A model generated the notes under the pieces. The model was not told the DNA's origin. It worked only from the letters and a program-made list of their open reading frames with translations, and did no database searches. Shown here in pieces: positions 1-64,000 of a DNA stretch of 64,000 bases. Positions within the stretch are counted from its first letter, which is position 1, and each line of letters starts with the position of its first letter. The translations under genes and the position numbers were made by a program. The stretch spans positions 133,811-197,810 of the forward strand of contig DS999405.1 in assembly GCA_000158155.1 (NCBI GenBank), read 5' to 3'. This DNA comes from a gamma proteobacterium NOR5-3 (GTDB lineage: Bacteria; Pseudomonadota; Gammaproteobacteria; Pseudomonadales; Halieaceae).

Positions 1-1547
1 ATTCCGTGGTGGCTGAATATAAAGATGAAGCCGAGATCATCATAGTGGAGTCGGTTGCCTCGGGCAGTGTGGATTATCACGCTTTAGTGAAAGAACATCA
101 GCCGGATGTGGTGGCCAGCGCAGGCTCCAATGCAGCGTATTTACAGAACGCCCTCAAAATTCCTGTGATTGCCCAACCTGTGACCGATACAGACATCGTC
201 GATGCGGTTGCCCGGGCCCGGCGAATCGGCGAGCGCGTGCAGGTGTTCACCTATGCGGCGAAACCTGAAGCCGAAAGCCGATTGTTCACGGCGTTGCCCG
301 CGCTCCTGGGTGGCGGCTTGCAGCATGAAAGCTATACCACTACGGACGAGGCTGCTGAGAGCTTACTCGCGATGGCTGTCGCTGATAGCGCAGACGTTGT
401 GGTTGGTCCAAGCTACATCTGCGAGTTGGCCAGCCGTCGGGGCCTCCCCGCGGTGTTGCTCTACAGCAGAGAGTCAGCGCGGCAAATGTTGGATGAAGCT
501 TTGCGTCAGGCGCGCGTGCGCAAGGCGGAGCGGGGTGCAGCGCCGCAGCCAGGTCGCTTTGTTATTGATTCGCCCCAGATGTCTCGCGTTGCTGAGCTGG
601 CACGAACCTATGCCCGGGGTAATGCCGCGGTGCTTCTGCAGGGCGAGAGTGGCACGGGCAAAGAGCATATAGCGAGAGAGATCCATCAGGCCTCGGATTA
701 TTGCGATGGCGCATTGGTTGCTATCAATTGCGGCAGTATTCCCAACGAGCTCTTTGAGAGTGAGCTGTTTGGCTATGTCGATGGAGCGTTTACCAGCTCT
801 CGCCGAGGCGGGCGAGTCGGACTGGTAGAGCAGGCGAATGGTGGCGTTCTTTACCTCGATGAAGTCGGGGAAATGCCCTTATCACAACAGGTAAAGTTGT
901 TGCGCGTTCTGCAGGAACGCAGCGTACGCCCCGTCGGCAGTACTCGGGAGCTCGCTCTGGATTTCAAGGTGATTGCCGCTACTAACACGAATCTGCAGAC
1001 GGCCGTAGACGCGGGCACTTTTCGCGATGATCTTTATTACCGGCTTAACGTATTTACTTTACGCCTTCCGCCGCTTCGTGAGCGGCGCGAGGATGTTTCC
1101 GCGATTGCACAATATTACTTGCGAGAATACGCAAAACAATACGCGACAGAACTGGATGTTCCCGTGCTCATGCAGAGGTTGACGGGACCGTTCATGAAGT
1201 ATCGCTGGCCTGGCAATGTACGGGAGCTTCAGAATTTCGCTGAGCGTCTGGTGGTCAACGCGGCCCACGGTGTGGCGATCGAGGAATTGAGTCTGGACGA
1301 GCTGCTGCCAGAGTTGCTCCTGCCGCAGCAGGATGCGCAGGTCGCTCCTGGTTTGCTCAAGGAGCATGAGGCCCGTGCAATCACTGAGGCTATGCATCGC
1401 TTCGCTGGCGATAAAGCTGCGGTCAGTAAAGAGTTAGGTATCAGTCCGACCACCTTGTGGCGACGCCTCAAAGAAATGGACTGGAGCGATGGATTTGGCA
1501 CAGAGCGTGCCGGTGATAAAAAAAGTAAACAATACTCACGAGGGTAG
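1..1547 (+). CDS. PrpR-type sigma-54-dependent transcriptional activator, 5' partial
   Basis: Activator of RNA polymerase holding sigma-54, of the kind that controls propionate catabolism. The reading frame is open to the left edge, and by comparison with E. coli PrpR about 25-45 residues are missing. Visible in order (numbered from the GTG at base 6): a PrpR_N sensor domain to about residue 180 containing ASAGSNAAYL; Walker A GESGTGKE near 213-220; the sigma-54 contact loop GAFTSS near 260, where most family members have GAFTGA or GAFTGS; Walker B VLYLDEVG near 280; the arginine-finger region; and a C-terminal Fis-type helix-turn-helix (GISPTTLWRRLKE). It ends 10 bp before a TonB-dependent receptor, so it may regulate that gene. 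No prpBCD genes lie to its right; the left side is not visible. Family assignment is firm, the effector is unknown. Confidence 0.9.
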   Translation, partial: SVVAEYKDEAEIIIVESVASGSVDYHALVKEHQPDVVASAGSNAAYLQNALKIPVIAQPVTDTDIVDAVARARRIGERVQVFTYAAKPEAESRLFTALPALLGGGLQHESYTTTDEAAESLLAMAVADSADVVVGPSYICELASRRGLPAVLLYSRESARQMLDEALRQARVRKAERGAAPQPGRFVIDSPQMSRVAELARTYARGNAAVLLQGESGTGKEHIAREIHQASDYCDGALVAINCGSIPNELFESELFGYVDGAFTSSRRGGRVGLVEQANGGVLYLDEVGEMPLSQQVKLLRVLQERSVRPVGSTRELALDFKVIAATNTNLQTAVDAGTFRDDLYYRLNVFTLRLPPLRERREDVSAIAQYYLREYAKQYATELDVPVLMQRLTGPFMKYRWPGNVRELQNFAERLVVNAAHGVAIEELSLDELLPELLLPQQDAQVAPGLLKEHEARAITEAMHRFAGDKAAVSKELGISPTTLWRRLKEMDWSDGFGTERAGDKKSKQYSRG

Positions 1548-1557
1548 GAGAACGGTA

Positions 1558-4080
1558 ATGCAAAGCATGAAGAAACCGCTAGTGCAGGCTCTGGCAGCAA
1601 CGCTGCTACTGCCGGCAACACAATGGGTGATGGCACAGGGTAACAATCTTGCTATCGAAGAGGTTGTCGTGACCGCGCGAAAACGTTCTGAGAATCTTCA
1701 GGAAGTGCCTATCGCGATTTCGGCCATTGATGAAGATACGATTCAACGCGCAGGTATTCAGCGCGCCGGAGATTACGTGGGGCTGATACCGAACGTCACG
1801 CTGGTGGATTCCGCCAACGTGGGCGACACGCAGCTGAGTATTCGCGGCATCATCTCCACGCGGGATGCGGAATCGACCTTTGCCTACGTCGTCGACGGCG
1901 TGTTGAGCACCAACCCTAACAGCTTCAACGAAGAGCTGTTTGACGTGCAGCAGATCGAAGTACTCAAAGGGCCGCAGGGCGCTTTGTACGGTCGCAACGC
2001 TGTAGCCGGCGCGATCCTGGTTACCACCAAAGAGCCGACCAATGAGTTTGAAGGCCGCGTTGGCGGTACCGTAGGCAACGTGGGAACTTTGCGTGGTAAC
2101 GCAATGTTCAGTGGCCCAATCATCAAGGATACGTTGTTGGGCCGTATCGCGATCAGCACCAGTGAAACCGACGGTTTCTACGAAAACATCTTTACGAATC
2201 AGGACGATGTGGTTGACTACCTCAATGACACCAGCGTTCGGGGTCGTCTGAAGTGGAATGTTACCGATAACCTGACTCTGGATTTTCGCGGTGGTTATTC
2301 AGACGTGACTGCCGGGGCGATTAACTTTAATGCGGGCTTTGCGATCCCTGCCTTCGTGGAAGCGTTTGGCGCGCCAAACTACAATCAGGACGTCAACGAC
2401 GTGGACTTTCGCTTTACGTTCAACACACCCGGTGAGAATGAGCAGACCACCACGGACTTTGCGGTCAAGCTCGATTGGGCACTGGACTTTGCGGACCTGG
2501 TCGCCAACGTTGCCTACAGCAGCCTTGACGAATCTCTTTTATCGGATGGTACCGCAGCAACGTTTTATGGTTACGAGTTAACGCCTTCTTGTCAGGCTGG
2601 ACGAGGGGAGCTCAACAGCTTTACCCGGCCAGATTTGTTTGGAGAGCCCTTCAACCCCTTTGGTGTTTTGCCACCGGGAGCAGATTTTCAGGGCGTTTAC
2701 GGACCCTACAATCCATTGACCTGTGATGGATATCAGTACCAGGAACGTAATCAGGAGGACATCAGCATTGATGCCCGGCTTGTAGGTCCTGAGGATGACG
2801 CTATTCGTTGGATTGCTGGTGTGTACTATGCGGATATTGAGCGCGAGTCTTTGGTTGGCTATGGTGCTGACCAGGGGCAGGGCTTCTTGCGTCAGGCGTA
2901 TGTAGATCCTACGGGCCCTAACCCCACAGATTTGCTGTTCTGGGATGAATTCAATACCGAGGTCTTTGCGATCTATGGTCAATTGGAATTTGATCTGTCA
3001 GACACTATGGAGTTGGCTTTTGCGCTTCGCTACGACCGCGAAGAGCGGGAAGTCAGCAATAAAGTGCCTAATGTTCTGAACTCCGGGCTCAACATCAATC
3101 TATTAGACCCCGCGACGGGAGCACCGCTACCGATCAATCCAGCGTTTGCTAACAACCCCAACGGTATTCCCGATCGCGCCAGGGATTTTAGCCAGCTTCA
3201 GCCCAAAGCAACCTGGAATTGGGCTATGACCGATGCCGTGAACGTTTATGCCAGCTATGGGCTCGGATTCCGCAGCGGCGGCTTTAATGCCATCGGTACC
3301 GAAGACCTGCTTAACTTCTGGTTTAACTCAGGTTTCGGTGGACCGGGCGAAGTGGTTGATGCCCAGCTGCAAGTGACGGATGACTACGACAAAGAGGTCT
3401 CCACGGCATTTGAGGTGGGCTTTAAATCTGAGTGGATGGATCGTCGCCTGCGCCTTAACGCCGCCGCATTCCGCACCGACGTTGAGGACAACCAGTTCTT
3501 TGAATTCTACGCAGGTCCTTTTGGCATCTTGCGTACCGTTACAACTATCGATGAGTTGTACATTCAAGGTGTTGAGGCCGACTTCACCTTCGTTGCTACT
3601 GAGTACCTGACAGTCTACGGTGGTGTTGGTCTGATGGACTCAGAGATCGAGAAGAACGAGCACCGTCCTCTGTCTGAAGGTAACGACGTTCCGCAGGCGC
3701 CAGAAACCACTGGAAATCTCGGGGCGGAGTTGAGTTTCCCCGTCGGTGGCAACATGCAGTTAGTGAGCCGGCTGGATTGGCAATACACCGGGGAGATGTG
3801 GTTCCACACACTTCAGGGCGAGGAAACACCCACGATCTGGAATGCCTTTTTTGGGCCTGGCTTTAACCAGAACTTCTCCAAGTCCTCGCGCGATGCCTTT
3901 AGTACTGTAGATCTGCGTGTAGGTCTCGAAGGAGAGAGCTGGGCGATTACAGCCTGGGGTCGTAACATCACCGATGAGGAGTATCTACAGGAAGTGATTC
4001 CGACACCGGAGTTTGGCGGTAGCTTTCTGCATCCATCAGCGCTACGAAGCTATGGCGTAGACTTCCGCTATAACTTCTAA
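1558..4080 (+). CDS. TonB-dependent outer-membrane receptor
   Basis: Ligand-gated outer-membrane barrel that imports a substrate using the TonB-ExbBD system. I chose the ATG at 1558 because AGGAG lies 7 bp upstream (1546-1550) and the product then begins with a signal peptide (MQSMKKPLVQALAATLLL, ending near VMAQG). An in-frame ATG at 1489 lies inside the upstream gene. The mature N-terminus has the TonB-box-like EEVVVTARKR, followed by the plug domain (IRGI, VEVLKGPQGALYGRNA-type sequence near residues 140-160) and a barrel of about 650 residues ending in an aromatic residue (YNF). Length is about 840 aa, normal for the family. The closely preceding PrpR-type regulator suggests uptake of an organic acid or a related carbon source, but the substrate cannot be read from sequence. 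Confidence 0.92.
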   Translation: MQSMKKPLVQALAATLLLPATQWVMAQGNNLAIEEVVVTARKRSENLQEVPIAISAIDEDTIQRAGIQRAGDYVGLIPNVTLVDSANVGDTQLSIRGIISTRDAESTFAYVVDGVLSTNPNSFNEELFDVQQIEVLKGPQGALYGRNAVAGAILVTTKEPTNEFEGRVGGTVGNVGTLRGNAMFSGPIIKDTLLGRIAISTSETDGFYENIFTNQDDVVDYLNDTSVRGRLKWNVTDNLTLDFRGGYSDVTAGAINFNAGFAIPAFVEAFGAPNYNQDVNDVDFRFTFNTPGENEQTTTDFAVKLDWALDFADLVANVAYSSLDESLLSDGTAATFYGYELTPSCQAGRGELNSFTRPDLFGEPFNPFGVLPPGADFQGVYGPYNPLTCDGYQYQERNQEDISIDARLVGPEDDAIRWIAGVYYADIERESLVGYGADQGQGFLRQAYVDPTGPNPTDLLFWDEFNTEVFAIYGQLEFDLSDTMELAFALRYDREEREVSNKVPNVLNSGLNINLLDPATGAPLPINPAFANNPNGIPDRARDFSQLQPKATWNWAMTDAVNVYASYGLGFRSGGFNAIGTEDLLNFWFNSGFGGPGEVVDAQLQVTDDYDKEVSTAFEVGFKSEWMDRRLRLNAAAFRTDVEDNQFFEFYAGPFGILRTVTTIDELYIQGVEADFTFVATEYLTVYGGVGLMDSEIEKNEHRPLSEGNDVPQAPETTGNLGAELSFPVGGNMQLVSRLDWQYTGEMWFHTLQGEETPTIWNAFFGPGFNQNFSKSSRDAFSTVDLRVGLEGESWAITAWGRNITDEEYLQEVIPTPEFGGSFLHPSALRSYGVDFRYNF

Positions 4081-4098
4081 TTGAAAGACGGTTCGAAC

Positions 4099-4122
4099 AC
4101 GGCGCCTCAGGGCGCCGTTTTT
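4099..4122 (+). terminator. Intrinsic terminator of the TonB receptor gene
   Basis: A perfect 8-bp stem, ACGGCGCC / GGCGCCGT, with a TCAG loop is followed by five T residues, 18 bp after the receptor stop codon. The loop begins at the stop codon of the convergent GGDEF-EAL gene, so the structure overlaps coding sequence on the other strand. Read from the minus strand it has no T tract, so it should act only on plus-strand transcripts. Confidence 0.85.
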
Positions 4123-6539
4123 CTTTGCGCTTCTTTGCGAAGCACGCCTTCTATGCGGGACGTGTACATGGGCATACCATAGAGAAATCCCTGGAATTGC
4201 GTGCAGCCGATGTCGCGCAAAGCTCGGGCCTGCTCTTCGTATTCAATGCCCTCGGCGATCACCTCCAGTCCCATGGCCTGACCCAGTGCCACCACGGCCT
4301 CAGCGATGATTCGATCATTGTCATCAGTGCTGATGTTGTCCACAAAGGACTTATCCAGTTTAAGCCGGTCAATGGGCATTTTTTTGAGGTAGGAAAGAGA
4401 CGAGTACCCCGTGCCAAAGTCGTCGATTGCGAACTGTATGCCCATAGCCCTCAGCTCATCCATGTTGCCAATCAGCTGCTCTGTGTCTTGTACCAGTACG
4501 CTTTCGGTGAGCTCCAGTTCGAGGCGGTTGGGTGGGAAGTTCGCGTATTCCAGTACCTGGCGAACCTGATCCACGAAGTCTTCGGCGCGAAACTGAGGAG
4601 CGGACACATTGACCGCGAGACGCCCGAAAGGAAGGCCCTCCGCAAGCCACTTATTCCCTTGTAAGCATGCCTGTTCAAGGACCCATTGCCCGATATCCCG
4701 GATTAGCCCGGTACGCTCGGCCTGGGGAATAAACTGTGCGGGAGACACGGTTCCCAAGGTGGGATGGTGCCAGCGTAAAAGCACTTCCAGTCCGAGCAGT
4801 GAATTTGTAACGATATCAATCTGCGGTTGAAAGGCCAGACGAAACTCGTTTCGTGACTTGGCTTCGCGAAGCGCAGAATCGATGAGGACATTTTGAAAGG
4901 CTGCGCGCGTCAGGTTTTCGGAGTAGAAACGGAAGGTGTTTCGACCCTGTTCTTTGGCGCTGTACATGGCGGCATCAGCGTTGCTCATGAGTGTTTCAGC
5001 GGTCTGCCCGTCGTCGGGATAGATGCTGATCCCTACGCTCGCGCTGACCGACACACTGCGACCTTCGAGTATGGTTGGCTTGCGTAAAGCGCCGATAATT
5101 TTCTCGGCGATGTTAGTAGCGACATCGGGCGAGTTGATGTCTTCCAGCAACATCAAAAACTCGTCACCACCAATGCGCCCTACGGTGTCGTCATCTCGTA
5201 ATAGTTCCCGTAGACGATTCGCCGTCATAGCCAGTAGTTTGTCGCCCGCCAGATGTCCGAGGCTGTCATTGATATTCTTGAAGCTGTCGATATCGAGAAA
5301 GAAAACGGCCAGGCGCTCCGATCTGCGCTGCGCACGGCGAATGCTTTGCTGCAGGCGCTCATTAATCAAATATCGATTCGGTAGCTCTGTGAGTGGGTCG
5401 TAATGCGCCAGTTTCTGGAGTTGTTCCTCGGTCTCTTTGAGCTGGGTGATGTCGGTAAATATTGCTACGAACCCGCTGTTTTGGCCGTCGATTTTACTGA
5501 TGGTGAGCAACTCCGGAAAAACGGCGCCACTTTTGCGCCGATTCCATATCTCGCCGCGCCAGGTGCCGGTCTCTTTGAGAGCGTGCCACATCTTTTTGTA
5601 AAACTCGGCGTCGTGTCTACCCGAGCGCAGCAGGCTTGTGGCCTGTCCTATGGCTTCGTCCCGGCTGTATCCGGTGATTTGCGAGAAAGCCGCGTTGACG
5701 TCGCGGATCAGGCCCTTTTCGTCCGAGATAAGAATGCCTTCCCCGCTGTTTTTAAAGACAGCCGCAGCTTGGAAAAGCCCTTGCTTGGCGGCATTTTCTT
5801 TCGATATATCCCGCCCCACAGCACAAATGATGGAGTCTTGATCAGCCGCTGCAGCGGACCACGCAATCACTCGATAGCTGCCATTCTTATGACGATAACG
5901 GTTTTCGAAGTAGAGTGTTTTAAGCCCTTTGGACAGGTTTTGCATTTCCTTTACGGTGACGGCCCGGTCTTCCTCGTGCACTAGCTCGAGAAAATTCTTC
6001 CCGATAAGTTCTTCTGGCGTGTATCCAAGTGCTAATTCCCAGGCACTGTTGGCCAGCTTGATGTCGCCCTCAATCGAGGCGAGAAGATGCATCCCGTTGG
6101 GTTGTTGAAAAAACGTATCGTAGTACTGCTGTGCACTTTGCTGTGCCGTGACGTCCAGAAGAACGCCTGCGGCGTGGGTGACTGTTTGCTCTGAGTTTGC
6201 ATAGCTGCGACCGATAGCGCGAAACCAGCGCTGCTCACCACTATCGAGATCTGCCCGAAAATCGACTTCCTGGGCCTTTCCTTCTGGCTCAGTGATCAGT
6301 CGTGCCATGGCGGCTTCAAAGCCCGCCACGTCTTCATTAACTACTTGGCCGAGAATGGTGTCCAGGGACAGTGGCAGTTCGTCATCGCGAACCTGCAGCA
6401 TCCGGATGCCATCGTCGGATAACTGGAACTCGCCGCTGTGGGCTTCCCATCGCCAGGTGCTGATACCCGCTTCCAGAAATACCGCTTCGCTCTGGGGCAG
6501 GACAGGTGTTTTGTTTGCCACAAACACGTCCTTGTCCAT
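4107..6539 (-). CDS. PAS-PAS-PAS-GGDEF-EAL cyclic-di-GMP enzyme
   Basis: Cytoplasmic sensor that probably makes and/or degrades cyclic di-GMP; no membrane segment is seen. Three PAS-like domains lie at about residues 20-130, 140-250 and 260-375. A diguanylate cyclase domain follows with intact GGDEF (near 456-460), preceded by RDDD in the position of the RxxD inhibitory site. The phosphodiesterase domain (about 555-800) has EVL where the family name motif is EAL. The catalytic Glu is retained, and so are ELTES, DDFGTGYSS and KLDKSFV. Both activities could therefore be intact; which one dominates cannot be told from sequence. The gene is 810 codons, convergent with the TonB receptor, and lies 78 bp downstream of gcvP on the same strand. 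Confidence 0.92.
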   Translation of the reverse strand: MDKDVFVANKTPVLPQSEAVFLEAGISTWRWEAHSGEFQLSDDGIRMLQVRDDELPLSLDTILGQVVNEDVAGFEAAMARLITEPEGKAQEVDFRADLDSGEQRWFRAIGRSYANSEQTVTHAAGVLLDVTAQQSAQQYYDTFFQQPNGMHLLASIEGDIKLANSAWELALGYTPEELIGKNFLELVHEEDRAVTVKEMQNLSKGLKTLYFENRYRHKNGSYRVIAWSAAAADQDSIICAVGRDISKENAAKQGLFQAAAVFKNSGEGILISDEKGLIRDVNAAFSQITGYSRDEAIGQATSLLRSGRHDAEFYKKMWHALKETGTWRGEIWNRRKSGAVFPELLTISKIDGQNSGFVAIFTDITQLKETEEQLQKLAHYDPLTELPNRYLINERLQQSIRRAQRRSERLAVFFLDIDSFKNINDSLGHLAGDKLLAMTANRLRELLRDDDTVGRIGGDEFLMLLEDINSPDVATNIAEKIIGALRKPTILEGRSVSVSASVGISIYPDDGQTAETLMSNADAAMYSAKEQGRNTFRFYSENLTRAAFQNVLIDSALREAKSRNEFRLAFQPQIDIVTNSLLGLEVLLRWHHPTLGTVSPAQFIPQAERTGLIRDIGQWVLEQACLQGNKWLAEGLPFGRLAVNVSAPQFRAEDFVDQVRQVLEYANFPPNRLELELTESVLVQDTEQLIGNMDELRAMGIQFAIDDFGTGYSSLSYLKKMPIDRLKLDKSFVDNISTDDNDRIIAEAVVALGQAMGLEVIAEGIEYEEQARALRDIGCTQFQGFLYGMPMYTSRIEGVLRKEAQRKTAP

Positions 6540-6582
6540 AGAAGACAGTTTCAGTGTAATGCGCTTTCGATTCGCAGGCCAT

Positions 6583-6600
6583 GCCCCCGTTTCCGGAGGC
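6583..6600 (-). other. Stem-loop between gcvP and the GGDEF-EAL gene
   Basis: On the minus strand GCCTCCG-GAAA-CGGGGGC can form a 7-bp stem (one T-G wobble) closed by a GNRA-type tetraloop, about 20 bases after the gcvP stop. No T run follows, so it is more likely an mRNA 3'-end stabiliser or an intercistronic structure than an intrinsic terminator. Confidence 0.35.
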
Positions 6601-6617
6601 CTTGCTTGCGGTGATGG

Positions 6618-9518
6618 TTAGCCTAAGCTGGTTTCGTTGTCCGCAGGTTCCCTGAAGCTGTCGATAGACGGGCAGGCACAGAACAGATTGCGATCGCCAT
6701 AGACATTATCGATGCGGCTCACGGGCGGCCAATACTTGTCCTGCTGCAATGAGTCCATGGCAAACGCCGCTTGCTGTCTACTGTAGGCGTGAGTCCACTG
6801 CTCGGCGGTAAGATCGCGCAGTGTGTGAGGTGCGTTGACCAGGGGGTTGTCTTCCAGGGGCCAGCGCTGGTTTTCGACGTCACGGATCTCTTCCCGAATA
6901 GTGATGAGTGCGTCGCAGAACCGATCGATCTCAGCGAGGGACTCGGATTCTGTGGGCTCAATCATGAGGGTGCCGGCTACAGGAAAAGACATGGTCGGGG
7001 CGTGAAAGCCAAAATCCATAAGTCGCTTGGCGATGTCTTCTTCGCCAATGCCGCTAGCGTCTTTGATGGGACGAATATCAATGATGCACTCGTGGGCAAC
7101 GGTGCCGCTACGTCCGGTGTAAAGCACGCTGTAGTGATCGCGCAGACGATGGGCAATATAGTTCGCCGACACGATAGCTATCTTGCTGGCCTCGGTGAGC
7201 CCCCGGGCACCCATGAGCGCAATGTACGCCCAGGAGATAGGCAGAATTGAGGCGCTGCCATAAGGCGTGGCAGATACAACGTCATTATCGGGCGACAGCC
7301 CCGGTACCGGCGCTACGGGATGAGACGGCAGAAAGGGCTGGAGGTGGGCGCCTACGCCGATGGGGCCCATGCCCGGACCGCCACCACCATGGGGAATGCA
7401 AAAGGTTTTGTGTAAGTTCAGGTGCGACACGTCGGCCCCAAACTTTCCGGGAGCGGCCAGTCCCACCAGTGCGTTGAGGTTGGCGCCGTCTACGTAGACC
7501 TGTCCGCCGTGCTCATGCACGATGTCGCAGACCTCTACGATGCCCTCTTCAAACACGCCATGGGTGGATGGATAAGTCACCATGATCGCGGCAAGTCGGT
7601 CGCTGTGTTGCGCCGCTTTGGTGCGCAGATCTGCTATGTCTACGTTACCCTGGGTGTCGCACTCCACAATCACTACACGCATACCCGCCAGCACTGCACT
7701 GGCCGGGTTGGTTCCATGCGCAGAAGAGGGGATCAGGCATATGTCCCGCTGCGAATCACCGCGGCTCTCGTGGTAGCGCTTGATGACCAGCAGGCCCGCA
7801 TACTCACCCTGGGATCCCGCGTTGGGCTGCAGGGATACCGCATCGTATCCGGTGCACTCGGTGAGCATCCGCTCCAGGTCGTCAAGGAGTTCGCGGTAGC
7901 CCAGCGCCTGCTCTGCAGGAGCAAAGGGATGCATGGCGCCAAAAGCGGCCCAGGTCACGGGGAGCATTTCGGTGGTGGCGTTGAGCTTCATGGTGCAGCT
8001 TCCCAGAGCGATCATCGAGCGGTTGAGCGCGATGTCCTTGCTTTCCAGGCGGCGCATATAGCGAAGCATTTCTGTTTCGCTGTGATACTCATTGAAGAGT
8101 GGATGCTGGAGATAGTCGACATCCCGGCACAGGGTGGCGGGGAGGCCGCTGTCCGCGGTCAGATCCTCCAGCGCTGTCGCAGTTTCCCCGGTAAATACCT
8201 CCACGAGCAGCTGCAGGTCGGCACGGGTGCTGGTCTCGTCAAGAGAAACGGCGAGCAGATCAGCCTGGTCACAGCGCAGATTCACACTCTTTGCAGCGGC
8301 GCGGGACAAAATTGCAGCTCGCTGCTCGCCGGGCTCGATAGTCAGCGTGTCGAAGAAGTGGTTATTGCGAATCTTTATGCCCGCTTTGCGCAAATCCCTT
8401 GCCAGCAGGTTGGTGAGCAACTGCGTGCGTTCAGCAATCCGGCGCAATCCTGCCGGGCCGTGGTACATGGCGTAAAAAGCGGCCATGACGGCGAGCAGTG
8501 CCTGTGCTGTGCAGATATTGCTGGTAGCCTTTTCCCGGCGGATATGTTGCTCCCGGGTCTGCATGGCCATGCGTAAAGCCGGCCGCCCGTCACGATCCAC
8601 CGATACGCCAATGATTCGACCGGGGGTGGAGCGCTTGTAAGCATCGCGTGTTGCAAAGAAAGCGGCATGAGGACCGCCATAGCCCATGGGCACGCCAAAG
8701 CGCTGGCTGTTGCCGACTACAACGTCCGCACCCAGCTCCCCGGGCGATTTGAGCAGCAAAAGCGCCAATAGATCGCTGGCAACAACAACCAGTGTGTTCT
8801 TGGCGTGGGCTTGCTCGATGAGCGGGCTGGGGTCGACGACTTCACCGCTACTGCCGGGATACTGCAGGAACAGACCAAACGCGTCACCGGCGGCCAGGAG
8901 TTCTTTGGCGTCGCCGTAAGCAATATCAATGCCCAGCGGTTGAGCGCGGGTTTTTAGCACGGCAAGGGTCTGAGGGTGGCAGTCGCTGTCGACAATAAAG
9001 CGCATGCTTTTGTTCTTTTTGTTGACCCGCTGAAGGAGGGTCATAGCCTCTGCGGCAGCGCTCGCTTCATCGAGCATAGAGGCGTTGGCCAGTTCCATGC
9101 CTGTGAGGTCCATGATCACCTGCTGGTAGCTTAGCAATGCTTCCAACCGGCCTTGTGAAATTTCCGCCTGATAGGGCGTATAGGCGGTATACCAGCCCGG
9201 ATTTTCGAGCACATTGCGTTGTATGACGGCGGGTGTATGCGTGCCGTAATAGCCCATACCAATAAAGTTTTTACAGATGCGGTTTTTATCTGCCATGGTC
9301 TTGAGGCGGGCGATGACGTCCACTTCCCGTTGGGGGCCATCCAGCGCCATGGGCGACTTCAGGCGGATACTGGCAGGAACCGTTGCATCAATGAGCGCGT
9401 CGACGCTGTCATACCCCACGGCGATGGCCATCTCGGCCTGCTGCGCGGCGCTGGGGCCAATGTGGCGGGCGAGGAATTCGTCGTGGCCTTCAAGTTCTGT
9501 AAGGCGGTGAATGCTCAT
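6618..9518 (-). CDS. gcvP: Glycine dehydrogenase (decarboxylating), P-protein
   Basis: PLP-dependent P-protein of the glycine cleavage system. It decarboxylates glycine and passes the aminomethyl group to lipoylated H-protein. The 966-aa product matches the long single-chain form, with fused N- and C-terminal halves. The N-terminus has FLARHIGPS; glycine-rich stretches include [11 protein letters not shown] and [12 protein letters not shown]. The PLP lysine lies in NLHKTFC, at about residue 704. The start ATG at 9518 fits the family N-terminus, although the ribosome binding site is weak. The usual partners gcvT and gcvH are not in the window, so this gene stands alone. A possible promoter lies about 50-80 bp upstream. 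Confidence 0.97.
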
Positions 9519-9567
9519 ATTTCAGATCCAGGCAGCGGGGGCGGTTGCGCCCCGAGAAAAGCCGCGG

Positions 9568-9597
9568 ATTTTAGCAGTCTGGCGCTTGCCACAGCAA
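9568..9597 (-). promoter_or_regulatory. Candidate sigma-70 promoter of gcvP
   Basis: On the minus strand TTGCTG (9592-9597) is separated by 18 bp from TAAAAT (9568-9573), which lies 49 bp upstream of the gcvP ATG. The -10 matches 5 of 6 consensus positions, the -35 only 3 of 6. The 128-bp gap to the divergent hydrolase gene leaves no room for a typical tandem glycine riboswitch, and I see none. Confidence 0.35.
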
Positions 9598-9646
9598 TTG
9601 ACGTGGCAGTTTTGTATATCTTATTCACAGCCTTTATTACACTGCC

Positions 9647-10909
9647 ATGGTTATTAGCACTGCGCTGTGGGAGCCACTTTTGATTGACCTGAACCAGTTT
9701 GATCCGGCAGCGGCGGGGATGAGTCAGCGCCGCCTTGAGCGTATTGGCGAGCATCTTGAAAGCCGCTACGTCACACCATCAAAGATCTCGGGCTGCTTAA
9801 CGGCGGTGCTGCGACGCGATGAGCTGGCCTATGTGCATATGGCCGGGGAGCGGGACCGGGAACGCAAGCTGCCGATAACCAGTGACACGCTTTTTCGAAT
9901 TTACTCCATGACCAAGCCCGTGACCTCCATCGCCCTGATGACTTTGTGGGAGCGAGGCCTGTTCGCGCTGGATGATCCGGTAGCCCGATTCATTCCCGAG
10001 TGGGAGGGGCTGCAAGTGCGCGTCGGCGGAGCGTGGCCCGATTTTGAAACCCGGGCTGTAGATCGGCCCATGCGGATCCGTGATTTGCTCACCCATCAAT
10101 CCGGGCTCACCTACGATTTTATGTATGCCACTAATATCGATAAGGCGTACCGGGAGCTGAAGCTCGCGCGGGCCCTTAAGGGCTATACGCTGCAGGACAT
10201 GATTGAGCAGTTGGCGATGCTGCCTCTGGAATTTTCTCCCGGCGAGCGTTGGAACTATTCCGTGGCTACCGACGTGCTGGGCTATCTTATCGAGCGAATC
10301 AGTGGGCAGAGTCTCCCGGACTTTTTGCGCACGGTGATTTTTGAGCCCCTGGGCATGGTCGATACGGCTTTCAGTCCCCGGGAAGACCAGCTTGAACGGT
10401 TTGCATCGTGCTACACCCGGGACTCCCGGAAGCGCCTGGTGCTGCAGGACGATGCGCAGGCTTCGCAGTTTATGGGCCGAAGTTTCTTTTCCGGGGGAGG
10501 GGGTCTGGTGTCCACGGCGTCTGATTACCTGCGTTTTTGTCAGATGCTCCTCGGTGGCGGTGCGTTGGGTGAGCAACGAATCATCGGTGCCAAGACGCTG
10601 GAACTTATGGTGGCCAACCATTTGCCCAATGATGCTGACCTGGCGAGCGTGGCTATGGCGGGCTTTAGTGAAACGCACCATGAGGGTGTGGGCTTTGGTC
10701 TGGGCTTTGCGTCCAAGATTGACGCGGTACGCAACGGGTACCCTGCGAGCCGGGGCAGCTACTACTGGGGCGGTATGGCGAGCACCTTGTTCTGGATTGA
10801 TCCACAGGAAGATCTTGCGGTGGTGTTTATGACGCAGTTAATACCGTCGAGCACCTTTAACTTTCGTGGTCAGCTGGAGGCGTTGGTGTATGCGGCGCTG
10901 GAGAGCTAA
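9647..10909 (+). CDS. Serine hydrolase of the beta-lactamase / CubicO family
   Basis: Penicillin-binding-protein-like serine hydrolase, 420 aa. The nucleophile motif SxxK is S87-M-T-K90. The second-motif tyrosine is in WNYSVATDVLGYL (Y204), where YSV replaces the usual YxN. The third motif appears as WGGM rather than HTG/HGG near residue 370. These variations are common in esterase-like members (EstB, LovD relatives), so hydrolysis or transesterification of small esters is more likely than beta-lactam cleavage. No convincing signal peptide is seen, so it is probably cytoplasmic. The start at 9647 could instead be the ATG at 9719, which would remove 24 residues of weak conservation. It converges with greB, with 3 bp between stop codons. 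The physiological substrate is unknown. Confidence 0.85.
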   Translation: MVISTALWEPLLIDLNQFDPAAAGMSQRRLERIGEHLESRYVTPSKISGCLTAVLRRDELAYVHMAGERDRERKLPITSDTLFRIYSMTKPVTSIALMTLWERGLFALDDPVARFIPEWEGLQVRVGGAWPDFETRAVDRPMRIRDLLTHQSGLTYDFMYATNIDKAYRELKLARALKGYTLQDMIEQLAMLPLEFSPGERWNYSVATDVLGYLIERISGQSLPDFLRTVIFEPLGMVDTAFSPREDQLERFASCYTRDSRKRLVLQDDAQASQFMGRSFFSGGGGLVSTASDYLRFCQMLLGGGALGEQRIIGAKTLELMVANHLPNDADLASVAMAGFSETHHEGVGFGLGFASKIDAVRNGYPASRGSYYWGGMASTLFWIDPQEDLAVVFMTQLIPSSTFNFRGQLEALVYAALES

Positions 10910-10912
10910 CCG

Positions 10913-11416
10913 CTAGCTGCGCTGGTAGCGTATATCGAGGACCTCAAGCTCCCGCTCTCCGCCGGGACTTTCCAGGCGGACGCTGTCTCCCACAGATTTG
11001 CCCAGAAGCACCCTGGCGATGGGTGAATCGATGGAGACCTCGCCGCGGGAAGATTCGAATTCATCGGGGCCCAGAATGGTTATGGTTTGGATCACTGCAT
11101 GCTGATCTTCTACCTCGACGGTAGCGCCAAAAAAGATGCGGCTTGTGTCGCTGGGGGTTTCGCGAACAACCTGCAGGCTTTCCAGGCGTTTGCTGATAAA
11201 TCTCACGCGGCTGTCAATTTCTCGCAGGCGTTTTTTGCCATAAATATAGTCGCCGTTTTCTGAGCGATCACCGTTTTTTGCCGCATCCTGCACAGCCAGT
11301 GCAACCACGGGCCGCTCCTTTCGCCACAAGTTGTCCAGTTCCGCGCGCAGGCGCGCCTCACCTGCAGCGGTGATTAACGGTGTGCCTCGGGGGCGCGGTG
11401 CCCGGTATCGTCCCAT
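10913..11416 (-). CDS. greB: Transcription elongation factor GreB
   Basis: Binds the secondary channel of RNA polymerase and stimulates cleavage of backtracked RNA. It is 167 aa, the normal length. The N-terminal coiled coil contains NGDRSENGDYIYGKKRLRE, the conserved acidic-tip and GreB-type signature; GreA differs in this region. The C-terminal FKBP-like domain ends in a GERELEVLDIRY segment. The ATG at 11416 gives MGRYRAPRPRGTPLIT, which matches the basic N-terminus seen in gammaproteobacterial GreB proteins. It stands alone on the minus strand, convergent with the serine hydrolase. Confidence 0.95.
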   Translation of the reverse strand: MGRYRAPRPRGTPLITAAGEARLRAELDNLWRKERPVVALAVQDAAKNGDRSENGDYIYGKKRLREIDSRVRFISKRLESLQVVRETPSDTSRIFFGATVEVEDQHAVIQTITILGPDEFESSRGEVSIDSPIARVLLGKSVGDSVRLESPGGERELEVLDIRYQRS

Positions 11417-11536
11417 GCGGCTATTCTAGCGCGACGGCGGGCAGCTAGCGTGGTTTTTGACGCGATGGCCGACGTTCAGTAAGTAGCTAGCCCGAGGTTG
11501 TTGCCCGAAACAATCCTCGCGCACTACACTGATGCT

Positions 11537-12391
11537 ATGAAAATTCAGCCTGTACTAAAAAACGGTTTAGTTGGAGCCCTTGGGGCGATGCTCGCGTCCT
11601 ATGCAGGAGCGCAATGCGTTGAGGTCCAGGGTGATCCGACCGAGGGCGGATTGATCTGGGCGAAGGTTCCGCCAGGTTCCTCCGTGCAGTTGGATGACCA
11701 GGATTTGGATGTGCTCCCAAATCGTTACGTGGTAGCGGCGTTTCATCGCGATGCTCCGGCTAGTAGCCTGCTGCGCATTGGTGACGACTGCGAATATCGG
11801 CTGTCTGTTGCGCAGCGGGAGTATCGAATCCAGCGCGTCGAGGGAGTACCTCAACAAACAGTGACACCGCCTAAAGAGCAGTTGGAGCGGATTCGCAGGG
11901 AGCGCGAGTTGGTTGCTGCCGCCAAGGCTCAGCTCGTGGAACGCCCCGACTGGCTTATGCAGATCGACGGGGCGTTTGTCTGGCCTGTGCAGGGGCGCAT
12001 TTCCGGCGTGTATGGCAGTCAGCGGGTGTACAACGGTACGCCGGGCAGCCCGCATTATGGGGTCGATATCGCCGTCCCCAAGGGAACGCCTATTTATGCA
12101 CCCGCAGCGGGGCTTGTGACGCTGGCAGAACCCGATTTGTTTTACTCCGGCGGCACCGTCATTCTGGATCATGGTTACGGACTGTCTTCGTCGTTTTTGC
12201 ATATGAGCGAAGTGTCTGCCCGGGTCGGTGATGAGTTGCAGCCGGGAGATCTAATTGGTGCTGTAGGCGCTACGGGAAGGGCGACAGGACCGCATCTGGA
12301 CTGGCGCATGAGCTGGCGAGATCGGCGGGTAGATCCTCAGCGGCTGGTGCCGCCTATGCCGGTTTTAACAAAGACTTCTACAGCGCAGTGA
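11537..12391 (+). CDS. Exported M23 (LytM-like) peptidase family protein with altered zinc motif
   Basis: Periplasmic peptidoglycan hydrolase-type protein. I chose ATG 11537 because the product then starts MKIQPVLKNGLVGALGAML, a signal peptide ending near AGA-QC; a TTG 39 bp upstream is less likely. The first 140 residues are an uncharacterised beta-rich region, then a short charged helix, then the M23 domain (about 150-270). The first zinc motif HxxxD is intact (H173-YGV-D177). The second motif, normally HxH, reads H253-L-D255, so one expected zinc ligand is replaced by Asp. A middle histidine (SSSFLHMSE) is retained. The protein could be an active variant or a non-catalytic activator like EnvC. 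It lies alone between greB and a secreted hypothetical gene. Confidence 0.88.
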   Translation: MKIQPVLKNGLVGALGAMLASYAGAQCVEVQGDPTEGGLIWAKVPPGSSVQLDDQDLDVLPNRYVVAAFHRDAPASSLLRIGDDCEYRLSVAQREYRIQRVEGVPQQTVTPPKEQLERIRRERELVAAAKAQLVERPDWLMQIDGAFVWPVQGRISGVYGSQRVYNGTPGSPHYGVDIAVPKGTPIYAPAAGLVTLAEPDLFYSGGTVILDHGYGLSSSFLHMSEVSARVGDELQPGDLIGAVGATGRATGPHLDWRMSWRDRRVDPQRLVPPMPVLTKTSTAQ

Positions 12392-12422
12392 GACCGCAGT
12401 TAAATCGCAGTCGGGGGCGTAA

Positions 12423-12445
12423 CGCCCGCGAATGATTCGCGGGCG
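12423..12445. repeat. Inverted repeat between convergent genes
   Basis: CGCCCGCGAAT-G-ATTCGCGGGCG is an 11-bp perfect inverted repeat with a single central base; as a hairpin it would be CGCCCGCGA/TCGCGGGCG with a 5-base loop. It lies 31 bp after the M23 gene stop and 40 bp before the stop of the opposing gene. Neither strand has a strong T run directly after it. A shared, factor-assisted terminator is the most likely role. Confidence 0.5.
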
Positions 12446-12452
12446 AATGTTG

Positions 12453-12480
12453 GAGAGGCTTACTGTTTGAGAGGCTTACT
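12453..12480. repeat. Tandem 16-bp direct repeat (about 1.75 units)
   Basis: GAGAGGCTTACT occurs at 12453-12464 and again at 12469-12480, separated by GTTT. The second copy ends just before the stop codon of the minus-strand hypothetical gene. It is probably a replication-slippage product; no function is evident. Confidence 0.6.
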
Positions 12481-12485
12481 AAAGA

Positions 12486-13079
12486 CTACATTGCATCGGC
12501 TTTTTCAATTCCCACTGCCAGAGCTTGAGTAAAGGTCATTACCACTGACTGACCAATGCGCAGTTGCTCAATGCGCTCGGGCTTCACATCAGCAATTACG
12601 TGCGCCTTGCCCCGGGAATCCAGGATGGTTACCGTGCCGATCAGGCGATTCATGCCTTCGATGGTGCACACGGCGCGCACTGCCGAGACCATAGCGCCAC
12701 CGGGAGCGTCTTCAGCTCCGGCTATGCCAGCGTCAGCGCCCTCAACCCAGGGGTTCGCCATTTCTTCTTCGGTGGGCTCTCGAAGCTCTGCCGCCAGGGC
12801 AGCGAGATAGGTGACGACCAAAAAGTCTCCCGGAGCGACCTCGGCAAGCCGTTTGACCTGGGGATCAACCACGGTGGTCATCTGTTCGCCGGTGGGCAAT
12901 TGAAGAACCAATTCGCGCGTTTCGGCGTCTACGGCAATCACCTCGGCGTCAATTTCGATAGCCATGGCGCGCTCGGCATGATCACTCATAGCCTCTTCGT
13001 GGTGAGCGGCGCCGGCAAAGACCGCAATGGTCAGGCTGGTGGCCAGCAGTGCGCCGGGTAGAAGTTTGGAAAAAATCAT
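12486..13079 (-). CDS. Secreted hypothetical protein with a conserved beta-rich region
   Basis: I do not recognise a named family. The 197-aa product begins with a clear signal peptide (MIFSKLLPGALLATSLTIAV...FAGA), so it is periplasmic. A histidine- and acid-rich stretch follows the cleavage site (HHEEAMSDHAE). Two similar segments can be seen: IDAEVIAVDAETRELVLQLP near residue 45 and LIGTVTILDSRGKAHVIADV near 145. Each is followed by a V-P/G-type strand, suggesting two OB-like or SH3-like beta units. A single cysteine (CTIEG) lies near 135. Nothing in the neighbourhood indicates a role. The start at 13079 is supported by the signal peptide. Confidence 0.75.
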   Translation of the reverse strand: MIFSKLLPGALLATSLTIAVFAGAAHHEEAMSDHAERAMAIEIDAEVIAVDAETRELVLQLPTGEQMTTVVDPQVKRLAEVAPGDFLVVTYLAALAAELREPTEEEMANPWVEGADAGIAGAEDAPGGAMVSAVRAVCTIEGMNRLIGTVTILDSRGKAHVIADVKPERIEQLRIGQSVVMTFTQALAVGIEKADAM

Positions 13080-13115
13080 AGTGAAAAACTCAGGTTGATG
13101 TTGTTAGGGCGCGAG

Positions 13116-13144
13116 ATTCTCCGCCAATAGGGTGGTAAGTACAA
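13116..13144 (-). promoter_or_regulatory. Candidate sigma-70 promoter of the secreted hypothetical gene
   Basis: On the minus strand TTGTAC (13139-13144), a 17-bp spacer and GAGAAT (13116-13121) lie about 36 bp upstream of the ATG. Both boxes match 4 of 6 consensus bases and the spacing is ideal. No experimental support is available. Confidence 0.4.
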
Positions 13145-13186
13145 GAGATACGGCAGGCGAGACACCTGTTCGGGGCCAAAAACTCG

Positions 13187-13192
13187 TATAAT
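13187..13192 (+). promoter_or_regulatory. Candidate -10 box (TATAAT) for the Trm112-HIT-alaS-lysC run
   Basis: A perfect TATAAT lies 29 bp upstream of the GTG start at 13222. No convincing -35 box is seen at 16-18 bp (the sequence there is around ACCTGT). If used, transcription would start near 13199, leaving a leader of about 22 bases. Confidence 0.5.
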
Positions 13193-13221
13193 GCAGGCTT
13201 TGCGGAAAAGGACCTTAAGCC

Positions 13222-13407
13222 GTGCTCGACAAAAAACTTCTGAGCATCCTCGTGTGCCCGGTAAGCAAAGCGCCTTTGGAGTATCACGAAGAGGCGCAAG
13301 AGCTGTTTTGCAAGGCCAGTGGCCTTGCTTATCCCGTGCGCGACGGCATACCTGTCATGCTCGAAGAGGAAGCCCGACAACTCACCAATGACGAAAAACT
13401 AGCGTAA
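13222..13407 (+). CDS. Trm112 family (YcaR-like) small protein
   Basis: Small 61-aa protein of the Trm112/YcaR family. It starts [21 protein letters not shown], the characteristic LLDILVCPxxKGPL signature, and ends with the [19 protein letters not shown] segment, also typical. Bacterial members sit near lpxK/kdsB or stand alone; eukaryotic Trm112 activates methyltransferases. Only one of the usual zinc-binding cysteine pairs is visible (C12, and C29 in LFCKA), so zinc binding is uncertain. The start is GTG, preceded by AAGGACC. It is 18 bp upstream of the HIT gene, so the two are probably co-transcribed. Confidence 0.88.
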
Positions 13408-13425
13408 GGGAGGCGAGGTCAGAGT

Positions 13426-13773
13426 ATGGCTGACAGTATCTTCGCAAAGATTATCAACGGCGAAATTCCGGCAGAAAAGCTCTATGAAGATGAGCACTGC
13501 ATTGCGATTAACGACATCAATCCCCAGGCTCCGGTGCACGTGCTTCTGATTCCCAAGAAGGCCATTGAGAAGCTGGCCGATGCACAGGCGGATGATCAGG
13601 CCCTGCTGGGACATCTGATGCTCGCGGCGGGCAAGGTCGCCAGACAGTTAGGCGTGGCTGATGCCTTTCGTTTAATCGTGAATAATGGCGCGGGCGCGGG
13701 TCAGACCGTGTTCCATTTGCATCTGCACATCATTGCCGGTGGAAGCCTTTCTGAGGGTAAAATGGTCGGCTGA
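13426..13773 (+). CDS. Histidine-triad (HIT/HINT) nucleotide-binding protein
   Basis: Purine nucleoside phosphoramidase-type hydrolase of the HINT branch. It is 115 aa, the usual length. The N-terminus DSIFAKIINGEIPAEKLYED is the family signature. The catalytic histidine triad appears as H-L-H-L-H near residues 97-101, followed by IIAGG. The upstream Ser/Gly-rich loop NNGAGAGQTVFH is also conserved. An AGG-rich ribosome binding site lies before the ATG. It is cytoplasmic and lies between the Trm112-like gene and alaS. Confidence 0.93.
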   Translation: MADSIFAKIINGEIPAEKLYEDEHCIAINDINPQAPVHVLLIPKKAIEKLADAQADDQALLGHLMLAAGKVARQLGVADAFRLIVNNGAGAGQTVFHLHLHIIAGGSLSEGKMVG

Positions 13774-13824
13774 CGCGACCACTGTGCAACTACCCTGGTT
13801 ATTCACCAACGCTTACAACAGCGA

Positions 13825-13839
13825 CCCCTGTTTCAGGGG
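13825..13839 (+). other. Short hairpin in the alaS leader
   Basis: CCCCTG-TTT-CAGGGG forms a 6-bp stem 22 bp upstream of the alaS ATG. It has no T tract. E. coli AlaRS is known to bind a palindrome at its own promoter, so an autoregulatory role can be imagined but is not shown. Confidence 0.3.
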
Positions 13840-13861
13840 CCGCCTCTAGAGAGATGAAGGC

Positions 13862-16465
13862 ATGAAAACCGGAGAAATCCGCGAGGCGTTTCTCGCCTAT
13901 TTTGAATCCCACGACCACCAGCGTGTACCCAGTAGTTCTTTGGTACCTGCGGATGATCCGACGCTGCTGTTTACCAACGCCGGAATGAATCAGTTCAAGG
14001 ATGTGTTTCTCGGCGCCGAATCTCGTCCCTACCACCGCGCAGTCAGTGCACAGCGCTGTGTAAGAGCCGGTGGCAAGCACAATGACCTCGAAAACGTCGG
14101 TTACACCGCCCGTCACCACACGTTCTTTGAGATGCTGGGTAACTTCAGTTTTGGTGATTATTTCAAGAGTCAGGCCATACGCTTCGCCTGGGACTTTCTT
14201 ACGGTAGAGCTGGGGCTCCCCAAAGAGCGGCTGTGGGTCACGGTGCATCTTAGCGACGATGAGGCTGAGAGAATCTGGATAGAAGAAATAGGCTTTCCTG
14301 CGGAGCGGATTTCCCGCCTTGACGAGGACAACTTCTGGCAGATGGGTGATACCGGTCCCTGCGGCCCCTGCTCGGAAGTGTTTTACGATCACGGTGAGGA
14401 TGTACCCGGAGGTCCTCCGGGAAGCCCCGATGATGATCTGGATCGCTACATTGAGATCTGGAACCTGGTGTTCATGCAGTACAACCGCAGCGCTGATGGC
14501 CAGATGACGCCGCTGCCCAAGCCCTCGGTGGATACGGGCATGGGATTGGAGCGTATCGCGGCTATTCTCCAAGGCGTACACAGCAACTATGAAATCGATG
14601 TGTTTCAGGCCTTGATTGCAGCGGCGGCGGAGGTTGTCGGTGCAACTGATCTTGAGGCCTCGTCCCTTCGGGTGATTGCCGACCATATTCGCTCCAGCGC
14701 CTTCCTCATTATTGATGGCGTGCTGCCGGGCAATGAAGGGCGGTCCTACGTGCTGCGCCGCATTATGCGTCGGGCCATTCGTCACGGTAATAAACTGGGT
14801 GCCACCGAGTTGTTCTTCTCCAAACTCGTTGCGCCGCTGGCGGCGCAAATGGGTGATTTTTATCCCGAGCTTCGCGCGCAGCAGGCGCGTATTGAAGAGG
14901 TCATTCGTGGCGAGGAGGAGCAGTTCGCGCGCACCCTGGAACAGGGTATGGAGATCCTTGATGAGGCTTTGGCCGACCTACAGGGCGATGTTATTCCCGG
15001 TGACGTGGTGTTTAAGCTGTACGACACCTATGGCTTCCCTGTAGATCTGACCAACGATATTGCCCGGGAGCGCAATTTCAGTCTCGATATGGCGGGTTAC
15101 GAGCGCGCAATGCAGGTGCAGCGAGAGCGTTCTAAAGAAGGTGGTGGCTTTAGCGTTGATTACAACAGCACCCTGACGCTTGAGGGTGAGACAGTCTTTA
15201 CCGGCTACGAGCACGTCGCCGGCAGTGCGCAGGTTGTCGCGCTGCTGCGCGACGCTGAGCAGGTAATGCAGCTTGCTGAGGGAGAGTCCGGGGTTGTTAT
15301 TCTGGATCAGACGCCCTTTTATGGAGAGTCGGGCGGGCAGGCAGGCGACACAGGGTACCTCAGTGCCCAGGGACTTAGTCTTGAGGTTACCGACACTACC
15401 AAAGCCCAGGGCCACCATCTGCATCATGTGAAGGTTCTTCAGGGCACGGTGAGTGTCGGCGATACGCTGGATTGCCGTATCGATAATGAGGTTCGCCAGA
15501 ATACGCGCCTCAATCACTCAGCCACCCACCTGTTACACGCGGCTCTTCGCAATGAGTTAGGTGATCACGTAACGCAGAAGGGTTCCTTGGTAGACGCGCA
15601 GCGTTTGCGCTTTGACTTTTCGAATCCCGAGGCGATGTCTGATGAGCAGTTACGGGCGGTAGAAGACAGCGTGAACGCGCAGATTCGAGCGAATACGGAT
15701 GTGCATACGCAGCTCATGACCATGGACGACGCGAAAAATGCCGGAGCCATGGCCCTGTTCGGTGAAAAATACGGCGACGAAGTGCGCGTACTGAGTATGG
15801 GGCAGGATGGTTTTTCGGTGGAGCTGTGCGGCGGAACACACGTGCAGCGTACGGGCGATATCGGTCTGCTGCGTATCATCTCCGAGGGCGGCCTTGCCTC
15901 GGGTATCCGCCGTATCGAGGCGGTGACCGGTGCCAATGCGCTAGCGCATATGCGCTCCGTAGACGGCGCGCTGGCGGGTGTCTGCGATGCAGTACGGGGA
16001 ACCACAGATAACGTCGCGGACAAGGTGGCGGCTTTGCGCTCTGCGAATCGGGATCTGGAAAAAGAGCTCGCACGTCTCAAGCAAAAGCTCGCCTCATCGG
16101 CCGGCAGTGACATCACGGCATCAGCTATCGAAGTCGACGGCATTAAAGTACTGGCCACGGCGGTGGACGGTGCCGATCCGGGTGCTTTGCGGGGCATCAT
16201 GGACCAGTGTAAAAGCAAGCTCGGCAGTGCGGTGATTCTGCTTGCAGCGGTGAACGACGACAAAGTCGCGCTGGTGGCCGGTGTCACCAAAGACCTGACC
16301 GAGCGTGTGCGCGCGGGCGATTTGATGAAGGAATTTGCGGGACGTCTTGGCGGAAAAGGAGGAGGGCGGCCCGATATGGCTCAGGGCGGCGGTACCGAGC
16401 CCGCGCTATTGTCTGCTGCGCTTGAGGACGTTCCGGCCTGGGTTGCACAGGCATTAAAGGCTTGA
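13862..16465 (+). CDS. alaS: Alanyl-tRNA synthetase
   Basis: Charges tRNA-Ala with alanine and edits mischarged Ser and Gly. It is 867 aa, close to the family norm of about 875. The class II catalytic core comes first ([42 protein letters not shown]). The tRNA-binding middle follows, then the editing domain with zinc/active-site motifs HSATHLLH and CGGTH, then a coiled segment near 720-750, and the C-Ala domain with [14 protein letters not shown] near the end. It is preceded by the HIT gene and followed after 1 bp by lysC, the order seen in many gammaproteobacteria. Confidence 0.98.
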
Positions 16466-16466
16466 G

Positions 16467-17708
16467 ATGGCTTTAATTGTCCAAAAATTCGGAGGTACCT
16501 CGGTAGGCAGTGTCGAGCGTATCGAGCAGGTGGCAGACAAGGTTGCCGGCTTTCGGGATCAGGGCCATGACATCGTGGTTGTCGTGTCTGCTATGAGCGG
16601 CGAGACCAATCGTCTCATCGAACTTGCACATCAGATTCAGGATCAGCCCATTCCCCGGGAGATGGACGTGCTGGTATCCACAGGAGAGCAGGTCACTACA
16701 GCGCTGCTTGCCATGGCTTTACACAAGCGCGGTAAACGGGCCAAAAGCTACAACGGTTCTCAGGTGCGCATTCTCACGGACGATGCACACACCAAAGCAC
16801 GTATTCGTGAAATTGATGATGCCAGGCTCCACGCCGATCTGCGTGCGGGTAACGTGGTCGTTGTCGCGGGTTTTCAGGGCGTGGATGAAGAGGGCAACAT
16901 CACGACCCTCGGTCGCGGCGGCTCGGATACCACCGCTGTGGCGCTCGCTGCGGCCTTAAAGGCCGACGAATGCCAGATCTATACGGATGTGGACGGTGTG
17001 TACACCACGGATCCACGAGTCGTCGATGGCGCCAGGCGCCTGGAAAAAATCACCTTCGAAGAAATGCTGGAAATGGCCAGCATGGGATCCAAGGTACTAC
17101 AGATTCGCGCCGTTGAATTTGCCGGTAAATACAACGTGCCGCTGCGCGTGCTGCACAGCTTTCAGGAAGGACCGGGCACCCTGATCACCTTTGAGGAGGA
17201 AGACGCCATGGAGACCCCGACAATCGCGGGAATCGCATTTAACCGCGATGAGGCTAAGCTCACCATACTTGGCGTACCGGATATGCCCGGAGTCGCTTTT
17301 AAGATTCTCGGACCCATCGGGCAAGCGAATATTGAAGTTGATGTAATTGTTCAGAACGTTGCCGAAGACAATACCACCGACTTTACTTTTACCGTGTCAC
17401 GCAGCGAGCTTGCTCGTGGCGAGGAGATACTCAAGCGCACCGCGGCCGACCTGGGTGCTCGCGAGGTGCGGTCCGATAGCCGTATTGCCAAGATTTCGGT
17501 GGTGGGCGTTGGGATGCGCTCTCATGCCGGCGTCGCAAGTCAGATGTTTGAAGCGCTGGCAGATGTGGGTATCAACATTCAGATGATCACGACCTCGGAG
17601 ATCAAGATCTCGGTGATTATCGAAGAAAAATTCCTTGAGCTTGCCGTGCGGGCACTACATTCATCCTTTGGACTTGATGCGGAACCCATAGAGGACTCTG
17701 CTGCCTAA
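16467..17708 (+). CDS. lysC: Aspartate kinase
   Basis: Phosphorylates aspartate, the first step to lysine, threonine, methionine and diaminopimelate. It is 413 aa, the monofunctional form. The kinase domain starts with KFGGTSVGS and includes GRGGSDTTAVALAAAL and the DVDGVYTTDPR segment. Two ACT regulatory domains follow after about residue 265 (LTILGVPDMPGVAFKILG, and ISVVGVGMRSHAGVASQMF), indicating feedback control by lysine and/or threonine. It lies 1 bp downstream of alaS and 47 bp upstream of csrA. Confidence 0.97.
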   Translation: MALIVQKFGGTSVGSVERIEQVADKVAGFRDQGHDIVVVVSAMSGETNRLIELAHQIQDQPIPREMDVLVSTGEQVTTALLAMALHKRGKRAKSYNGSQVRILTDDAHTKARIREIDDARLHADLRAGNVVVVAGFQGVDEEGNITTLGRGGSDTTAVALAAALKADECQIYTDVDGVYTTDPRVVDGARRLEKITFEEMLEMASMGSKVLQIRAVEFAGKYNVPLRVLHSFQEGPGTLITFEEEDAMETPTIAGIAFNRDEAKLTILGVPDMPGVAFKILGPIGQANIEVDVIVQNVAEDNTTDFTFTVSRSELARGEEILKRTAADLGAREVRSDSRIAKISVVGVGMRSHAGVASQMFEALADVGINIQMITTSEIKISVIIEEKFLELAVRALHSSFGLDAEPIEDSAA

Positions 17709-17755
17709 GATGGTGGAGCGTCGCGTACAGCGAACGCCGGCATAGGACTTAATTC

Positions 17756-17980
17756 ATGTTAATCCTGACTCGAAAAGAGGGTGAATCACTCAGGCTCGGT
17801 GACGACATTACCGTCACGGTAGTCAGCGTAAAGGGCGGCAACGTGCGCATTGGTATCGATGCGCCTCGAGACCTTGCAGTGCACCGCGAAGAGATTTACG
17901 AAAAGATCAGCGAGGACGAAGACCGCACTCAGGAGGCGTCAAACACTGACGCTGATAGCTCCAAAGACGTCCCTGGCTAG
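17756..17980 (+). CDS. csrA: Carbon storage regulator CsrA (RsmA)
   Basis: RNA-binding dimer that blocks or stabilises mRNAs carrying GGA motifs, controlling carbon flow, motility and biofilm. The core is nearly canonical: [20 protein letters not shown], then [15 protein letters not shown], ending with [10 protein letters not shown]. The product is 74 aa, longer than the E. coli protein (61 aa), because of an acidic, Ser/Asp-rich tail ([18 protein letters not shown]). The gene sits in the conserved alaS-lysC-csrA order, close to tRNA-Ser. Confidence 0.97.
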
Positions 17981-18012
17981 CGCTATGGCGATGCGCGGTA
18001 GCTGAACAGCTA

Positions 18013-18714
18013 ATGAGCGACGACTATCAGGCGATTCCGCTGCCCGACGTCCAGAGTCTGAGCGATGACGAGGCCCGTTCCCGCGCGCTTGCCTACCTTG
18101 AGCACGTGCGCAAGCGTCATTCTGTACGCAATTTTAAAGACACACCGATTCCCAGAGAGGTCATCGAGGCCTGTGTTCGCGCGGCGGGTACGGCCCCCAG
18201 TGGAGCCAATCACCAGCCCTGGCATTTTGCCTGCGTCAGCGACCCCAATCTAAAACGACAGATACGTGAAGCCGCAGAGATCGAAGAAGCCGAGTTCTAT
18301 GGCGGTCGCGGGGGTGACGAGTGGTTAAAAAATCTGAGCAAGCTTGGAACGGACCAGTTCAAGCCTTTTCTTGAGACAGCCCCCTGGCTCATCGCGATTT
18401 TTGTAGAGCGCAGCGGCAAGGATGCCGAGGGTAAAAAGCGCAAGAACTACTACATGTCGGAGTCTGTGGGTATTGCCACCGGGTTTCTTCTAAACGCTCT
18501 GCACACTGCGGGATTGGCGACTTTGACCCACACGCCCAATCCCATGAAGTTCCTGAGCAAGATCCTTGAGCGCCCGGCGACAGAGCGTCCGTATATGCTT
18601 ATCGTGGTGGGGCACCCGGCGGATGATGCCACGGTGCCGGCTGCTTCGTTGGTGAAAAAGCCTCTGCAAGACATAGCAAGTTTCTTTCCTGCAGGGAATG
18701 AATTGTCCGGCTAA
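18013..18714 (+). CDS. Nitroreductase family flavoprotein
   Basis: FMN-dependent NAD(P)H oxidoreductase, 233 aa. The family features are [15 protein letters not shown] near residue 35, the flavin-binding [14 protein letters not shown] near 60, and a C-terminal [18 protein letters not shown]. An internal [19 protein letters not shown] segment matches the helix at the dimer interface. The length and the KR-rich insert ([17 protein letters not shown]) resemble members close to iodotyrosine deiodinase (IYD-like). The ATG at 18013 lies 32 bp after csrA. The substrate is unknown. Confidence 0.88.
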
Positions 18715-18726
18715 GCGAAAACGGGT

Positions 18727-18762
18727 TTGACCCCGTAGATGACGGTGGTATCATCCCGCGCC
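18727..18762 (+). promoter_or_regulatory. Sigma-70 promoter of tRNA-Ser with GC-rich discriminator
   Basis: TTGACC (18727-18732), a 16-bp spacer and TATCAT (18749-18754) each match 5 of 6 consensus bases. They are followed by the GC-rich CCCGCGCC before the expected start point, 4-8 bp upstream of the mature tRNA. GC-rich discriminators are a known hallmark of stringently controlled stable-RNA promoters. Confidence 0.7.
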
Positions 18763-18766
18763 TTAT

Positions 18767-18857
18767 GGAGAAGTGGCCGAGTGGCTGAAGGCGCGCCCCT
18801 GCTAAGGGCGTATACGTTAATAGCGTATCGAGGGTTCGAATCCCTCCTTCTCCGCCA
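18767..18857 (+). tRNA. tRNA-Ser (anticodon GCT)
   Basis: The 91-base sequence folds as a class II tRNA. The acceptor stem is GGAGAAG/CTTCTCC, the anticodon stem CGCCC/GGGCG around the loop CTGCTAA (anticodon GCT, reading AGC/AGU serine codons), the long variable arm ATACG/CGTAT, and the T arm GAGGG-TTCGAAT-CCCTC. The discriminator base is G and the CCA end is encoded. Its own promoter lies just upstream. A tRNA-Ser close to csrA is common in gammaproteobacteria; here a nitroreductase gene is inserted between them. Confidence 0.97.
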
Positions 18858-18895
18858 GCTACGAATCCGCCAGCTACGAATCCGCCAGCTACGAA
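18851..18895 (+). repeat. Perfect 15-bp tandem triplication of the tRNA-Ser 3' end
   Basis: TCCGCCAGCTACGAA is present three times without a mismatch (18851-18865, 18866-18880, 18881-18895). The first copy contains the last 7 bases of the tRNA including CCA, so the tRNA 3' end plus 8 bases of trailer has been copied twice downstream. Confidence 0.95.
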
Positions 18896-18938
18896 AAAGG
18901 CCGGATTCTCTAACTGATTTGAGCCGATCTACGGTCGG

Positions 18939-19613
18939 TTAGTCAAAACCCAAAAACCGCGCTGCCTCATCCACACTCTTGCGTTCAGATACCACCGCAT
19001 TGGCCGGGAAACTCTCATCCGGCCAGCCCAGGGCCACGGCCTTCATGATCACCTGATCGTCAGGAATCTTTGCATGCTCACGTACCACGGGCGACTGCAT
19101 GATGCCCTGGCTGTTGATGACGGCACCTAAGCCGCGGGACCAGGCCGCGTTGACCAGGGCGGTTGTGACCGCACCGCAATCAAAAGCAGTATCGTCGCTG
19201 TCTGCCAGCACGCGATCGTAGGTAACAATGATGCACACCGGCGCATCAAACTGGCGGAAGCCGCGCAGTACCCAGTCCTGGCGTCCCTCTTTGTCTTCCC
19301 GCTCGATACCCATGGCACCAAACAATTGCTTGGCCACGCCCACCTGGCGATCGCGATGCTCTCCGGCAAAGGCCTGGCCAATGCGGAACTCGCGGGAATG
19401 TGGAACGCCAGAGAGGTTGCGTTCCGTATTTCCCTGCCGAATACGATCCAGCACTTCACCGGATACCACGGTGAAGTTCCACGGCTGGGTGTTCATCGAA
19501 GACGGTGAACGCATGGCAATGGTCAAAATCTCTTTTATTAGCGCTTTTGGCACCGGGTCGGGCTTATAGCCGCGTATGCTTCGGCGTCCAAGTAGCACAT
19601 CATCAAACTGCAT
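18939..19613 (-). CDS. Nitroreductase family flavoprotein (second)
   Basis: FMN-dependent oxidoreductase, 224 aa. The N-terminal RRSIRGYKPDPVPK and the flavin-binding AMRSPSSMNTQPWNF are typical. A central VCIIVTYD and a C-terminal VIMKAVALGWPDESFPAN complete the fold. It resembles nitrobenzoate/nitrophenol-type nitroreductases more than the gene at 18013, so the two are distant paralogues on opposite strands either side of the tRNA. GGAG lies 8 bp upstream of the ATG. The flavin reductase-like gene next upstream on the same strand may be functionally linked, but the 91-bp gap makes an operon uncertain. Confidence 0.88.
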   Translation of the reverse strand: MQFDDVLLGRRSIRGYKPDPVPKALIKEILTIAMRSPSSMNTQPWNFTVVSGEVLDRIRQGNTERNLSGVPHSREFRIGQAFAGEHRDRQVGVAKQLFGAMGIEREDKEGRQDWVLRGFRQFDAPVCIIVTYDRVLADSDDTAFDCGAVTTALVNAAWSRGLGAVINSQGIMQSPVVREHAKIPDDQVIMKAVALGWPDESFPANAVVSERKSVDEAARFLGFD

Positions 19614-19704
19614 CTGGATTACTCCATTGGTTATTACGAATGTTTACCGCAGCTTGCGGCTCCGGAATTTGCCAGTAAGACCGTTCAGAAATTTACCCGC
19701 TAAC

Positions 19705-20301
19705 TCAGGGGCGTTCCCGCGTCATCACGCCGCCGAGTACGCCGTAGTCCAGATAGCCCATGCGCGTGAGAGGCTCCATGGCCAGGGTGTCCACAAGCCC
19801 GTTCTTTAGATAGGTATCGTCGATGTGCACAGCAACGACCTGCCCCAGGACGAGGCTCCAGATCATCCCACTGTTATTTTCCCGGGGAAGCTCCACCGTC
19901 TTGAGGTAGCGACACTCCAGATGCGCTCGTGCCTCTGCAACGCGGGGGGCCTTTACCAGTCTGGATTCGCACTCTGTCAGGCCCGCCAGCTCAAATTCAT
20001 TGACGTGAGCCGCTACGTGGCTAGCCGTGGCATTAACTGTGTCGATCAAATCCACCGAGGCGAAGTTGCAGACAAAGTCTCCAGTGACTTCGATGTTGCG
20101 CTGCGAGTCCTTTTTGCTGCCGCTGGAAAATCCCACAATGGCGGGGCTGGTCGCCAGCAGATTAAAGAAGCTGTACGGCGCCAGGTTGGGGGTACCATCT
20201 GCGTCGAGGGAGCTGATCCAGCCTATGGGTCTAGGCGCGACTAAGGCTTTGAGCGGATCATGGGGGAGGCCGTGATCGTTAGCAGCTGTTTCGTAGTACA
20301 T
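19705..20301 (-). CDS. Flavin reductase-like (flavoredoxin-type) FMN-binding protein
   Basis: Split-barrel FMN-binding oxidoreductase, 198 aa from the ATG at 20301. The frame stays open 87 bp further upstream, but MYYETAANDHGLPHDPLKALV is the usual family start and GGAG lies 9 bp before it. The family motif APRPIGWISSLDADGTPNLAPYSFFN is split across residues 21-46, followed by NIEVTGDFVCNFAS and the C-terminal LTRMGYLDYGVL. Such proteins reduce flavin for a partner or act alone on unknown substrates. It is upstream of a nitroreductase on the same strand. Confidence 0.87.
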   Translation of the reverse strand: MYYETAANDHGLPHDPLKALVAPRPIGWISSLDADGTPNLAPYSFFNLLATSPAIVGFSSGSKKDSQRNIEVTGDFVCNFASVDLIDTVNATASHVAAHVNEFELAGLTECESRLVKAPRVAEARAHLECRYLKTVELPRENNSGMIWSLVLGQVVAVHIDDTYLKNGLVDTLAMEPLTRMGYLDYGVLGGVMTRERP

Positions 20302-20489
20302 AGCAGACTCCGTGGCAGTTGGGGCGCGTGCGCATCGGTATTGATAATGAGAGCGGCGCAGTCTGCCAGCGGGCTTGGCCGGGAGCAACTTTTAGCGTGT
20401 TTTGTACTGGCACCTTAAGTTGTCGTCACGAGTTTACAAAGCACCTGCCTAACGGTGTCAATCCTTGGGGGAGTGATGCAGCACACGAC

Positions 20490-20517
20490 AGCGCAGCTCA
20501 GAACCCTGAGCTGCGCT
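20490..20517 (-). terminator. Strong stem-loop downstream of mcr
   Basis: AGCGCAGCTCAG and CTGAGCTGCGCT form a perfect 12-bp stem with a 4-base loop, starting 37 bp after the mcr stop codon. No T run follows on the minus strand. It probably ends or stabilises the pcs-mcr transcript, with Rho or another factor needed for termination. Confidence 0.55.
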
Positions 20518-20553
20518 GCAGATTAGCCGGTCGGTTGCCGGTCTTTCTGTGAA

Positions 20554-23500
20554 TCAGACCGTGACCGCATTACCACGGAAGATCCGCGCCAGATAGCGGC
20601 TTTCCGTCGGGCTTGGCGCCGGCACCGCACATTGCAGCACGGCGTAGACCAGACGCTCCAGTTCTTCCTCCAGCTCACTCTCGCTGGCTGGCTCTTCGGT
20701 CCGTGCGCGGCGCGTCAGCTGCACCTGATTAACTGCGGGTACCGTGGGCAGACGTTCAGTCTCGACACCTAATGTCACGGTAAAGGCATGCAGGGAGTTC
20801 TTGACGAATAGCGCCAGAGCGAACTCTTCGCGCGACGACACAAAAGAGGTGTCCGGGGTAAGCAGCACAATCTGGCAGTTAGGCACCAGCGCCGCACGCC
20901 GCGCCACGCGAAAATGCTGGGTGAGCTGTTCATCAACCAGCTTTGCAAAATCCGTGTGCGAGAGAACCCGCTCCCAGGATCCTTCGCGCTCTGCCGCCAG
21001 CGGGTTATAAGGAAGCCGCGAAAAGGGTGCACTGACCACAACATCAAAACCACCCTGGTTTTGAACCAGGTCGTCCAGCGCGTCTTCGAGATTGTCGCCG
21101 ATGACCCGGACATCGACTTTGGTTTTACCGGTGCCCGGCAGGCTGTGAAGAATCTCCTCCTGCGCCTCTGCCGTTCGCGTCAGGACCGTCAGGCTGGCGA
21201 CTTCACGCTCGATAAAGCCATTGCCGATTGCTGACATTTCCTCGCGCATGGCGTCGCCTATGAGTACCACGCGCTTGCCACCGAGTCTGGCAAGACTCTC
21301 GCGATCGGGTGGCAGGAGCAGCTCGCCCTCGGTTACTGAGCGATCAAACTTCAGGCCGCCGGAGGGGTGGAAGGTTTCGCCACTTGCGATGTCGTCTGCC
21401 AGGTGGAAGACCGTAGAAAGCCCTATTTGCTCGTCGGTGGGCATCTTGTGCAGATGCAGGCGATTAAGAATACCGGCCTCGATGCCGTCAGCCGCTTTCT
21501 TCACGGCTTTTTCATCGAAGAAGGGAGTCGGCGCATCAACGAAGGCTTCCATGAACGCCTCGGCGCTTTCGGGCTTGAACAAACCTCCGGTGACCAGACG
21601 CTTGAGCAACTTGTCCGCCAGGTCCTTGTTCAACAGGTAGGCGGCGGAGTTGCCGCCTTCGCGACTGTCTTCTACCTGAGCACACAGTTTGCCCAGCGCC
21701 TTGCTCTGACCCGCCACGCGCTTCATTTCTGACAGCGCATTCTTGGCCAGAGCAAGAATAGATTCATCCGACACCTTCTCGTCGATTGCGGCCAGAATGG
21801 CCTTGTGAACGAAGTTCAGGCGCTTGTTTTCCAGTACCAGACGTCCGCGACGCTCAAAGAGTCCGGGAGCACCACCCAGACCGCGCAGGCGCGCTCCATC
21901 TACCGGTCCCGGGGCGAGAGCGTTGATACGGATCTCCGGCCCCAGATGTCGCGAGAGAATTTCGGCGAGTACCCGCTGCCCCGCCTTGGATACCGCGTAA
22001 TCCGCACGATTCGGATAGGCCACCGCCACATACTTTTCGCCGCCGAAGTAGCTCGATACATTGAGCACGATGCCATAGCCATTGGCCTTCATTTTCGGGG
22101 CGTACTTGCGAATCAGTGAGTAGTTGGAGATCAGGTTCGCGTACATAGTGCGATTCCACGCCTCCAGCGTCATATCAACGACCATCTCTTCAGCGCCCGA
22201 AATGCCGGCATTGTTAATCAGGAAGTCCACGTGACCGAAGAGCTCTATGGAGTGATCGTAGAGACGCACCAGCGCTTCTTCGTCACCCACATCGATGTCC
22301 GGCAGAATGTGCACGCGCTGATGTGCATTGGGATAACCGACTGCGCGCAGCTCCTCGACGATGCCGTTGCGGGCTTCTTCGAGTTTTTCCTTGCTCCGTG
22401 CGGAGAGCAGAACCCGGGCCCCGGCAATGGCCAGAAAACGCCCCAGTTGCAGTCCAATGCCCAGGCTGCCCCCCGTAATAACGGCGGTGCGACCTTTATG
22501 CAGACCTGGTAGCACCCGCTGTATAGATTGCGGCATGCTGCCTTTGCCGGTGGCGCGTTTGATACTTTCGGGAACCCATAGGTTGATAGGGTCCATGCGG
22601 CGCACTCTGTTGGTCAGGGTGGCGGCCCAGTCTGCGGTAAACGTCAGATTGTCTTCTTCGTCATTGTCATAGCGCACCAGCTGGTTGGGCAGCATAGCCC
22701 ACTGGCGTTCACCTTTTTTACGCATTTGTCGATCTTCGTGGCGCCAGATACGAATCAAGGCCTCGATGGCTGCGCGTTTTACTTCATTGAGGTAATCACC
22801 GTGGCCGTCTGTAGGGTTCGTGACGTAGGTCAGCGCGGGCGCCTCATCCAACATTCCCCAGCGATCCAGGTTGATGGCCAGTTGGGCCGCAAAGGCGACC
22901 GGTGACACAATTTCGTCCCGCACAAAGGCTTCGACGTCGTCGTCGCCGGCGGTACTCAAGGAGTAACCATGCTGTCCGTTGCCCGACCGCGGTAGCACTA
23001 CGATGCCATCGAGTCGACCGAAGTGATCGCGAATATAATCGAAGCAGCGGTCGGCAGATTCCCGGCGCAGAGGCTCCAGGTGCAGCAGATGGATACTGTC
23101 CAGCCCCCGCGAAGCGATGAGCGAGCGCGCGTAGCCCAGAGACTCCAGGCTACGGAATGCCAGCACCACTTTGGCGCCGCTGACTATATGACGCTCGGAA
23201 AATGCCAGCGCATCCTCGTAATCGCTGCCCGCCAGAACAAAAACCACCTGACCGCTGAGATCCTCAAGGCGTTTGTCCGGCCAGGACACCAGCTTGGAAC
23301 GGCTCTGTGCGGGAACCTGCATCCCGTTGGTCACCTCGATATGGTGGCCCGATAAGGCGGCTGATTCACCACAGGCGAGCCAGGTAACAGTCGATGCCAC
23401 ATCGTTCGGTGTGGGGTAGCGGTACTCAAATTCACCCTCGGGGTTTTCCCGGCGGGTAATCATCAGGTCACGGAATTCCTGCGAAGTAGTTCCCGCCGGC

Positions 23501-24198
23501 GCACTTTGCAAGGCGTCCATGTTGCCAAAGACTGTGTCGATACGCTCCGATTCGATGGGCCCGGGAAACAGCGTGTTTACGCGAATACCATGCTCTTCAC
23601 CGAGTTCCTTGGCCAGTCCGATGGAGAGGGCATTGAGGCCGGACTTGGGTACCACGTAGGGGATGCGTCCGTAATAATGAGTGCGCGAAAAAATGGTTGA
23701 TACGTTGACGATGGAGCCGCCCCGGACCATGTGCGGGACGGCGGCCCGGGTCATATTCCAGGGACCCGCGAGCAGATTCATGGCTGCGTCAAACATTGTT
23801 TCGTCATCGCCGCGCGCTAATCGCTCGGACTCCGAGAAGGGGATTTCGCGCAAAGTTCGTCGTGGCCCGGCACCGCCTGCGTTATTCACAAGAACATCGA
23901 TTTTGCCAAACTGCTCCACCGCGCTCGCAACGATACGCCGGCAAACATCTGCCTTGGCGCTGTCGCCGATGGCAATCAGGATTTTTTCCCGGTCAAAACC
24001 CTCGCCTACCAACTCCTCGACAAAGCTCTTGAGCTTGGGCTCGTTACGCCCGGTCATCACCAGTTTTGCGCCCTCACGCAGCAGGTTTCTACTGACGAAG
24101 GCGCCGATGTTGCCGGCCGCCCCCGTGAGGATAACCACCTTGTTGTCGAGGCGCGCGCCACTGGTGCTGTGTGTTTGTGTCGTGTTTTGATTATTCAT
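20554..24198 (-). CDS. mcr: Bifunctional malonyl-CoA reductase (3-hydroxypropionate forming)
   Basis: NADPH-dependent enzyme reducing malonyl-CoA first to malonate semialdehyde and then to 3-hydroxypropionate. It is 1214 aa, close to the Chloroflexus enzyme (about 1220 aa), and is built from SDR-type halves. The N-terminal half, known in the family to reduce the semialdehyde, has the cofactor loop TGAAGNIGAF near residues 25-34, NNAGGAG near 105, and the catalytic YVVPK. The C-terminal half, known to act on malonyl-CoA, has TGGSLGIGLQLG near 570, NNAGISG and the catalytic YAVSK. Its ATG overlaps the pcs stop by 4 bp (ATGA), so the two are translationally coupled. 3-hydroxypropionate made here is the substrate of Pcs. 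A perfect stem-loop lies downstream. Confidence 0.95.
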   Translation of the reverse strand: MNNQNTTQTHSTSGARLDNKVVILTGAAGNIGAFVSRNLLREGAKLVMTGRNEPKLKSFVEELVGEGFDREKILIAIGDSAKADVCRRIVASAVEQFGKIDVLVNNAGGAGPRRTLREIPFSESERLARGDDETMFDAAMNLLAGPWNMTRAAVPHMVRGGSIVNVSTIFSRTHYYGRIPYVVPKSGLNALSIGLAKELGEEHGIRVNTLFPGPIESERIDTVFGNMDALQSAPAGTTSQEFRDLMITRRENPEGEFEYRYPTPNDVASTVTWLACGESAALSGHHIEVTNGMQVPAQSRSKLVSWPDKRLEDLSGQVVFVLAGSDYEDALAFSERHIVSGAKVVLAFRSLESLGYARSLIASRGLDSIHLLHLEPLRRESADRCFDYIRDHFGRLDGIVVLPRSGNGQHGYSLSTAGDDDVEAFVRDEIVSPVAFAAQLAINLDRWGMLDEAPALTYVTNPTDGHGDYLNEVKRAAIEALIRIWRHEDRQMRKKGERQWAMLPNQLVRYDNDEEDNLTFTADWAATLTNRVRRMDPINLWVPESIKRATGKGSMPQSIQRVLPGLHKGRTAVITGGSLGIGLQLGRFLAIAGARVLLSARSKEKLEEARNGIVEELRAVGYPNAHQRVHILPDIDVGDEEALVRLYDHSIELFGHVDFLINNAGISGAEEMVVDMTLEAWNRTMYANLISNYSLIRKYAPKMKANGYGIVLNVSSYFGGEKYVAVAYPNRADYAVSKAGQRVLAEILSRHLGPEIRINALAPGPVDGARLRGLGGAPGLFERRGRLVLENKRLNFVHKAILAAIDEKVSDESILALAKNALSEMKRVAGQSKALGKLCAQVEDSREGGNSAAYLLNKDLADKLLKRLVTGGLFKPESAEAFMEAFVDAPTPFFDEKAVKKAADGIEAGILNRLHLHKMPTDEQIGLSTVFHLADDIASGETFHPSGGLKFDRSVTEGELLLPPDRESLARLGGKRVVLIGDAMREEMSAIGNGFIEREVASLTVLTRTAEAQEEILHSLPGTGKTKVDVRVIGDNLEDALDDLVQNQGGFDVVVSAPFSRLPYNPLAAEREGSWERVLSHTDFAKLVDEQLTQHFRVARRAALVPNCQIVLLTPDTSFVSSREEFALALFVKNSLHAFTVTLGVETERLPTVPAVNQVQLTRRARTEEPASESELEEELERLVYAVLQCAVPAPSPTESRYLARIFRGNAVTV

Positions 24199-27100
24199 CG
24201 CAGTGCTCCTGCTGATCCGGTGTCGATATGAGCGAAGCTCTCGCCTCGCTGTTCGGCTTCGCGAATAGCCCAGGCGCGATAGAGTTCATCCCGCGTCTTG
24301 AGCCCCGAGCGGGGAAGGCCGTGCGTGGCGACGTAATTGGCGCCCGCATGACGGTTTTCCCACATGGCCTGATGGGCCTCGGCTATCTCAGGCAGGGGCA
24401 CTGCGACCGGTGGCATGACATCGATCATGCCGGCGGCAATACGTTCCTGCATCTCTGCGAATTCCCGCGCTGTATTGAGGTGGGTGCCTCGAATCTCAGC
24501 ACTGGGCATCAATATACGGCGCTGGCGCATCCACACCTGCGGCGCATAAAAACTGAAGCGACGACCCGACAGGTCCTCGGCATAAACGACTTTTCCTATG
24601 TTAGGTTTGACCAGAGAGGTCGCCAGACCCAGGCCATCGCGGTGCGCTCGCTCGAATACCACATCCGGCAGACCCCGACGGTCCAGCGTGTTACGCAGGA
24701 ACGGCGCGATCGCCGAGCCAATAGGTTTCAGCGTGCGGTCCGAGAAGCGGCGCACGGCTTCCTTGAACGCCTCGGATTCGGTAAACGGGTCGGGGAGAGC
24801 CGGGAACGGTCCGGGTGGATCAAAGTCATCGCCCAGCTTTCGGGCAATCGCATCGATGCTCACGACGCCGGTGAGTCGCGTGCCAAACCCCAGTGACGTG
24901 ACAAACTCCCGCTGCGCTGCGTTGTCGGCCAGTACGGCAACCTGTGCGCCGAGACTGCAGCCCACTTCGATAGCTTCGATGGCAACGGGATCGACGACCC
25001 CATCCTCGGCACCGGGGCCATAGATAACCAGCAGCGTGTTACCCGCACGCAGATTCGCGCGCTCGAACATGGCACTTGGGCTGGCGTGGCCGGGTTTGCC
25101 CATAAACGAAAATCGGTAACCCGAAGACGCGCCGTAAAAGGTCAGCACACCGCCGTCACCGAGCAACTGGAACGAGCGCGGAAAGGCGTTCTCCCCGGCG
25201 TGCGATACTACGTAATCGATATCGCCGCCGGCCTGCGCTGTGGCTTCTGCAACGAAAGCTTCGCCGGCCGCTTCCCAGTCCTTCCATGCAGACTGGGACT
25301 CAGGCACCGGCGTAAAGATCTGGCTCCAGCGCTCATCCTTGCGATTGATGGGCTCACCACCAAACTGTCGCACGCGCTCGCCACGCTCCGCTGATGACAC
25401 CATGCCAACAACGGCCAGCCCGCTTTGCCGCGCTGTGCGCAGGCAATCAAGACCCGTTCCCGTCGAGGCGCCTTCGACAAACAGGCGGCGCTTTGGCTGG
25501 ATGTTGAGTGTGGTAAACAGCGCGCGATGGATGGTGCCCAGCGTGAGTCCGTAGGAGCCGGCTTCTTCAATGGTGAGACTGGGTAGTTTGGGATGCAACT
25601 GCGGACCCTGCACCACCAGGAACTGGGCGTGACTGCCGTCGTTCTGCTCGTAGCCCTGGATTCGGAAGTCGGCCGCCATAGGGTCCAGACCCTGATCCGG
25701 GGAGAGCAGCTCGCTTTGGCCCGAATAAATGGTTACCAACTGGCCCACAGACAGTCGTCCTTCACGCACCAGCTCTTCGCCGAGCTGCGCCACCATGGCG
25801 ACGCCGCCGGAGCCGGTGACCTGCACATCCGCGTCCCGGGCATCAAAGGGTGAAACCGGAATTCCGGTAATCGCCCAGATGTCGTTGAAGTTCATCTCTG
25901 AGGCGAGCACGAAAACGAGTGCTTCGTTCGGTCCGGGCTTCGGCGTTGGGACAACCAAAAGCTTTTCCGCATCCTTGGGGTCCGCATGCGCAGGAGCGCC
26001 GGTGTCGCGGTGCTTGGCGACGCCCATGCCGTACTGGTAGCGCGGCACGGGTGTCACGCCGGCGAAGAAGGGGGCTTCCAGGGGAAGAAGATCGCCCCGG
26101 TCCTCCAACTCGGCGCGTTGCTCGGCCGAGGCGTCCGGTGTGACCGGCGTGTACTTGATGGGTAGGGCGGCGCTGCGCCGCTCCAGAAAAGCGCTGATGC
26201 CTACGGGGCCTGCCGCTGGATCGCAAACCGCTTCGGCAAACAGTTTGGCTTCGTGTTTGAGTCCTGCTGACTGCCCGTGCTCGGCGCCGTAACGGATGGC
26301 ATCGAGCACCCGGGCCAGACACTGTGCGCGACCTCCGGCTTCAAGCTGGGAGAAGGTGCTGCGCAGACGCGGATCGCCGAGCAGATTCTCGTCAATGGTC
26401 AGCGCATCCTCGCGAGTATCCAGATACTCCCGCTGCCTCAGCAAGGCGGCGGCGATGCCGCCCGTCCCCAAAAAGTGTTCCCGAAGCATAGCCATGGCGA
26501 CTTCCACAGCGCTGAGCCCGGGTTGATCAACGATGTGATCGACCAGGCCGCAGGCGCTGGCTTCCCTGGCATCGATATTGCGGCCAGAGGCAATCAATTG
26601 AATGGCATCAATCAGGCCTTCGCGCCCACCACGCTGATTCAGTCGACGGACCAGGCGTTGGGTGCCGCCATACCCCGGAAGCAGATTAAGATTGATTTCG
26701 GGCTGGCCGAATTTTGCCTGGGGGTCGGCGACAATATAGCCACAGGCGAGCGCCAACTCACAGCCACCACCCAGCGCGGGGCCATTTACCGCCGCGATAA
26801 CCGGCTTGCCCAGGTTTTCCAGTACGGAGAATGCCGTATGGGCCGCGTTCGGCGGCGTCTGCGCAGACTCCAGATCGCCGGCCTCGCCGATCTCCAGCAG
26901 CTCTTTGACGTCGGCTCCAGCGACGAAAGCGTTGCGTGCGCCCGTGACAACCAGGGCCTCTATGCGATCCTGATGGGCAATATGCTGCAGCACGGTGTTT
27001 AGTTCATCCAGCGATCGCTCGTTTAATGAGTTTACCGGCGGTGAATCAATTACCAGCAGCGCGGCATAACGCCCCGGTGCGATTTCGTGTGTTTCCAGAC

Positions 27101-29627
27101 GCAAAAAGCGGTAACTCTGGACGATTTCCCGGGCCTGAGTTAACTGACCAAAGGATTTCCAACCTGCCACGATCGTCTGGATTTCTGGCACCACTTCGGG
27201 GTTGCGCAACGTAGACAGGTCGCCCAGGGGTTCATCCAGAAGCACGGCGCGCAAGGTGCGACGCAGGTACTTGCCCGAGCGTGTTTCTGGAAAGCCCGGG
27301 ACGACGAGAAAGTCTGAGGGGACCGCGGTCGCTCCTTTTTCACTGCGCACCAGGCCCGCCAAACGGGTGAAATCATCGTCGCCCAAGCGAGATCCCGGCG
27401 CAGCAATGAGAAAAGCGACGGGGGTTTCCCCTTTTTCATCGTGCGGAGCGCCGACTACCACCACGTTTCCGAGCGGTGAATCTTTGCGCAGAGTCTTGTC
27501 GCGCAGTATCGCGCCCTCGATTTCTTCGGTGCCGATACGATGGCCCGAGACGTTGATCACATCATCTGAGCGGCCGTGCAGAGTGAACGCGCCGTCATCG
27601 TGACGCCTGGCGTAATCCCCCTGGGTGTAGGCCAGGCCATCGGCCCATCGATTGAAGTACACATCGCTAAAGCGGGCGATGTCCCCGCGCCAGCTGTCGC
27701 TGCCCAGGTTCTGTGCATCGCCCCAGATCGTGCGCGCCAGATAAGGGTAGGGCTGGGTGATGACCAGTTCGCCTTTCTCGCCGGTTTCGGCGGATCGCCA
27801 GGCGCTCGCACGACCGTCGGCGTCGGTTTCTGTGGCAATTCGCACTTCGGCCTGAATCCACGGTAAAGGCCAGGTTTTGGCGTCGGGCTTAAGATCATTG
27901 AAGTCTCCCCAGGGACAGGAGAACACCATGCCCCCGTGCTCTGTCGCCCAATAGGAATTGATGTAGTGCTCGCAGATGCGCTCCATACCGAACTGCTGCA
28001 CCGCGGGTGAGACCGGCTCTGCGCAGAAGGTCGCGACTTTCACGCCGCTCATGTCGTAGGCGGACATGTCGTCGACGCTCGCCGGGTCGGTCATTACGGC
28101 CTTAAGGAAGGTCGAGCCTGCCTTGAAGATGCTGGCCTGATGGCGCTCGATGATGGAGGAAAAACGCCCGGCGTGCGGAAACAGGGGGGACCCTTCGGAG
28201 ATGATCGTCGCCATACCCAGCGCCAGTGGCGCCGCCACCAGGTAAGCCTGGCCGGTAATCCACCCGGGGTCGCCTACCACGTAAATGCGGTCATCTGTGT
28301 CTGCATCAAACACCATACGCATGCTGTGCGAAATCCCAGCCAGCCAGCCACCGTGCGTATGCACCACACCCTTGGGTTTACCCGTGGAGCCCGAGGTGTA
28401 AATGATAAACAATGGCCAGTCGGCTTCGACGGGTAAAGCCGGATGGGACGCATTAAGCGCCTTCCACAGGTCGCGACCCGCGAGCTTTTGCAATTCACCG
28501 GGATTGGTGGCGATAAAGCCGGACTCCGCCGCTGCGGCCAGCACCCGGTCGGTGGCCTGTGCCACAAGATCATGGGACCAGTGGTCCCTGGCCTGACGCA
28601 CAATATCCTGTCCGGTGTAGCGCACCACCACGACCGTATCGACGGTATGGGTCACGCCGGCCAGTTCTCTTGCCACCGTGGTACGCAGTTCCGCTGAACG
28701 TTCCGCACTGATGTTGGTCTCCACCGCCAGCGCGCCTCCGAGCTCACGCATCAGGTCGCTGCGTTCAATGGTGATTTCACCCTGCAGGCCACTTTGGACA
28801 GCGGCTGCGATACGGTTCCGGGCGTCATTGTCCAGGGTGAATCCCGCGAGTACTTCCTCAAGGCAGGACAGGGCAGAGGGGAGTGGGATAAAGTTGTCCA
28901 GCGCCTGGTCGGTGTAGCTTTCTTTGTAGGGCACGACCTCGGCGTTTCGATAACCGCCGTCGGCGGTGATCACGATTTTGGCACCCGCATCGTAAATGCG
29001 ATCAGACAGCGTTTTTGCGGAAAACCCCCCAAACACCGGTGTGTAGATGATGCCAAGGCGCTTGGCGGCCTCGGTGTAGTAAATCTGTTCGAGAATATTG
29101 GGGAGGTTAAGTGCGATGCGATCTCCCTGGCCCAGGCCCAGCGAGTGCAAGACTTCCGCGCGCAGGACGGTTTCGAGCAGCAGTTGTCGGTAGCTGACGG
29201 TGACTTCCTGCACCGGGCCGCCTTTGCCGTTGTTCCGTGAGGGATCCCAGCGGTCGCCCTCGAAAACAATCGCGACGCGCTCGCCGTTGTTCAGCAGTAG
29301 GTGTCGATCGACTTCGTTGAAGCAGGCGTTGGTTTTAGCGCCCTGATACCAGCGATAGAAGGGTGCATCGCTGTCATCGAGGGCCTTGCTCCAGGGTTGC
29401 CAGTCTTTCGCCTGCGGGTTATCGACCGGCGCGTCCCCGGAACTGCCCAAACCCTGCCACTGGCCGGCCTGGTCCCGACGAACCCAGTCTTTGCCGTCGA
29501 ACCAGTGAAGTTCCCGGGAAGCGACATTGCCATGATATGCACCGGGGTCGGCGCAGACCCGATCCCGGTGCGCCTGTTCGTCAGACGCGCTGGAAAGCCG
29601 CCCCCAGCGGTTTGAGTATTCTGGCAC
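24195..29627 (-). CDS. pcs: Trifunctional propionyl-CoA synthase
   Basis: Single chain that activates 3-hydroxypropionate to its CoA ester, dehydrates it to acrylyl-CoA and reduces this to propionyl-CoA with NADPH. It is 1810 aa, matching the family (about 1820). The acyl-CoA synthetase part carries [11 protein letters not shown] near residue 410 and the catalytic lysine in SGKYLRR near 786. The enoyl-CoA hydratase part begins near 870, with [22 protein letters not shown] and [16 protein letters not shown] providing both expected glutamates. The medium-chain reductase part runs from about 1270 to the end, with [11 protein letters not shown]. The start is GTG at 29627 with GAGGG 7 bp upstream. 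It is the first gene of the pcs-mcr operon. The enzyme is known to channel toxic acrylyl-CoA within a closed compartment. Confidence 0.95.
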
Positions 29628-29702
29628 GCGCTAGCCCTCACCCTGTAGAAATGCTGTGTTATTCGACGCCAGCCGATGCAGTCCTGCTCCGGTGGTCGCA
29701 CT

Positions 29703-29708
29703 GTTATA
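29703..29708 (-). promoter_or_regulatory. Candidate -10 box for pcs-mcr
   Basis: TATAAC on the minus strand matches 5 of 6 consensus bases and lies 76 bp upstream of the pcs GTG. No good -35 box is present at 17-18 bp, which would fit an activator-dependent promoter. Confidence 0.35.
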
Positions 29709-29789
29709 AATGTTGCTACGACAGGCTATCACCACTAGATCATTAGGGTTTTTTATTAGTTAAATGCTGTTGCTTGCAGCGAATTTGCC

Positions 29790-29819
29790 AGTGATCCGAT
29801 AAAAATAGTGATCCGATAA
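29790..29819. repeat. 13-bp direct repeat AGTGATCCGATAA
   Basis: Two identical copies (29790-29802 and 29807-29819) are separated by 4 bp, giving a 17-bp period. They lie between the divergent pcs and patatin genes, about 82-95 bp upstream of the candidate pcs -10 box. The placement suits a tandem regulator site, but slippage is an equally simple explanation. Confidence 0.6.
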
Positions 29820-29931
29820 GGCTATTACGACGCACGGTGCAACTCCCCGGGCAGGCAAAGAATCTGCAGGAGACTATGATCCTGCGCGCCCAGAGCGTTT
29901 ATCATGGCGTGTCTATTTTGAGGTTTGATGC

Positions 29932-31344
29932 ATGCTCCTAAACACCCAAAGCCGACTAAAGCGAGCGCTCAGCGAGGCAGGCAGCTATGAAGAATGGATG
30001 TCTGCTGCGCAGGCTTATGATCGCAGTAAAGGGCTTGATCGTTGGCGACAGAAGGATTCCACCCGTCAATACGACAATGTCTCTATCCGCATACGCCTGG
30101 ATACCCTGCAGAGTCTGAAAGCACGGCATAACATTCGGGGTCTGCTCTATACCTTAAATGAGGGTATCCATGGAAACATGGGCGGTATGGGGCGTTCGGG
30201 ATTGTACGGGCATGCGCTGTCGGGCACGAAGACACTCATCGAGAACTATATTGAAGAAGTCGTCGACACTCTCGAGATGCTGCATGAGGATTCCAGCGGA
30301 GAGATCAGTCCGGAAGAGAAGCTGGACTTCTTTCGTCGTGCCAGTCATTGCTTTGGACGATCCGCATTTATGATGAGCGGATCCGGTTCACTGCTGTTTT
30401 TTCATGTGGGAGTCATCCGGGCCCTGGCCGAGGCGAAGCTACTTCCCACCGTGCTCTCGGGATCCAGTGGGGGGGCTATCGTGGGGAGCATTGTGTCCAC
30501 GCATACGGACAAAGAGCTGCTCAAATTACTGCAGCCCGAGTATTTTATGCAGTATCTCCCCAAAGCAGGCGAAGAGCAGCACGCATCCCGGCTGGCTGAG
30601 TTAGAAGCTGCAGTTCAGCAGTTTATCCCCGACATTACCTTTCAGCAGGCGTTTGCCAAGACCGGTAGAGCCATGAACGTCTCTATAGCGCCGGCCGAGA
30701 CCCACCAAACGTCGCGCCTGCTTAACTCCATTACATCGCCCAGCGTTTTGATTCGTAGTGCCGTGATGGCCTCAGCCTCTGTGCCTGGTATTTTTCCGCC
30801 AGTAACGCTCGAGGCGCTCGACAGCCACGGTGAGAGAAAGCATTACCTGGCGTCTCGCAAGTGGGTGGACGGCTCGGTGAGTGATGATCTTCCCGCCAAG
30901 CGCCTGGCAAGGTTGTACGGTGTGAACCATTTTGTGGTCAGTCAGACCAATCCACACGTTCTTCCCTTTGTCACTGACGGACATCGGAAGCAAAGCGCTA
31001 GCGGGATTCTCAGGGAGGCGGGGCGTCGATCTGCCAGGGAATGGTTTAACGCGGTAACCCTGTTGGCAGAAAGAGTCGATCGCAAAGGGGGGGTGATCTC
31101 CCAGCGAGCGAGCTTGATGCGATCGATCATCAATCAGGATTATGTCGGTGACATCAATATTCTGCCGGACTACAAGTTCCAAAATCCCCTGAAGCTGTTG
31201 ACTTTTCCTGGCGAGAAAAAGCTTCGCCAGCTTATTGCCTCGGGTGAGCGTTGCACCTGGCCCAAGCTTGAGATGATCCGCCTGCAAACGCGGATCAGTC
31301 GGACACTGGACGTCATTCTTGCACAGTACAGCAAGCCGTCTTGA
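29932..31344 (+). CDS. Patatin-like phospholipase
   Basis: Serine acyl hydrolase, 470 aa, acting on lipids by a Ser-Asp dyad. An N-terminal helical region of about 140 residues (RLKRALSEAGSYEEWMSAA) resembles the DUF3336 segment of TGL-type lipases. The patatin domain then shows SGSGSLLFFHVGVIRAL in the oxyanion-hole position (usually a GGG run), the nucleophile elbow G177-S-S179-G-G, and the second motif as D313-G-S rather than DGG/DGA. The product has no signal peptide, so it is cytosolic or membrane-peripheral. GAGG precedes the ATG. It is a single gene divergent from pcs. Role in membrane lipid or storage lipid turnover is inferred. Confidence 0.88.
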   Translation: MLLNTQSRLKRALSEAGSYEEWMSAAQAYDRSKGLDRWRQKDSTRQYDNVSIRIRLDTLQSLKARHNIRGLLYTLNEGIHGNMGGMGRSGLYGHALSGTKTLIENYIEEVVDTLEMLHEDSSGEISPEEKLDFFRRASHCFGRSAFMMSGSGSLLFFHVGVIRALAEAKLLPTVLSGSSGGAIVGSIVSTHTDKELLKLLQPEYFMQYLPKAGEEQHASRLAELEAAVQQFIPDITFQQAFAKTGRAMNVSIAPAETHQTSRLLNSITSPSVLIRSAVMASASVPGIFPPVTLEALDSHGERKHYLASRKWVDGSVSDDLPAKRLARLYGVNHFVVSQTNPHVLPFVTDGHRKQSASGILREAGRRSAREWFNAVTLLAERVDRKGGVISQRASLMRSIINQDYVGDINILPDYKFQNPLKLLTFPGEKKLRQLIASGERCTWPKLEMIRLQTRISRTLDVILAQYSKPS

Positions 31345-31515
31345 TTGCTCTTACCCTGATTCTTGTTATGAGGTCAGGACAAGTATCCACTGATGCACTG
31401 AGGCGAGCGCCGCGCTAGACTGGCATCGCTCTTTGATGGTGATGCTCGCTCCCAACGAGCGTGAGCGACACTCAGGCACCACAAAAATAAACCGAAAAAA
31501 TAGGGAACATACATC

Positions 31516-31806
31516 ATGGCTATTGGCGTTATTGCGACTTTAAAAATTCAGGAAGGAAAGAACGCGGAGTTTGAAGCGGCTTTTCAAGGACTTGCGGCAC
31601 AAGTTAACGCCAAGGAAGCAGGATGCGTTTTTTACGCGCTGCATCGCAGTAAGTCGGACCCGCAGGAATACAAGGTCCTGGAGCAGTACGCCACGGAGGC
31701 GGACCTTGCTGCTCATGGTCAAACGGAGTACTTCCAGGAAGCCAACAAAGCCATGGCAACTATGGTGGCTGCGGCGCCGCACATTGAACTTCTGGATGCG
31801 GTCTAA
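31516..31806 (+). CDS. ABM-domain (YgiN-like) monooxygenase family protein
   Basis: Small dimeric alpha-beta barrel protein, 96 aa, of the antibiotic biosynthesis monooxygenase family. Visible features are the first strand GVIATLKIQEGKNAEFEAAF, the central CVFYALHRSKSDPQEYKVLEQY-type stretch and the helix ending with HIELLDAV. Members include quinol monooxygenases and heme-degrading proteins; the residues specific to heme oxygenase (IsdG) are not evident. It precedes a serine hydrolase and a PhzF-like gene in the same direction (gaps of 50 and 10 bp), which may form one transcription unit. Confidence 0.85.
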   Translation: MAIGVIATLKIQEGKNAEFEAAFQGLAAQVNAKEAGCVFYALHRSKSDPQEYKVLEQYATEADLAAHGQTEYFQEANKAMATMVAAAPHIELLDAV

Positions 31807-31856
31807 GCTTCGTAACTGAAAGGGTGCTGCCCCGGGAATGACGAAGAGGTTTAAGT

Positions 31857-33182
31857 ATGTCACGTAGATTTTTGGCGGCTTGTTGTTTCCGTCGTGGCGC
31901 GCTGCTTGTGGCACTTTTGCAAAGCGTAGCTCCGGAAAGTCTGGCACAGGAGGTACGCCCTGCCTCCCATAGCGATCCACAGACCATGGCGTGGATGCAG
32001 GGTACGCCTCCGGATTCATCCAAACTCGTTCGCCACAAAGACCTGAGCTTTTACCGTTTCCCTCAATCCCGTTGGGCGTTTTCTCATCTCAGAGAACTGA
32101 TGCCGACCAAGCGCGTCTGGCGAGGCGCTGGTCCGGTGACATCGCTCGCTTCCCGGTTAGACCGTGGTATCGACGCAGTGAGCTTCACGCCTGTTAACGG
32201 AGACGCTGCCATGACCTGGGCGCAGATGTTGGCGGCGACCTACGCGGATGCCGCACTGGTCCTGCACCGCGGCCAGGTGGTTTACGAGGGCTATTTTGGA
32301 GCGTCATCAGCGCACACGCCGCATATTTCTTTTTCCATGACCAAGTCTTACTACGGCACCGTGGCAGCGATGCTGCTGGAGGAAGGCCTGTTAGATGAAA
32401 CCCGGTTAGTAAGCCACTACATTCCACAGCTGAAGGACAGCGGCTTCGGCGACGCTACGGTGCGGCAGATTCTGGATATGACCACGGCTATTGATTACTC
32501 CGAAGACTACACAGACCCGGATGCCCACGTGTTTGATTTTGCGCGAGCCGGCGGGATCTTTCCTCCCGGAGACTATGCGGGGCCCGAAGGCTTTTATGCC
32601 TATGTAGCCACTCTGAGCAAGAAAGGCGATCACGGAGAGGCCTTTAGCTATCGGTCAGTGAATACCGAGGTGCTGGGCTGGTTGATTGCGCGGGTCACCG
32701 GGGAGAATGCGGTGGATGTGATTCAACAACGTATCTGGGCCCGTCTGGGCGCAGAAGAAGATGCTTATATGCTCATCGATTCGCTGGGAACCGGATGGGC
32801 GGCCGGTGGCTTGAATGCGACGCTGAGAGATCATGGCCGTTTTGGTGAGATGATTCGTCGTGGTGGTCAATGGAACGGACAGCAAATTGTGCCGGCAACA
32901 GTGATCGATGATATCCGACGCGGCGGCAGCCCCGAAAAATTCGCCAAGGCCGGGTATAAAACCTTAGCCGGCGCCAGTTATCGAAATCAGTGGTGGATTC
33001 ACCACAATCCCAACGGCGCTTTCAGTGCGAGAGGTGTTCATGGACAAACGATTTATATCGACCCCACCGCAGAGATGGTGATTGTGCGTTTGGCGTCGCA
33101 TCCCAAGGCGGCGAACGCCAATTACGACGATGTCTCTTTGCCTGCGTATCAGGCTGTTGCGGATTTTCTGTCCAATTCTTGA
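31857..33182 (+). CDS. Exported serine hydrolase (beta-lactamase family, NylB-like)
   Basis: Penicillin-recognising-type hydrolase, 441 aa. The first 31 residues look like a signal peptide with an arginine-rich start and cleavage after ESLAQ, so it is probably periplasmic. The nucleophile motif is S160-M-T-K163; the second motif is Y265 in SYRSVNTEVLGWL; the third appears as GVHGQTIYIDP near residue 400. Overall layout (long N-terminal extension, GWAAGGLNATLRDHGRFGEM) resembles 6-aminohexanoate-dimer hydrolase. Natural substrates of such marine enzymes are unknown. It lies 50 bp after the ABM gene and 10 bp before the PhzF-like gene. Confidence 0.87.
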   Translation: MSRRFLAACCFRRGALLVALLQSVAPESLAQEVRPASHSDPQTMAWMQGTPPDSSKLVRHKDLSFYRFPQSRWAFSHLRELMPTKRVWRGAGPVTSLASRLDRGIDAVSFTPVNGDAAMTWAQMLAATYADAALVLHRGQVVYEGYFGASSAHTPHISFSMTKSYYGTVAAMLLEEGLLDETRLVSHYIPQLKDSGFGDATVRQILDMTTAIDYSEDYTDPDAHVFDFARAGGIFPPGDYAGPEGFYAYVATLSKKGDHGEAFSYRSVNTEVLGWLIARVTGENAVDVIQQRIWARLGAEEDAYMLIDSLGTGWAAGGLNATLRDHGRFGEMIRRGGQWNGQQIVPATVIDDIRRGGSPEKFAKAGYKTLAGASYRNQWWIHHNPNGAFSARGVHGQTIYIDPTAEMVIVRLASHPKAANANYDDVSLPAYQAVADFLSNS

Positions 33183-33192
33183 GGGATTGAAA

Positions 33193-34032
33193 ATGTCTGA
33201 AGTGTTGAGGTTCAGCCAGGTCGATGTGTTCTCCAGCGAGCGCCACATGGGTAATCCCGTTGCGGTGGTCCATGGTGCCGACGCTTTGACGACCCGGGAG
33301 ATGGAGCGCTTCGCACGCTGGACGAATTTGTCTGAGACCACCTTCCTGTTGAAGCCTACAACTTCTGATGCGGATTACCGCCTGAGAATTTTTACCCCCG
33401 GTGGAGAGTTGCCCTTTGCCGGGCATCCGACGCTGGGAAGCTGTCATGCCTGGCTGGAGGCGGGGGGCGTGCCTCGTGTGCAGGATCAGATTGTTCAGGA
33501 ATGCGGAGCGGGACTGGTTCGGATCTCGAAGAATGCGCAGGTTTTGTCGTTTGCGGCGCCCGGCCTGCTGCGCACGGGCCCCCTGGAGTCCGGGCTTGTT
33601 GCTCAACTGATGACCGCGTTGGGTTTGCCGTCGGAGGCCCTCATTGATCATCAGTGGGTGGATAACGGCCCGGGCTGGTGTGCCCTGCTGCTGGACAGTG
33701 CCGAGCGTGTGCTGGAGGTGACGCCTGATTTCGCCGCTTTAGGTGACGCTGGCGTGGGATTAGTTGGACAGTACCCTGACGGTTGCGACGCGGATTTTGA
33801 AGTGCGGGCTTTTGTGCCGTCACTGGGCGTTCCCGAAGACCCGGTCACCGGGAGCTTGAATGCGAGTATCGCCCAGTGGCTCATAAGCTCAGGTCGTGCG
33901 CCTTCTCACTACATAGCCTCTCAGGGGGGTGTACTGGGACGTGCAGGGCGTATTCACATTAGCAGTACACAGGATGATGTATGGGTAGGCGGTGCGACCG
34001 AGACCTGTATTCGCGGAAACGTCCAGTTTTGA
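33193..34032 (+). CDS. PhzF family isomerase-like protein
   Basis: Member of the PhzF/diaminopimelate epimerase-like fold, 279 aa from the ATG at 33193, where AGGGATTG precedes the start. The frame is open 111 bp further upstream but that overlaps the hydrolase gene. Family motifs: FSQVDVFSSERHMGNPVAV at the N-terminus, the catalytic glutamate in NLSETTFL, the domain-linking FTPGGELPFAGHPTLGS, and GVPEDPVTGSLNASIAQWL near the C-terminus. There are no other phenazine genes here, so phenazine synthesis is not implied. Its substrate is unknown. Confidence 0.92.
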   Translation: MSEVLRFSQVDVFSSERHMGNPVAVVHGADALTTREMERFARWTNLSETTFLLKPTTSDADYRLRIFTPGGELPFAGHPTLGSCHAWLEAGGVPRVQDQIVQECGAGLVRISKNAQVLSFAAPGLLRTGPLESGLVAQLMTALGLPSEALIDHQWVDNGPGWCALLLDSAERVLEVTPDFAALGDAGVGLVGQYPDGCDADFEVRAFVPSLGVPEDPVTGSLNASIAQWLISSGRAPSHYIASQGGVLGRAGRIHISSTQDDVWVGGATETCIRGNVQF

Positions 34033-34414
34033 ATGCAAGCTTTACATTGATGTGGTCTGAGTCGTGGGGGACGCCAGGCCTCAATCCCCCTAAATCGTTG
34101 CTGATCTACGGAACTACTTGCACTTATTTGGTGCTTGCGAGCTTTTATGGTGCGATTTTGTCCCGGCCGGTGAACGCCTGCTCAACCCTTCCTGGTGATT
34201 GCAGGTGGTAAGTGGTTTTTAAGGTTGGAATTAGCACCGTTTGGCCTGACTTTTGCATTTGCAGTGCTCGTAACTGAAACCTGTTCTTTTGGGTTCTGCC
34301 ATCCAGCAGCGCTGAACCTTCAGTGAACGAGTGGCTGTGACCTCGTTTGGTACTCGGTCGTGGTAGGCTTGCAAATTATGACAACAAATATACGACAATA
34401 GATTGAGGGAAAGT
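34033..34414. other. Non-coding leader region upstream of the second TonB receptor
   Basis: This 382-bp stretch has no frame of coding quality. Base composition is more AT-rich close to 34370-34405, just before the receptor start, where promoter elements are expected. I found no convincing -35/-10 pair and no stable long hairpin. Confidence 0.5.
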
Positions 34415-36916
34415 ATGAGTAATCGAGTTGCGGATCAGCAGTGTTTGCAGGCCCATTCAAAGGTTATTCCGACGAATCGGAAGCACAGGCTTGCTATGGC
34501 GGTTGCTATGGCATCTATGCCAGCGCTTAGCGTCGTGTCGCCGTCAGGTATCGCACAGGATGCTAGCGCGCGGCTTGAGGAGGTCGTTGTGACGGCCTCT
34601 CGGCGCTCTGAAACCGTTCAGGACATCCCCATTAACATATCCGCGGTTAGTGCGGAAAAGATTGGCAAGCTTCGTCTCTTCGGCATCAATGAGATTTCCC
34701 GGTATGTGCCGGGATTACAAGTAATCGATCGCGGCCCCAGAGATGAAAGCCCGGATATTATGGTACGCGGCCTTAACACCAGTGGCCTGGGTCCAGGCTT
34801 CTCCAGCGACACCGTGGCTACCTACTTTGGTGATATCCCGCTCGATCTTGATATTAAACCCATTGATTTAGAGCGCGTCGAGGTGTTGATTGGCCCTCAG
34901 GGCACGCTGTATGGCCAGGGCACTATGGGTGGGGCAATCCGCTATATGCCTAAGCGGGCTGATGCCAGCGAATTTACCGCGAATGTGCGAGCCGGGGTCA
35001 GCCAAAATAGCGAAAGCGACGGGTTTCTTAATGACGTAGGCGTCACACTGAACCTGCCGATTATTTCTGACACCTTAGCGTTACGCGTCAATTTAGACCG
35101 TCTCGATGATCCGGGTTTTATTGATTATAACTTTGTGGTGCGTGAGTCTGGTGTATCAGATCCAGAGCCCGATTTCGGCAACCCCGGAGAAGTCGATGCG
35201 AACCTTCGGCAGGTGGAGGACGCCAATACAGAGGAAACCACAACAGCTCGCGTAAATCTGCGTTGGACGCCAAACGAGCGGATCGACGCGAACCTCTGGT
35301 ACCTCTATCAGGACACACAAGCCGGTGGGCGACAGATTGCGCATCGACTCGCCTTCGGTACGGGCGGTTATGAGTCAGCCCTTCGCTACGAAGAGCCCAA
35401 CGACTTTAAAAACGAGCTATACAGTCTTGAAGTAAAGGCAGATGTCGGCTTTGCAGAAGCGACATTTGTTTACGGTCGCACGGAATATGAAGAACTTGGC
35501 CAACGCGATCAAACAGACCTGCTGCTGGATTTCGAGTACGGCTACGAAGCGTTTCCAACATTTTCGTCTTTTACCCGAGAAGTATCTGACAGCTCCGCTG
35601 ATACCTATGAGCTGCGTCTGGTGTCCCAGTATGAAGGGCCTATCTCCTGGGTGTTAGGCTATTTCCAGAACGATCTTGAGTCGGAGTCGGAGTCCCGAGA
35701 GTTCACGCCAGGCTTTGATCAATTTGCGGTGGACAACTTTGGAGGTGTTCAGCTTCGCCCTGACAGTCTGGAGTATATCTCGCGGACATTCGTTCAAGAG
35801 ACAGAAAAAGCGCTCTACGGCGAGTTATCCTATCGCATGTTTGATGATCGCTTCGAGGCAACTATTGGCTTTCGTCGTTATGAATTTGACGTCGATAACA
35901 CCTCTGGTTTTGGTTTGCCTCTCTTCGATACGGTGTTCCTCGGTGAGCCACAAGATGCGATTAATATCGACCTAGGGAACAACGTCGGCACCGATGAGGG
36001 CAACCTTATCAAGGTCAACCTGGCGTATGATCTCGATCCAGACAACATGATCTACGCGACTTACTCTGAAGGTTATCGAAACGGCGGTGTTAATGCTGTA
36101 CCTGCCTGTACCGAGACAGAGGAAGAGCTACTGGCGAGTGGAAATCAGGCGCTTTGCGCGCTGCCGGACGAGGTGTTCATCGCCCCTGATCAAATCGAGA
36201 ACTATGAATTGGGATACAAGGGTATTCTTTTCGATGGGTCTGTATCGCTGAATGCAGCGCTGTTCTATATAGACTGGACTGATCTGCAGGTAGACACGGT
36301 GACCACATTCGGGAGTCTCCCGATTACCGGTAACGGTAGTGCGGCAGAGAGTAAAGGTCTGGAGGTGAGCGGCAGCTGGGCCATCAATCAGAACTGGGAG
36401 GCGAACTTCACCTATGCGTTTACAAATGCAGAGCTCGTTGATGACGCTCCGGGTCTGGTCTCTGATTTTACCGCCCTGAAAGGCGCCCGTTTGCCCGGCC
36501 ATGCGGAGCATCAGGGAAGTTTCAACCTAACGTATACGGCCTACATTAATGCCATGGAGCTGGCCGTAAACTATGGGTTCGTTTACTCGGGCGATATTTA
36601 CAATATAACCGGTGGTGATGAAGACCCGCTGCTCACAGAAGAAGGTGACCCAGCCACTTTCGGCGGAGAAGCGATTCCCTCGTATGATATTCATCATCTC
36701 AGCGCCACTCTCAGTAAAGACAGCTGGACCGCTCAGGCGTTCGTGGACAATTTGTTTGATGAGTACTACATCACCGGTACACGCACTACTCGACGCTTTC
36801 TGCAAGACCGACAAACCGGGCCGGGTAATGACATCAATGGCTTTACGCTGCGCAGCTACGGGCAGTTTGTGGGCGCGCCTCGGACCATGGGTGTTCGTGT
36901 TACCTACAGTTTTTAG
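34415..36916 (+). CDS. TonB-dependent outer-membrane receptor (second)
   Basis: Outer-membrane active transporter, 833 aa. The start is the ATG at 34415, with GAGGGA 4-10 bp upstream; a TTG 12 bp before it is less likely. A long N-terminal region precedes a signal-peptide core (LAMAVAMASMPALSVVSPSGIAQ). The mature part begins with ARLEEVVVTASRRSETVQD, a TonB-box-like start. The plug carries DIMVRGLNTSG and VEVLIGPQGTLYGQGTMGG; the barrel ends in VTYSF with the terminal aromatic residue. It is followed by an intrinsic terminator and a convergent TPR-sulfotransferase. No ligand can be assigned. Confidence 0.92.
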   Translation: MSNRVADQQCLQAHSKVIPTNRKHRLAMAVAMASMPALSVVSPSGIAQDASARLEEVVVTASRRSETVQDIPINISAVSAEKIGKLRLFGINEISRYVPGLQVIDRGPRDESPDIMVRGLNTSGLGPGFSSDTVATYFGDIPLDLDIKPIDLERVEVLIGPQGTLYGQGTMGGAIRYMPKRADASEFTANVRAGVSQNSESDGFLNDVGVTLNLPIISDTLALRVNLDRLDDPGFIDYNFVVRESGVSDPEPDFGNPGEVDANLRQVEDANTEETTTARVNLRWTPNERIDANLWYLYQDTQAGGRQIAHRLAFGTGGYESALRYEEPNDFKNELYSLEVKADVGFAEATFVYGRTEYEELGQRDQTDLLLDFEYGYEAFPTFSSFTREVSDSSADTYELRLVSQYEGPISWVLGYFQNDLESESESREFTPGFDQFAVDNFGGVQLRPDSLEYISRTFVQETEKALYGELSYRMFDDRFEATIGFRRYEFDVDNTSGFGLPLFDTVFLGEPQDAINIDLGNNVGTDEGNLIKVNLAYDLDPDNMIYATYSEGYRNGGVNAVPACTETEEELLASGNQALCALPDEVFIAPDQIENYELGYKGILFDGSVSLNAALFYIDWTDLQVDTVTTFGSLPITGNGSAAESKGLEVSGSWAINQNWEANFTYAFTNAELVDDAPGLVSDFTALKGARLPGHAEHQGSFNLTYTAYINAMELAVNYGFVYSGDIYNITGGDEDPLLTEEGDPATFGGEAIPSYDIHHLSATLSKDSWTAQAFVDNLFDEYYITGTRTTRRFLQDRQTGPGNDINGFTLRSYGQFVGAPRTMGVRVTYSF

Positions 36917-36941
36917 TCCTTTCAACACAGGCAGCTGACAC

Positions 36942-36967
36942 AGGCACCCTCATGGGTGCCTTTTTTT
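36942..36967 (+). terminator. Intrinsic terminator of the second TonB receptor
   Basis: AGGCACCC-TCAT-GGGTGCCT forms a perfect 8-bp stem followed by a run of seven T residues, 26 bp after the stop codon. This is a textbook Rho-independent terminator. Confidence 0.93.
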
Positions 36968-37115
36968 GCAGTTTCGGCATTAGGCTGACTATGCAGCCTC
37001 CAGGCTTATACCGATTGATTGCACTTTAACTCCCGGAACTAAAGGCGGGACTTGCTGCAGTGCTGATAGGATTCCAAGGCGCCGTCCAAGACCTGCAAAA
37101 TGAGCAGCGCTAATG

Positions 37116-38705
37116 TCACGGCTCTGGGATCGCTATCCCACCGTCCAGTAGAGCCTTACGCAAGGGGAGTAGCGCATCACCGTAACGTCGCCATCGACCA
37201 ACGGCAGTACTGTAAAGGGGTTCGCGGACTTGTGAGGCGCTGGGCGTCGCAACGGCTCCTCCTTGTTTGTGGAACTCCAGGCAAGCCGGGTCCCAGTGCA
37301 GCTCAAGGCGCGCAAGGAGCCGTCGGATTTCAGGTTCAGGTCCAGCCACGAGGTCCTCGTACTGCACTGATAGGAGTCGCGGGCCCAAAAGTTGTTCCCA
37401 GTGCCTCAGCAACGATTCAAACGAAGCGACATAACGCCCGGTATCAGCCAGATCGTAGCTGTAGTTGTAGTAGGAATAATCGAGTGCAAACAACTGTCGA
37501 AAATTCGAAAGTCCGGCATCCATGGGGTGCCGACGGAGCACCACAACTCTGGCCTGCGGCATATGCGAGAAAATGAAGCCAAGGTACAGAAAATTCAATG
37601 GCATCTTGTCGATCACATAGCGGGGCATCCCTGGTAACGCGTCCGTTCGCGTTTTGAGTAAAGCTGCGTAGCGGTCCTCAAGTTCCTGCCCGTGAATATT
37701 GGCATTGGCAACCACCGCTTCACTGAGAACTGAGTGTCCTTTTACTCCGGATAAATGTTTCACCGCCTGCGGCAATGCCTGCTGTTCGCCGAGAGTTGCG
37801 ATGAGCGGGTGCGCTGTCAGCATGCGTTCAAGCAGCGTGGTACCGGTGCGAGGCATTCCGACAATAAATAGGGGTTGCCGATGCCCCGCAGTTTTTGCCG
37901 GGCTGTTATCAGCAGCATAGTGCTTGTTCTGAAGCGCGTTAAACATTCTTTGGTCGGACGTAAAGTCGTACTGGAGTGCTTTCCGGCGATGGGCTTTGGC
38001 GAGCACCAATCGTTTGATTGCGGCGTTGGTATCTCCGCGGCTTTCCTCGATTCTTGCTAGCGCGTGCGCGACGTAAAGACTGTCACGATCACTCAAGCGA
38101 GGATTCGCTGCCAGCGTGCGCAGTGACGTTTCGTACTGGGTATTTGATTTGTTCTTTTGCAGTTCCGAGAGAGCCCAATAGCTCCGGGCGTGTCCCGGTG
38201 CCAGGCGAATCACTGCTTCGTAGTTCTCTACCGCCGCTGCGTCATTGCCTAAAAACTGCTCCGCTGCGGCCAGATTGAACCGGATTTGCGGATGTTTGGG
38301 AGCGGCGGCAGCGGCATTGCGTAACAAGTTGGCAGCGGTTAGATAATCGCCCAGGCGCGTCAGCACCACTCCCAGCGTGTCAAGTTGCTGAGCTGTTCTG
38401 GGTCCAGCAGCTATTGCTGCATCCGCGGTCTTTTTTGCCGCCTCGTCCTGGGATACCTGAGAATGGTAACGGGCTTTTTGTACCAGATATTCGATGTTTC
38501 CGGGTGAAAGCTCCAAGGCCTTTGATACAAGCTTGATCGCGGCAGCCATGTCCCGGCCCGCTTCCGCTGCGACGCTTTCAAGGAACCATGCATCGGCAAA
38601 TAAGGGGTCTGCCTCTTGCGCCGCGCGACAGAGCTTGAGTAAGCGGGGAAAGTCTCGCTCCTGCACGGCTTGAGCAGTATCTTTTTTAAAATTTGAATGG
38701 GTCAT
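37116..38705 (-). CDS. TPR-repeat sulfotransferase
   Basis: Probable PAPS-dependent sulfotransferase, 529 aa, with about 260 N-terminal residues of tetratricopeptide repeats (for example ALELSPGNIEYLVQKARYH, LGNDAAAVENYEAVIRLAPG). The catalytic domain begins with the 5'-phosphosulfate loop PLFIVGMPRTGTTLLERML near residues 276-294. A 3'-phosphate-type segment (VVLRRHPMDAGLSNFRQLF) and a late VQYEDLVAGPEPEIRRLL follow, as in the sulfotransferase family. No signal peptide is visible. Related TPR-sulfotransferases are frequently found near TonB receptors in marine proteobacteria (from memory). The acceptor molecule is unknown. Confidence 0.88.
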   Translation of the reverse strand: MTHSNFKKDTAQAVQERDFPRLLKLCRAAQEADPLFADAWFLESVAAEAGRDMAAAIKLVSKALELSPGNIEYLVQKARYHSQVSQDEAAKKTADAAIAAGPRTAQQLDTLGVVLTRLGDYLTAANLLRNAAAAAPKHPQIRFNLAAAEQFLGNDAAAVENYEAVIRLAPGHARSYWALSELQKNKSNTQYETSLRTLAANPRLSDRDSLYVAHALARIEESRGDTNAAIKRLVLAKAHRRKALQYDFTSDQRMFNALQNKHYAADNSPAKTAGHRQPLFIVGMPRTGTTLLERMLTAHPLIATLGEQQALPQAVKHLSGVKGHSVLSEAVVANANIHGQELEDRYAALLKTRTDALPGMPRYVIDKMPLNFLYLGFIFSHMPQARVVVLRRHPMDAGLSNFRQLFALDYSYYNYSYDLADTGRYVASFESLLRHWEQLLGPRLLSVQYEDLVAGPEPEIRRLLARLELHWDPACLEFHKQGGAVATPSASQVREPLYSTAVGRWRRYGDALLPLRKALLDGGIAIPEP

Positions 38706-38746
38706 TACCTGGCTATCATACCCTCAAGCACATGCGGGATAGGACG

Positions 38747-39145
38747 TTATGCCAATCGTTTATATACGCTAGTGACCAATTCCTCGGCAATGAGCATGCC
38801 TGCGACCACGGTGATGAATGCCAGGACGCCATGCATAGCCCCAGCGAAGTAAATGCTGTCACCCAGTACGCGGTCTACGGTACCGAGCATGACGAACTTC
38901 GACCCAAATAAAATGAACCAGGCGCTGAAGTAGCGCAGGAAACTCCACAGGCCGCCACTGCGCTTGTCAAACCATTTGCCAACGCGGTGCTCCAAAGCCA
39001 GGGTGGCTTGTAGCAGCAACTGAAGAAGCACTGCGGCGATGAGTGAGGTGCTGAAGTTGTCTACGGATACCCTGGACCAGAACTGGGCAAAGAGATTGAT
39101 GACGATGAGGTCTGCAAGCAATGCAATGAGGTAGCGGGTTAGCAA
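38747..39145 (-). CDS. Small integral membrane protein, unknown function
   Basis: No named family recognised. The 132-aa product has three or four hydrophobic segments: YLIALLADLIVINLFAQFW, LIAAVLLQLLLQATLAL, a region around AWFILFGSKFVMLG, and GVLAFITVVAGMLIAEEL. The start is uncertain: the first usual codon is a TTG at 39145 without a ribosome binding site. The frame is open upstream to 39216 and contains AGAAGG 7-8 bp before an ATC that would give an N-terminal extension IKTHRHKVAATAEVPTTRQR. The true start may be that rare codon. It lies between the sulfotransferase and the YjiH-type gene on the same strand. Confidence 0.65.
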   Translation of the reverse strand: MLTRYLIALLADLIVINLFAQFWSRVSVDNFSTSLIAAVLLQLLLQATLALEHRVGKWFDKRSGGLWSFLRYFSAWFILFGSKFVMLGTVDRVLGDSIYFAGAMHGVLAFITVVAGMLIAEELVTSVYKRLA

Positions 39146-39282
39146 ACGTTGGCGGGTTGTGGGGACTTCTGCGGTCGCGGCGACCTTATGACGATGTGTT
39201 TTGATGAGAAGACCTTCTGTAACGGGTTATTTAGTTGAGCTACGTGGATTAGTTGTGCCAGGTGGGGCGCTGTAACAGCCGG

Positions 39283-40683
39283 CTATCCCATAAACAGATT
39301 TGCGGCTAACACAGCTATGGGAAAACCCACCAGCGTGCGCATGACAAAGATGCTCAGCAAGGTAAGCACATTAACTTTAAGGGCGCTGCGTAGCAGCAGC
39401 GAGCCTACTTCTGACAGGTAAATGAGCTGGGTTAGCGAGACGGCGGCAATCACAAAGCGCGTGAGCTCACTTTCCACGCCCTGCCCGATGGCGGCCGGCA
39501 GGAACATGTCGAGAAATCCCACCATGAACGTGGGTGCTGCGGCACGTGCGTCCGGTAAACCAAACCAGTCCAGCACGGGGATGAGCGGCGCAGACAGGAT
39601 TTGCATGACGGGAGTGAACTCCGCCACTGCCAGGCCTAAGGTGCCGATAAGAACCACCAGCGGCACCAGGCCCATCCAGATGTCCATGACATGCTGCGCA
39701 GATGTCGCCAGATATTGCTGTGCATTGGGGCTGGACGCTGCGCGCCTGCGTGCTGCTGACGTCGCCCGCTGGAGCAGGCTCGATCTCTCAGGGACTTCAC
39801 CGGCCCCGTCCGGTCCGACGGTGTCGTTGGGGAGCGGGCGGATGCCCCGCAGCGGCGGTAAGCGCGGTAGCAATATGGCGCAGCACAAACCGATGCTCAC
39901 GATGGTCGCGTACACCGAGAAGAAGTGCTCGCGCAAACCAATAAATTCAATCACGAACAGGCAAAACGGCAGACTGGTCACAGAAAAGTTGGTGGCGATG
40001 ACGATGGCTTCCCGGCGTGAGTAGTGGCCGTTCTCGTATTGACTGATGGTGATCAGTACGCCCACGGCCGCGGCCGCCAGCCAACTGGCCAGGGCATCTA
40101 CAGCGGCGCGTCCGGGGAGAGTAAACAGGCGACGAAAGACCGGCTGCAGGAGCGTTCCTACAAACTCCATCAAACCGTAGTCCGTGAGCATAGGGAGTAA
40201 AAACGACGCGCACAGAAATATGGTCACTATGGTTCCGCCGAGGTCAAACAGAGCCACAGCGCCGGTGTATTCGTTCCAGATGAATTCGGGCCCAGCTTTG
40301 AACACAATGAGCCAGGCGCAGAGGGTTCCCAGTAGTCGTAATGCGAGCCAGAACAGTGGGACGCTGAATACCCGGGTGACGCCGTGCTCGCTGTAGCGTT
40401 GCTGTAGCCCGGGGTTCAGGGCGCCTGCGATGCTTAGCAGCGTGGAGAGTGTGACGATGCTCAGCAGTAGCGCGGGCATGGCATCGCCGATGAAGGCCCT
40501 CAGTGCATCCGCGGCGACGCCCAGCAGTATGGTCCAGGCGCCATCGGCATAAATAGGGCACAGAAAAACCATCGCACCAATGAGCGACGGAATAAGAAAG
40601 CGGCCCAGCGGCGCGTGCCGGGCACCATGGGCTGTGGCCTCATTCACACCAGCAACGGCTCCCGATGGCGCGCAATCAGGCAT
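39283..40683 (-). CDS. YjiH-type membrane protein with two nucleoside-recognition (Gate) domains
   Basis: Multi-span inner-membrane protein, 466 aa, probably a transporter. About ten hydrophobic segments can be counted. Two Gate-like blocks are visible, one around residues 140-245 (LGGTIVTIFLCASFLLPMLT) and one in the last 130 residues (APTFMVGFLDMFLPAAIGQG), joined by a hydrophilic linker near 285-330. In E. coli the related halves are encoded by separate genes yjiH and yjiG directly beside iadA (from memory). Here it is the last gene of a run with cyanophycinase and AcuI, and an iadA-like gene is in the same locus. Transport of aspartyl-arginine, arginine or a related product is therefore a reasonable but untested guess. 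Confidence 0.85.
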   Translation of the reverse strand: MPDCAPSGAVAGVNEATAHGARHAPLGRFLIPSLIGAMVFLCPIYADGAWTILLGVAADALRAFIGDAMPALLLSIVTLSTLLSIAGALNPGLQQRYSEHGVTRVFSVPLFWLALRLLGTLCAWLIVFKAGPEFIWNEYTGAVALFDLGGTIVTIFLCASFLLPMLTDYGLMEFVGTLLQPVFRRLFTLPGRAAVDALASWLAAAAVGVLITISQYENGHYSRREAIVIATNFSVTSLPFCLFVIEFIGLREHFFSVYATIVSIGLCCAILLPRLPPLRGIRPLPNDTVGPDGAGEVPERSSLLQRATSAARRRAASSPNAQQYLATSAQHVMDIWMGLVPLVVLIGTLGLAVAEFTPVMQILSAPLIPVLDWFGLPDARAAAPTFMVGFLDMFLPAAIGQGVESELTRFVIAAVSLTQLIYLSEVGSLLLRSALKVNVLTLLSIFVMRTLVGFPIAVLAANLFMG

Positions 40684-40698
40684 AACCTGTGCGGCCTG

Positions 40699-41688
40699 CT
40701 ACCGTGAAAGATCAACGATCGCTCTTCCGCGGATTTTACCGGCGAGGATGTCGGGTGCGCGAGACAGCACCTCACTGAACGGCAGGTCAAAGGACAGCGC
40801 CTCAAGCTTGCCCATATCCAGTTCTTCGGCAAGACGACGCCAGGCAACAAGTCGTCGGGCCATAGGGGCCTGCACGGAATCAACGCCCTGGAGACGCACG
40901 TTCCGCAGAATAAACGGCATGACCGTTGCGGGCAGGTCTGCACCCTGGGCAAGGCCGCAGGCAGTCACCACACCATCGTAGCGTGTCTGGGCGATGGCAT
41001 TGGCCAGGGTGTGACTCCCGACGCAATCAATGACGCCTGCCCACAGCTCCTTTTGCAACGGCTTGCCGCGCTCCGATAGCGCGGCGCGATCAATAGTGTC
41101 TGCCGCGCCCAGAGAGCTGAGGAATTCCGCTTCACTCATACGACCAGTAGATGCTACGACCTCATAACCCAGTCCGGCGAGCAGGCTGATGGCCACCGAG
41201 CCCACTCCGCCGGCGGCGCCGGTGACAAGGATGGGCCCGTCTTTGGGAGAAGGACCGCTGCTCTGCAGAGCCATAACGCTCAGCATGGCCGTGTAACCGG
41301 CGGTGCCAATGGCCATGGCCTGCGCGTTGGAAATTGACTCAGGCAGCTTGACCAGCAGATCACCGCTCACTCGAGCTCGCTGTGCGTAGCCTCCGTGCAG
41401 ATACTCCGACGCGCCGTAGCCATTCATCACGACCCGGTCACCCACCTCGAAATCGGCGTGTTGGGAATCGATGACAGTGCCTGAATAGTCAATGCCCAGT
41501 ATGAGAGGGTGACGCTGGGCGATGGGTGCTGTACCGGTTATGGCCAGACCGTCCTTGAAGTTCAGCGTGGAGTAGTCCACCGCCACCGTAACGTCTCCGG
41601 CGTCCAGGTCGTCGAGTCTGAATGTTTCGTAATTGCAGCTCAGAGATTCGTCTTTTCGGGCGACAAGTGCGTTGAAGCTGTCTGACAT
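40699..41688 (-). CDS. acuI: AcuI/YhdH-type acrylyl-CoA reductase family protein
   Basis: NADPH-dependent medium-chain reductase, 329 aa. Characterised relatives reduce acrylyl-CoA to propionyl-CoA, which protects cells during DMSP or 3-hydroxypropionate use. I place the start at ATG 41688, since AAGGA lies 8 bp upstream; an in-frame TTG at 41694 is less likely. Family features: YSTLNFKDGLAITG near residue 40, HPLILGIDYSGTV near 62, LVTGAAGGVGSVA near 155 for the cofactor, and the AcuI-type SLGAADTIDR. No zinc-ligand cysteines are seen. The gene starts 9 bp after the cyanophycinase stop and ends 15 bp before the YjiH-type gene. Its activity would repeat the third step of Pcs. Confidence 0.88.
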   Translation of the reverse strand: MSDSFNALVARKDESLSCNYETFRLDDLDAGDVTVAVDYSTLNFKDGLAITGTAPIAQRHPLILGIDYSGTVIDSQHADFEVGDRVVMNGYGASEYLHGGYAQRARVSGDLLVKLPESISNAQAMAIGTAGYTAMLSVMALQSSGPSPKDGPILVTGAAGGVGSVAISLLAGLGYEVVASTGRMSEAEFLSSLGAADTIDRAALSERGKPLQKELWAGVIDCVGSHTLANAIAQTRYDGVVTACGLAQGADLPATVMPFILRNVRLQGVDSVQAPMARRLVAWRRLAEELDMGKLEALSFDLPFSEVLSRAPDILAGKIRGRAIVDLSR

Positions 41689-41697
41689 GTTCAATCC

Positions 41698-43935
41698 TTA
41701 ATGAATGGCTAGCGGGTTTCCCAGGGTTTGCAGCCATTGGGGACTGTTAAACACCTGCTTTGATTCGCCCAGCGCAAGTTCATAATCCCGGGCCAGGTCC
41801 TGAAGCGCATCGTGCAAAAGGGCCGTTGCCGTTGCGGAGCGTTCGGCAGTGGCTCCCGCCAGATCATCCAGGCTCACCCGCTGTCCGGGCTCGAGCATAT
41901 ACAGTCTCACTCCCGCCGGATCCGGAACGCCTGGCGCCAGCCGCACGCGATGCAGGTCGAGCTCAACCACCACCACGCCATTGCTACCGATGGCTTCTAT
42001 TTCACGTTCGTTGCCATGGATGATCATGCCGGCGCCTTCGCACAGGCCAAATCCAAAGCGCTGCTGCTGGGCGGCGCAAGCCATAAGAAGGCGACCCAGG
42101 CGATGTCGTCTCAGGAAGTTCTGATCGATCAGGCCCAGTCGTGTAAGACCGATGCCGCGTTCTATGACAACCCCGGAGAAGCTGGCGTCTTCGGAGCTGC
42201 CGTAGCGCCAGGCGGCTATGCTGTCGCCTTCGGCGATCATGCGGGCACCCAGAGCGGTGGCAGATGCGGCAACGGCAATCAAGGGCGTGCCCCGTTCGTA
42301 GGCAGTCACAATACTGTGCAGCACCGGTGTCGCCTCTGCGCAGTGCAGCAGTGCTTCTGTTACGCGTCGCTGGTCGCCGCCGGTAAACAACAGGCTCCCC
42401 ATGCGATCGATGGTTTTGAGCAGTGCGCGATCGCGACTCGCCCGTTCAATGTTGTGCAGCGCTATGGGCAGGAGCTCGGCTTGCACGTTTTCGCTGGCCA
42501 GCCAGTCAAGGTAGCGTTCGGCCATCGCGGTGGGCTCGCCAGATGCAGTTGCCAGTACGCCCACGGGTTCGCGAAGCTCCTTCAGTAACGTTTTTCGCGC
42601 TGTCTCGGGCCAGTTGATCGGTGTGCTACCGAGCATCACCAGGCGTGCTTCTGGCGCGGGATCCGGGCGCAGCACCTGTGTGCTCTCATTTAACGGGCAG
42701 GCATCAAGCGCTGCGCAGTGAATGTCCAGGCCAAAATTCAGCGCGGTGTAGCGGATCTCTCCGCTGCGCACCGCGCGAAGGGCACGCGAACGGCGAGGGC
42801 GTCGCTGCACCTGCAGGGTCACCTGATTGCCATAGGCGGCGTCAAAGGCGCTGGCGCTGTCTTTGTTGTAAAAAGCCGGGTCGCTCTCCACCAGCCTCAA
42901 CATCAGGTCATGGAGGCCATAGCTGGCGAAGGCGTTTCTGCGCACCGGCGCCGGAGAGCGATAGGAGGCGCGCCCTACGCGGCTGCGACGCTTGTCTGCT
43001 GCGGGTATGGGTTTACCCCGCTGCAAATCGATGGCGTCGCCATCGTCCAAAAATGATACCCGGGCGTTGCGTACGGCAAACTCGCCGTCGTCGAAGGTCG
43101 CTTTGCGCAGATCTATAAAGAGAATACCGGTTTCGCCGACCACTTCGCCGCGGGAGCCTTGAACAATAAGCGCACTGTTCTCATCAATGCCGAAGGCCAG
43201 TGATTCCCCGGACAGCTCGGCGGCTTTGATGAGACGGCCTACGCGCCCACGTTGTAAAAAATGTTGGTCGACCATGCCCCAGGTGAAGAACCCGAGGCCC
43301 TCGCCGAGTCGGAAGGCGTCAAAATCCTCCCTGGCGCTTGCTGAATCATCGACACCGCGGCTGATGGCATGCAGCGATGTGCCGCCGAGGATCATCGGTC
43401 CCGACATGATGGCGGCGCCAGCAGAGCTGCCAGCGACGAGTCCGCCGGCCAGATAAAGCTCACGAATGGCGTTAAGGGCCGGCGTTTCTATGCCGTCCTG
43501 AATCAGCGTGCCGACGATCCGTGACTGGTCGCCGCCGGTAAAAAACACGCTTCCAAAGGCCTGGAGCCGTTCGATTAACTTCGGGTCATGGGCGGATTCC
43601 AGGCGGTTCTCAAAAAAGATAGGAACCAGCTCGGCATAAAAGCCGTGGGATCGAAATTCATCGACCGTCTCTGTACCAACTTCTTGCGGAAATCCTGACG
43701 CCATGGAGCAGATCGCAATGCGCCCGTTGCAGCGCTCATACAAGGCCTTGAACAGGGGTGTGTTGTCTGCTTCAAAACGACCGCCGATGAGCGCCAGAGA
43801 CCCCAGAGCCTGGCGGTCTTTTCGGTGCGCGGATTGAATGAGGTCGGGCGTCAAGGCACTTACCGGGCTGCAAAGGTCAGATGTGAGCGAATTAGTCGTC
43901 CCATTATCACTAAAGTTAGTGGATTTAGCGAACAT
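41698..43935 (-). CDS. Tandem two-domain cyanophycinase (S51 family), second domain degenerate
   Basis: Serine exopeptidase of the cyanophycinase family, which releases beta-Asp-Arg dipeptides from cyanophycin. The product is 745 aa, more than twice the intracellular family norm (about 270), and holds two copies. Domain 1 (about 45-300) has GGDQ at 134-137, the nucleophile S171 in GSSAGAA, DQHF at 223-226 with R229, R231 and R234, and E252: all expected catalytic and pocket residues. Domain 2 (about 430-690) keeps GGDQ at 519-522, S558 (but SAT not SAG), the three arginines (610, 612, 615) and E633, but the catalytic His is N606. It lacks a signal peptide. It is divergent from cphA and leads the run with acuI and yjiH. 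The ATG at 43935 may not be the true start. Confidence 0.88.
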   Translation of the reverse strand: MFAKSTNFSDNGTTNSLTSDLCSPVSALTPDLIQSAHRKDRQALGSLALIGGRFEADNTPLFKALYERCNGRIAICSMASGFPQEVGTETVDEFRSHGFYAELVPIFFENRLESAHDPKLIERLQAFGSVFFTGGDQSRIVGTLIQDGIETPALNAIRELYLAGGLVAGSSAGAAIMSGPMILGGTSLHAISRGVDDSASAREDFDAFRLGEGLGFFTWGMVDQHFLQRGRVGRLIKAAELSGESLAFGIDENSALIVQGSRGEVVGETGILFIDLRKATFDDGEFAVRNARVSFLDDGDAIDLQRGKPIPAADKRRSRVGRASYRSPAPVRRNAFASYGLHDLMLRLVESDPAFYNKDSASAFDAAYGNQVTLQVQRRPRRSRALRAVRSGEIRYTALNFGLDIHCAALDACPLNESTQVLRPDPAPEARLVMLGSTPINWPETARKTLLKELREPVGVLATASGEPTAMAERYLDWLASENVQAELLPIALHNIERASRDRALLKTIDRMGSLLFTGGDQRRVTEALLHCAEATPVLHSIVTAYERGTPLIAVAASATALGARMIAEGDSIAAWRYGSSEDASFSGVVIERGIGLTRLGLIDQNFLRRHRLGRLLMACAAQQQRFGFGLCEGAGMIIHGNEREIEAIGSNGVVVVELDLHRVRLAPGVPDPAGVRLYMLEPGQRVSLDDLAGATAERSATATALLHDALQDLARDYELALGESKQVFNSPQWLQTLGNPLAIH
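43908..43921. promoter_or_regulatory. Palindrome at the divergent cyanophycinase/cphA junction
   Basis: CACTAA-AG-TTAGTG is a perfect 6-bp inverted repeat with 2-bp spacing. It lies 14-27 bp inside the annotated start of the cyanophycinase gene and 83-96 bp upstream of the cphA ATG. On the minus strand a GATAAT (43903-43908) abuts it and resembles a -10 box. It could be an operator for the divergent genes, in which case the cyanophycinase would start further downstream than annotated. Confidence 0.35.
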
Positions 43936-44003
43936 CCATGGCTTTCAAGCGACCAATTCTGCGGTTAGAGTATGCGATTCCCAGAAGAATTCGGAGTTTC
44001 CCC

Positions 44004-46790
44004 ATGCAGTTCCTCGATACCAGTGTGTACCGCGGCCCCAATGTGTACGCGCTTTTCCCCGTTATTCGGCACCGGGTGGATCTTGGGGTGCTCGAGGAGT
44101 GGCCCACAGCGCGGCTTGGTAAGGACTTTGTGGAAGCGCTTGTTGCAGCGCTCCCGGGCCTTGCAGACCATGGGTGCTCCTATCGGGAACCTGGCGGACT
44201 GGTTCGCCGCATGCTCGAGGATGAGGGGACGTGGCTGGGACATGTGCTGGAGCACGTGGTGCTTGAGTTGCAGGGTATTGCCGGCTACGAAGTCTCTTTT
44301 GGTAAGACGCGCTCTACGGATGAGACCGGCGTTTACGACATGGTCTTTGAGTTTGAAGAAGAGTTTGCGGGTATTGAGGCGGGTAAGCTGGGACTGGATT
44401 TGTTGCATTCACTGCTGCCGGCGGATCTACGGCCCTCCGATGGCCCTGAAGACTTTGATTTTGCTCAGGAGCGCGATCAGTTTATCCGTGCCTGTCAGTC
44501 GAGGTCCCTGGGGCCCAGTACCCATTCGCTGGTTAAGGAAGCGGAAGCCCGGGGAGTACCCTGGATTCGATTGAATGAGCACAGCCTGATTCAATTGGGG
44601 CACGGTCGCTATCAGCAGCGTCTACAGGCGACCATTACCAGCGCTACGCCGCATATTGCCGTGGAACTGGCCTCTGAGAAAGACGAGACGAACCGCATTC
44701 TGGGTGACCTTGGTCTACCGGTGCCCCGGCAGGCGCTTGTCTATCGTTTGCGCCGGGCTATTGCGGCCGCCGAGCGCATTGGCTACCCGGTGGTGATAAA
44801 GCCCCTCAATGCCAATCACGGGCGCGGGGTGACCACGGATATACAAAATGAAGAACAGGTCGAAGCGGCCTACGATAAAGCTAAAGAGCATAGCGACGGC
44901 GTCATTGTGGAAACTTACCTCGCCGGTCTTGACCATCGCCTGCTCGTCGTTGGGGGCCACCTGGTCGCTGCCGCTAAGCGCGTGCCTGCCCACGTAGTGG
45001 GCGACGGACACTCCACCGTGGAGGAGTTGGTCGCCAAGGTAAACGAAGATCCTCGCAGAGGTGTGGGGCACGAAAAAGTGCTCACGCGGATTTCGCTCGA
45101 TGCAGCGGCCGAACGCATGTTGCAGCAGTCCGGTATGACCGTCGAGAGTGTTGCCGGCGAAGGTGAGATCGTTTACCTGCAGCCCACGGCGAATTTGAGC
45201 ACCGGCGGAACGTCTGTAGACGTTACCGATGTGATTCATCCGGACAATAAGAGCATGGCAGAGCGCGCCATTCTTGCCCTGGGTCTGGATGTGGGCGGGG
45301 TGGACTTTATCACCACGGACATCACCCGCTCCTACGGTGAAGTTGGCGGAGGCATCTGTGAGTGCAATGCGGCGCCGGGCTTTCGCATGCACGTCGCGCC
45401 ATCCGAAGGCTTGCCCCGTAATGTGGCGGGCCCGGTTATCGACATGCTGTTCCCCGAAGGCAGCCCTTCCTCCATTCCCATCGCAGCAATTACCGGTACC
45501 AACGGCAAAACCACTACTTCGCGCATGCTTGCGCATATTCTGAAAATGTCAGGATTGACCGTGGGTCAGACCAGTACCGATGGCGTTTATATCGATGGAA
45601 GGTTGACCGTAGCCGGGGATATGACAGGTCCCACGGCGGCGCAGATCGTGCTGCGTGATCCTTCGGTGAACGCGGCCGTCATGGAAACCGCCCGGGGAGG
45701 GATTCTGCGCAGTGGCCTTGGCTATCAGCGATCCAATGTTTCAGCCTGCCTGAATATTGCGGCTGACCACCTCGGGCTGAAAGGCGTGAATTCATTGGAA
45801 GATCTTGCCGAGGTGAAACGGGTGGTCGTGGAAGTTGCCCGGGATGCGGCGGTACTGAATGCGGATGACGTTCACTGTCTTCAGATGGCGGACCACTGCA
45901 CCGCCGAGAAGCTGTGCTACGTCACCATGAATCGCTCCCATCCGCTGGTTCGTGAACATATTAAAGCCGGTGGCACGGCGCTGGTGCTCGAGCAGGGAAT
46001 CAACGGCGGTATGATCACGCTCTATGACGAGCAGGGACACAATATTCCCTTGCTGTGGACTCACCTGATTCCAGCTACGTTGGAAGGCCGGGCCATGCAT
46101 AACGTGCAAAACGCCATGTTTGCTGCGGCGCTTGCGTATCACATGCATATTGACCTGGAAAACATCCGTCAGGGTCTGCGAACCTTCGATAGCACTTTCT
46201 TCCAGTCACCCGGTCGCTTGAACGTCTACGACAAGCACCCGTTCAAGGTGATCCTGGACTATGCACACAACCCTGCGGCGGTAAAAATGGTTTGCGATGT
46301 CGTCGATCGCTACGAGATTGGCGGTCGCAAAATTGTGGTGCTGACTATGCCCGGGGATCGCCGCGATGAAGATATTGTCGAGGTTGCCGGTATCGCTGCA
46401 GGTCACTTTGACCACTATATCTGTCGGCGCGATGACAATCTTCGCGGACGAGAGCCCTCAGAGGTTCCGGCTTTGCTCAAGCAGGGGCTCCTTGCAGGTG
46501 GCGTTCCCGAGGACCGTATACAGATCATTGAGCGCGAGGAAGAGGCGAATCAGGCAGCGCTGGATATGGCCCGGGGCGGTGACCTCTTGTTGATTCTCGC
46601 GGATCACGTTACCCGATCCTGGAAACAGATCATTTACTTTCAGCCGGGAGAAGATGTGGTGAGCGAGCAGAGCGAGCGTCCTGCCGTGGATATCCCCGAA
46701 GAGTTTATCGGCAGCTTCTCGTTTTCCGACGATCTTGAGCTGATTCGCGATGAGCGCGGTGTGCGTATTGCCCGGGAGAGCGACGACTAG
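44004..46790 (+). CDS. cphA: Cyanophycin synthetase (CphA1 type)
   Basis: Makes cyanophycin by adding Asp to the backbone and Arg to each side chain, using ATP. The product is 928 aa from ATG 44004, which gives the family N-terminus MQFLDTSVYRGPNVYALFPV and has CGGAG 9 bp upstream; the frame is open a further 66 bp. The N-terminal domain (to about 200) includes the HVLEHVVLELQ segment and ends around IQLGHGRYQQRLQAT. The ATP-grasp domain (about 210-470) has PVVIKPLNANHGRGVTTD and ICECNAAPGFRMH. The Mur-ligase-like domain starts with AITGTNGKTTTSRM near 494 and ends near 880. All three domains look intact. It is first in a run with the CphA-like ligase and the iadA-like gene. Confidence 0.95.
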   Translation: MQFLDTSVYRGPNVYALFPVIRHRVDLGVLEEWPTARLGKDFVEALVAALPGLADHGCSYREPGGLVRRMLEDEGTWLGHVLEHVVLELQGIAGYEVSFGKTRSTDETGVYDMVFEFEEEFAGIEAGKLGLDLLHSLLPADLRPSDGPEDFDFAQERDQFIRACQSRSLGPSTHSLVKEAEARGVPWIRLNEHSLIQLGHGRYQQRLQATITSATPHIAVELASEKDETNRILGDLGLPVPRQALVYRLRRAIAAAERIGYPVVIKPLNANHGRGVTTDIQNEEQVEAAYDKAKEHSDGVIVETYLAGLDHRLLVVGGHLVAAAKRVPAHVVGDGHSTVEELVAKVNEDPRRGVGHEKVLTRISLDAAAERMLQQSGMTVESVAGEGEIVYLQPTANLSTGGTSVDVTDVIHPDNKSMAERAILALGLDVGGVDFITTDITRSYGEVGGGICECNAAPGFRMHVAPSEGLPRNVAGPVIDMLFPEGSPSSIPIAAITGTNGKTTTSRMLAHILKMSGLTVGQTSTDGVYIDGRLTVAGDMTGPTAAQIVLRDPSVNAAVMETARGGILRSGLGYQRSNVSACLNIAADHLGLKGVNSLEDLAEVKRVVVEVARDAAVLNADDVHCLQMADHCTAEKLCYVTMNRSHPLVREHIKAGGTALVLEQGINGGMITLYDEQGHNIPLLWTHLIPATLEGRAMHNVQNAMFAAALAYHMHIDLENIRQGLRTFDSTFFQSPGRLNVYDKHPFKVILDYAHNPAAVKMVCDVVDRYEIGGRKIVVLTMPGDRRDEDIVEVAGIAAGHFDHYICRRDDNLRGREPSEVPALLKQGLLAGGVPEDRIQIIEREEEANQAALDMARGGDLLLILADHVTRSWKQIIYFQPGEDVVSEQSERPAVDIPEEFIGSFSFSDDLELIRDERGVRIARESDD

Positions 46791-46797
46791 AATCACT

Positions 46798-48498
46798 ATG
46801 CGCTTGCTCGATTCCCGGCGCCTCACGGGCGCGAATTTCTTACTTGAAGGTCCTGGCGCGGTGCTGGATGTTTCGGTGGCCGACGCTGACCGGGAGCTCC
46901 TGGTTGCTGCGTGGAAGCGCCATGCACTGCGATTGCTTGCCGACATGGACTGGGAGGGTCAGCAGCTGGTGGCGCGACCTTTTTCAGGTGGCGTGAGCCT
47001 CGCGTTGACCGCGCCCCGTGACGGCCTTTACACCGCAACAGAGCTCAACGAAACCGCGTACGAGGCGGCGCGGGATTTCATCGAGGGAGGACAACGGCAT
47101 CTCCTGGTGCGCGCAGCCCGCGCTCTGCGGGGGGAGTACCGCGACGAAGAAAGGCCCAGGCTTCAGCGCCTGCTCGCCGCGGCAAAAGAACAGGCTACCC
47201 CCGTGCTTGTGGACGAAGAGTTTCTGACCCTGGGGACCGGGCGTCACAGTCAGACCTGGGATTTGTTCGAGCTGCCGCACCCTGATGACGTGTCCTGGCG
47301 ACGTCTAAAAGCCGTGCCTACGGCGCTCATCACGGGAACCAATGGCAAAACCACCACCGTGCGCCTGCTCGCTTCCATCGCGCGAGCCGCGGGTCGCGTT
47401 GCGGGTGTCAGCTCCACCGACTGGCTGGCTATGGGCGATGAGTTATTGCATCGCGATGACTATGCCGGTCCCGGCGGTGCGCGCATTGTTCTGAGAGACC
47501 AACGCTGCGAGTTGGCGTTGCTGGAGACGGCCCGCGGGGGAATGCTGCGGCGGGGGCTTGCGGTGGAGCGAGCCGATGTCGCTGTGATTACCAATATTGC
47601 AGCAGACCATCTGGGTGACTTTGGGGTAGAGACCGTGGAAGACCTTGCCGATGTGAAATGGTCGGTAAGCGCAGCGCTGGATAAAAAATCGTGCCTGGTT
47701 CTGAATGCCGAGGATCCCCTATTGATGCGCCGGGCGCCCGGTTCGCCGGCTCCGCTGTGTCTGTTTTCCCTGTCGCCGACGGCGCCGGCGTTTAAGGCAC
47801 ATCTGGCGCGGGGAGGCCGGGGGTTTACCGTGCGGCGGGGGCGGCTTGAGCGCATTCATGCGGGTAAGGTGGAGGGTTTTCTGTCGGTTAAAAAAATGCC
47901 ACTGAGCTACGACGGTGTGGCCAGGCATAACATCGCCAATGCGCTGGCCGCCGCTGCGGTCGCTGATGCTTTAGGCATTGAGCTATCGGTGATCGCCAAG
48001 GGTCTGTGTGCGCTGGGCAATGAAGATAATCCCGGGCGAGCGAATCTGTACACCGTCGGTGGTGCAACCTTTCTTGTGGACTTTGCGCATAATCCCGCGG
48101 GGCTTGAAGCGCTTATGCCGATGATCGAAGGCTTGCCTGCAAAGCGCAGAGCTTTGATTACCGGGCAGGCAGGTGATCGGGGTGATGAGGACATTCGCGC
48201 CTTCGCCGATGCTTCTTCGTCGATACACTTTGATCGCATCTGGCTCAAACGTATGGATGGCCATGCCCGGGGACGGGCTGAGGGCGAGGTTGCGGCTTTA
48301 ATGCGCGATGCCTTTATAGCCCAGGGCCATGCGGCCAAAAGTATCAGCTTGAGCAAGACGGAGCTTGACGCAACACGAGCAGCTTTACGCTGGGTAAAAC
48401 CCGGGGATCTTGTGGTGTTACTGTCCCATGAAAAACGCGACAAGACCCGGGAGTTTCTGGAAGCCCGGGTTGCCAAAGGAGTGACAGGATGTATCTGA
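46798..48498 (+). CDS. CphA-like Mur ligase family protein lacking the ATP-grasp domain
   Basis: ATP-dependent ligase-like protein, 566 aa from ATG 46798, 7 bp after cphA. The N-terminus MRLLDSRRLTGANFLLEGPG is reminiscent of the CphA N-domain, and TLGTGRHSQTWDL near 155 resembles the QLGHGRYQQRLQA segment that closes this domain in CphA. The Mur-type domain follows at once: GTNGKTTTVRLLAS near 180, LLETARGGMLRRGL, ITNIAADHLGDFG and FAHNPAGLEALM. In the CphA of this locus the same P-loop lies near residue 494, so about 310 residues, the size of the ATP-grasp domain, are absent. It might ligate one amino acid (for example arginine) to an acceptor, or assist CphA. Function is not established. 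Confidence 0.85.
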   Translation: MRLLDSRRLTGANFLLEGPGAVLDVSVADADRELLVAAWKRHALRLLADMDWEGQQLVARPFSGGVSLALTAPRDGLYTATELNETAYEAARDFIEGGQRHLLVRAARALRGEYRDEERPRLQRLLAAAKEQATPVLVDEEFLTLGTGRHSQTWDLFELPHPDDVSWRRLKAVPTALITGTNGKTTTVRLLASIARAAGRVAGVSSTDWLAMGDELLHRDDYAGPGGARIVLRDQRCELALLETARGGMLRRGLAVERADVAVITNIAADHLGDFGVETVEDLADVKWSVSAALDKKSCLVLNAEDPLLMRRAPGSPAPLCLFSLSPTAPAFKAHLARGGRGFTVRRGRLERIHAGKVEGFLSVKKMPLSYDGVARHNIANALAAAAVADALGIELSVIAKGLCALGNEDNPGRANLYTVGGATFLVDFAHNPAGLEALMPMIEGLPAKRRALITGQAGDRGDEDIRAFADASSSIHFDRIWLKRMDGHARGRAEGEVAALMRDAFIAQGHAAKSISLSKTELDATRAALRWVKPGDLVVLLSHEKRDKTREFLEARVAKGVTGCI

Positions 48499-49628
48499 TC
48501 AGTGGCGCGCAATGCTTCGATCCATCGCCGCGGGGACTGCTTGATGTACTGGTTGCCGGTGGCCAGGTTATTGCTATGGCTGAGCCCGGAACCCTGAGCG
48601 TTGACGCAGAGCGCGTTGACGCCACAGGAATGCTGTTACTGCCCGGTTTGGTGGATGCACTGACCCACCCTTGCGGCGGTGGCGGTGAAGGGGGCTTTGG
48701 CAATCGCACGGCAGAGATGGATGTGCAGACCTTTGTGCGCGCCGGCATCACCGCACCCGTGGGCGCCTTGGGAACAGACTCCATCGGTCGTTCTCTGGAC
48801 GTGTTGTACGGCAATGTTATGGGCATGCGAACCCAGGGACTCAATGCCTTTATGCTCAGCGGTGCTTATCGTGTGCCGGCGCCAAGCCTTACCGGCGATA
48901 TCGCCCGGGACATTTATCTTGTGGCGCCTGTTGTAGGCGTGGGCGAGGTGGCGATTGCGGATCACCGGGGAACGCAACCTACGGCGCAGGAACTGCGTCG
49001 TCTCGCTGCAGAAACGCAGCTTGGGGGTATTCTAGGCGGTGAAGGAGGCACGGTACTTGTCCATGTGGGGGCAGGCGATTCTCGGCTAGCATTGTTGCGT
49101 GAGGCGATCGACGGCAGTGACCTCTCACCCTCGGTGTTGTATCCCACACACGTGAATCGTTCCACTGCATTGCTGGATGAGGCCGCGGACTGGGCCCTGC
49201 GCGGAGGTTTTGTTGATATTACGGTATCGACCACGAAGGAGCTTATCGCTGCAGGCGACATTACTGCTGAGCAGGCCTTGCGTCGCTTACTGGAGGCCGG
49301 TGCTCCGCCAGAAAAAATTACCATGTCGTCGGACGCAGGTGGGTCTCTGCCGGTCTACGTCGATGGAGAGCTCGTGGGCCTTACTGCGGCGTCCCCGTCT
49401 TCACTCCCCGATTTGCTTATGACGGTATTGGCTGAGCATCCGGATCTTTTCCCCCTGGCGCTGGCCGCGATGACCCGTAACCCCGCATCGGCGTTGCGAC
49501 TCAACGCGGCCGGAGAGATTCGTGAAGGAGGTCGAGCGGATTTGCTGCTTCTGGACCCGGCAACCGGCGTCGATTCCCTGATGTGCGGTGGTGATTGGTT
49601 GTTGCGCGGTGGCGAGTGTTTGATTTGA
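48489..49628 (+). CDS. IadA-like isoaspartyl dipeptidase with altered metal ligands
   Basis: Amidohydrolase-fold protein, 379 aa, related to isoaspartyl dipeptidase, which splits beta-Asp-X dipeptides. In a cyanophycin locus the natural substrate would be beta-Asp-Arg. Aligned by eye to E. coli IadA, the pocket residues are kept: E67 (GGGGEGG), Y127, R160, R224 and S286. Metal-site residues H60, H192, H221 and D282 are kept too. Two metal ligands differ: the first His of HxH is L58 (sequence LTH), and the carboxylated Lys position is E153 (VGEVAIADHR). The site may hold one metal or use Glu as bridge. The ATG overlaps the preceding gene by 10 bp, and GGAG precedes it, so the pair is coupled. 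Confidence 0.87.
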   Translation: MYLISGAQCFDPSPRGLLDVLVAGGQVIAMAEPGTLSVDAERVDATGMLLLPGLVDALTHPCGGGGEGGFGNRTAEMDVQTFVRAGITAPVGALGTDSIGRSLDVLYGNVMGMRTQGLNAFMLSGAYRVPAPSLTGDIARDIYLVAPVVGVGEVAIADHRGTQPTAQELRRLAAETQLGGILGGEGGTVLVHVGAGDSRLALLREAIDGSDLSPSVLYPTHVNRSTALLDEAADWALRGGFVDITVSTTKELIAAGDITAEQALRRLLEAGAPPEKITMSSDAGGSLPVYVDGELVGLTAASPSSLPDLLMTVLAEHPDLFPLALAAMTRNPASALRLNAAGEIREGGRADLLLLDPATGVDSLMCGGDWLLRGGECLI

Positions 49629-49794
49629 GTCATACCGACGAATTGGTACTTTGCCTCACTCACTGATTTTTAGTGGATTTTCGGCTATTATCGGTTGATC
49701 GCACCGGCTGACAGTGCGTCAACATCGTCAGCAAAAATCGCGGAGCCCTGAGGGCTTTACGTAAACAAGCAACTGCGCTGACGGATAGCTGACC

Positions 49795-51102
49795 ATGAAC
49801 TTTGATACCTTGGGCCTTTTGCCGGATCTGGCGAAAGCGGTTAACGACCGCGGTTATACCGAGCCCACCCCCATTCAAATTAAATCCATACCTCTTGTGC
49901 TCGATGGTCAGGACGTACTCGCGGCGGCGCAGACCGGTACCGGTAAGACCGCCGCCTTTGTTTTACCGATTCTTCAGCGTTTGGCCTTTGTAGGATTGGC
50001 CAAGGCCGGGCAGGTGCGTACCCTGGTACTCACGCCAACCCGGGAGCTGGCAGCCCAGGTTCATGCCTCCGTAGAAGCCTATGGCCAGTATCTGGATTTA
50101 CGCAGTGCGGTGGTTTTTGGCGGAGTAAAAGCCGAGCCACAGATTGCCGCGTTGGCCCGGGGCGTGGACACCCTGGTAGCTACCCCGGGCCGACTTCTGG
50201 ATCTGGCACAGCAAGGAGCGGTGGATTTCAGCGCTTTGGAAGTGTTGGTTCTCGATGAAGCCGACCGCATGTTGGATATGGGATTCATCCACGACATTCG
50301 AAGAATTGTGGATCAACTGCCCGAAAACAGGCAGACGCTGATGTTCTCGGCAACCTTCTCCAACGAGATACGGGCTCTTGCCGCGCAATATTTAATAGAT
50401 CCGGTAAGCGTCGAAGTCGCAGCGGCGAACAGCACCACAGAGCTGGTCCAACAAATGGCCTATCCTGTGGATCGAGATCGTAAGACGGATTTGCTGATTC
50501 ATTTGCTCAAATATCACCAGTGGAGTCAGGTGTTGATTTTTTGTCGCACCAAGCATGGCGCTAACCGGCTCACCAAAAAGCTGTTGGCCGCTGGATTTAA
50601 GGCTGCGCCTATTCATGGCAACAAAAGCCAGAATGCCAGGCAGCGGGCGCTGGATGAGTTTAAGACCGGAAAGCTACAGCTGTTGGTTGCCACGGACATC
50701 GCGGCCCGGGGTTTGGATATTAATCAGTTGCCCGAGGTGGTGAATTTCGATTTGCCCTGTGTGCCGCAAGACTACGTCCACAGAATTGGGCGCACCGGAC
50801 GGGCCGGCGCGACCGGGCGTTCTCATTCTTTGCTGGCTTCTGAGGACCTGCCACTGCTTCAGGGTATTGAGCGTCTGATTCAAAAAGCCATACCCCGGGT
50901 GCAGGTGTCAGGCTTTGAGCCTAGCGATACGCCGCCATCACCACCCGGTGCGGACACTACAGCCAGGGATAGCTCTGAGTCTTTGTCGGAGAGTCGATCA
51001 ACACGGGATCGATCCCGGCGCCGCCGCGGTGGCTCCGAAACCCCGCGCTCAGGCCACGAAACTCAGGTCCGTCTCCCCAAAAAGGCGAGTTCCGCGGCTT
51101 GA
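49795..51102 (+). CDS. DEAD-box RNA helicase (RhlE-like)
   Basis: ATP-dependent RNA-unwinding enzyme, 435 aa. Motifs in order: Q-motif region GYTEPTPIQIKSIP, AQTGTGKTAAF (I), PTRELA (Ia), TPGR, LDEADRMLDMGF (II), SATF (III), then RGLDI (V) and HRIGRTGRAG (VI). The C-terminal 60 residues are disordered, first Ser/Pro-rich and then basic (RSRRRRGGSE), typical of RhlE-type proteins that bind structured RNA. The ATG at 49795 follows a 166-bp gap holding a TATTAT -10-like box near 49684. Such genes are often cold-induced, but nothing here proves it. Confidence 0.95.
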   Translation: MNFDTLGLLPDLAKAVNDRGYTEPTPIQIKSIPLVLDGQDVLAAAQTGTGKTAAFVLPILQRLAFVGLAKAGQVRTLVLTPTRELAAQVHASVEAYGQYLDLRSAVVFGGVKAEPQIAALARGVDTLVATPGRLLDLAQQGAVDFSALEVLVLDEADRMLDMGFIHDIRRIVDQLPENRQTLMFSATFSNEIRALAAQYLIDPVSVEVAAANSTTELVQQMAYPVDRDRKTDLLIHLLKYHQWSQVLIFCRTKHGANRLTKKLLAAGFKAAPIHGNKSQNARQRALDEFKTGKLQLLVATDIAARGLDINQLPEVVNFDLPCVPQDYVHRIGRTGRAGATGRSHSLLASEDLPLLQGIERLIQKAIPRVQVSGFEPSDTPPSPPGADTTARDSSESLSESRSTRDRSRRRRGGSETPRSGHETQVRLPKKASSAA

Positions 51103-51165
51103 GTTTTCCCTAACTCCTATATGTGTTTTACTCTTTGGTTATTAATTTATTGCTGGAGTAAGCAC

Positions 51166-52272
51166 ATGAAAACACGCGCGGCGGTGGCCCTGGGTGCAGG
51201 TAAGCCTCTGGAAATCATGGAGGTTGATCTGGAGGGTCCTCGGGCCGGGGAAGTACTGGTGGAAATCAAGGCGACGGGGGTCTGTCACACCGATGCTTTT
51301 ACCTTGTCCGGGGATGATCCTGAGGGCGCCTTCCCGGCAATCCTCGGACACGAAGGCGCCGGCGTGGTGGTGGAAACCGGAGCGGGCGTTACTGGCTTGG
51401 TGCCCGGCGATCATGTGATCCCGCTCTATACGCCGGAGTGTCGCGAATGCGATTTCTGTCTGAATCCCAAAACGAACCTGTGCCAGGCCATACGCGAAAC
51501 CCAGGGTCAGGGCGTCATGCCTGATGGCAGCAGCCGTTTTTCCCTAAATGGTAAGCCGCTGCTGCATTACATGGGTTGCTCGACGTTTTCCAACTACACC
51601 GTACTGCCTGAAATAGCCCTGGCAAAAGTTCGCAAAGACGCACCCTTCGAGAAAATCTGTTATGTCGGCTGTGGTGTGACCACAGGGATTGGCGCGGTTG
51701 CGTTCACCATGAACGTGGAGGCGGGAGCCACGGTTGCGGTGTTCGGTTTGGGTGGCATCGGACTCAATGTTGTGCAGGGCGCGCGCATGGTCGGCGCCTC
51801 GCGGATTATCGGTATAGATCTCAATCCTGATCGTGAAGCCCTGGGGCGTCAGTTTGGGATGACCGAGTTTGTGAATCCCAGTGAAGTCGACGATATCGTG
51901 GGCCACCTGGTGGAGATTACCGGGGGCGGGGTGGACTATAGTTTTGAATGTATTGGCAACGTTGACGTCATGCGCCAGGCACTGGAATGCTGCCATAAGG
52001 GCTGGGGGCAGAGTTGTATTGTCGGGGTGGCCGGAGCCGGAAAAGAAATCTCCACGCGACCGTTTCAGCTGGTGACCGGGCGCAGCTGGCGCGGTACCGC
52101 ATTCGGCGGTGCCAGAGGCCGGACCGATGTGCCGCGTATCGTTGATTGGTATATGGATGGACGTATCAATATCGATGACTTGATTACTCATACCATGCCC
52201 CTGGAGGAGATCAATACGGCTTTTGATCTGATGCATGCCGGCGAGAGCATTCGCTCCGTCGTGCTGTACTGA
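51166..52272 (+). CDS. frmA: S-(hydroxymethyl)glutathione dehydrogenase / class III alcohol dehydrogenase
   Basis: Zinc- and NAD-dependent enzyme oxidising the glutathione adduct of formaldehyde to S-formylglutathione. It is 368 aa, the family norm. The start is ATG 51166, with GGAG 9 bp upstream. Catalytic-zinc ligands lie in [12 protein letters not shown] and GHEGAG, and a later cysteine in [11 protein letters not shown]. The structural-zinc cysteines are in [17 protein letters not shown]. The nucleotide-binding motif is [15 protein letters not shown]. Seven bp downstream lies fghA, which performs the next step; the pair forms a formaldehyde detoxification operon. Confidence 0.96.
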
Positions 52273-52279
52273 GCGCTTT

Positions 52280-53125
52280 ATGCAATTAGTTGCATCAATA
52301 CGGAGCTTTGGTGGCCAGCAGCTGCGCTTTACGCACCGTTCGACGGTGCTCAATTGTCAGATGCACTTTTCTCTGTACTTGCCGCCCCAGGCCGAGCAGG
52401 GTCCGGTGCCTCTGTTGACCTGGCTGTCCGGGCTGACCTGTACCGATGAGAACTTTGTGCAGAAAGCCTGTGCGCAACGTGCGGCAGCTGAGCATGGGGT
52501 GGCGATACTCGCCCCCGATACCAGTCCCCGGGGACAGGGTGTCGCTGACGACCCACAGGGAAGCTGGGATATGGGGCTGGGTGCCGGTTTCTATGTCAAT
52601 GCAACCCAGGCGCCCTGGGCCGAGCATTACCGTATGTACGATTATGTCCTCGAAGAGCTTCCGTCGCTGGTTGCCCGTGTCCACCCCGTGGATCTTTTGC
52701 GCCACAGTATTTTTGGCCACTCCATGGGCGGGCATGGTGCCCTTACCATTGCCTTGAAAAACCCACAGCGGTATCGCAGTGTGTCGGCCTTTGCACCCAT
52801 CTGCGCGCCCCTTGAATGCCCCTGGGGCCATAAAGCGTTTTCAGGGTATCTGGGTGAAGACCGGGAACGCTGGGCGCAGCACGATAGTTGTGCCCTGGTG
52901 CGGGCAGCCACGCATCACCTACCCATGTTGGTGGATCAGGGGGCCGGCGACAACTTTCTCGATGAACAGCTGAAAACGCCGCTTTTGGAGGCAGCCTGCG
53001 CCGAGGCTGGCTACCCTGCCACCATCCGCATGCACGAAGGCTACGATCACAGCTACTTTTTCATAGCCAGCTTTATGGATGAACATGTCGCATTTCATGC
53101 GGGGCATTGTATTGGCACCGATTGA
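52280..53125 (+). CDS. fghA: S-formylglutathione hydrolase
   Basis: Alpha/beta-hydrolase that splits S-formylglutathione to formate and glutathione. It is 281 aa from ATG 52280, 7 bp after the dehydrogenase stop; the frame extends further upstream only by overlapping that gene. Catalytic features: LLTWLSGLTCTDENF in the oxyanion region, the nucleophile in FGHSMGGHGAL, the acid in LVDQGAGDNFLDEQL, and the histidine in EGYDHSYFFIA. These match the esterase D family closely. Co-transcription with the dehydrogenase is very likely. Confidence 0.95.
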   Translation: MQLVASIRSFGGQQLRFTHRSTVLNCQMHFSLYLPPQAEQGPVPLLTWLSGLTCTDENFVQKACAQRAAAEHGVAILAPDTSPRGQGVADDPQGSWDMGLGAGFYVNATQAPWAEHYRMYDYVLEELPSLVARVHPVDLLRHSIFGHSMGGHGALTIALKNPQRYRSVSAFAPICAPLECPWGHKAFSGYLGEDRERWAQHDSCALVRAATHHLPMLVDQGAGDNFLDEQLKTPLLEAACAEAGYPATIRMHEGYDHSYFFIASFMDEHVAFHAGHCIGTD

Positions 53126-53263
53126 CAGGGGCCTTAATGCAGGGGTCTTCGAAGGTGCTTAAAGCGCTGCCGCCGGCCCCCGGCCCATACCGGTGGGCAC
53201 GGCTATCCTGAGCGTGTTCGGACGGTCTTTGAACACTGTCATTTACGGTCTATTTTGCTAAAT

Positions 53264-53287
53264 CCCCGGGTCATTGAGTGACCGGGG
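53264..53287 (+). other. Stem-loop in the thiolase leader
   Basis: CCCCGGGTCA-TTGAG-TGACCGGGG forms a 9-bp stem with one bulged G, 48 bp upstream of the thiolase ATG. It lacks a T tract. It may be a leader structure or the remains of a terminator for the fghA transcript. Confidence 0.35.
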
Positions 53288-53335
53288 TAGCGCCGTCAGT
53301 ATCCTGTTCCCCGGTTTTTATCCAGGAGTTTTACC

Positions 53336-54544
53336 ATGCCTCACTCAGCTTATATTTACGACGCCGTCCGTACCCCTCGCAGCAAGGGTAAGCCCGGCGG
53401 GAGCCTCCACGAGGTCAAGCCTATCGATCTCGGCGCAGGCCTGTTGCGGGCTTTGCAGGCGCGCCACGATCTGGACACCAGCTACGTCGATGACGTGGTG
53501 ATGGGGTGTGTGACGCCCATTGGTGAGCAGGGCTCGGATATCGCAAAAATGCTGGTGCAGAACGCAGACTGGGACGAGTCCGTCGCAGGCGTTCAGTTGG
53601 ATCGTTTCTGTGCATCGGGCCTGGAGGCCGTGAATATCGCGGCGCAGAAAGTGGCCTCGGGCTGGGAAGACCTGGTGGTTGCCGGCGGTATTGAGTCCAT
53701 GTCCCGCGTACCTATGGGCTCTAACGGCGGACCGATGAGTTCTGATCCTGCCTTTGCCGCCAAAACCGGGTTTGTACCCCAGGGCATTGGTGCGGACACC
53801 ATTGCTACCCTGGCGGGCTGGAGCCGGGAAGATGTTGATCGCTACGCGGTGGAATCTCAACGCCGTGCGGCGCATGCCCGGGACAATGGTTACTTTGACC
53901 GCTCTGTTGTACCGGTACGCGATGAGTCCGGTTTGCCGATTCTTGAAAGAGATGACTTTATCAAGCCCGGCACCACGGTGGAGACGCTCGGGGGCCTCAA
54001 TGCCTCCTTTGAGATGATTGGTCAGTTTGGCTTTGACGATGTGATCCTGCGCAAGTATCCGATGCTGGATCATATTGATCACGTACATACACCCGGTAAC
54101 TCATCAGGCATCGTCGATGGCTCCAGCGCGGTGCTCATTGGCAGCGAAAAAGCGGGTAAAGATCTTGGATTGACACCTCGCGCGCGCATTGTCGCTACCG
54201 CAGTACTGGCTACCGATCCGGTGATCATGCTGACGGGCCCTGGCCCTGCCGCGAAGAAGTGCCTGGAAAAAGCGGGCATGAAGAAAGAGGACATCGACCT
54301 TTGGGAAATCAATGAGGCCTTTGCCTCTGTAGCTCTGCGCTACATGCAGGACCTGGGCATTGATCATGAGGTGACTAACGTGAACGGCGGCGCTATCGCC
54401 ATGGGGCACCCGCTGGGGGCGACTGGAGCGATGCTCGTGAGCATTATGCTTGACGAACTGGAGCGCCGGGACCTGCGCCGCGGCATGTTGAGCCTTTGCG
54501 TCGGCGGTGGCATGGGTATCTCCACCATCATTGAGCACGTTTAA
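53336..54544 (+). CDS. Acetyl-CoA acyltransferase (thiolase)
   Basis: Thiolase that splits 3-ketoacyl-CoA, or condenses acetyl-CoA; 402 aa. The nucleophilic cysteine is in [13 protein letters not shown] near residue 90. The C-terminal catalytic motifs are [19 protein letters not shown] and [13 protein letters not shown] precedes the ATG. It heads a run with a FadB-type protein (28 bp on) and an SDR (47 bp further), so a degradative beta-oxidation role is more likely than biosynthesis. Confidence 0.95.
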
Positions 54545-54572
54545 ACCACCTGTTGCCCTAAGGATTTAATGT

Positions 54573-56720
54573 ATGACTATGCACTACGAAAAAGATGTCG
54601 ATGGCATCGTAACCGTGACCATGGACATGAGCGGTCCGGTCAACGCCATGAACGCGGAGTTTCGACAAGACTTCGGCGCGATTGTGGATAAGCTCGAGGC
54701 GGAAGAGGGCCTCAGTGGCGTGGTGATCGCTTCAGCAAAGAAGGTGTTTTTTGCCGGCGGAGATCTTAACGATCTGGTGGCCGTGACGCCGGAGCGTTTG
54801 GGCGAGTTTATGGAAGGCATCGTGGCCATGAAAGCCACCCTGCGCCGTTTTGAGAAGCTCCCGGTGCCCACGGTGGCAGCGATCAATGGCGCCGCACTGG
54901 GCGGGGGTTACGAGTTATGCCTGGTGTGCAATCACCGCATAGCGTGGAACCATAAGTCAGTGCAGCTCGGTCTGCCGGAAGTCACTTTGGGACTGCTTCC
55001 CGGAGGAGGTGGTGTTGTCCGCCTCACCAAGCTTCTGGGCTTTGAAAAGGCCGCGCCATTTTTGCTCGAAGGAAAACGCGTTGCTCCGGTGCAGGCCCTG
55101 GATGCGGGCATGATTCATGAGCTGGTGGCGGATCGGGAAAACCTCATTACCAAGGCCAAAGAGTGGATTGTCGCAAACAAAGACAATGCGGACGCAGCGG
55201 TTCAGCCCTACGATCAAAAAGGCTACAAGATTCCCGGCGGTGGCATAAGCTCCCCCAAGATCGCGCAGGCGGTGACCGGCGCCACAGCCATGCTGACGCA
55301 AAAGACCCGCGGCCTGCTGCCAGCACCGGCGAAGATTTTGGACGTCGCTGCGCAGGCGCTGCGCCTGGATCTGGACACTGCGCTGATGGTGGAGTCCCGG
55401 GCCCTGGCGGCGCTGACCATCACACCGCAAGCTAAAAACATGATCAGCACCTTCTTCTTTGGATTGAACAAAGTGAACGGCGGTGCGAGCAGGCCAAAGG
55501 ATGTGCCGCCCCAGAAGACCGAGAAACTGGGTGTGCTCGGTGCAGGCATGATGGGGCAGGGGATCGCTTACGTGTCTGCTATGGCGGGTATCGGTGTCGT
55601 GCTGAAGGACATCAGCGTCGAAGCGGCGCAAAAAGGCAAGGCCTATTCCGAGAAGTTACTGGACAAGCGTGTGGAGCGTGGTCGTCTCAGCGTTGAGCAG
55701 CGCGATGAAATTCTTGCCCGCATCACGCCTACCGCGACAGATGATGATCTGGCCGGTTGCGATCTGATTATCGAGGCTGTGTTTGAGAACATACAGCTTA
55801 AGCACCAGATCACAGCGCAGCTTGAAGGTCAGTTGGCCGAGGGCGGTATCTGGGGCTCCAACACGTCAACCCTGCCCATCACACAGCTGGCGGAAGGTTC
55901 TACAAAGCCAGAGAACTTCGTGGGTATTCACTTCTTCTCTCCTGTGGACAAGATGCCTCTGGTAGAGATTATTGTCGGCGAGAAGACGTCTGACGTGGCG
56001 CTGGCCAAAGCCTTCGACTACACCCAGCAAATCAAGAAGACCCCGATTGTTGTGAACGATTCGCTGGGCTTTTTTACCTCCCGCACTTTTGGTACCTACC
56101 TGGATGAAGGCGTTCGTTTGCTTGCCGAAGGCGTGCACCCGGTGCTGATTGACAACATGGGCAAGGGCATAGGCATGCCTGTGGGTCCTCTTGCCGTATT
56201 TGATGAAGTCAGCATGGAGCTGTCTCGCAAAGCACAGGAAACCTGGAAGGAAATGGGTGTGGTGGACAAGTGGGGTGACGGCACTGTGCTCAGACAGGTG
56301 ATCGACACCATGGTGGTGGAGAACGGCCGCGGAGGACGTCATCACGGAGGGGGATTTTATGAGTACAGTGAAGACGGAAGCAAAGCTATCTGGCCCCCAC
56401 TCTTTGATTTGTACTACAAGTCTGACATCTGTCTGCCCGAGTCCGATCTTAAAGACCGGTTGTTGTTCCGGCAGGTGATCGAGGCGCTGAAATGCCGTGA
56501 GACTGGCGTGCTGCGTTCCGATGAGGACGGCAATATAGGCTCCATCATGGGCATCGGTGCGCCGGTATGGACCGGTGGTCTGATTCAGTTCGTTCAGACC
56601 TACGGCTATGGGCGTTTCGTTAACCGGTGTCGTGAGCTTGAGGCGACTTATGGTGAGCGATTTGCACCGCCGCAAATTGCTATGGATCGCGCTGCCGGCG
56701 CCGACCAGAAAGCGGCGTGA
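54573..56720 (+). CDS. Fatty-acid oxidation multifunctional protein (enoyl-CoA hydratase / 3-hydroxyacyl-CoA dehydrogenase)
   Basis: Bifunctional beta-oxidation enzyme of the FadB/FadJ type, 715 aa. The hydratase part (about 1-190) has the glutamates in NGAALGGGYELCL and GLPEVTLGLLPGGGG. The NAD-binding dehydrogenase part begins near 320 with LGVLGAGMMGQGIAYVSAM, followed by the catalytic His in GIHFFSPVDKMPLVEI, and NDSLGFFTSR. The C-terminal helical domain carries MPVGPLAVFDEVS. It pairs with the upstream thiolase as the two-subunit trifunctional complex. AAGGA lies upstream of the ATG. Confidence 0.94.
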   Translation: MTMHYEKDVDGIVTVTMDMSGPVNAMNAEFRQDFGAIVDKLEAEEGLSGVVIASAKKVFFAGGDLNDLVAVTPERLGEFMEGIVAMKATLRRFEKLPVPTVAAINGAALGGGYELCLVCNHRIAWNHKSVQLGLPEVTLGLLPGGGGVVRLTKLLGFEKAAPFLLEGKRVAPVQALDAGMIHELVADRENLITKAKEWIVANKDNADAAVQPYDQKGYKIPGGGISSPKIAQAVTGATAMLTQKTRGLLPAPAKILDVAAQALRLDLDTALMVESRALAALTITPQAKNMISTFFFGLNKVNGGASRPKDVPPQKTEKLGVLGAGMMGQGIAYVSAMAGIGVVLKDISVEAAQKGKAYSEKLLDKRVERGRLSVEQRDEILARITPTATDDDLAGCDLIIEAVFENIQLKHQITAQLEGQLAEGGIWGSNTSTLPITQLAEGSTKPENFVGIHFFSPVDKMPLVEIIVGEKTSDVALAKAFDYTQQIKKTPIVVNDSLGFFTSRTFGTYLDEGVRLLAEGVHPVLIDNMGKGIGMPVGPLAVFDEVSMELSRKAQETWKEMGVVDKWGDGTVLRQVIDTMVVENGRGGRHHGGGFYEYSEDGSKAIWPPLFDLYYKSDICLPESDLKDRLLFRQVIEALKCRETGVLRSDEDGNIGSIMGIGAPVWTGGLIQFVQTYGYGRFVNRCRELEATYGERFAPPQIAMDRAAGADQKAA

Positions 56721-56767
56721 TTGCGGTCGCCGATTAAAAAAACAGCTGATTCAGGAGTAGTAGGACT

Positions 56768-57538
56768 ATGGATATTAATGGAAAAGTAGCGATTGTTACC
56801 GGCGGAGCCTCGGGGCTCGGTGAGGCCACCGTGCGTCGCTATCACTCGCTGGGCGCCAAGGTGGCGATTTTTGATATGAACGAAGCCCGCGGCAATGCAC
56901 TGGTAGAGGAGCTCGGTGACGGTGTGTTGTATCGTCAGGTGAACGTCGCTGACGAAGAACAGGTTGCGGCGGCGGTAGCAGCGACAGTGGAAGCCTTCGG
57001 TGGCGTGCATATTTGCAATAACTATGCAGGTATCGGGGATGCTGCGAAGACCGTCAGTCGCGGCGAGCCCGTGGAGTTGGCGCGCTTCAAGAAGGTCATT
57101 GATGTCAATCTTATTGGCACCTTCAATGTCCTGAGACTTGCGGCAGCTCAAATGGCCAAGCAGGATCCGGTGAACGACGATGGCGCCCGGGGAGTAATCA
57201 TTAATACGGCCTCCGTTGCGGCCTATGAGGGCCAGATTGGTCAGGCTGCCTACAGTGCATCAAAAGGTGGCATCGTAGGAATGACTTTGCCCATTGCCCG
57301 GGACCTGGCCTCTTTGGGTATCCGCGTGAACACCATTGCGCCGGGCCTGATTCACACGCCGTTGTTTGAGAGTCTGCCCAAGGAGGCTTATGACAGCCTG
57401 GCCGCCCAGCCGGTATTCCCCAAGCGTCTTGGTAAGCCTGATGAGATCGCGCATCTTTCCCAGTACATCGTAGAGAACGATTACACCAACGGAGAGACTA
57501 TCCGCATGGACGGTGCAATCAGAATGCAGCCGCGCTAA
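56768..57538 (+). CDS. Short-chain dehydrogenase, probable 3-hydroxyacyl-CoA type
   Basis: NAD(P)-dependent SDR, 256 aa. The cofactor loop is VTGGASGLGEATVRRY near residues 10-25, and the acidic residue in IFDMNEARG favours NAD. The structural NNAG motif reads NNYAG, an unusual change. The catalytic residues are in INTASVAAYEGQ and YSASKGG. The sequence resembles type II 3-hydroxyacyl-CoA (2-methyl-3-hydroxybutyryl-CoA) dehydrogenases, as expected for the third gene of a beta-oxidation run. AGGAG is upstream of the ATG. It ends 5 bp before the convergent purine operon. Confidence 0.9.
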   Translation: MDINGKVAIVTGGASGLGEATVRRYHSLGAKVAIFDMNEARGNALVEELGDGVLYRQVNVADEEQVAAAVAATVEAFGGVHICNNYAGIGDAAKTVSRGEPVELARFKKVIDVNLIGTFNVLRLAAAQMAKQDPVNDDGARGVIINTASVAAYEGQIGQAAYSASKGGIVGMTLPIARDLASLGIRVNTIAPGLIHTPLFESLPKEAYDSLAAQPVFPKRLGKPDEIAHLSQYIVENDYTNGETIRMDGAIRMQPR

Positions 57539-57543
57539 TTTAA

Positions 57544-58113
57544 CTAGCCGGCGCTGCGCATTCTCGTCTCGAGGGTCTTCGCAAGGGGGCCCTTGTTATC
57601 GATGATCTCCTGCTGGGTAAGACCCACAAGTTCATGGGGAAACACCAGCCAGGCATCGGTTTCGTGAACAAAAAAGTCCGGCGTAATATCTGTGACGTTC
57701 TTGGTAGGTTTGTACCAGGGCGTCGCCACCTTCATATTCTGCGGCATGTTACGCCGGCACTTTGCGTTCATCTTGTCAAAAATGGCTTTCACGCTGCGAC
57801 CAGAGTCAAAGACGTCGTCTACCAGTAGAACATCGTCGTTGGCGTTGACATTGTCGATGATGTAATCGAGTCCGTGCACCCGAACCGTCTTTTCCTGTTT
57901 GTTAATACCCGTGTAAGAGGACGTCCGGATCGCGATGTGGTCTGACTCCACGCCGACATAGGCAAGATATTCCTGAATGGCGATGCCCACGGGAGCGCCG
58001 CCACGCCATACACCGATGATGAAGTCAGGTCGAAAGCCGCTGGCAAAAATTTGCTCGCCCAGACGAAAGGAATCAAGCAGTAAGTCATTGGCTGAAATAT
58101 AGACTTTATCCAT
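57544..58113 (-). CDS. Purine phosphoribosyltransferase
   Basis: PRPP-dependent enzyme turning a free purine (hypoxanthine, guanine or xanthine) into its nucleotide; 189 aa. The PRPP loop is DVLLVDDVFDSGRSV near residues 93-107, preceded by IIGVWRGGAPVG. The late segment TDAWLVFPHEL corresponds to the purine-contact region of Gpt-type enzymes. It is the third gene of a minus-strand run with an NCS2 permease (18-bp gap) and a deaminase, which together would import adenine, deaminate it to hypoxanthine and salvage it. Exact base preference is not clear. Confidence 0.88.
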   Translation of the reverse strand: MDKVYISANDLLLDSFRLGEQIFASGFRPDFIIGVWRGGAPVGIAIQEYLAYVGVESDHIAIRTSSYTGINKQEKTVRVHGLDYIIDNVNANDDVLLVDDVFDSGRSVKAIFDKMNAKCRRNMPQNMKVATPWYKPTKNVTDITPDFFVHETDAWLVFPHELVGLTQQEIIDNKGPLAKTLETRMRSAG

Positions 58114-58131
58114 GGGTGTTGGTTGCCATGC

Positions 58132-59430
58132 TCAGGAAAGAAAGCCGAACTTTAGCATAAAGATCCCTGCCACTACGTAGACCGCCATGGGGCAACGGCT
58201 TGCATGGCCTGAGGCAATTTTGATCAGAGCATAGGTGATGAAACCCAGGCCAATACCGTCGGCGATGGAGTAGCTCAAGGGCACCGCGATCGCGGTGACA
58301 ATAGCCGGCGCGCTCTCGGCGACGTCAGCCCATTCCAGATCTTCAAGCGCCCTGGCCATGATCGTCGCGACAAAAAGCAGCGCAGCACCGGTGGCAAAGC
58401 CCGGCACGCTCTGCGCCAGAGGTGCCACAAACAGACATAGTAGAAACAGGACCGCGGTTGTGACGGCGGTGAGGCCGGTGCGTCCCCCGGCTTCGACGCC
58501 GGCAGCACTCTCAATAAAACTCGTGGTGGACGAGGTGCCAAGCACGGCACCGACGGCGGTGGCACTGGAGTCCGACAGCAGTGCGCGTCGCAGGCGAGGG
58601 AGATGACCACGCTCGTCGAGCATGCCGGCCCGATTGGCGACGCCAACCAAAGTGCCTGCCGTATCAAACACGTCCACCAGTAACAGCGTGAGGATCACCG
58701 TCACCATGGACAGGTCCAGGGCTCCTGCGATGTCGAGCTCCAGAAAAGTCGTCATAGGCGGTGGCATGGAGATGACGCCTTTGAACTCAGCGGCGCCGGT
58801 GAGCCAGCCGAGCACGGTGACCACCAGCATGCCGATAACCACCGCGCCCACGGTGCGGCGAGCAGATAGCGCGGCGATGAGAACAAATCCCAGCAGCATA
58901 AAAATAGCCGGCATTTCTGTTAGGTCGCCAAGACCTACGATCGTTGCATCGTTGCTCACGATGATGCCGCTTCCGGTCAAAGCAATAATGCCCAGAAACA
59001 AACCAATCCCTGCAGAAATCCCAAGCTTTAGCGATCGGGGAATCGCGTTGATCAACCACTCCCTTACCGGCAGTACGGAGAGCACAATAAAAATCAGCCC
59101 GGAAACGAACACAGCCCCCAGGGCACTTTGCCAGGTGTGTCCCAGTCCAAGCACAACGCCGTAGGTAAAGAAGGCGTTTTGCCCCATGCCCGGCGCCTGG
59201 GCCACGGGGTAATTGGCATAAAGCCCCATGACCGCCGTGCCCAGCGCGGCCGCCAGACAGGTGGCGACAAACACTGCACCAAAGTCCATGCCGGCTGCGG
59301 ACAGAATGCCGGGATTAACCACCGTGATGTAGGCCATGGCGAGGAATGTGGTTATGCCCGCGAGTACTTCCTGACGGATGCTGCTGTTGTGCTCTGTGAG
59401 CCCAAAGAATCGATCAATTGCGCTTAGCAT
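58132..59430 (-). CDS. NCS2-type (AzgA/GhxP-like) purine permease
   Basis: Inner-membrane proton symporter for purine bases, 432 aa with roughly 12-14 hydrophobic segments. The N-terminus FGLTEHNSSIRQEVLAGITTFLAM is the signature of the adenine/guanine/hypoxanthine branch, followed by PVAQAPGMGQNAFFTYGVV and the central DVFDTAGTLVGVANRAGML. A later LGTSSTTSFIESAAGVEAGG is also characteristic. It is 3 bp downstream of the deaminase gene and upstream of the phosphoribosyltransferase gene. Confidence 0.93.
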   Translation of the reverse strand: MLSAIDRFFGLTEHNSSIRQEVLAGITTFLAMAYITVVNPGILSAAGMDFGAVFVATCLAAALGTAVMGLYANYPVAQAPGMGQNAFFTYGVVLGLGHTWQSALGAVFVSGLIFIVLSVLPVREWLINAIPRSLKLGISAGIGLFLGIIALTGSGIIVSNDATIVGLGDLTEMPAIFMLLGFVLIAALSARRTVGAVVIGMLVVTVLGWLTGAAEFKGVISMPPPMTTFLELDIAGALDLSMVTVILTLLLVDVFDTAGTLVGVANRAGMLDERGHLPRLRRALLSDSSATAVGAVLGTSSTTSFIESAAGVEAGGRTGLTAVTTAVLFLLCLFVAPLAQSVPGFATGAALLFVATIMARALEDLEWADVAESAPAIVTAIAVPLSYSIADGIGLGFITYALIKIASGHASRCPMAVYVVAGIFMLKFGFLS

Positions 59431-59433
59431 GAT

Positions 59434-60453
59434 CTATCGCACCTGCTCGAGACGTGCGAGGTAGTCTGTTTTGCGCGCGTCGCTCATCCAGCTGACTTCG
59501 AAGGCGTTTCGGGTGAGCGTCATGAGCTCTTCCTTGGAAAAGTCTGCTTCCTCGACCAGAGCCATAAGGTTCTCGTTCATGTAAGCCCGAAAGTAGGCAG
59601 GGTCGTCAGAATTAATAGTGGCTTTCATGCCGCGGGACAGCATGTCTCGAATTTCCTCACCCGTGAGGTTCTGCACCACAAAGCGGTTAGACACGGGACA
59701 CACCGTTAAACCCAGTCCACGCCGCGCTATCTCGGTGCATAAGGCGTCGTCTTGTAGTGCATTCACGCCATGATCGATGCGATCCACGTTGATAAGATCA
59801 AGGCATTCACCAATGTGCTCGAGAATATCTTTCTGATTGACGTCGCAGTGCATGGTTAATTTCAGGCCCAGCTGTCTTGCTTTGGCAAAAACCGCTGCGA
59901 ATTTCGCGGGTGGATTATCTTTTTCATCGGAATCCAGGCCCACGCCGATGAGTTTGTCCAGATGGGGTATGGCCATTTCCAGGTGCTCTGCCGCCGAGTC
60001 CGCGCTCATATCCCGCAGAAAACACATGATCAGGTTGCTCTCTACGCCGAGTGACGCAGCGGCGTCCTGCTGCGCTCTGGCGATGCCGTTGATCACCGTC
60101 GCAAAAGCGACGCCGCGACTGGTATGCGCCTGCGGGTCAAAGAAAGGCTCCACATAGACGACATTTTGCGCAGCAGCGCGCTGAAAGTAATGCATGGCGA
60201 GTTCGTAAAAATCCTCTTCTGTTCTCAGCACATCCATGGCGGCATAGTAGATCGAGAGGAATGAGGGTAAGTCATGGAAGTCGTAAGCAGCGACCACCTC
60301 CTCGGGAGTTTTATACTCAAGCGCTATGCCGTTGCGCTTCGCCAGGCTAAAAATGTGCTCGGGCTCCAAGGTGCCTTCAAGGTGCACATGAAGCTCGGCC
60401 TTGGGAAGTTGCTGAACGAAATCGAGCATGGATTCTTTATGGTCCGCCTGCAT
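59434..60453 (-). CDS. Adenine/adenosine deaminase
   Basis: Metal-dependent purine deaminase, 339 aa. Metal ligands: ELHVHLEG at residues 20-27, LTMHCDV near 205, the catalytic pair in DRIDHG near 232, and INSDDPAYF near 285. The HLEGTLEPEHIFSLAKRNGI start and the DDPAYF end are typical of the adenine deaminase branch of this family, so adenine to hypoxanthine is my preferred reaction; adenosine is possible. It is the first gene of the purine run. Confidence 0.9.
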   Translation of the reverse strand: MQADHKESMLDFVQQLPKAELHVHLEGTLEPEHIFSLAKRNGIALEYKTPEEVVAAYDFHDLPSFLSIYYAAMDVLRTEEDFYELAMHYFQRAAAQNVVYVEPFFDPQAHTSRGVAFATVINGIARAQQDAAASLGVESNLIMCFLRDMSADSAAEHLEMAIPHLDKLIGVGLDSDEKDNPPAKFAAVFAKARQLGLKLTMHCDVNQKDILEHIGECLDLINVDRIDHGVNALQDDALCTEIARRGLGLTVCPVSNRFVVQNLTGEEIRDMLSRGMKATINSDDPAYFRAYMNENLMALVEEADFSKEELMTLTRNAFEVSWMSDARKTDYLARLEQVR

Positions 60454-60591
60454 GTGTACTCCGTCAATGTTGAGTTAGTTGAGGCTCATCGCTGGATAAC
60501 GCTGTGCGCTACCGCGATGGACGTCCGTTTCACTGTCAAGATAAACGCAAAGAGTATGCCATCGAAATTACTTTGTCGGTAAGTTCGCCAG

Positions 60592-60623
60592 GCGCCCGTG
60601 CCGATGTTCAACGGGCACGGCGC
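60592..60623 (-). other. Stem-loop after batD
   Basis: GCGCC and GTGCC, interrupted by one bulged C, pair with GGCAC and GGCGC across a 10-base loop. On the minus strand the structure starts about 18 bases after the batD stop and has no T run. A factor-dependent termination or mRNA-protection role is plausible. Confidence 0.35.
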
Positions 60624-60640
60624 GCAGGGCAGCAAAGCAC

Positions 60641-62035
60641 TCAGGAAGCCCCGGGGTTCAGTTGCAGTGGTGAAGATGTCTCGTTGTCGCTGTCCTTTGA
60701 ATGCTGGCTCACAGCCTTCCAAAGCTCTGCCGCGGCCTTGTGTCCGGGAAGCGCACCGCCTTGACCGTAGCCGTGTTCCAAAAGTAATCGCAGACTGTGT
60801 TCGGGGGTTTGCTCCGCATCTGCAAACAGTCGGCCTTGCCCGGCTGCATGCGCCCGTACGGCGTCCTGGAGCTGTCTTTGAGACCCGGACTGCGCTAACT
60901 GCTGGTAGAGCAGTTGCAGACATTGGGCGCTATTGTTTTGCTGTAATGCCTGTAGATACGCTGAGCGTGAGCGTTGCTGGAGGAGCCGACGCCTCACTAG
61001 CGTACGCGCTCGTTTTAACAGCTCGCTGTGACGGCTAAGCCACAACAGCAGCATCAGCAGTACAGCTGCTCCCGATCCGAGGATAAGAGGCGTTCCAGGT
61101 AGCCAGGCAGAGCGCTTTGCCGACTCTCCTGGCATGGCTTCGGCGGCAAGGACTTCCAGCTCCAGGGCAGGTAGTGAGATGGTTTCGAGTCTTCCGGTCC
61201 CGGTGTTGAACCAAACATAGTCCAGCCCCGGGATCTGATAGTGCCCGGGTGCTTCGAAGGTAATGACCATGCGCTCTTCGCGCTTGCCCGTGAGCGTCCC
61301 CCGGTGGCTCTCATCGACAACGTTTGCCGGTGCCTGATAAAACGATAAGCCCGGAATTTGTGGCGTCTCGGAGCCCTGGAGCATCATCGCCGGAGCGTCC
61401 TCGACCACAAAACTGCGTGTCCGGGTGATGGCATCGCCGGGGAGGTAGGCGTCGAGCGATCCTTCCCAGTGTTGCTCAATGCTCAATGTGGGAGTAGCCA
61501 CCCAGATATCCAGATTCTCGGTCCCCGGCGGTGAAACAATCCGGGCTGTTGTCGATGGCAGGGTGAGCTCTCCCTCGACGGTCCCGTCAGTCTCGGTATT
61601 CACTGAGACGAAAACGCGGAGTTGCGGAATAGTAAGCCGCCCGGACTCCCGGGGGAAAACCCGAAAACGCCAGCGCTGCACGCTCCAGGTCTCGCCATTG
61701 ATTCTGTGTGATGAGTTGTCTGCAAAGGTTGATACCGGGCGAAGCACTGCGCCGGGAATGCGGAAGTCACGCACGCGGGTGCCGCGCCCGAACCATCGGG
61801 CAGTGGCTATTTCCACCGATAGAACAAAAGGTGCCCGTTGATACAAAGCACCTTCGGTATCGATATTGACGCTGGTGCGAAGTTGATCGTCAGCGACGAG
61901 ATCATCCAGGGTGACAGCTGCGTGGCCGCCGCTCGCAATAGACATCAGGGCAATAAACAGAGTGACGCCCGGCGTTTTGCCTCGAACAAGTCGCCATAGC
62001 GTAAGAGGGCCTCGGGAGATTCTATGCATGCTCAT
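60641..62035 (-). CDS. batD: BatD-like membrane-anchored protein
   Basis: Bacteroides-aerotolerance D type protein, 464 aa. A signal segment (VTLFIALMSIASGGHAAV) is followed by a periplasmic beta-rich region of about 280 residues with ALYQRAPFVLSVEIATARW and IPGLDYVWFNTGTGRLE. A transmembrane helix follows near 315-335 (GSGAAVLLMLLLWL), then a cytoplasmic helical tail. The ATG overlaps the preceding TPR gene by 4 bp (ATGA). The family position, after the VWA genes and the TPR gene, supports the name. The molecular function of Bat proteins is not settled; they often accompany MoxR ATPases. Confidence 0.8.
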   Translation of the reverse strand: MSMHRISRGPLTLWRLVRGKTPGVTLFIALMSIASGGHAAVTLDDLVADDQLRTSVNIDTEGALYQRAPFVLSVEIATARWFGRGTRVRDFRIPGAVLRPVSTFADNSSHRINGETWSVQRWRFRVFPRESGRLTIPQLRVFVSVNTETDGTVEGELTLPSTTARIVSPPGTENLDIWVATPTLSIEQHWEGSLDAYLPGDAITRTRSFVVEDAPAMMLQGSETPQIPGLSFYQAPANVVDESHRGTLTGKREERMVITFEAPGHYQIPGLDYVWFNTGTGRLETISLPALELEVLAAEAMPGESAKRSAWLPGTPLILGSGAAVLLMLLLWLSRHSELLKRARTLVRRRLLQQRSRSAYLQALQQNNSAQCLQLLYQQLAQSGSQRQLQDAVRAHAAGQGRLFADAEQTPEHSLRLLLEHGYGQGGALPGHKAAAELWKAVSQHSKDSDNETSSPLQLNPGAS

Positions 62036-62706
62036 TCGATCGCGGTTTTCTGACGGCGCAGCTGCAGGTCAAACTTGGTGCTCAAAAATTCCGACGGGTT
62101 TCTCTGTACCTGACGCAGCCACATCTGAGTGAGTCCGGGATCTTCGAGCAATTGTTCGGCGGTAAATTGTTCCCGTTCCAGGGTGGCTAATCGCTGGTCG
62201 CCTTCGGAGGATCGCGGGCCGTCGTCATTGTCTGAACTCATGTCCCCGGATTCAGAAACCTGACTTTCGGACAGTTCACGATTGGCATCAATGAGCGCCT
62301 GAATGATAGGAATATTTACTGCCGGTGCCGGGTGTTCTGGATAGCGCGCCGCAAGCTCCTGGTAGGCACTTCGGGCATCGAGATATTCTCGGGCCTGTGC
62401 CAGAGCGTTTGCCCGGGCCAGCAGGGACTCTGCGTCCTGGTACTGCGAGAAGTATTGGGCAGCTGCGAGGAAGTCTTGAGCGGCATACAGGCTCATGCCT
62501 TTCCACCGGGGGTTCTCAAAGCTGCGCGTGGCCCGGGCATAGTCACCGTAGCTAAACCACAAACGTCCTTGTTGGTCGGGGGTCAGCCATAAGTTCAGAA
62601 ACCCCTGAGGATTCGCGAGGGCCAGGGCACTACACAGCGCCAGCAGCTTCAGCAACAGGCGGCGGAATGACATAGTCTGCGCGAGTTTCTGGATCCAGGT
62701 CACCAT
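62032..62706 (-). CDS. TPR protein in the batC position
   Basis: Tetratricopeptide-type protein, 224 aa from the ATG at 62706, which overlaps the VWA-gene stop by 7 bp. An ATG at 62733 would give 9 more residues. A signal or membrane anchor (LLLKLLALCSALALANPQG) is followed by helical repeats: GRLWFSYGDYARATRSFE, MSLYAAQDFLAAAQYFSQY, ALAQAREYLDARSAYQELA. The tail is charged and acidic (SGDMSSDNDDGPRSSEG) with a last segment resembling BatC-type ends. It probably scaffolds the Bat proteins at the membrane. Confidence 0.8.
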   Translation of the reverse strand: MVTWIQKLAQTMSFRRLLLKLLALCSALALANPQGFLNLWLTPDQQGRLWFSYGDYARATRSFENPRWKGMSLYAAQDFLAAAQYFSQYQDAESLLARANALAQAREYLDARSAYQELAARYPEHPAPAVNIPIIQALIDANRELSESQVSESGDMSSDNDDGPRSSEGDQRLATLEREQFTAEQLLEDPGLTQMWLRQVQRNPSEFLSTKFDLQLRRQKTAIE

Positions 62707-63680
62707 CGCAATACCCACCCGGTGCGGAACCACAGCAGGAACAACAACATAATCACTGGCAGCAGATAGATTCCCCCGTCGACCCAGGGGCGAGCGCTGT
62801 CCTCGCTAAGGCGGTAGTGGCGGTTGATGCGCCTCAGAAGATCACGAAGATCATCGTCGTCGACGGTGACGCGTTGATAGTGGCCATTGCCGGCTTTACT
62901 GATGTTGCGAAGCTGGGCCTCTTGCAACGGTTGTGCCCGGACGCTCAAGCCCCGTGTGCGGTCGGCGTCCAGTTGCTCCTGCGTCTTACCCATCCCCCAG
63001 ACCAACAGCTGCGTATCGCTCTGGCTCGCCCAATCCCTAAATGCGGCGGCGGACTGGTCACTGGCGCCATCACTGACGATCAGCAGACTGCCACCGGTGC
63101 CGCGGGTGGCAAGCAGGCTCTGTGCAATAGGCAGCACGTTCTGTGGCGCTTTACCCCGACGCGGCAGCATGCCGACAGACAACGCGTCCAGATAATGCAG
63201 CAACAGTTTCGAGTCATTACTCAAGGGCAGTACCGTGTGTGCGGTTCCGGAATAGGCAATTAATGCGGTATAGGCATCACCACGAGCTTCAGCAAGCTTC
63301 AGTATCTTCTCCCGCGCACGCTGCAGTCGACTGGGTTGCAGATCTGACTCGTCCATAGATGCGGAAAGATCAACGGCAATAATCAACGCGGCGGAGTCCT
63401 GAGCAAAGGGCGAGTCGCCACGCTCCCAGCTGGGTCCTGCGACAGCTACCGCAAGCAGGGGGCCCAGAATCATCGATACCCAGAGCGGCGAAAACAGGCG
63501 TCGCTGGCTACCCGGAACAATCATGAAGGGGAGCAGGTGTGGAGCGATAACTGGTTCCCACTGTCGCCCCAGATCACGGCGGCGCCATTGCAGAAAACTC
63601 AATACGGCGAAGGGCAGCATAAGCAGCAGCCCGAAGGGCCTCAAAAAATGGAACTGTGACAGTACCGACCAATCAAACAT
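62700..63680 (-). CDS. batB: VWA-domain membrane protein BatB
   Basis: Von Willebrand factor A-domain protein, 326 aa. Two N-terminal hydrophobic segments (LRPFGLLLMLPFAVLSFL, WVSMILGPLLAVAVAGPSW) precede the VWA domain with the metal-binding site IAVDLSASMDESDL near residue 100, the conserved TALIAYSGTAHTVLPL, and LLIVSDGASDQ. A C-terminal membrane helix (LLPVIMLLFLLWF) closes it. It overlaps the upstream batA stop by 8 bp and the downstream TPR gene by 7 bp, indicating tight translational coupling. Confidence 0.87.
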   Translation of the reverse strand: MFDWSVLSQFHFLRPFGLLLMLPFAVLSFLQWRRRDLGRQWEPVIAPHLLPFMIVPGSQRRLFSPLWVSMILGPLLAVAVAGPSWERGDSPFAQDSAALIIAVDLSASMDESDLQPSRLQRAREKILKLAEARGDAYTALIAYSGTAHTVLPLSNDSKLLLHYLDALSVGMLPRRGKAPQNVLPIAQSLLATRGTGGSLLIVSDGASDQSAAAFRDWASQSDTQLLVWGMGKTQEQLDADRTRGLSVRAQPLQEAQLRNISKAGNGHYQRVTVDDDDLRDLLRRINRHYRLSEDSARPWVDGGIYLLPVIMLLFLLWFRTGWVLRW

Positions 63681-64000
63681 GCACGGTCCTCTGCCGGCGC
63701 CAGCCCAGCAGTGCGAAGAGTGGCAGGGCGATCAGGTAAAGCACCGCAAACAGCGCCAGAGGCCAATGAAACAGACTGCTTCGAGGCCGGTACGACAGAG
63801 AGTCATACTGAGCGGGCTCCAGGCGATTGATTTGCTCGTAGGCGTCCTTAAGGGCCAGGGTGTCCAGCGCCAGAAAGCTCGCGCCGCGGGTGCTGCTGGC
63901 GATGGCATCCAGGGTTTCAAGGTCCAGGGCTTCTTCGCCGATGGTGGAAGGGTCCCCGACGGCAACGGTATAGATTGTTACGTCGTTCGCCGCGGCGATG
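63673..64000 (-). CDS. batA: VWA-domain membrane protein BatA, 5' part outside the window
   Basis: Only the last 108 codons are present. Translated from the edge they include VTIYTVAVGDPSTIGEE, then LDLETLDAIASSTRGASFLA and ALKDAYEQINRLEPA, the typical end of a BatA VWA domain. A C-terminal membrane helix follows (ALFAVLYLIALPLFALLGW) and a short basic tail. The stop overlaps the ATG of batB. Genes further upstream, expected to be a DUF58 protein and a MoxR ATPase, lie beyond the window. Confidence 0.85.
   Translation of the reverse strand, partial: IAAANDVTIYTVAVGDPSTIGEEALDLETLDAIASSTRGASFLALDTLALKDAYEQINRLEPAQYDSLSYRPRSSLFHWPLALFAVLYLIALPLFALLGWRRQRTVHV

Follow-up and report, generated by a model that had tools for sequence, protein, structure and literature searches.

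The bacterial nitrogen polymer cyanophycin has been studied in depth and is a candidate bioplastic. For its synthetase CphA1, the available text of two sources describes HxxEH as a protease motif of the N domain and ties D585/H586 of SuCphA1 (PMC9262961) as well as K499, E558, R731 and H748 of TeCphA1 (PMC9427784) to catalysis in the M domain. The latter text also covers CphA2, which uses its G domain to join dipeptides and whose M domain no longer contains the P-loop and the lid (PMC9427784). Clusters of cphA, cphB and iadA or iaaA have already been published (PMC10206079), as has the occurrence of cphA in tandem elsewhere among bacteria (PMC10687191); the available text of PMC10206079 makes no mention of an extra ligase. 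The titles and abstracts searched, a partial coverage of the literature with few subscription papers, contain no CphA ligase that lacks the G domain, and within this literature such a protein is undescribed.

The locus analyzed here lies in a window of 64,000 nucleotides, the whole stretch of DNA under study, from the gamma proteobacterium NOR5-3. An ORF listing of positions 39283-49628 recovers all six genes of the original prediction in the arrangement that it gave: cyanophycinase, acuI and yjiH run leftward and cphA, the ligase gene and iadA run rightward from a 68-bp divergent junction (Table 1). A promoter scan of this junction detected neither a sigma-70 consensus nor any promoter-like site. 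The cphA reading frame is open from 43938, with a CphA-type start at 44004, and that of the ligase is open from 46750. As the ligase start follows the cphA stop by 7 bp and the ligase and iadA genes overlap by 10 bp, the right-hand run is compact and looks like a single operon. Family assignments were made with Pfam and curated NCBIfam/TIGR models and their cut-offs.

Table 1. Position and strand of each element of the cyanophycin locus in the window, with the analyses used.
Feature	Coordinates	Strand	Analyses
Gate-domain (YjiH-like) membrane protein	39283..40683	-	PF07670
acuI-type acrylyl-CoA reductase	40699..41694	-	NF051456
Double cyanophycinase, 745 aa	41698..43935	-	TIGR02069 in two stretches, residue table
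68-bp divergent gap cyanophycinase/cphA	43936..44003	.	ORF coordinates, promoter scan
cphA, CphA1-type cyanophycin synthetase, 928 aa	44004..46790	+	TIGR02068, phmmer to 7lgm, HxxEH alignment
G-less CphA-like ligase, 566 aa	46798..48498	+	Pfam/NCBIfam scan, AF2 model, alignment, tree
IadA-like isoaspartyl dipeptidase, 379 aa	48489..49628	+	TIGR01975 below cut-off, alignments

The cphA product is a full N-G-M enzyme with an HxxEH site in the N domain, an ATP-grasp G domain and an M domain. It scores 1126.9 bits against the CphA model TIGR02068 (cut-off 850) and 1030.7 bits against 7lgm by phmmer, with an alignment that runs nearly end to end, and its N-domain C..HxxEH aligns with SuCphA1. The protein encoded directly downstream differs from CphA1 in several respects. 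Its Pfam content is limited to Mur_ligase_M and Mur_ligase_C, with no ATP-grasp family, and the 85 aligned ligase rows (83 distinct, two contigs having been entered twice) cover residues 216-480 of CphA, the ATP-grasp region, to only 0.03, which confirms the predicted lack of ATP-grasp. Coverage by the same rows amounts to 0.63 for the N region, 0.76 for the start of G, 0.97 for the M core and 0.99 for the M lid. Accordingly, the protein divides into an N-like part with a stub of the G start (about residues 1-170) and a complete Mur-type M domain (about residues 172-560), with inner borders that are approximate because an earlier alignment had placed the first 170 residues across both the N and the G region of CphA. 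No Pfam family matches the N part at the sequence level, and its putative assignment comes from the later 85-row alignment and from structural superposition. Here, the AlphaFold (AF2) model (pLDDT 92.5, from an alignment of 42 sequences) superposes on SuCphA1 7lgq with a Z score of 36.7 and an rmsd of 3.3 Å over 551 aligned residues in the range 1-560; Foldseek agrees (TMq 0.84), and the closest solved structures are the CphA1 entries 7lgq, 7lgj, 7lg5, 7txv and 7wae. The N and M parts therefore appear, in this model, to keep the CphA1 arrangement with the G domain removed. The HxxEH motif is missing from 85/85 ligases and is found in 68/68 linked CphA rows (66 distinct), and a role of the ligase as primer source for a CphA without HxxEH was rejected on the latter count. 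The ligase is under purifying selection (dN/dS 0.067 between the window and its congener L036).

The M domain of the ligase carries the CphA1 motifs, namely the P-loop, ExARGG, DHLG, PGR and D(Y/F)AHN, and the equivalents of TeCphA1 K499, E558, R731 and H748 and of SuCphA1 D585/H586 are kept in all 85 ligases. At the P-loop Thr position, 48 rows have Thr and 37 have Ser; at that of the second Mg-binding Thr, 80 have Thr and five have Ser. A non-catalytic protein that joins CphA1 in a mixed oligomer, where it would regulate CphA1 or anchor the polymer, is improbable in view of this complete residue set, which argues for catalysis; such a partner would account for the superposition on CphA1 over most of the length, and the lack of a G domain would let it take up sites with no chain extension, but the appearance of a dead copy is exemplified in the same locus by the C-terminal half of the cyanophycinase. 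Compared with CphA2, the ligase shows the reverse condition: both are CphA-derived and have lost one of two ligase sites, yet CphA2 retains an active G domain and lacks the P-loop and lid of M, whereas the ligase has lost G and kept M as a mirror image. Five short tandem CphA' proteins (L131, L132, L135, L136 and L138) likewise have one site left, but the opposite one, since their ATP-grasp region is kept (coverage 0.92) and their M lid is lost (0.13). Re-joining of beta-Asp-Arg dipeptides by a CphA2-like enzyme, one of the options of the original prediction, is in keeping with a genomic setting that includes a cyanophycinase and a dipeptidase. It was nevertheless rejected on domain content and is extremely improbable, as the domain set is the reverse of that described for CphA2 in the available text of PMC9427784.

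With no backbone-extending G domain and a Mur-type site that looks intact, amide bonds on side chains or chain ends are the most likely products of the ligase. We regard the locus as probably a cyanophycin storage operon, in which a dipeptidase (IadA or IaaA), a cyanophycinase and CphA1 are accompanied by a G-less ligase that bonds side-chain or chain-end carboxylates. CphA1 would build the Asp backbone with its G domain and add Arg with its M domain; the ligase, lacking a G domain, would need the chains made by CphA1, would form amide bonds only on their side-chain or chain-end carboxylates and could complete, replace or cap the Arg decoration. The most likely function to be predicted from sequence and model is that the ligase works beside CphA1 and attaches an amino acid to side chains of cyanophycin, and we infer that cyanophycin is the substrate, that the protein is active as a ligase and that its N part holds the polymer. 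Of the modified storage-polymer cycle originally proposed, the accessory ligase and a changed side-chain content or finishing of the polymer thus stand as the best reading, and dipeptide re-ligation does not.

The identity of the amino acid that the ligase would attach can be approached through residues that set it apart from CphA. Since the M domain of CphA1 already looks active, a second M domain would be redundant unless its substrate differs. At position Y753, Tyr is present in 81/81 CphA-type rows and replaced by Phe in 84/85 ligases, the exception being L071, and at R787, the second Arg of GDRR, Arg occurs in 81/81 CphA-type rows and in 0/85 ligases. The 81 rows comprise 68 linked CphA and 13 others, with the G-less L129 counted in and L137, the five CphA' and the pairs L139-L142 left out. 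The four ligases of these pairs lack the Arg (4/4) and mostly have Phe (3/4, Tyr being kept in L139), and their four CphA partners also fit the pattern. The Mur ligases, including MurE, share the fold and the ATP-site motifs of the ligase, and MurE uses a side-chain carboxylate. The residues of the MurE DNPR motif bind the incoming amino acid according to the available text of PMC3829189, and a loop of the ligase and of CphA aligns with this motif. In positions counted gap-free backwards from RGR, by which one of the 68 linked CphA was missed, Asp at -3 is present in 67/67 readable linked CphA and in 23/85 ligases, and Tyr at -2 occurs in 70/85 ligases. An alignment-column count of 0/85 for the Asp depended on gap placement, and its loss was rejected as proof of a new acceptor. 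Ten further CphA-type proteins have Asp at -3 in 0/10 cases and Tyr at -2 in one, so that the loop difference is only a hint. Altogether, these positions suggest that the amino acid used by the ligase may differ from that of CphA.

As an alternative, the ligase might add Arg itself, either back-filling bare Asp residues where the G domain runs ahead or raising the Arg-adding capacity; the known catalytic residues are kept, the protein works beside a full CphA1, the chemistry would be that of the CphA1 M domain, and the acceptor loop varies among other CphA as well. This possibility is doubtful, given the contrast at R787 and Y753 and the differing Asp and Tyr counts in the loop that aligns with DNPR. 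A polymer with two ligands is a tentative further reading: Asp and some of the Arg would come from CphA1, the ligase would add an amino acid other than Arg to side chains of backbone Asp or cap the chain, a promiscuous IadA or IaaA would clear the storage polymer of altered composition, and in the window's genus the dead, binding-only half of the cyanophycinase would grip it.

The tie between ligase and cphA is seen in genomic distribution. Among 58 genomes of a search in relatives, the window's own included, the ligase is present in seven, always next to a cphA, although the contig of G027 holds only the end of cphA; no ligase was found in the congener draft G001, which is 89% complete. In addition, 369 evenly drawn genomes of the class were searched at E 1e-40 with up to three candidates scored per genome. 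CphA or the ligase is matched in 18 of them, with a full-length ligase in eight genomes from five genera, adjoining CphA in 8/8, and CphA only in the remaining ten, which implies that cyanophycin does not require the ligase. Genomes of named species were also scanned and gave 529 loci, of which the best 80, biased to close relatives and mostly from MAGs, were analyzed. By record title, these 80 include Gamma- and Alphaproteobacteria, Planctomycetota, Gemmatimonadota and Myxococcales, as well as Rhodothermales, Ardenticatenales, Neomarinimicrobiota and Hydrogenedens; isolates among them are Colwellia sp. 12G3, Shewanella hanedai, Sedimentitalea nanhaiensis, Roseovarius litorisediminis and bacterium Pla163, the last with a complete chromosome. 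The N-G part of cphA lies directly upstream of the ligase in 73 of these best 80 loci, and the other seven are six contigs that end inside cphA or the ligase, plus L071, the one locus with a ligase and no cphA upstream. Where at least 5.5 kb of upstream sequence is present in the best 80 loci, cphA is found directly upstream in 55/56 and cphB in 55/56. With a further 2 kb downstream, iadA or iaaA occurs in 32/46 and both in none, the iaaA representative being Asparaginase_2 by Pfam. The gap between cphA and ligase has a median of 9 nt over 76 pairs. Four plasmids also contain a full-length ligase match, named at NCBI only as 'Mur ligase family protein', and the three neighborhoods analyzed combine cyanophycinase, cphA and ligase.

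This four-part type of cyanophycin operon is widespread. For the ligase, the survey of relatives called for by the original prediction thus revealed tight linkage to cphA (55/56 loci and 8/8 ligase-bearing genomes of the 369) instead of a random, unlinked distribution, and the claim of an accessory part beyond the CphA/CphB/IadA scheme is borne out. A peptidoglycan-like ligase of another pathway that merely shares the operon would fit the Mur fold and the L071 locus, but is very improbable given this linkage, the whole-length match to CphA1 structures and the finding that none of the 369 class genomes at E 1e-40 has a ligase without CphA. Linkage to cphA, the whole-length CphA1 match and the missing DNPR motif likewise distinguish the protein from MurE and other Mur ligases. 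Distances in the ligase correlate with those in cphA (Mantel r 0.88, 0/2000 permutations, n=67 rows), which may reflect only joint transfer as a unit. In a midpoint-rooted tree of 81 thinned rows, four of them with long end branches, a branch with 100/100 support sets 36 ligases apart from 45 CphA-type rows, two of which are CphA' with a degenerate M domain. On the basis of this branch, a recent duplication of the adjoining cphA was rejected as the origin of the ligase.

If the cphA-linked ligase only decorates, two genes would determine polymer composition in many bacteria, and the ligase would represent a ready tool for tuning this composition. It would also complete the symmetry with CphA2, which is devoted to backbone joining only. 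Within the literature searched, these data suggest that many bacteria decorate or finish cyanophycin by a route so far undescribed.

Other features of the locus are restricted to few genomes. The cyanophycinase matches TIGR02069 in two stretches with 252.7 bits (cut-off 126.6), and its C-terminal half alone reaches 105 bits, which is under the cut-off. The N-terminal half is catalytic, with GSSAGA, DQHF and the Ser, His and Glu of S51 CphB enzymes (3en0, 7uqv, 7uqw), and it matches 7uqv and 3en0. Unlike these enzymes, the window protein is a fused tandem whose C-terminal half carries Ala in the position of the catalytic Ser and Asn in that of the His but retains D, Q, Glu and three Arg. Such doubles make up 4/65 cphB rows (the window, L036, L037 and L046); all four have Ala or Gly for Ser and Asn for His in the C-terminal half, and catalytic Ser and His are present in the N-terminal half of 4/4 doubles and in 61/61 single rows. 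Asp, Gln, Glu and three Arg, which we take to be pocket residues after CphB structure work, remain in the C-terminal half of 4/4 doubles and are invariant or nearly so in the 61 single rows. Among the class-sample genomes listed, two cyanophycinase matches occur only in the window's own genome. Both halves show dN/dS values of 0.045-0.074 (C-terminal half 0.07), which are rough because dS is near saturation. An AF2 model of the double protein made without an alignment has a pLDDT of 33.8, and no reading was drawn from it. A pocket that is kept without catalytic residues points to a polymer-holding module, and the C-terminal half may bind polymer in this genus. The predicted double cyanophycinase is thus a true tandem, but with one catalytic half and a lineage-specific occurrence.

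The IadA-like protein scores 304 bits against TIGR01975, below the cut-off of 331.25, and 243 bits against 8dqn. The first His of its HxH pair is replaced by Leu (residue 58), and H60, E153, H192, H221 and D282, the last in a role that we assume, are kept together with E67, T96 and R224. Roles of IadA residues follow the EcIadA/LmIadA numbering in the available text of PMC10206079, where LmIadA, from a cyanophycin cluster, is also reported to have Glu at the position of the carboxylated Lys. The full set of binuclear metal ligands (HxH, Glu/Lys, His, His) seen in M38 enzymes such as LmIadA (8dqn) and EcIadA (1ybq) is therefore incomplete in the window protein. Leu is found in 3/3 genus members examined (the window, L036 and L037), and HxH is present in 26/26 readable linked IadA elsewhere (27 found, L079 unreadable). 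Of the changed metal ligands that had been predicted, the loss of one HxH His holds and is particular to the genus, whereas Glu for Lys is shared with LmIadA. Judged from their sequences, the double cyanophycinase and the changed IadA ligand are lineage-specific oddities. As the protein is the sole full-length IadA match in the window's genome, where no IaaA was found, and is under purifying selection, it is probably an active enzyme with an altered metal site. The genome also encodes six AstE/AspA-family proteins, which could share the dipeptide task, so that dipeptides could be cleaved without the altered IadA. With these six proteins as queries, a weak test, an AstE/AspA-type (CphZ-like) dipeptidase was found near the ligase in 0/80 of the best 80 of 529 loci.

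The two distal genes of the left-hand run had been proposed as parts of the same system, which is not borne out: within flanks of up to 9 kb, many of them shorter, acuI is found in 0/80 of the best 80 of 529 loci and the Gate-domain protein in 1/80 (L103, about 3.5 kb from cphB). AcuI scores 450.7 bits against NF051456 (cut-off 440). The product labeled yjiH matches PF07670 with 57.1 bits, stays below the curated cut-off of every NCBIfam model that it matched and is possibly a dipeptide transporter. Both genes are kept in the congener L036.

In the best 80 of 529 loci for the G-less CphA-like ligase in named species genomes, iadA and iaaA are mutually exclusive next to the ligase operon: one or the other adjoins it in 32 of the 46 well-flanked loci (at least 5.5 kb upstream and 2 kb downstream of the ligase), and none of the 46 carries both. 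The table gives coordinates of further features. The Legionella CphA retains both a Pfam match to the CphA N domain and the HxxEH site, while alignment to the CphA regions gives an ATP-grasp coverage of 0.05. Placed with CphA and outside the ligase family in the tree, and accompanied by genes for a cyanophycinase and IaaA, this protein is a second G-less CphA, apparently independent of the ligase family. Additionally, the double cyanophycinase of L046 is followed by a GCS2-type ligase gene. The 132-aa protein of the window, for which Pfam and NCBIfam scans returned no match, also adjoins the cyanophycin locus in the congener (L036).

Further features and their coordinates
Feature	Locus	Coordinates	Context
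G-less CphA	L129	5515-7383	Legionella adelaidensis plasmid
Double cyanophycinase	L046	2695-6073	Divergent arrangement as in the window
132-aa protein	Window	38747-39145	
Ligase-family member	L071	8662-10806	Ardenticatenales MAG

Within tandem CphA'/CphA pairs (L131, L132, L135, L136 and L138), the functional parts are divided between the two proteins: the short CphA' possesses HxxEH and ATP-grasp and has lost the P-loop and lid of the M domain (5/5), and the long partner lacks HxxEH (5/5). Separately, the CphA-like protein of L137 (G286) has a degenerate M domain (DYAHNP to TWADGP) and a very long branch in the tree.

No cphA was found upstream of the L071 ligase within the locus, and this ligase, alone among 85 ligase rows, keeps the Tyr at CphA-type position 753.
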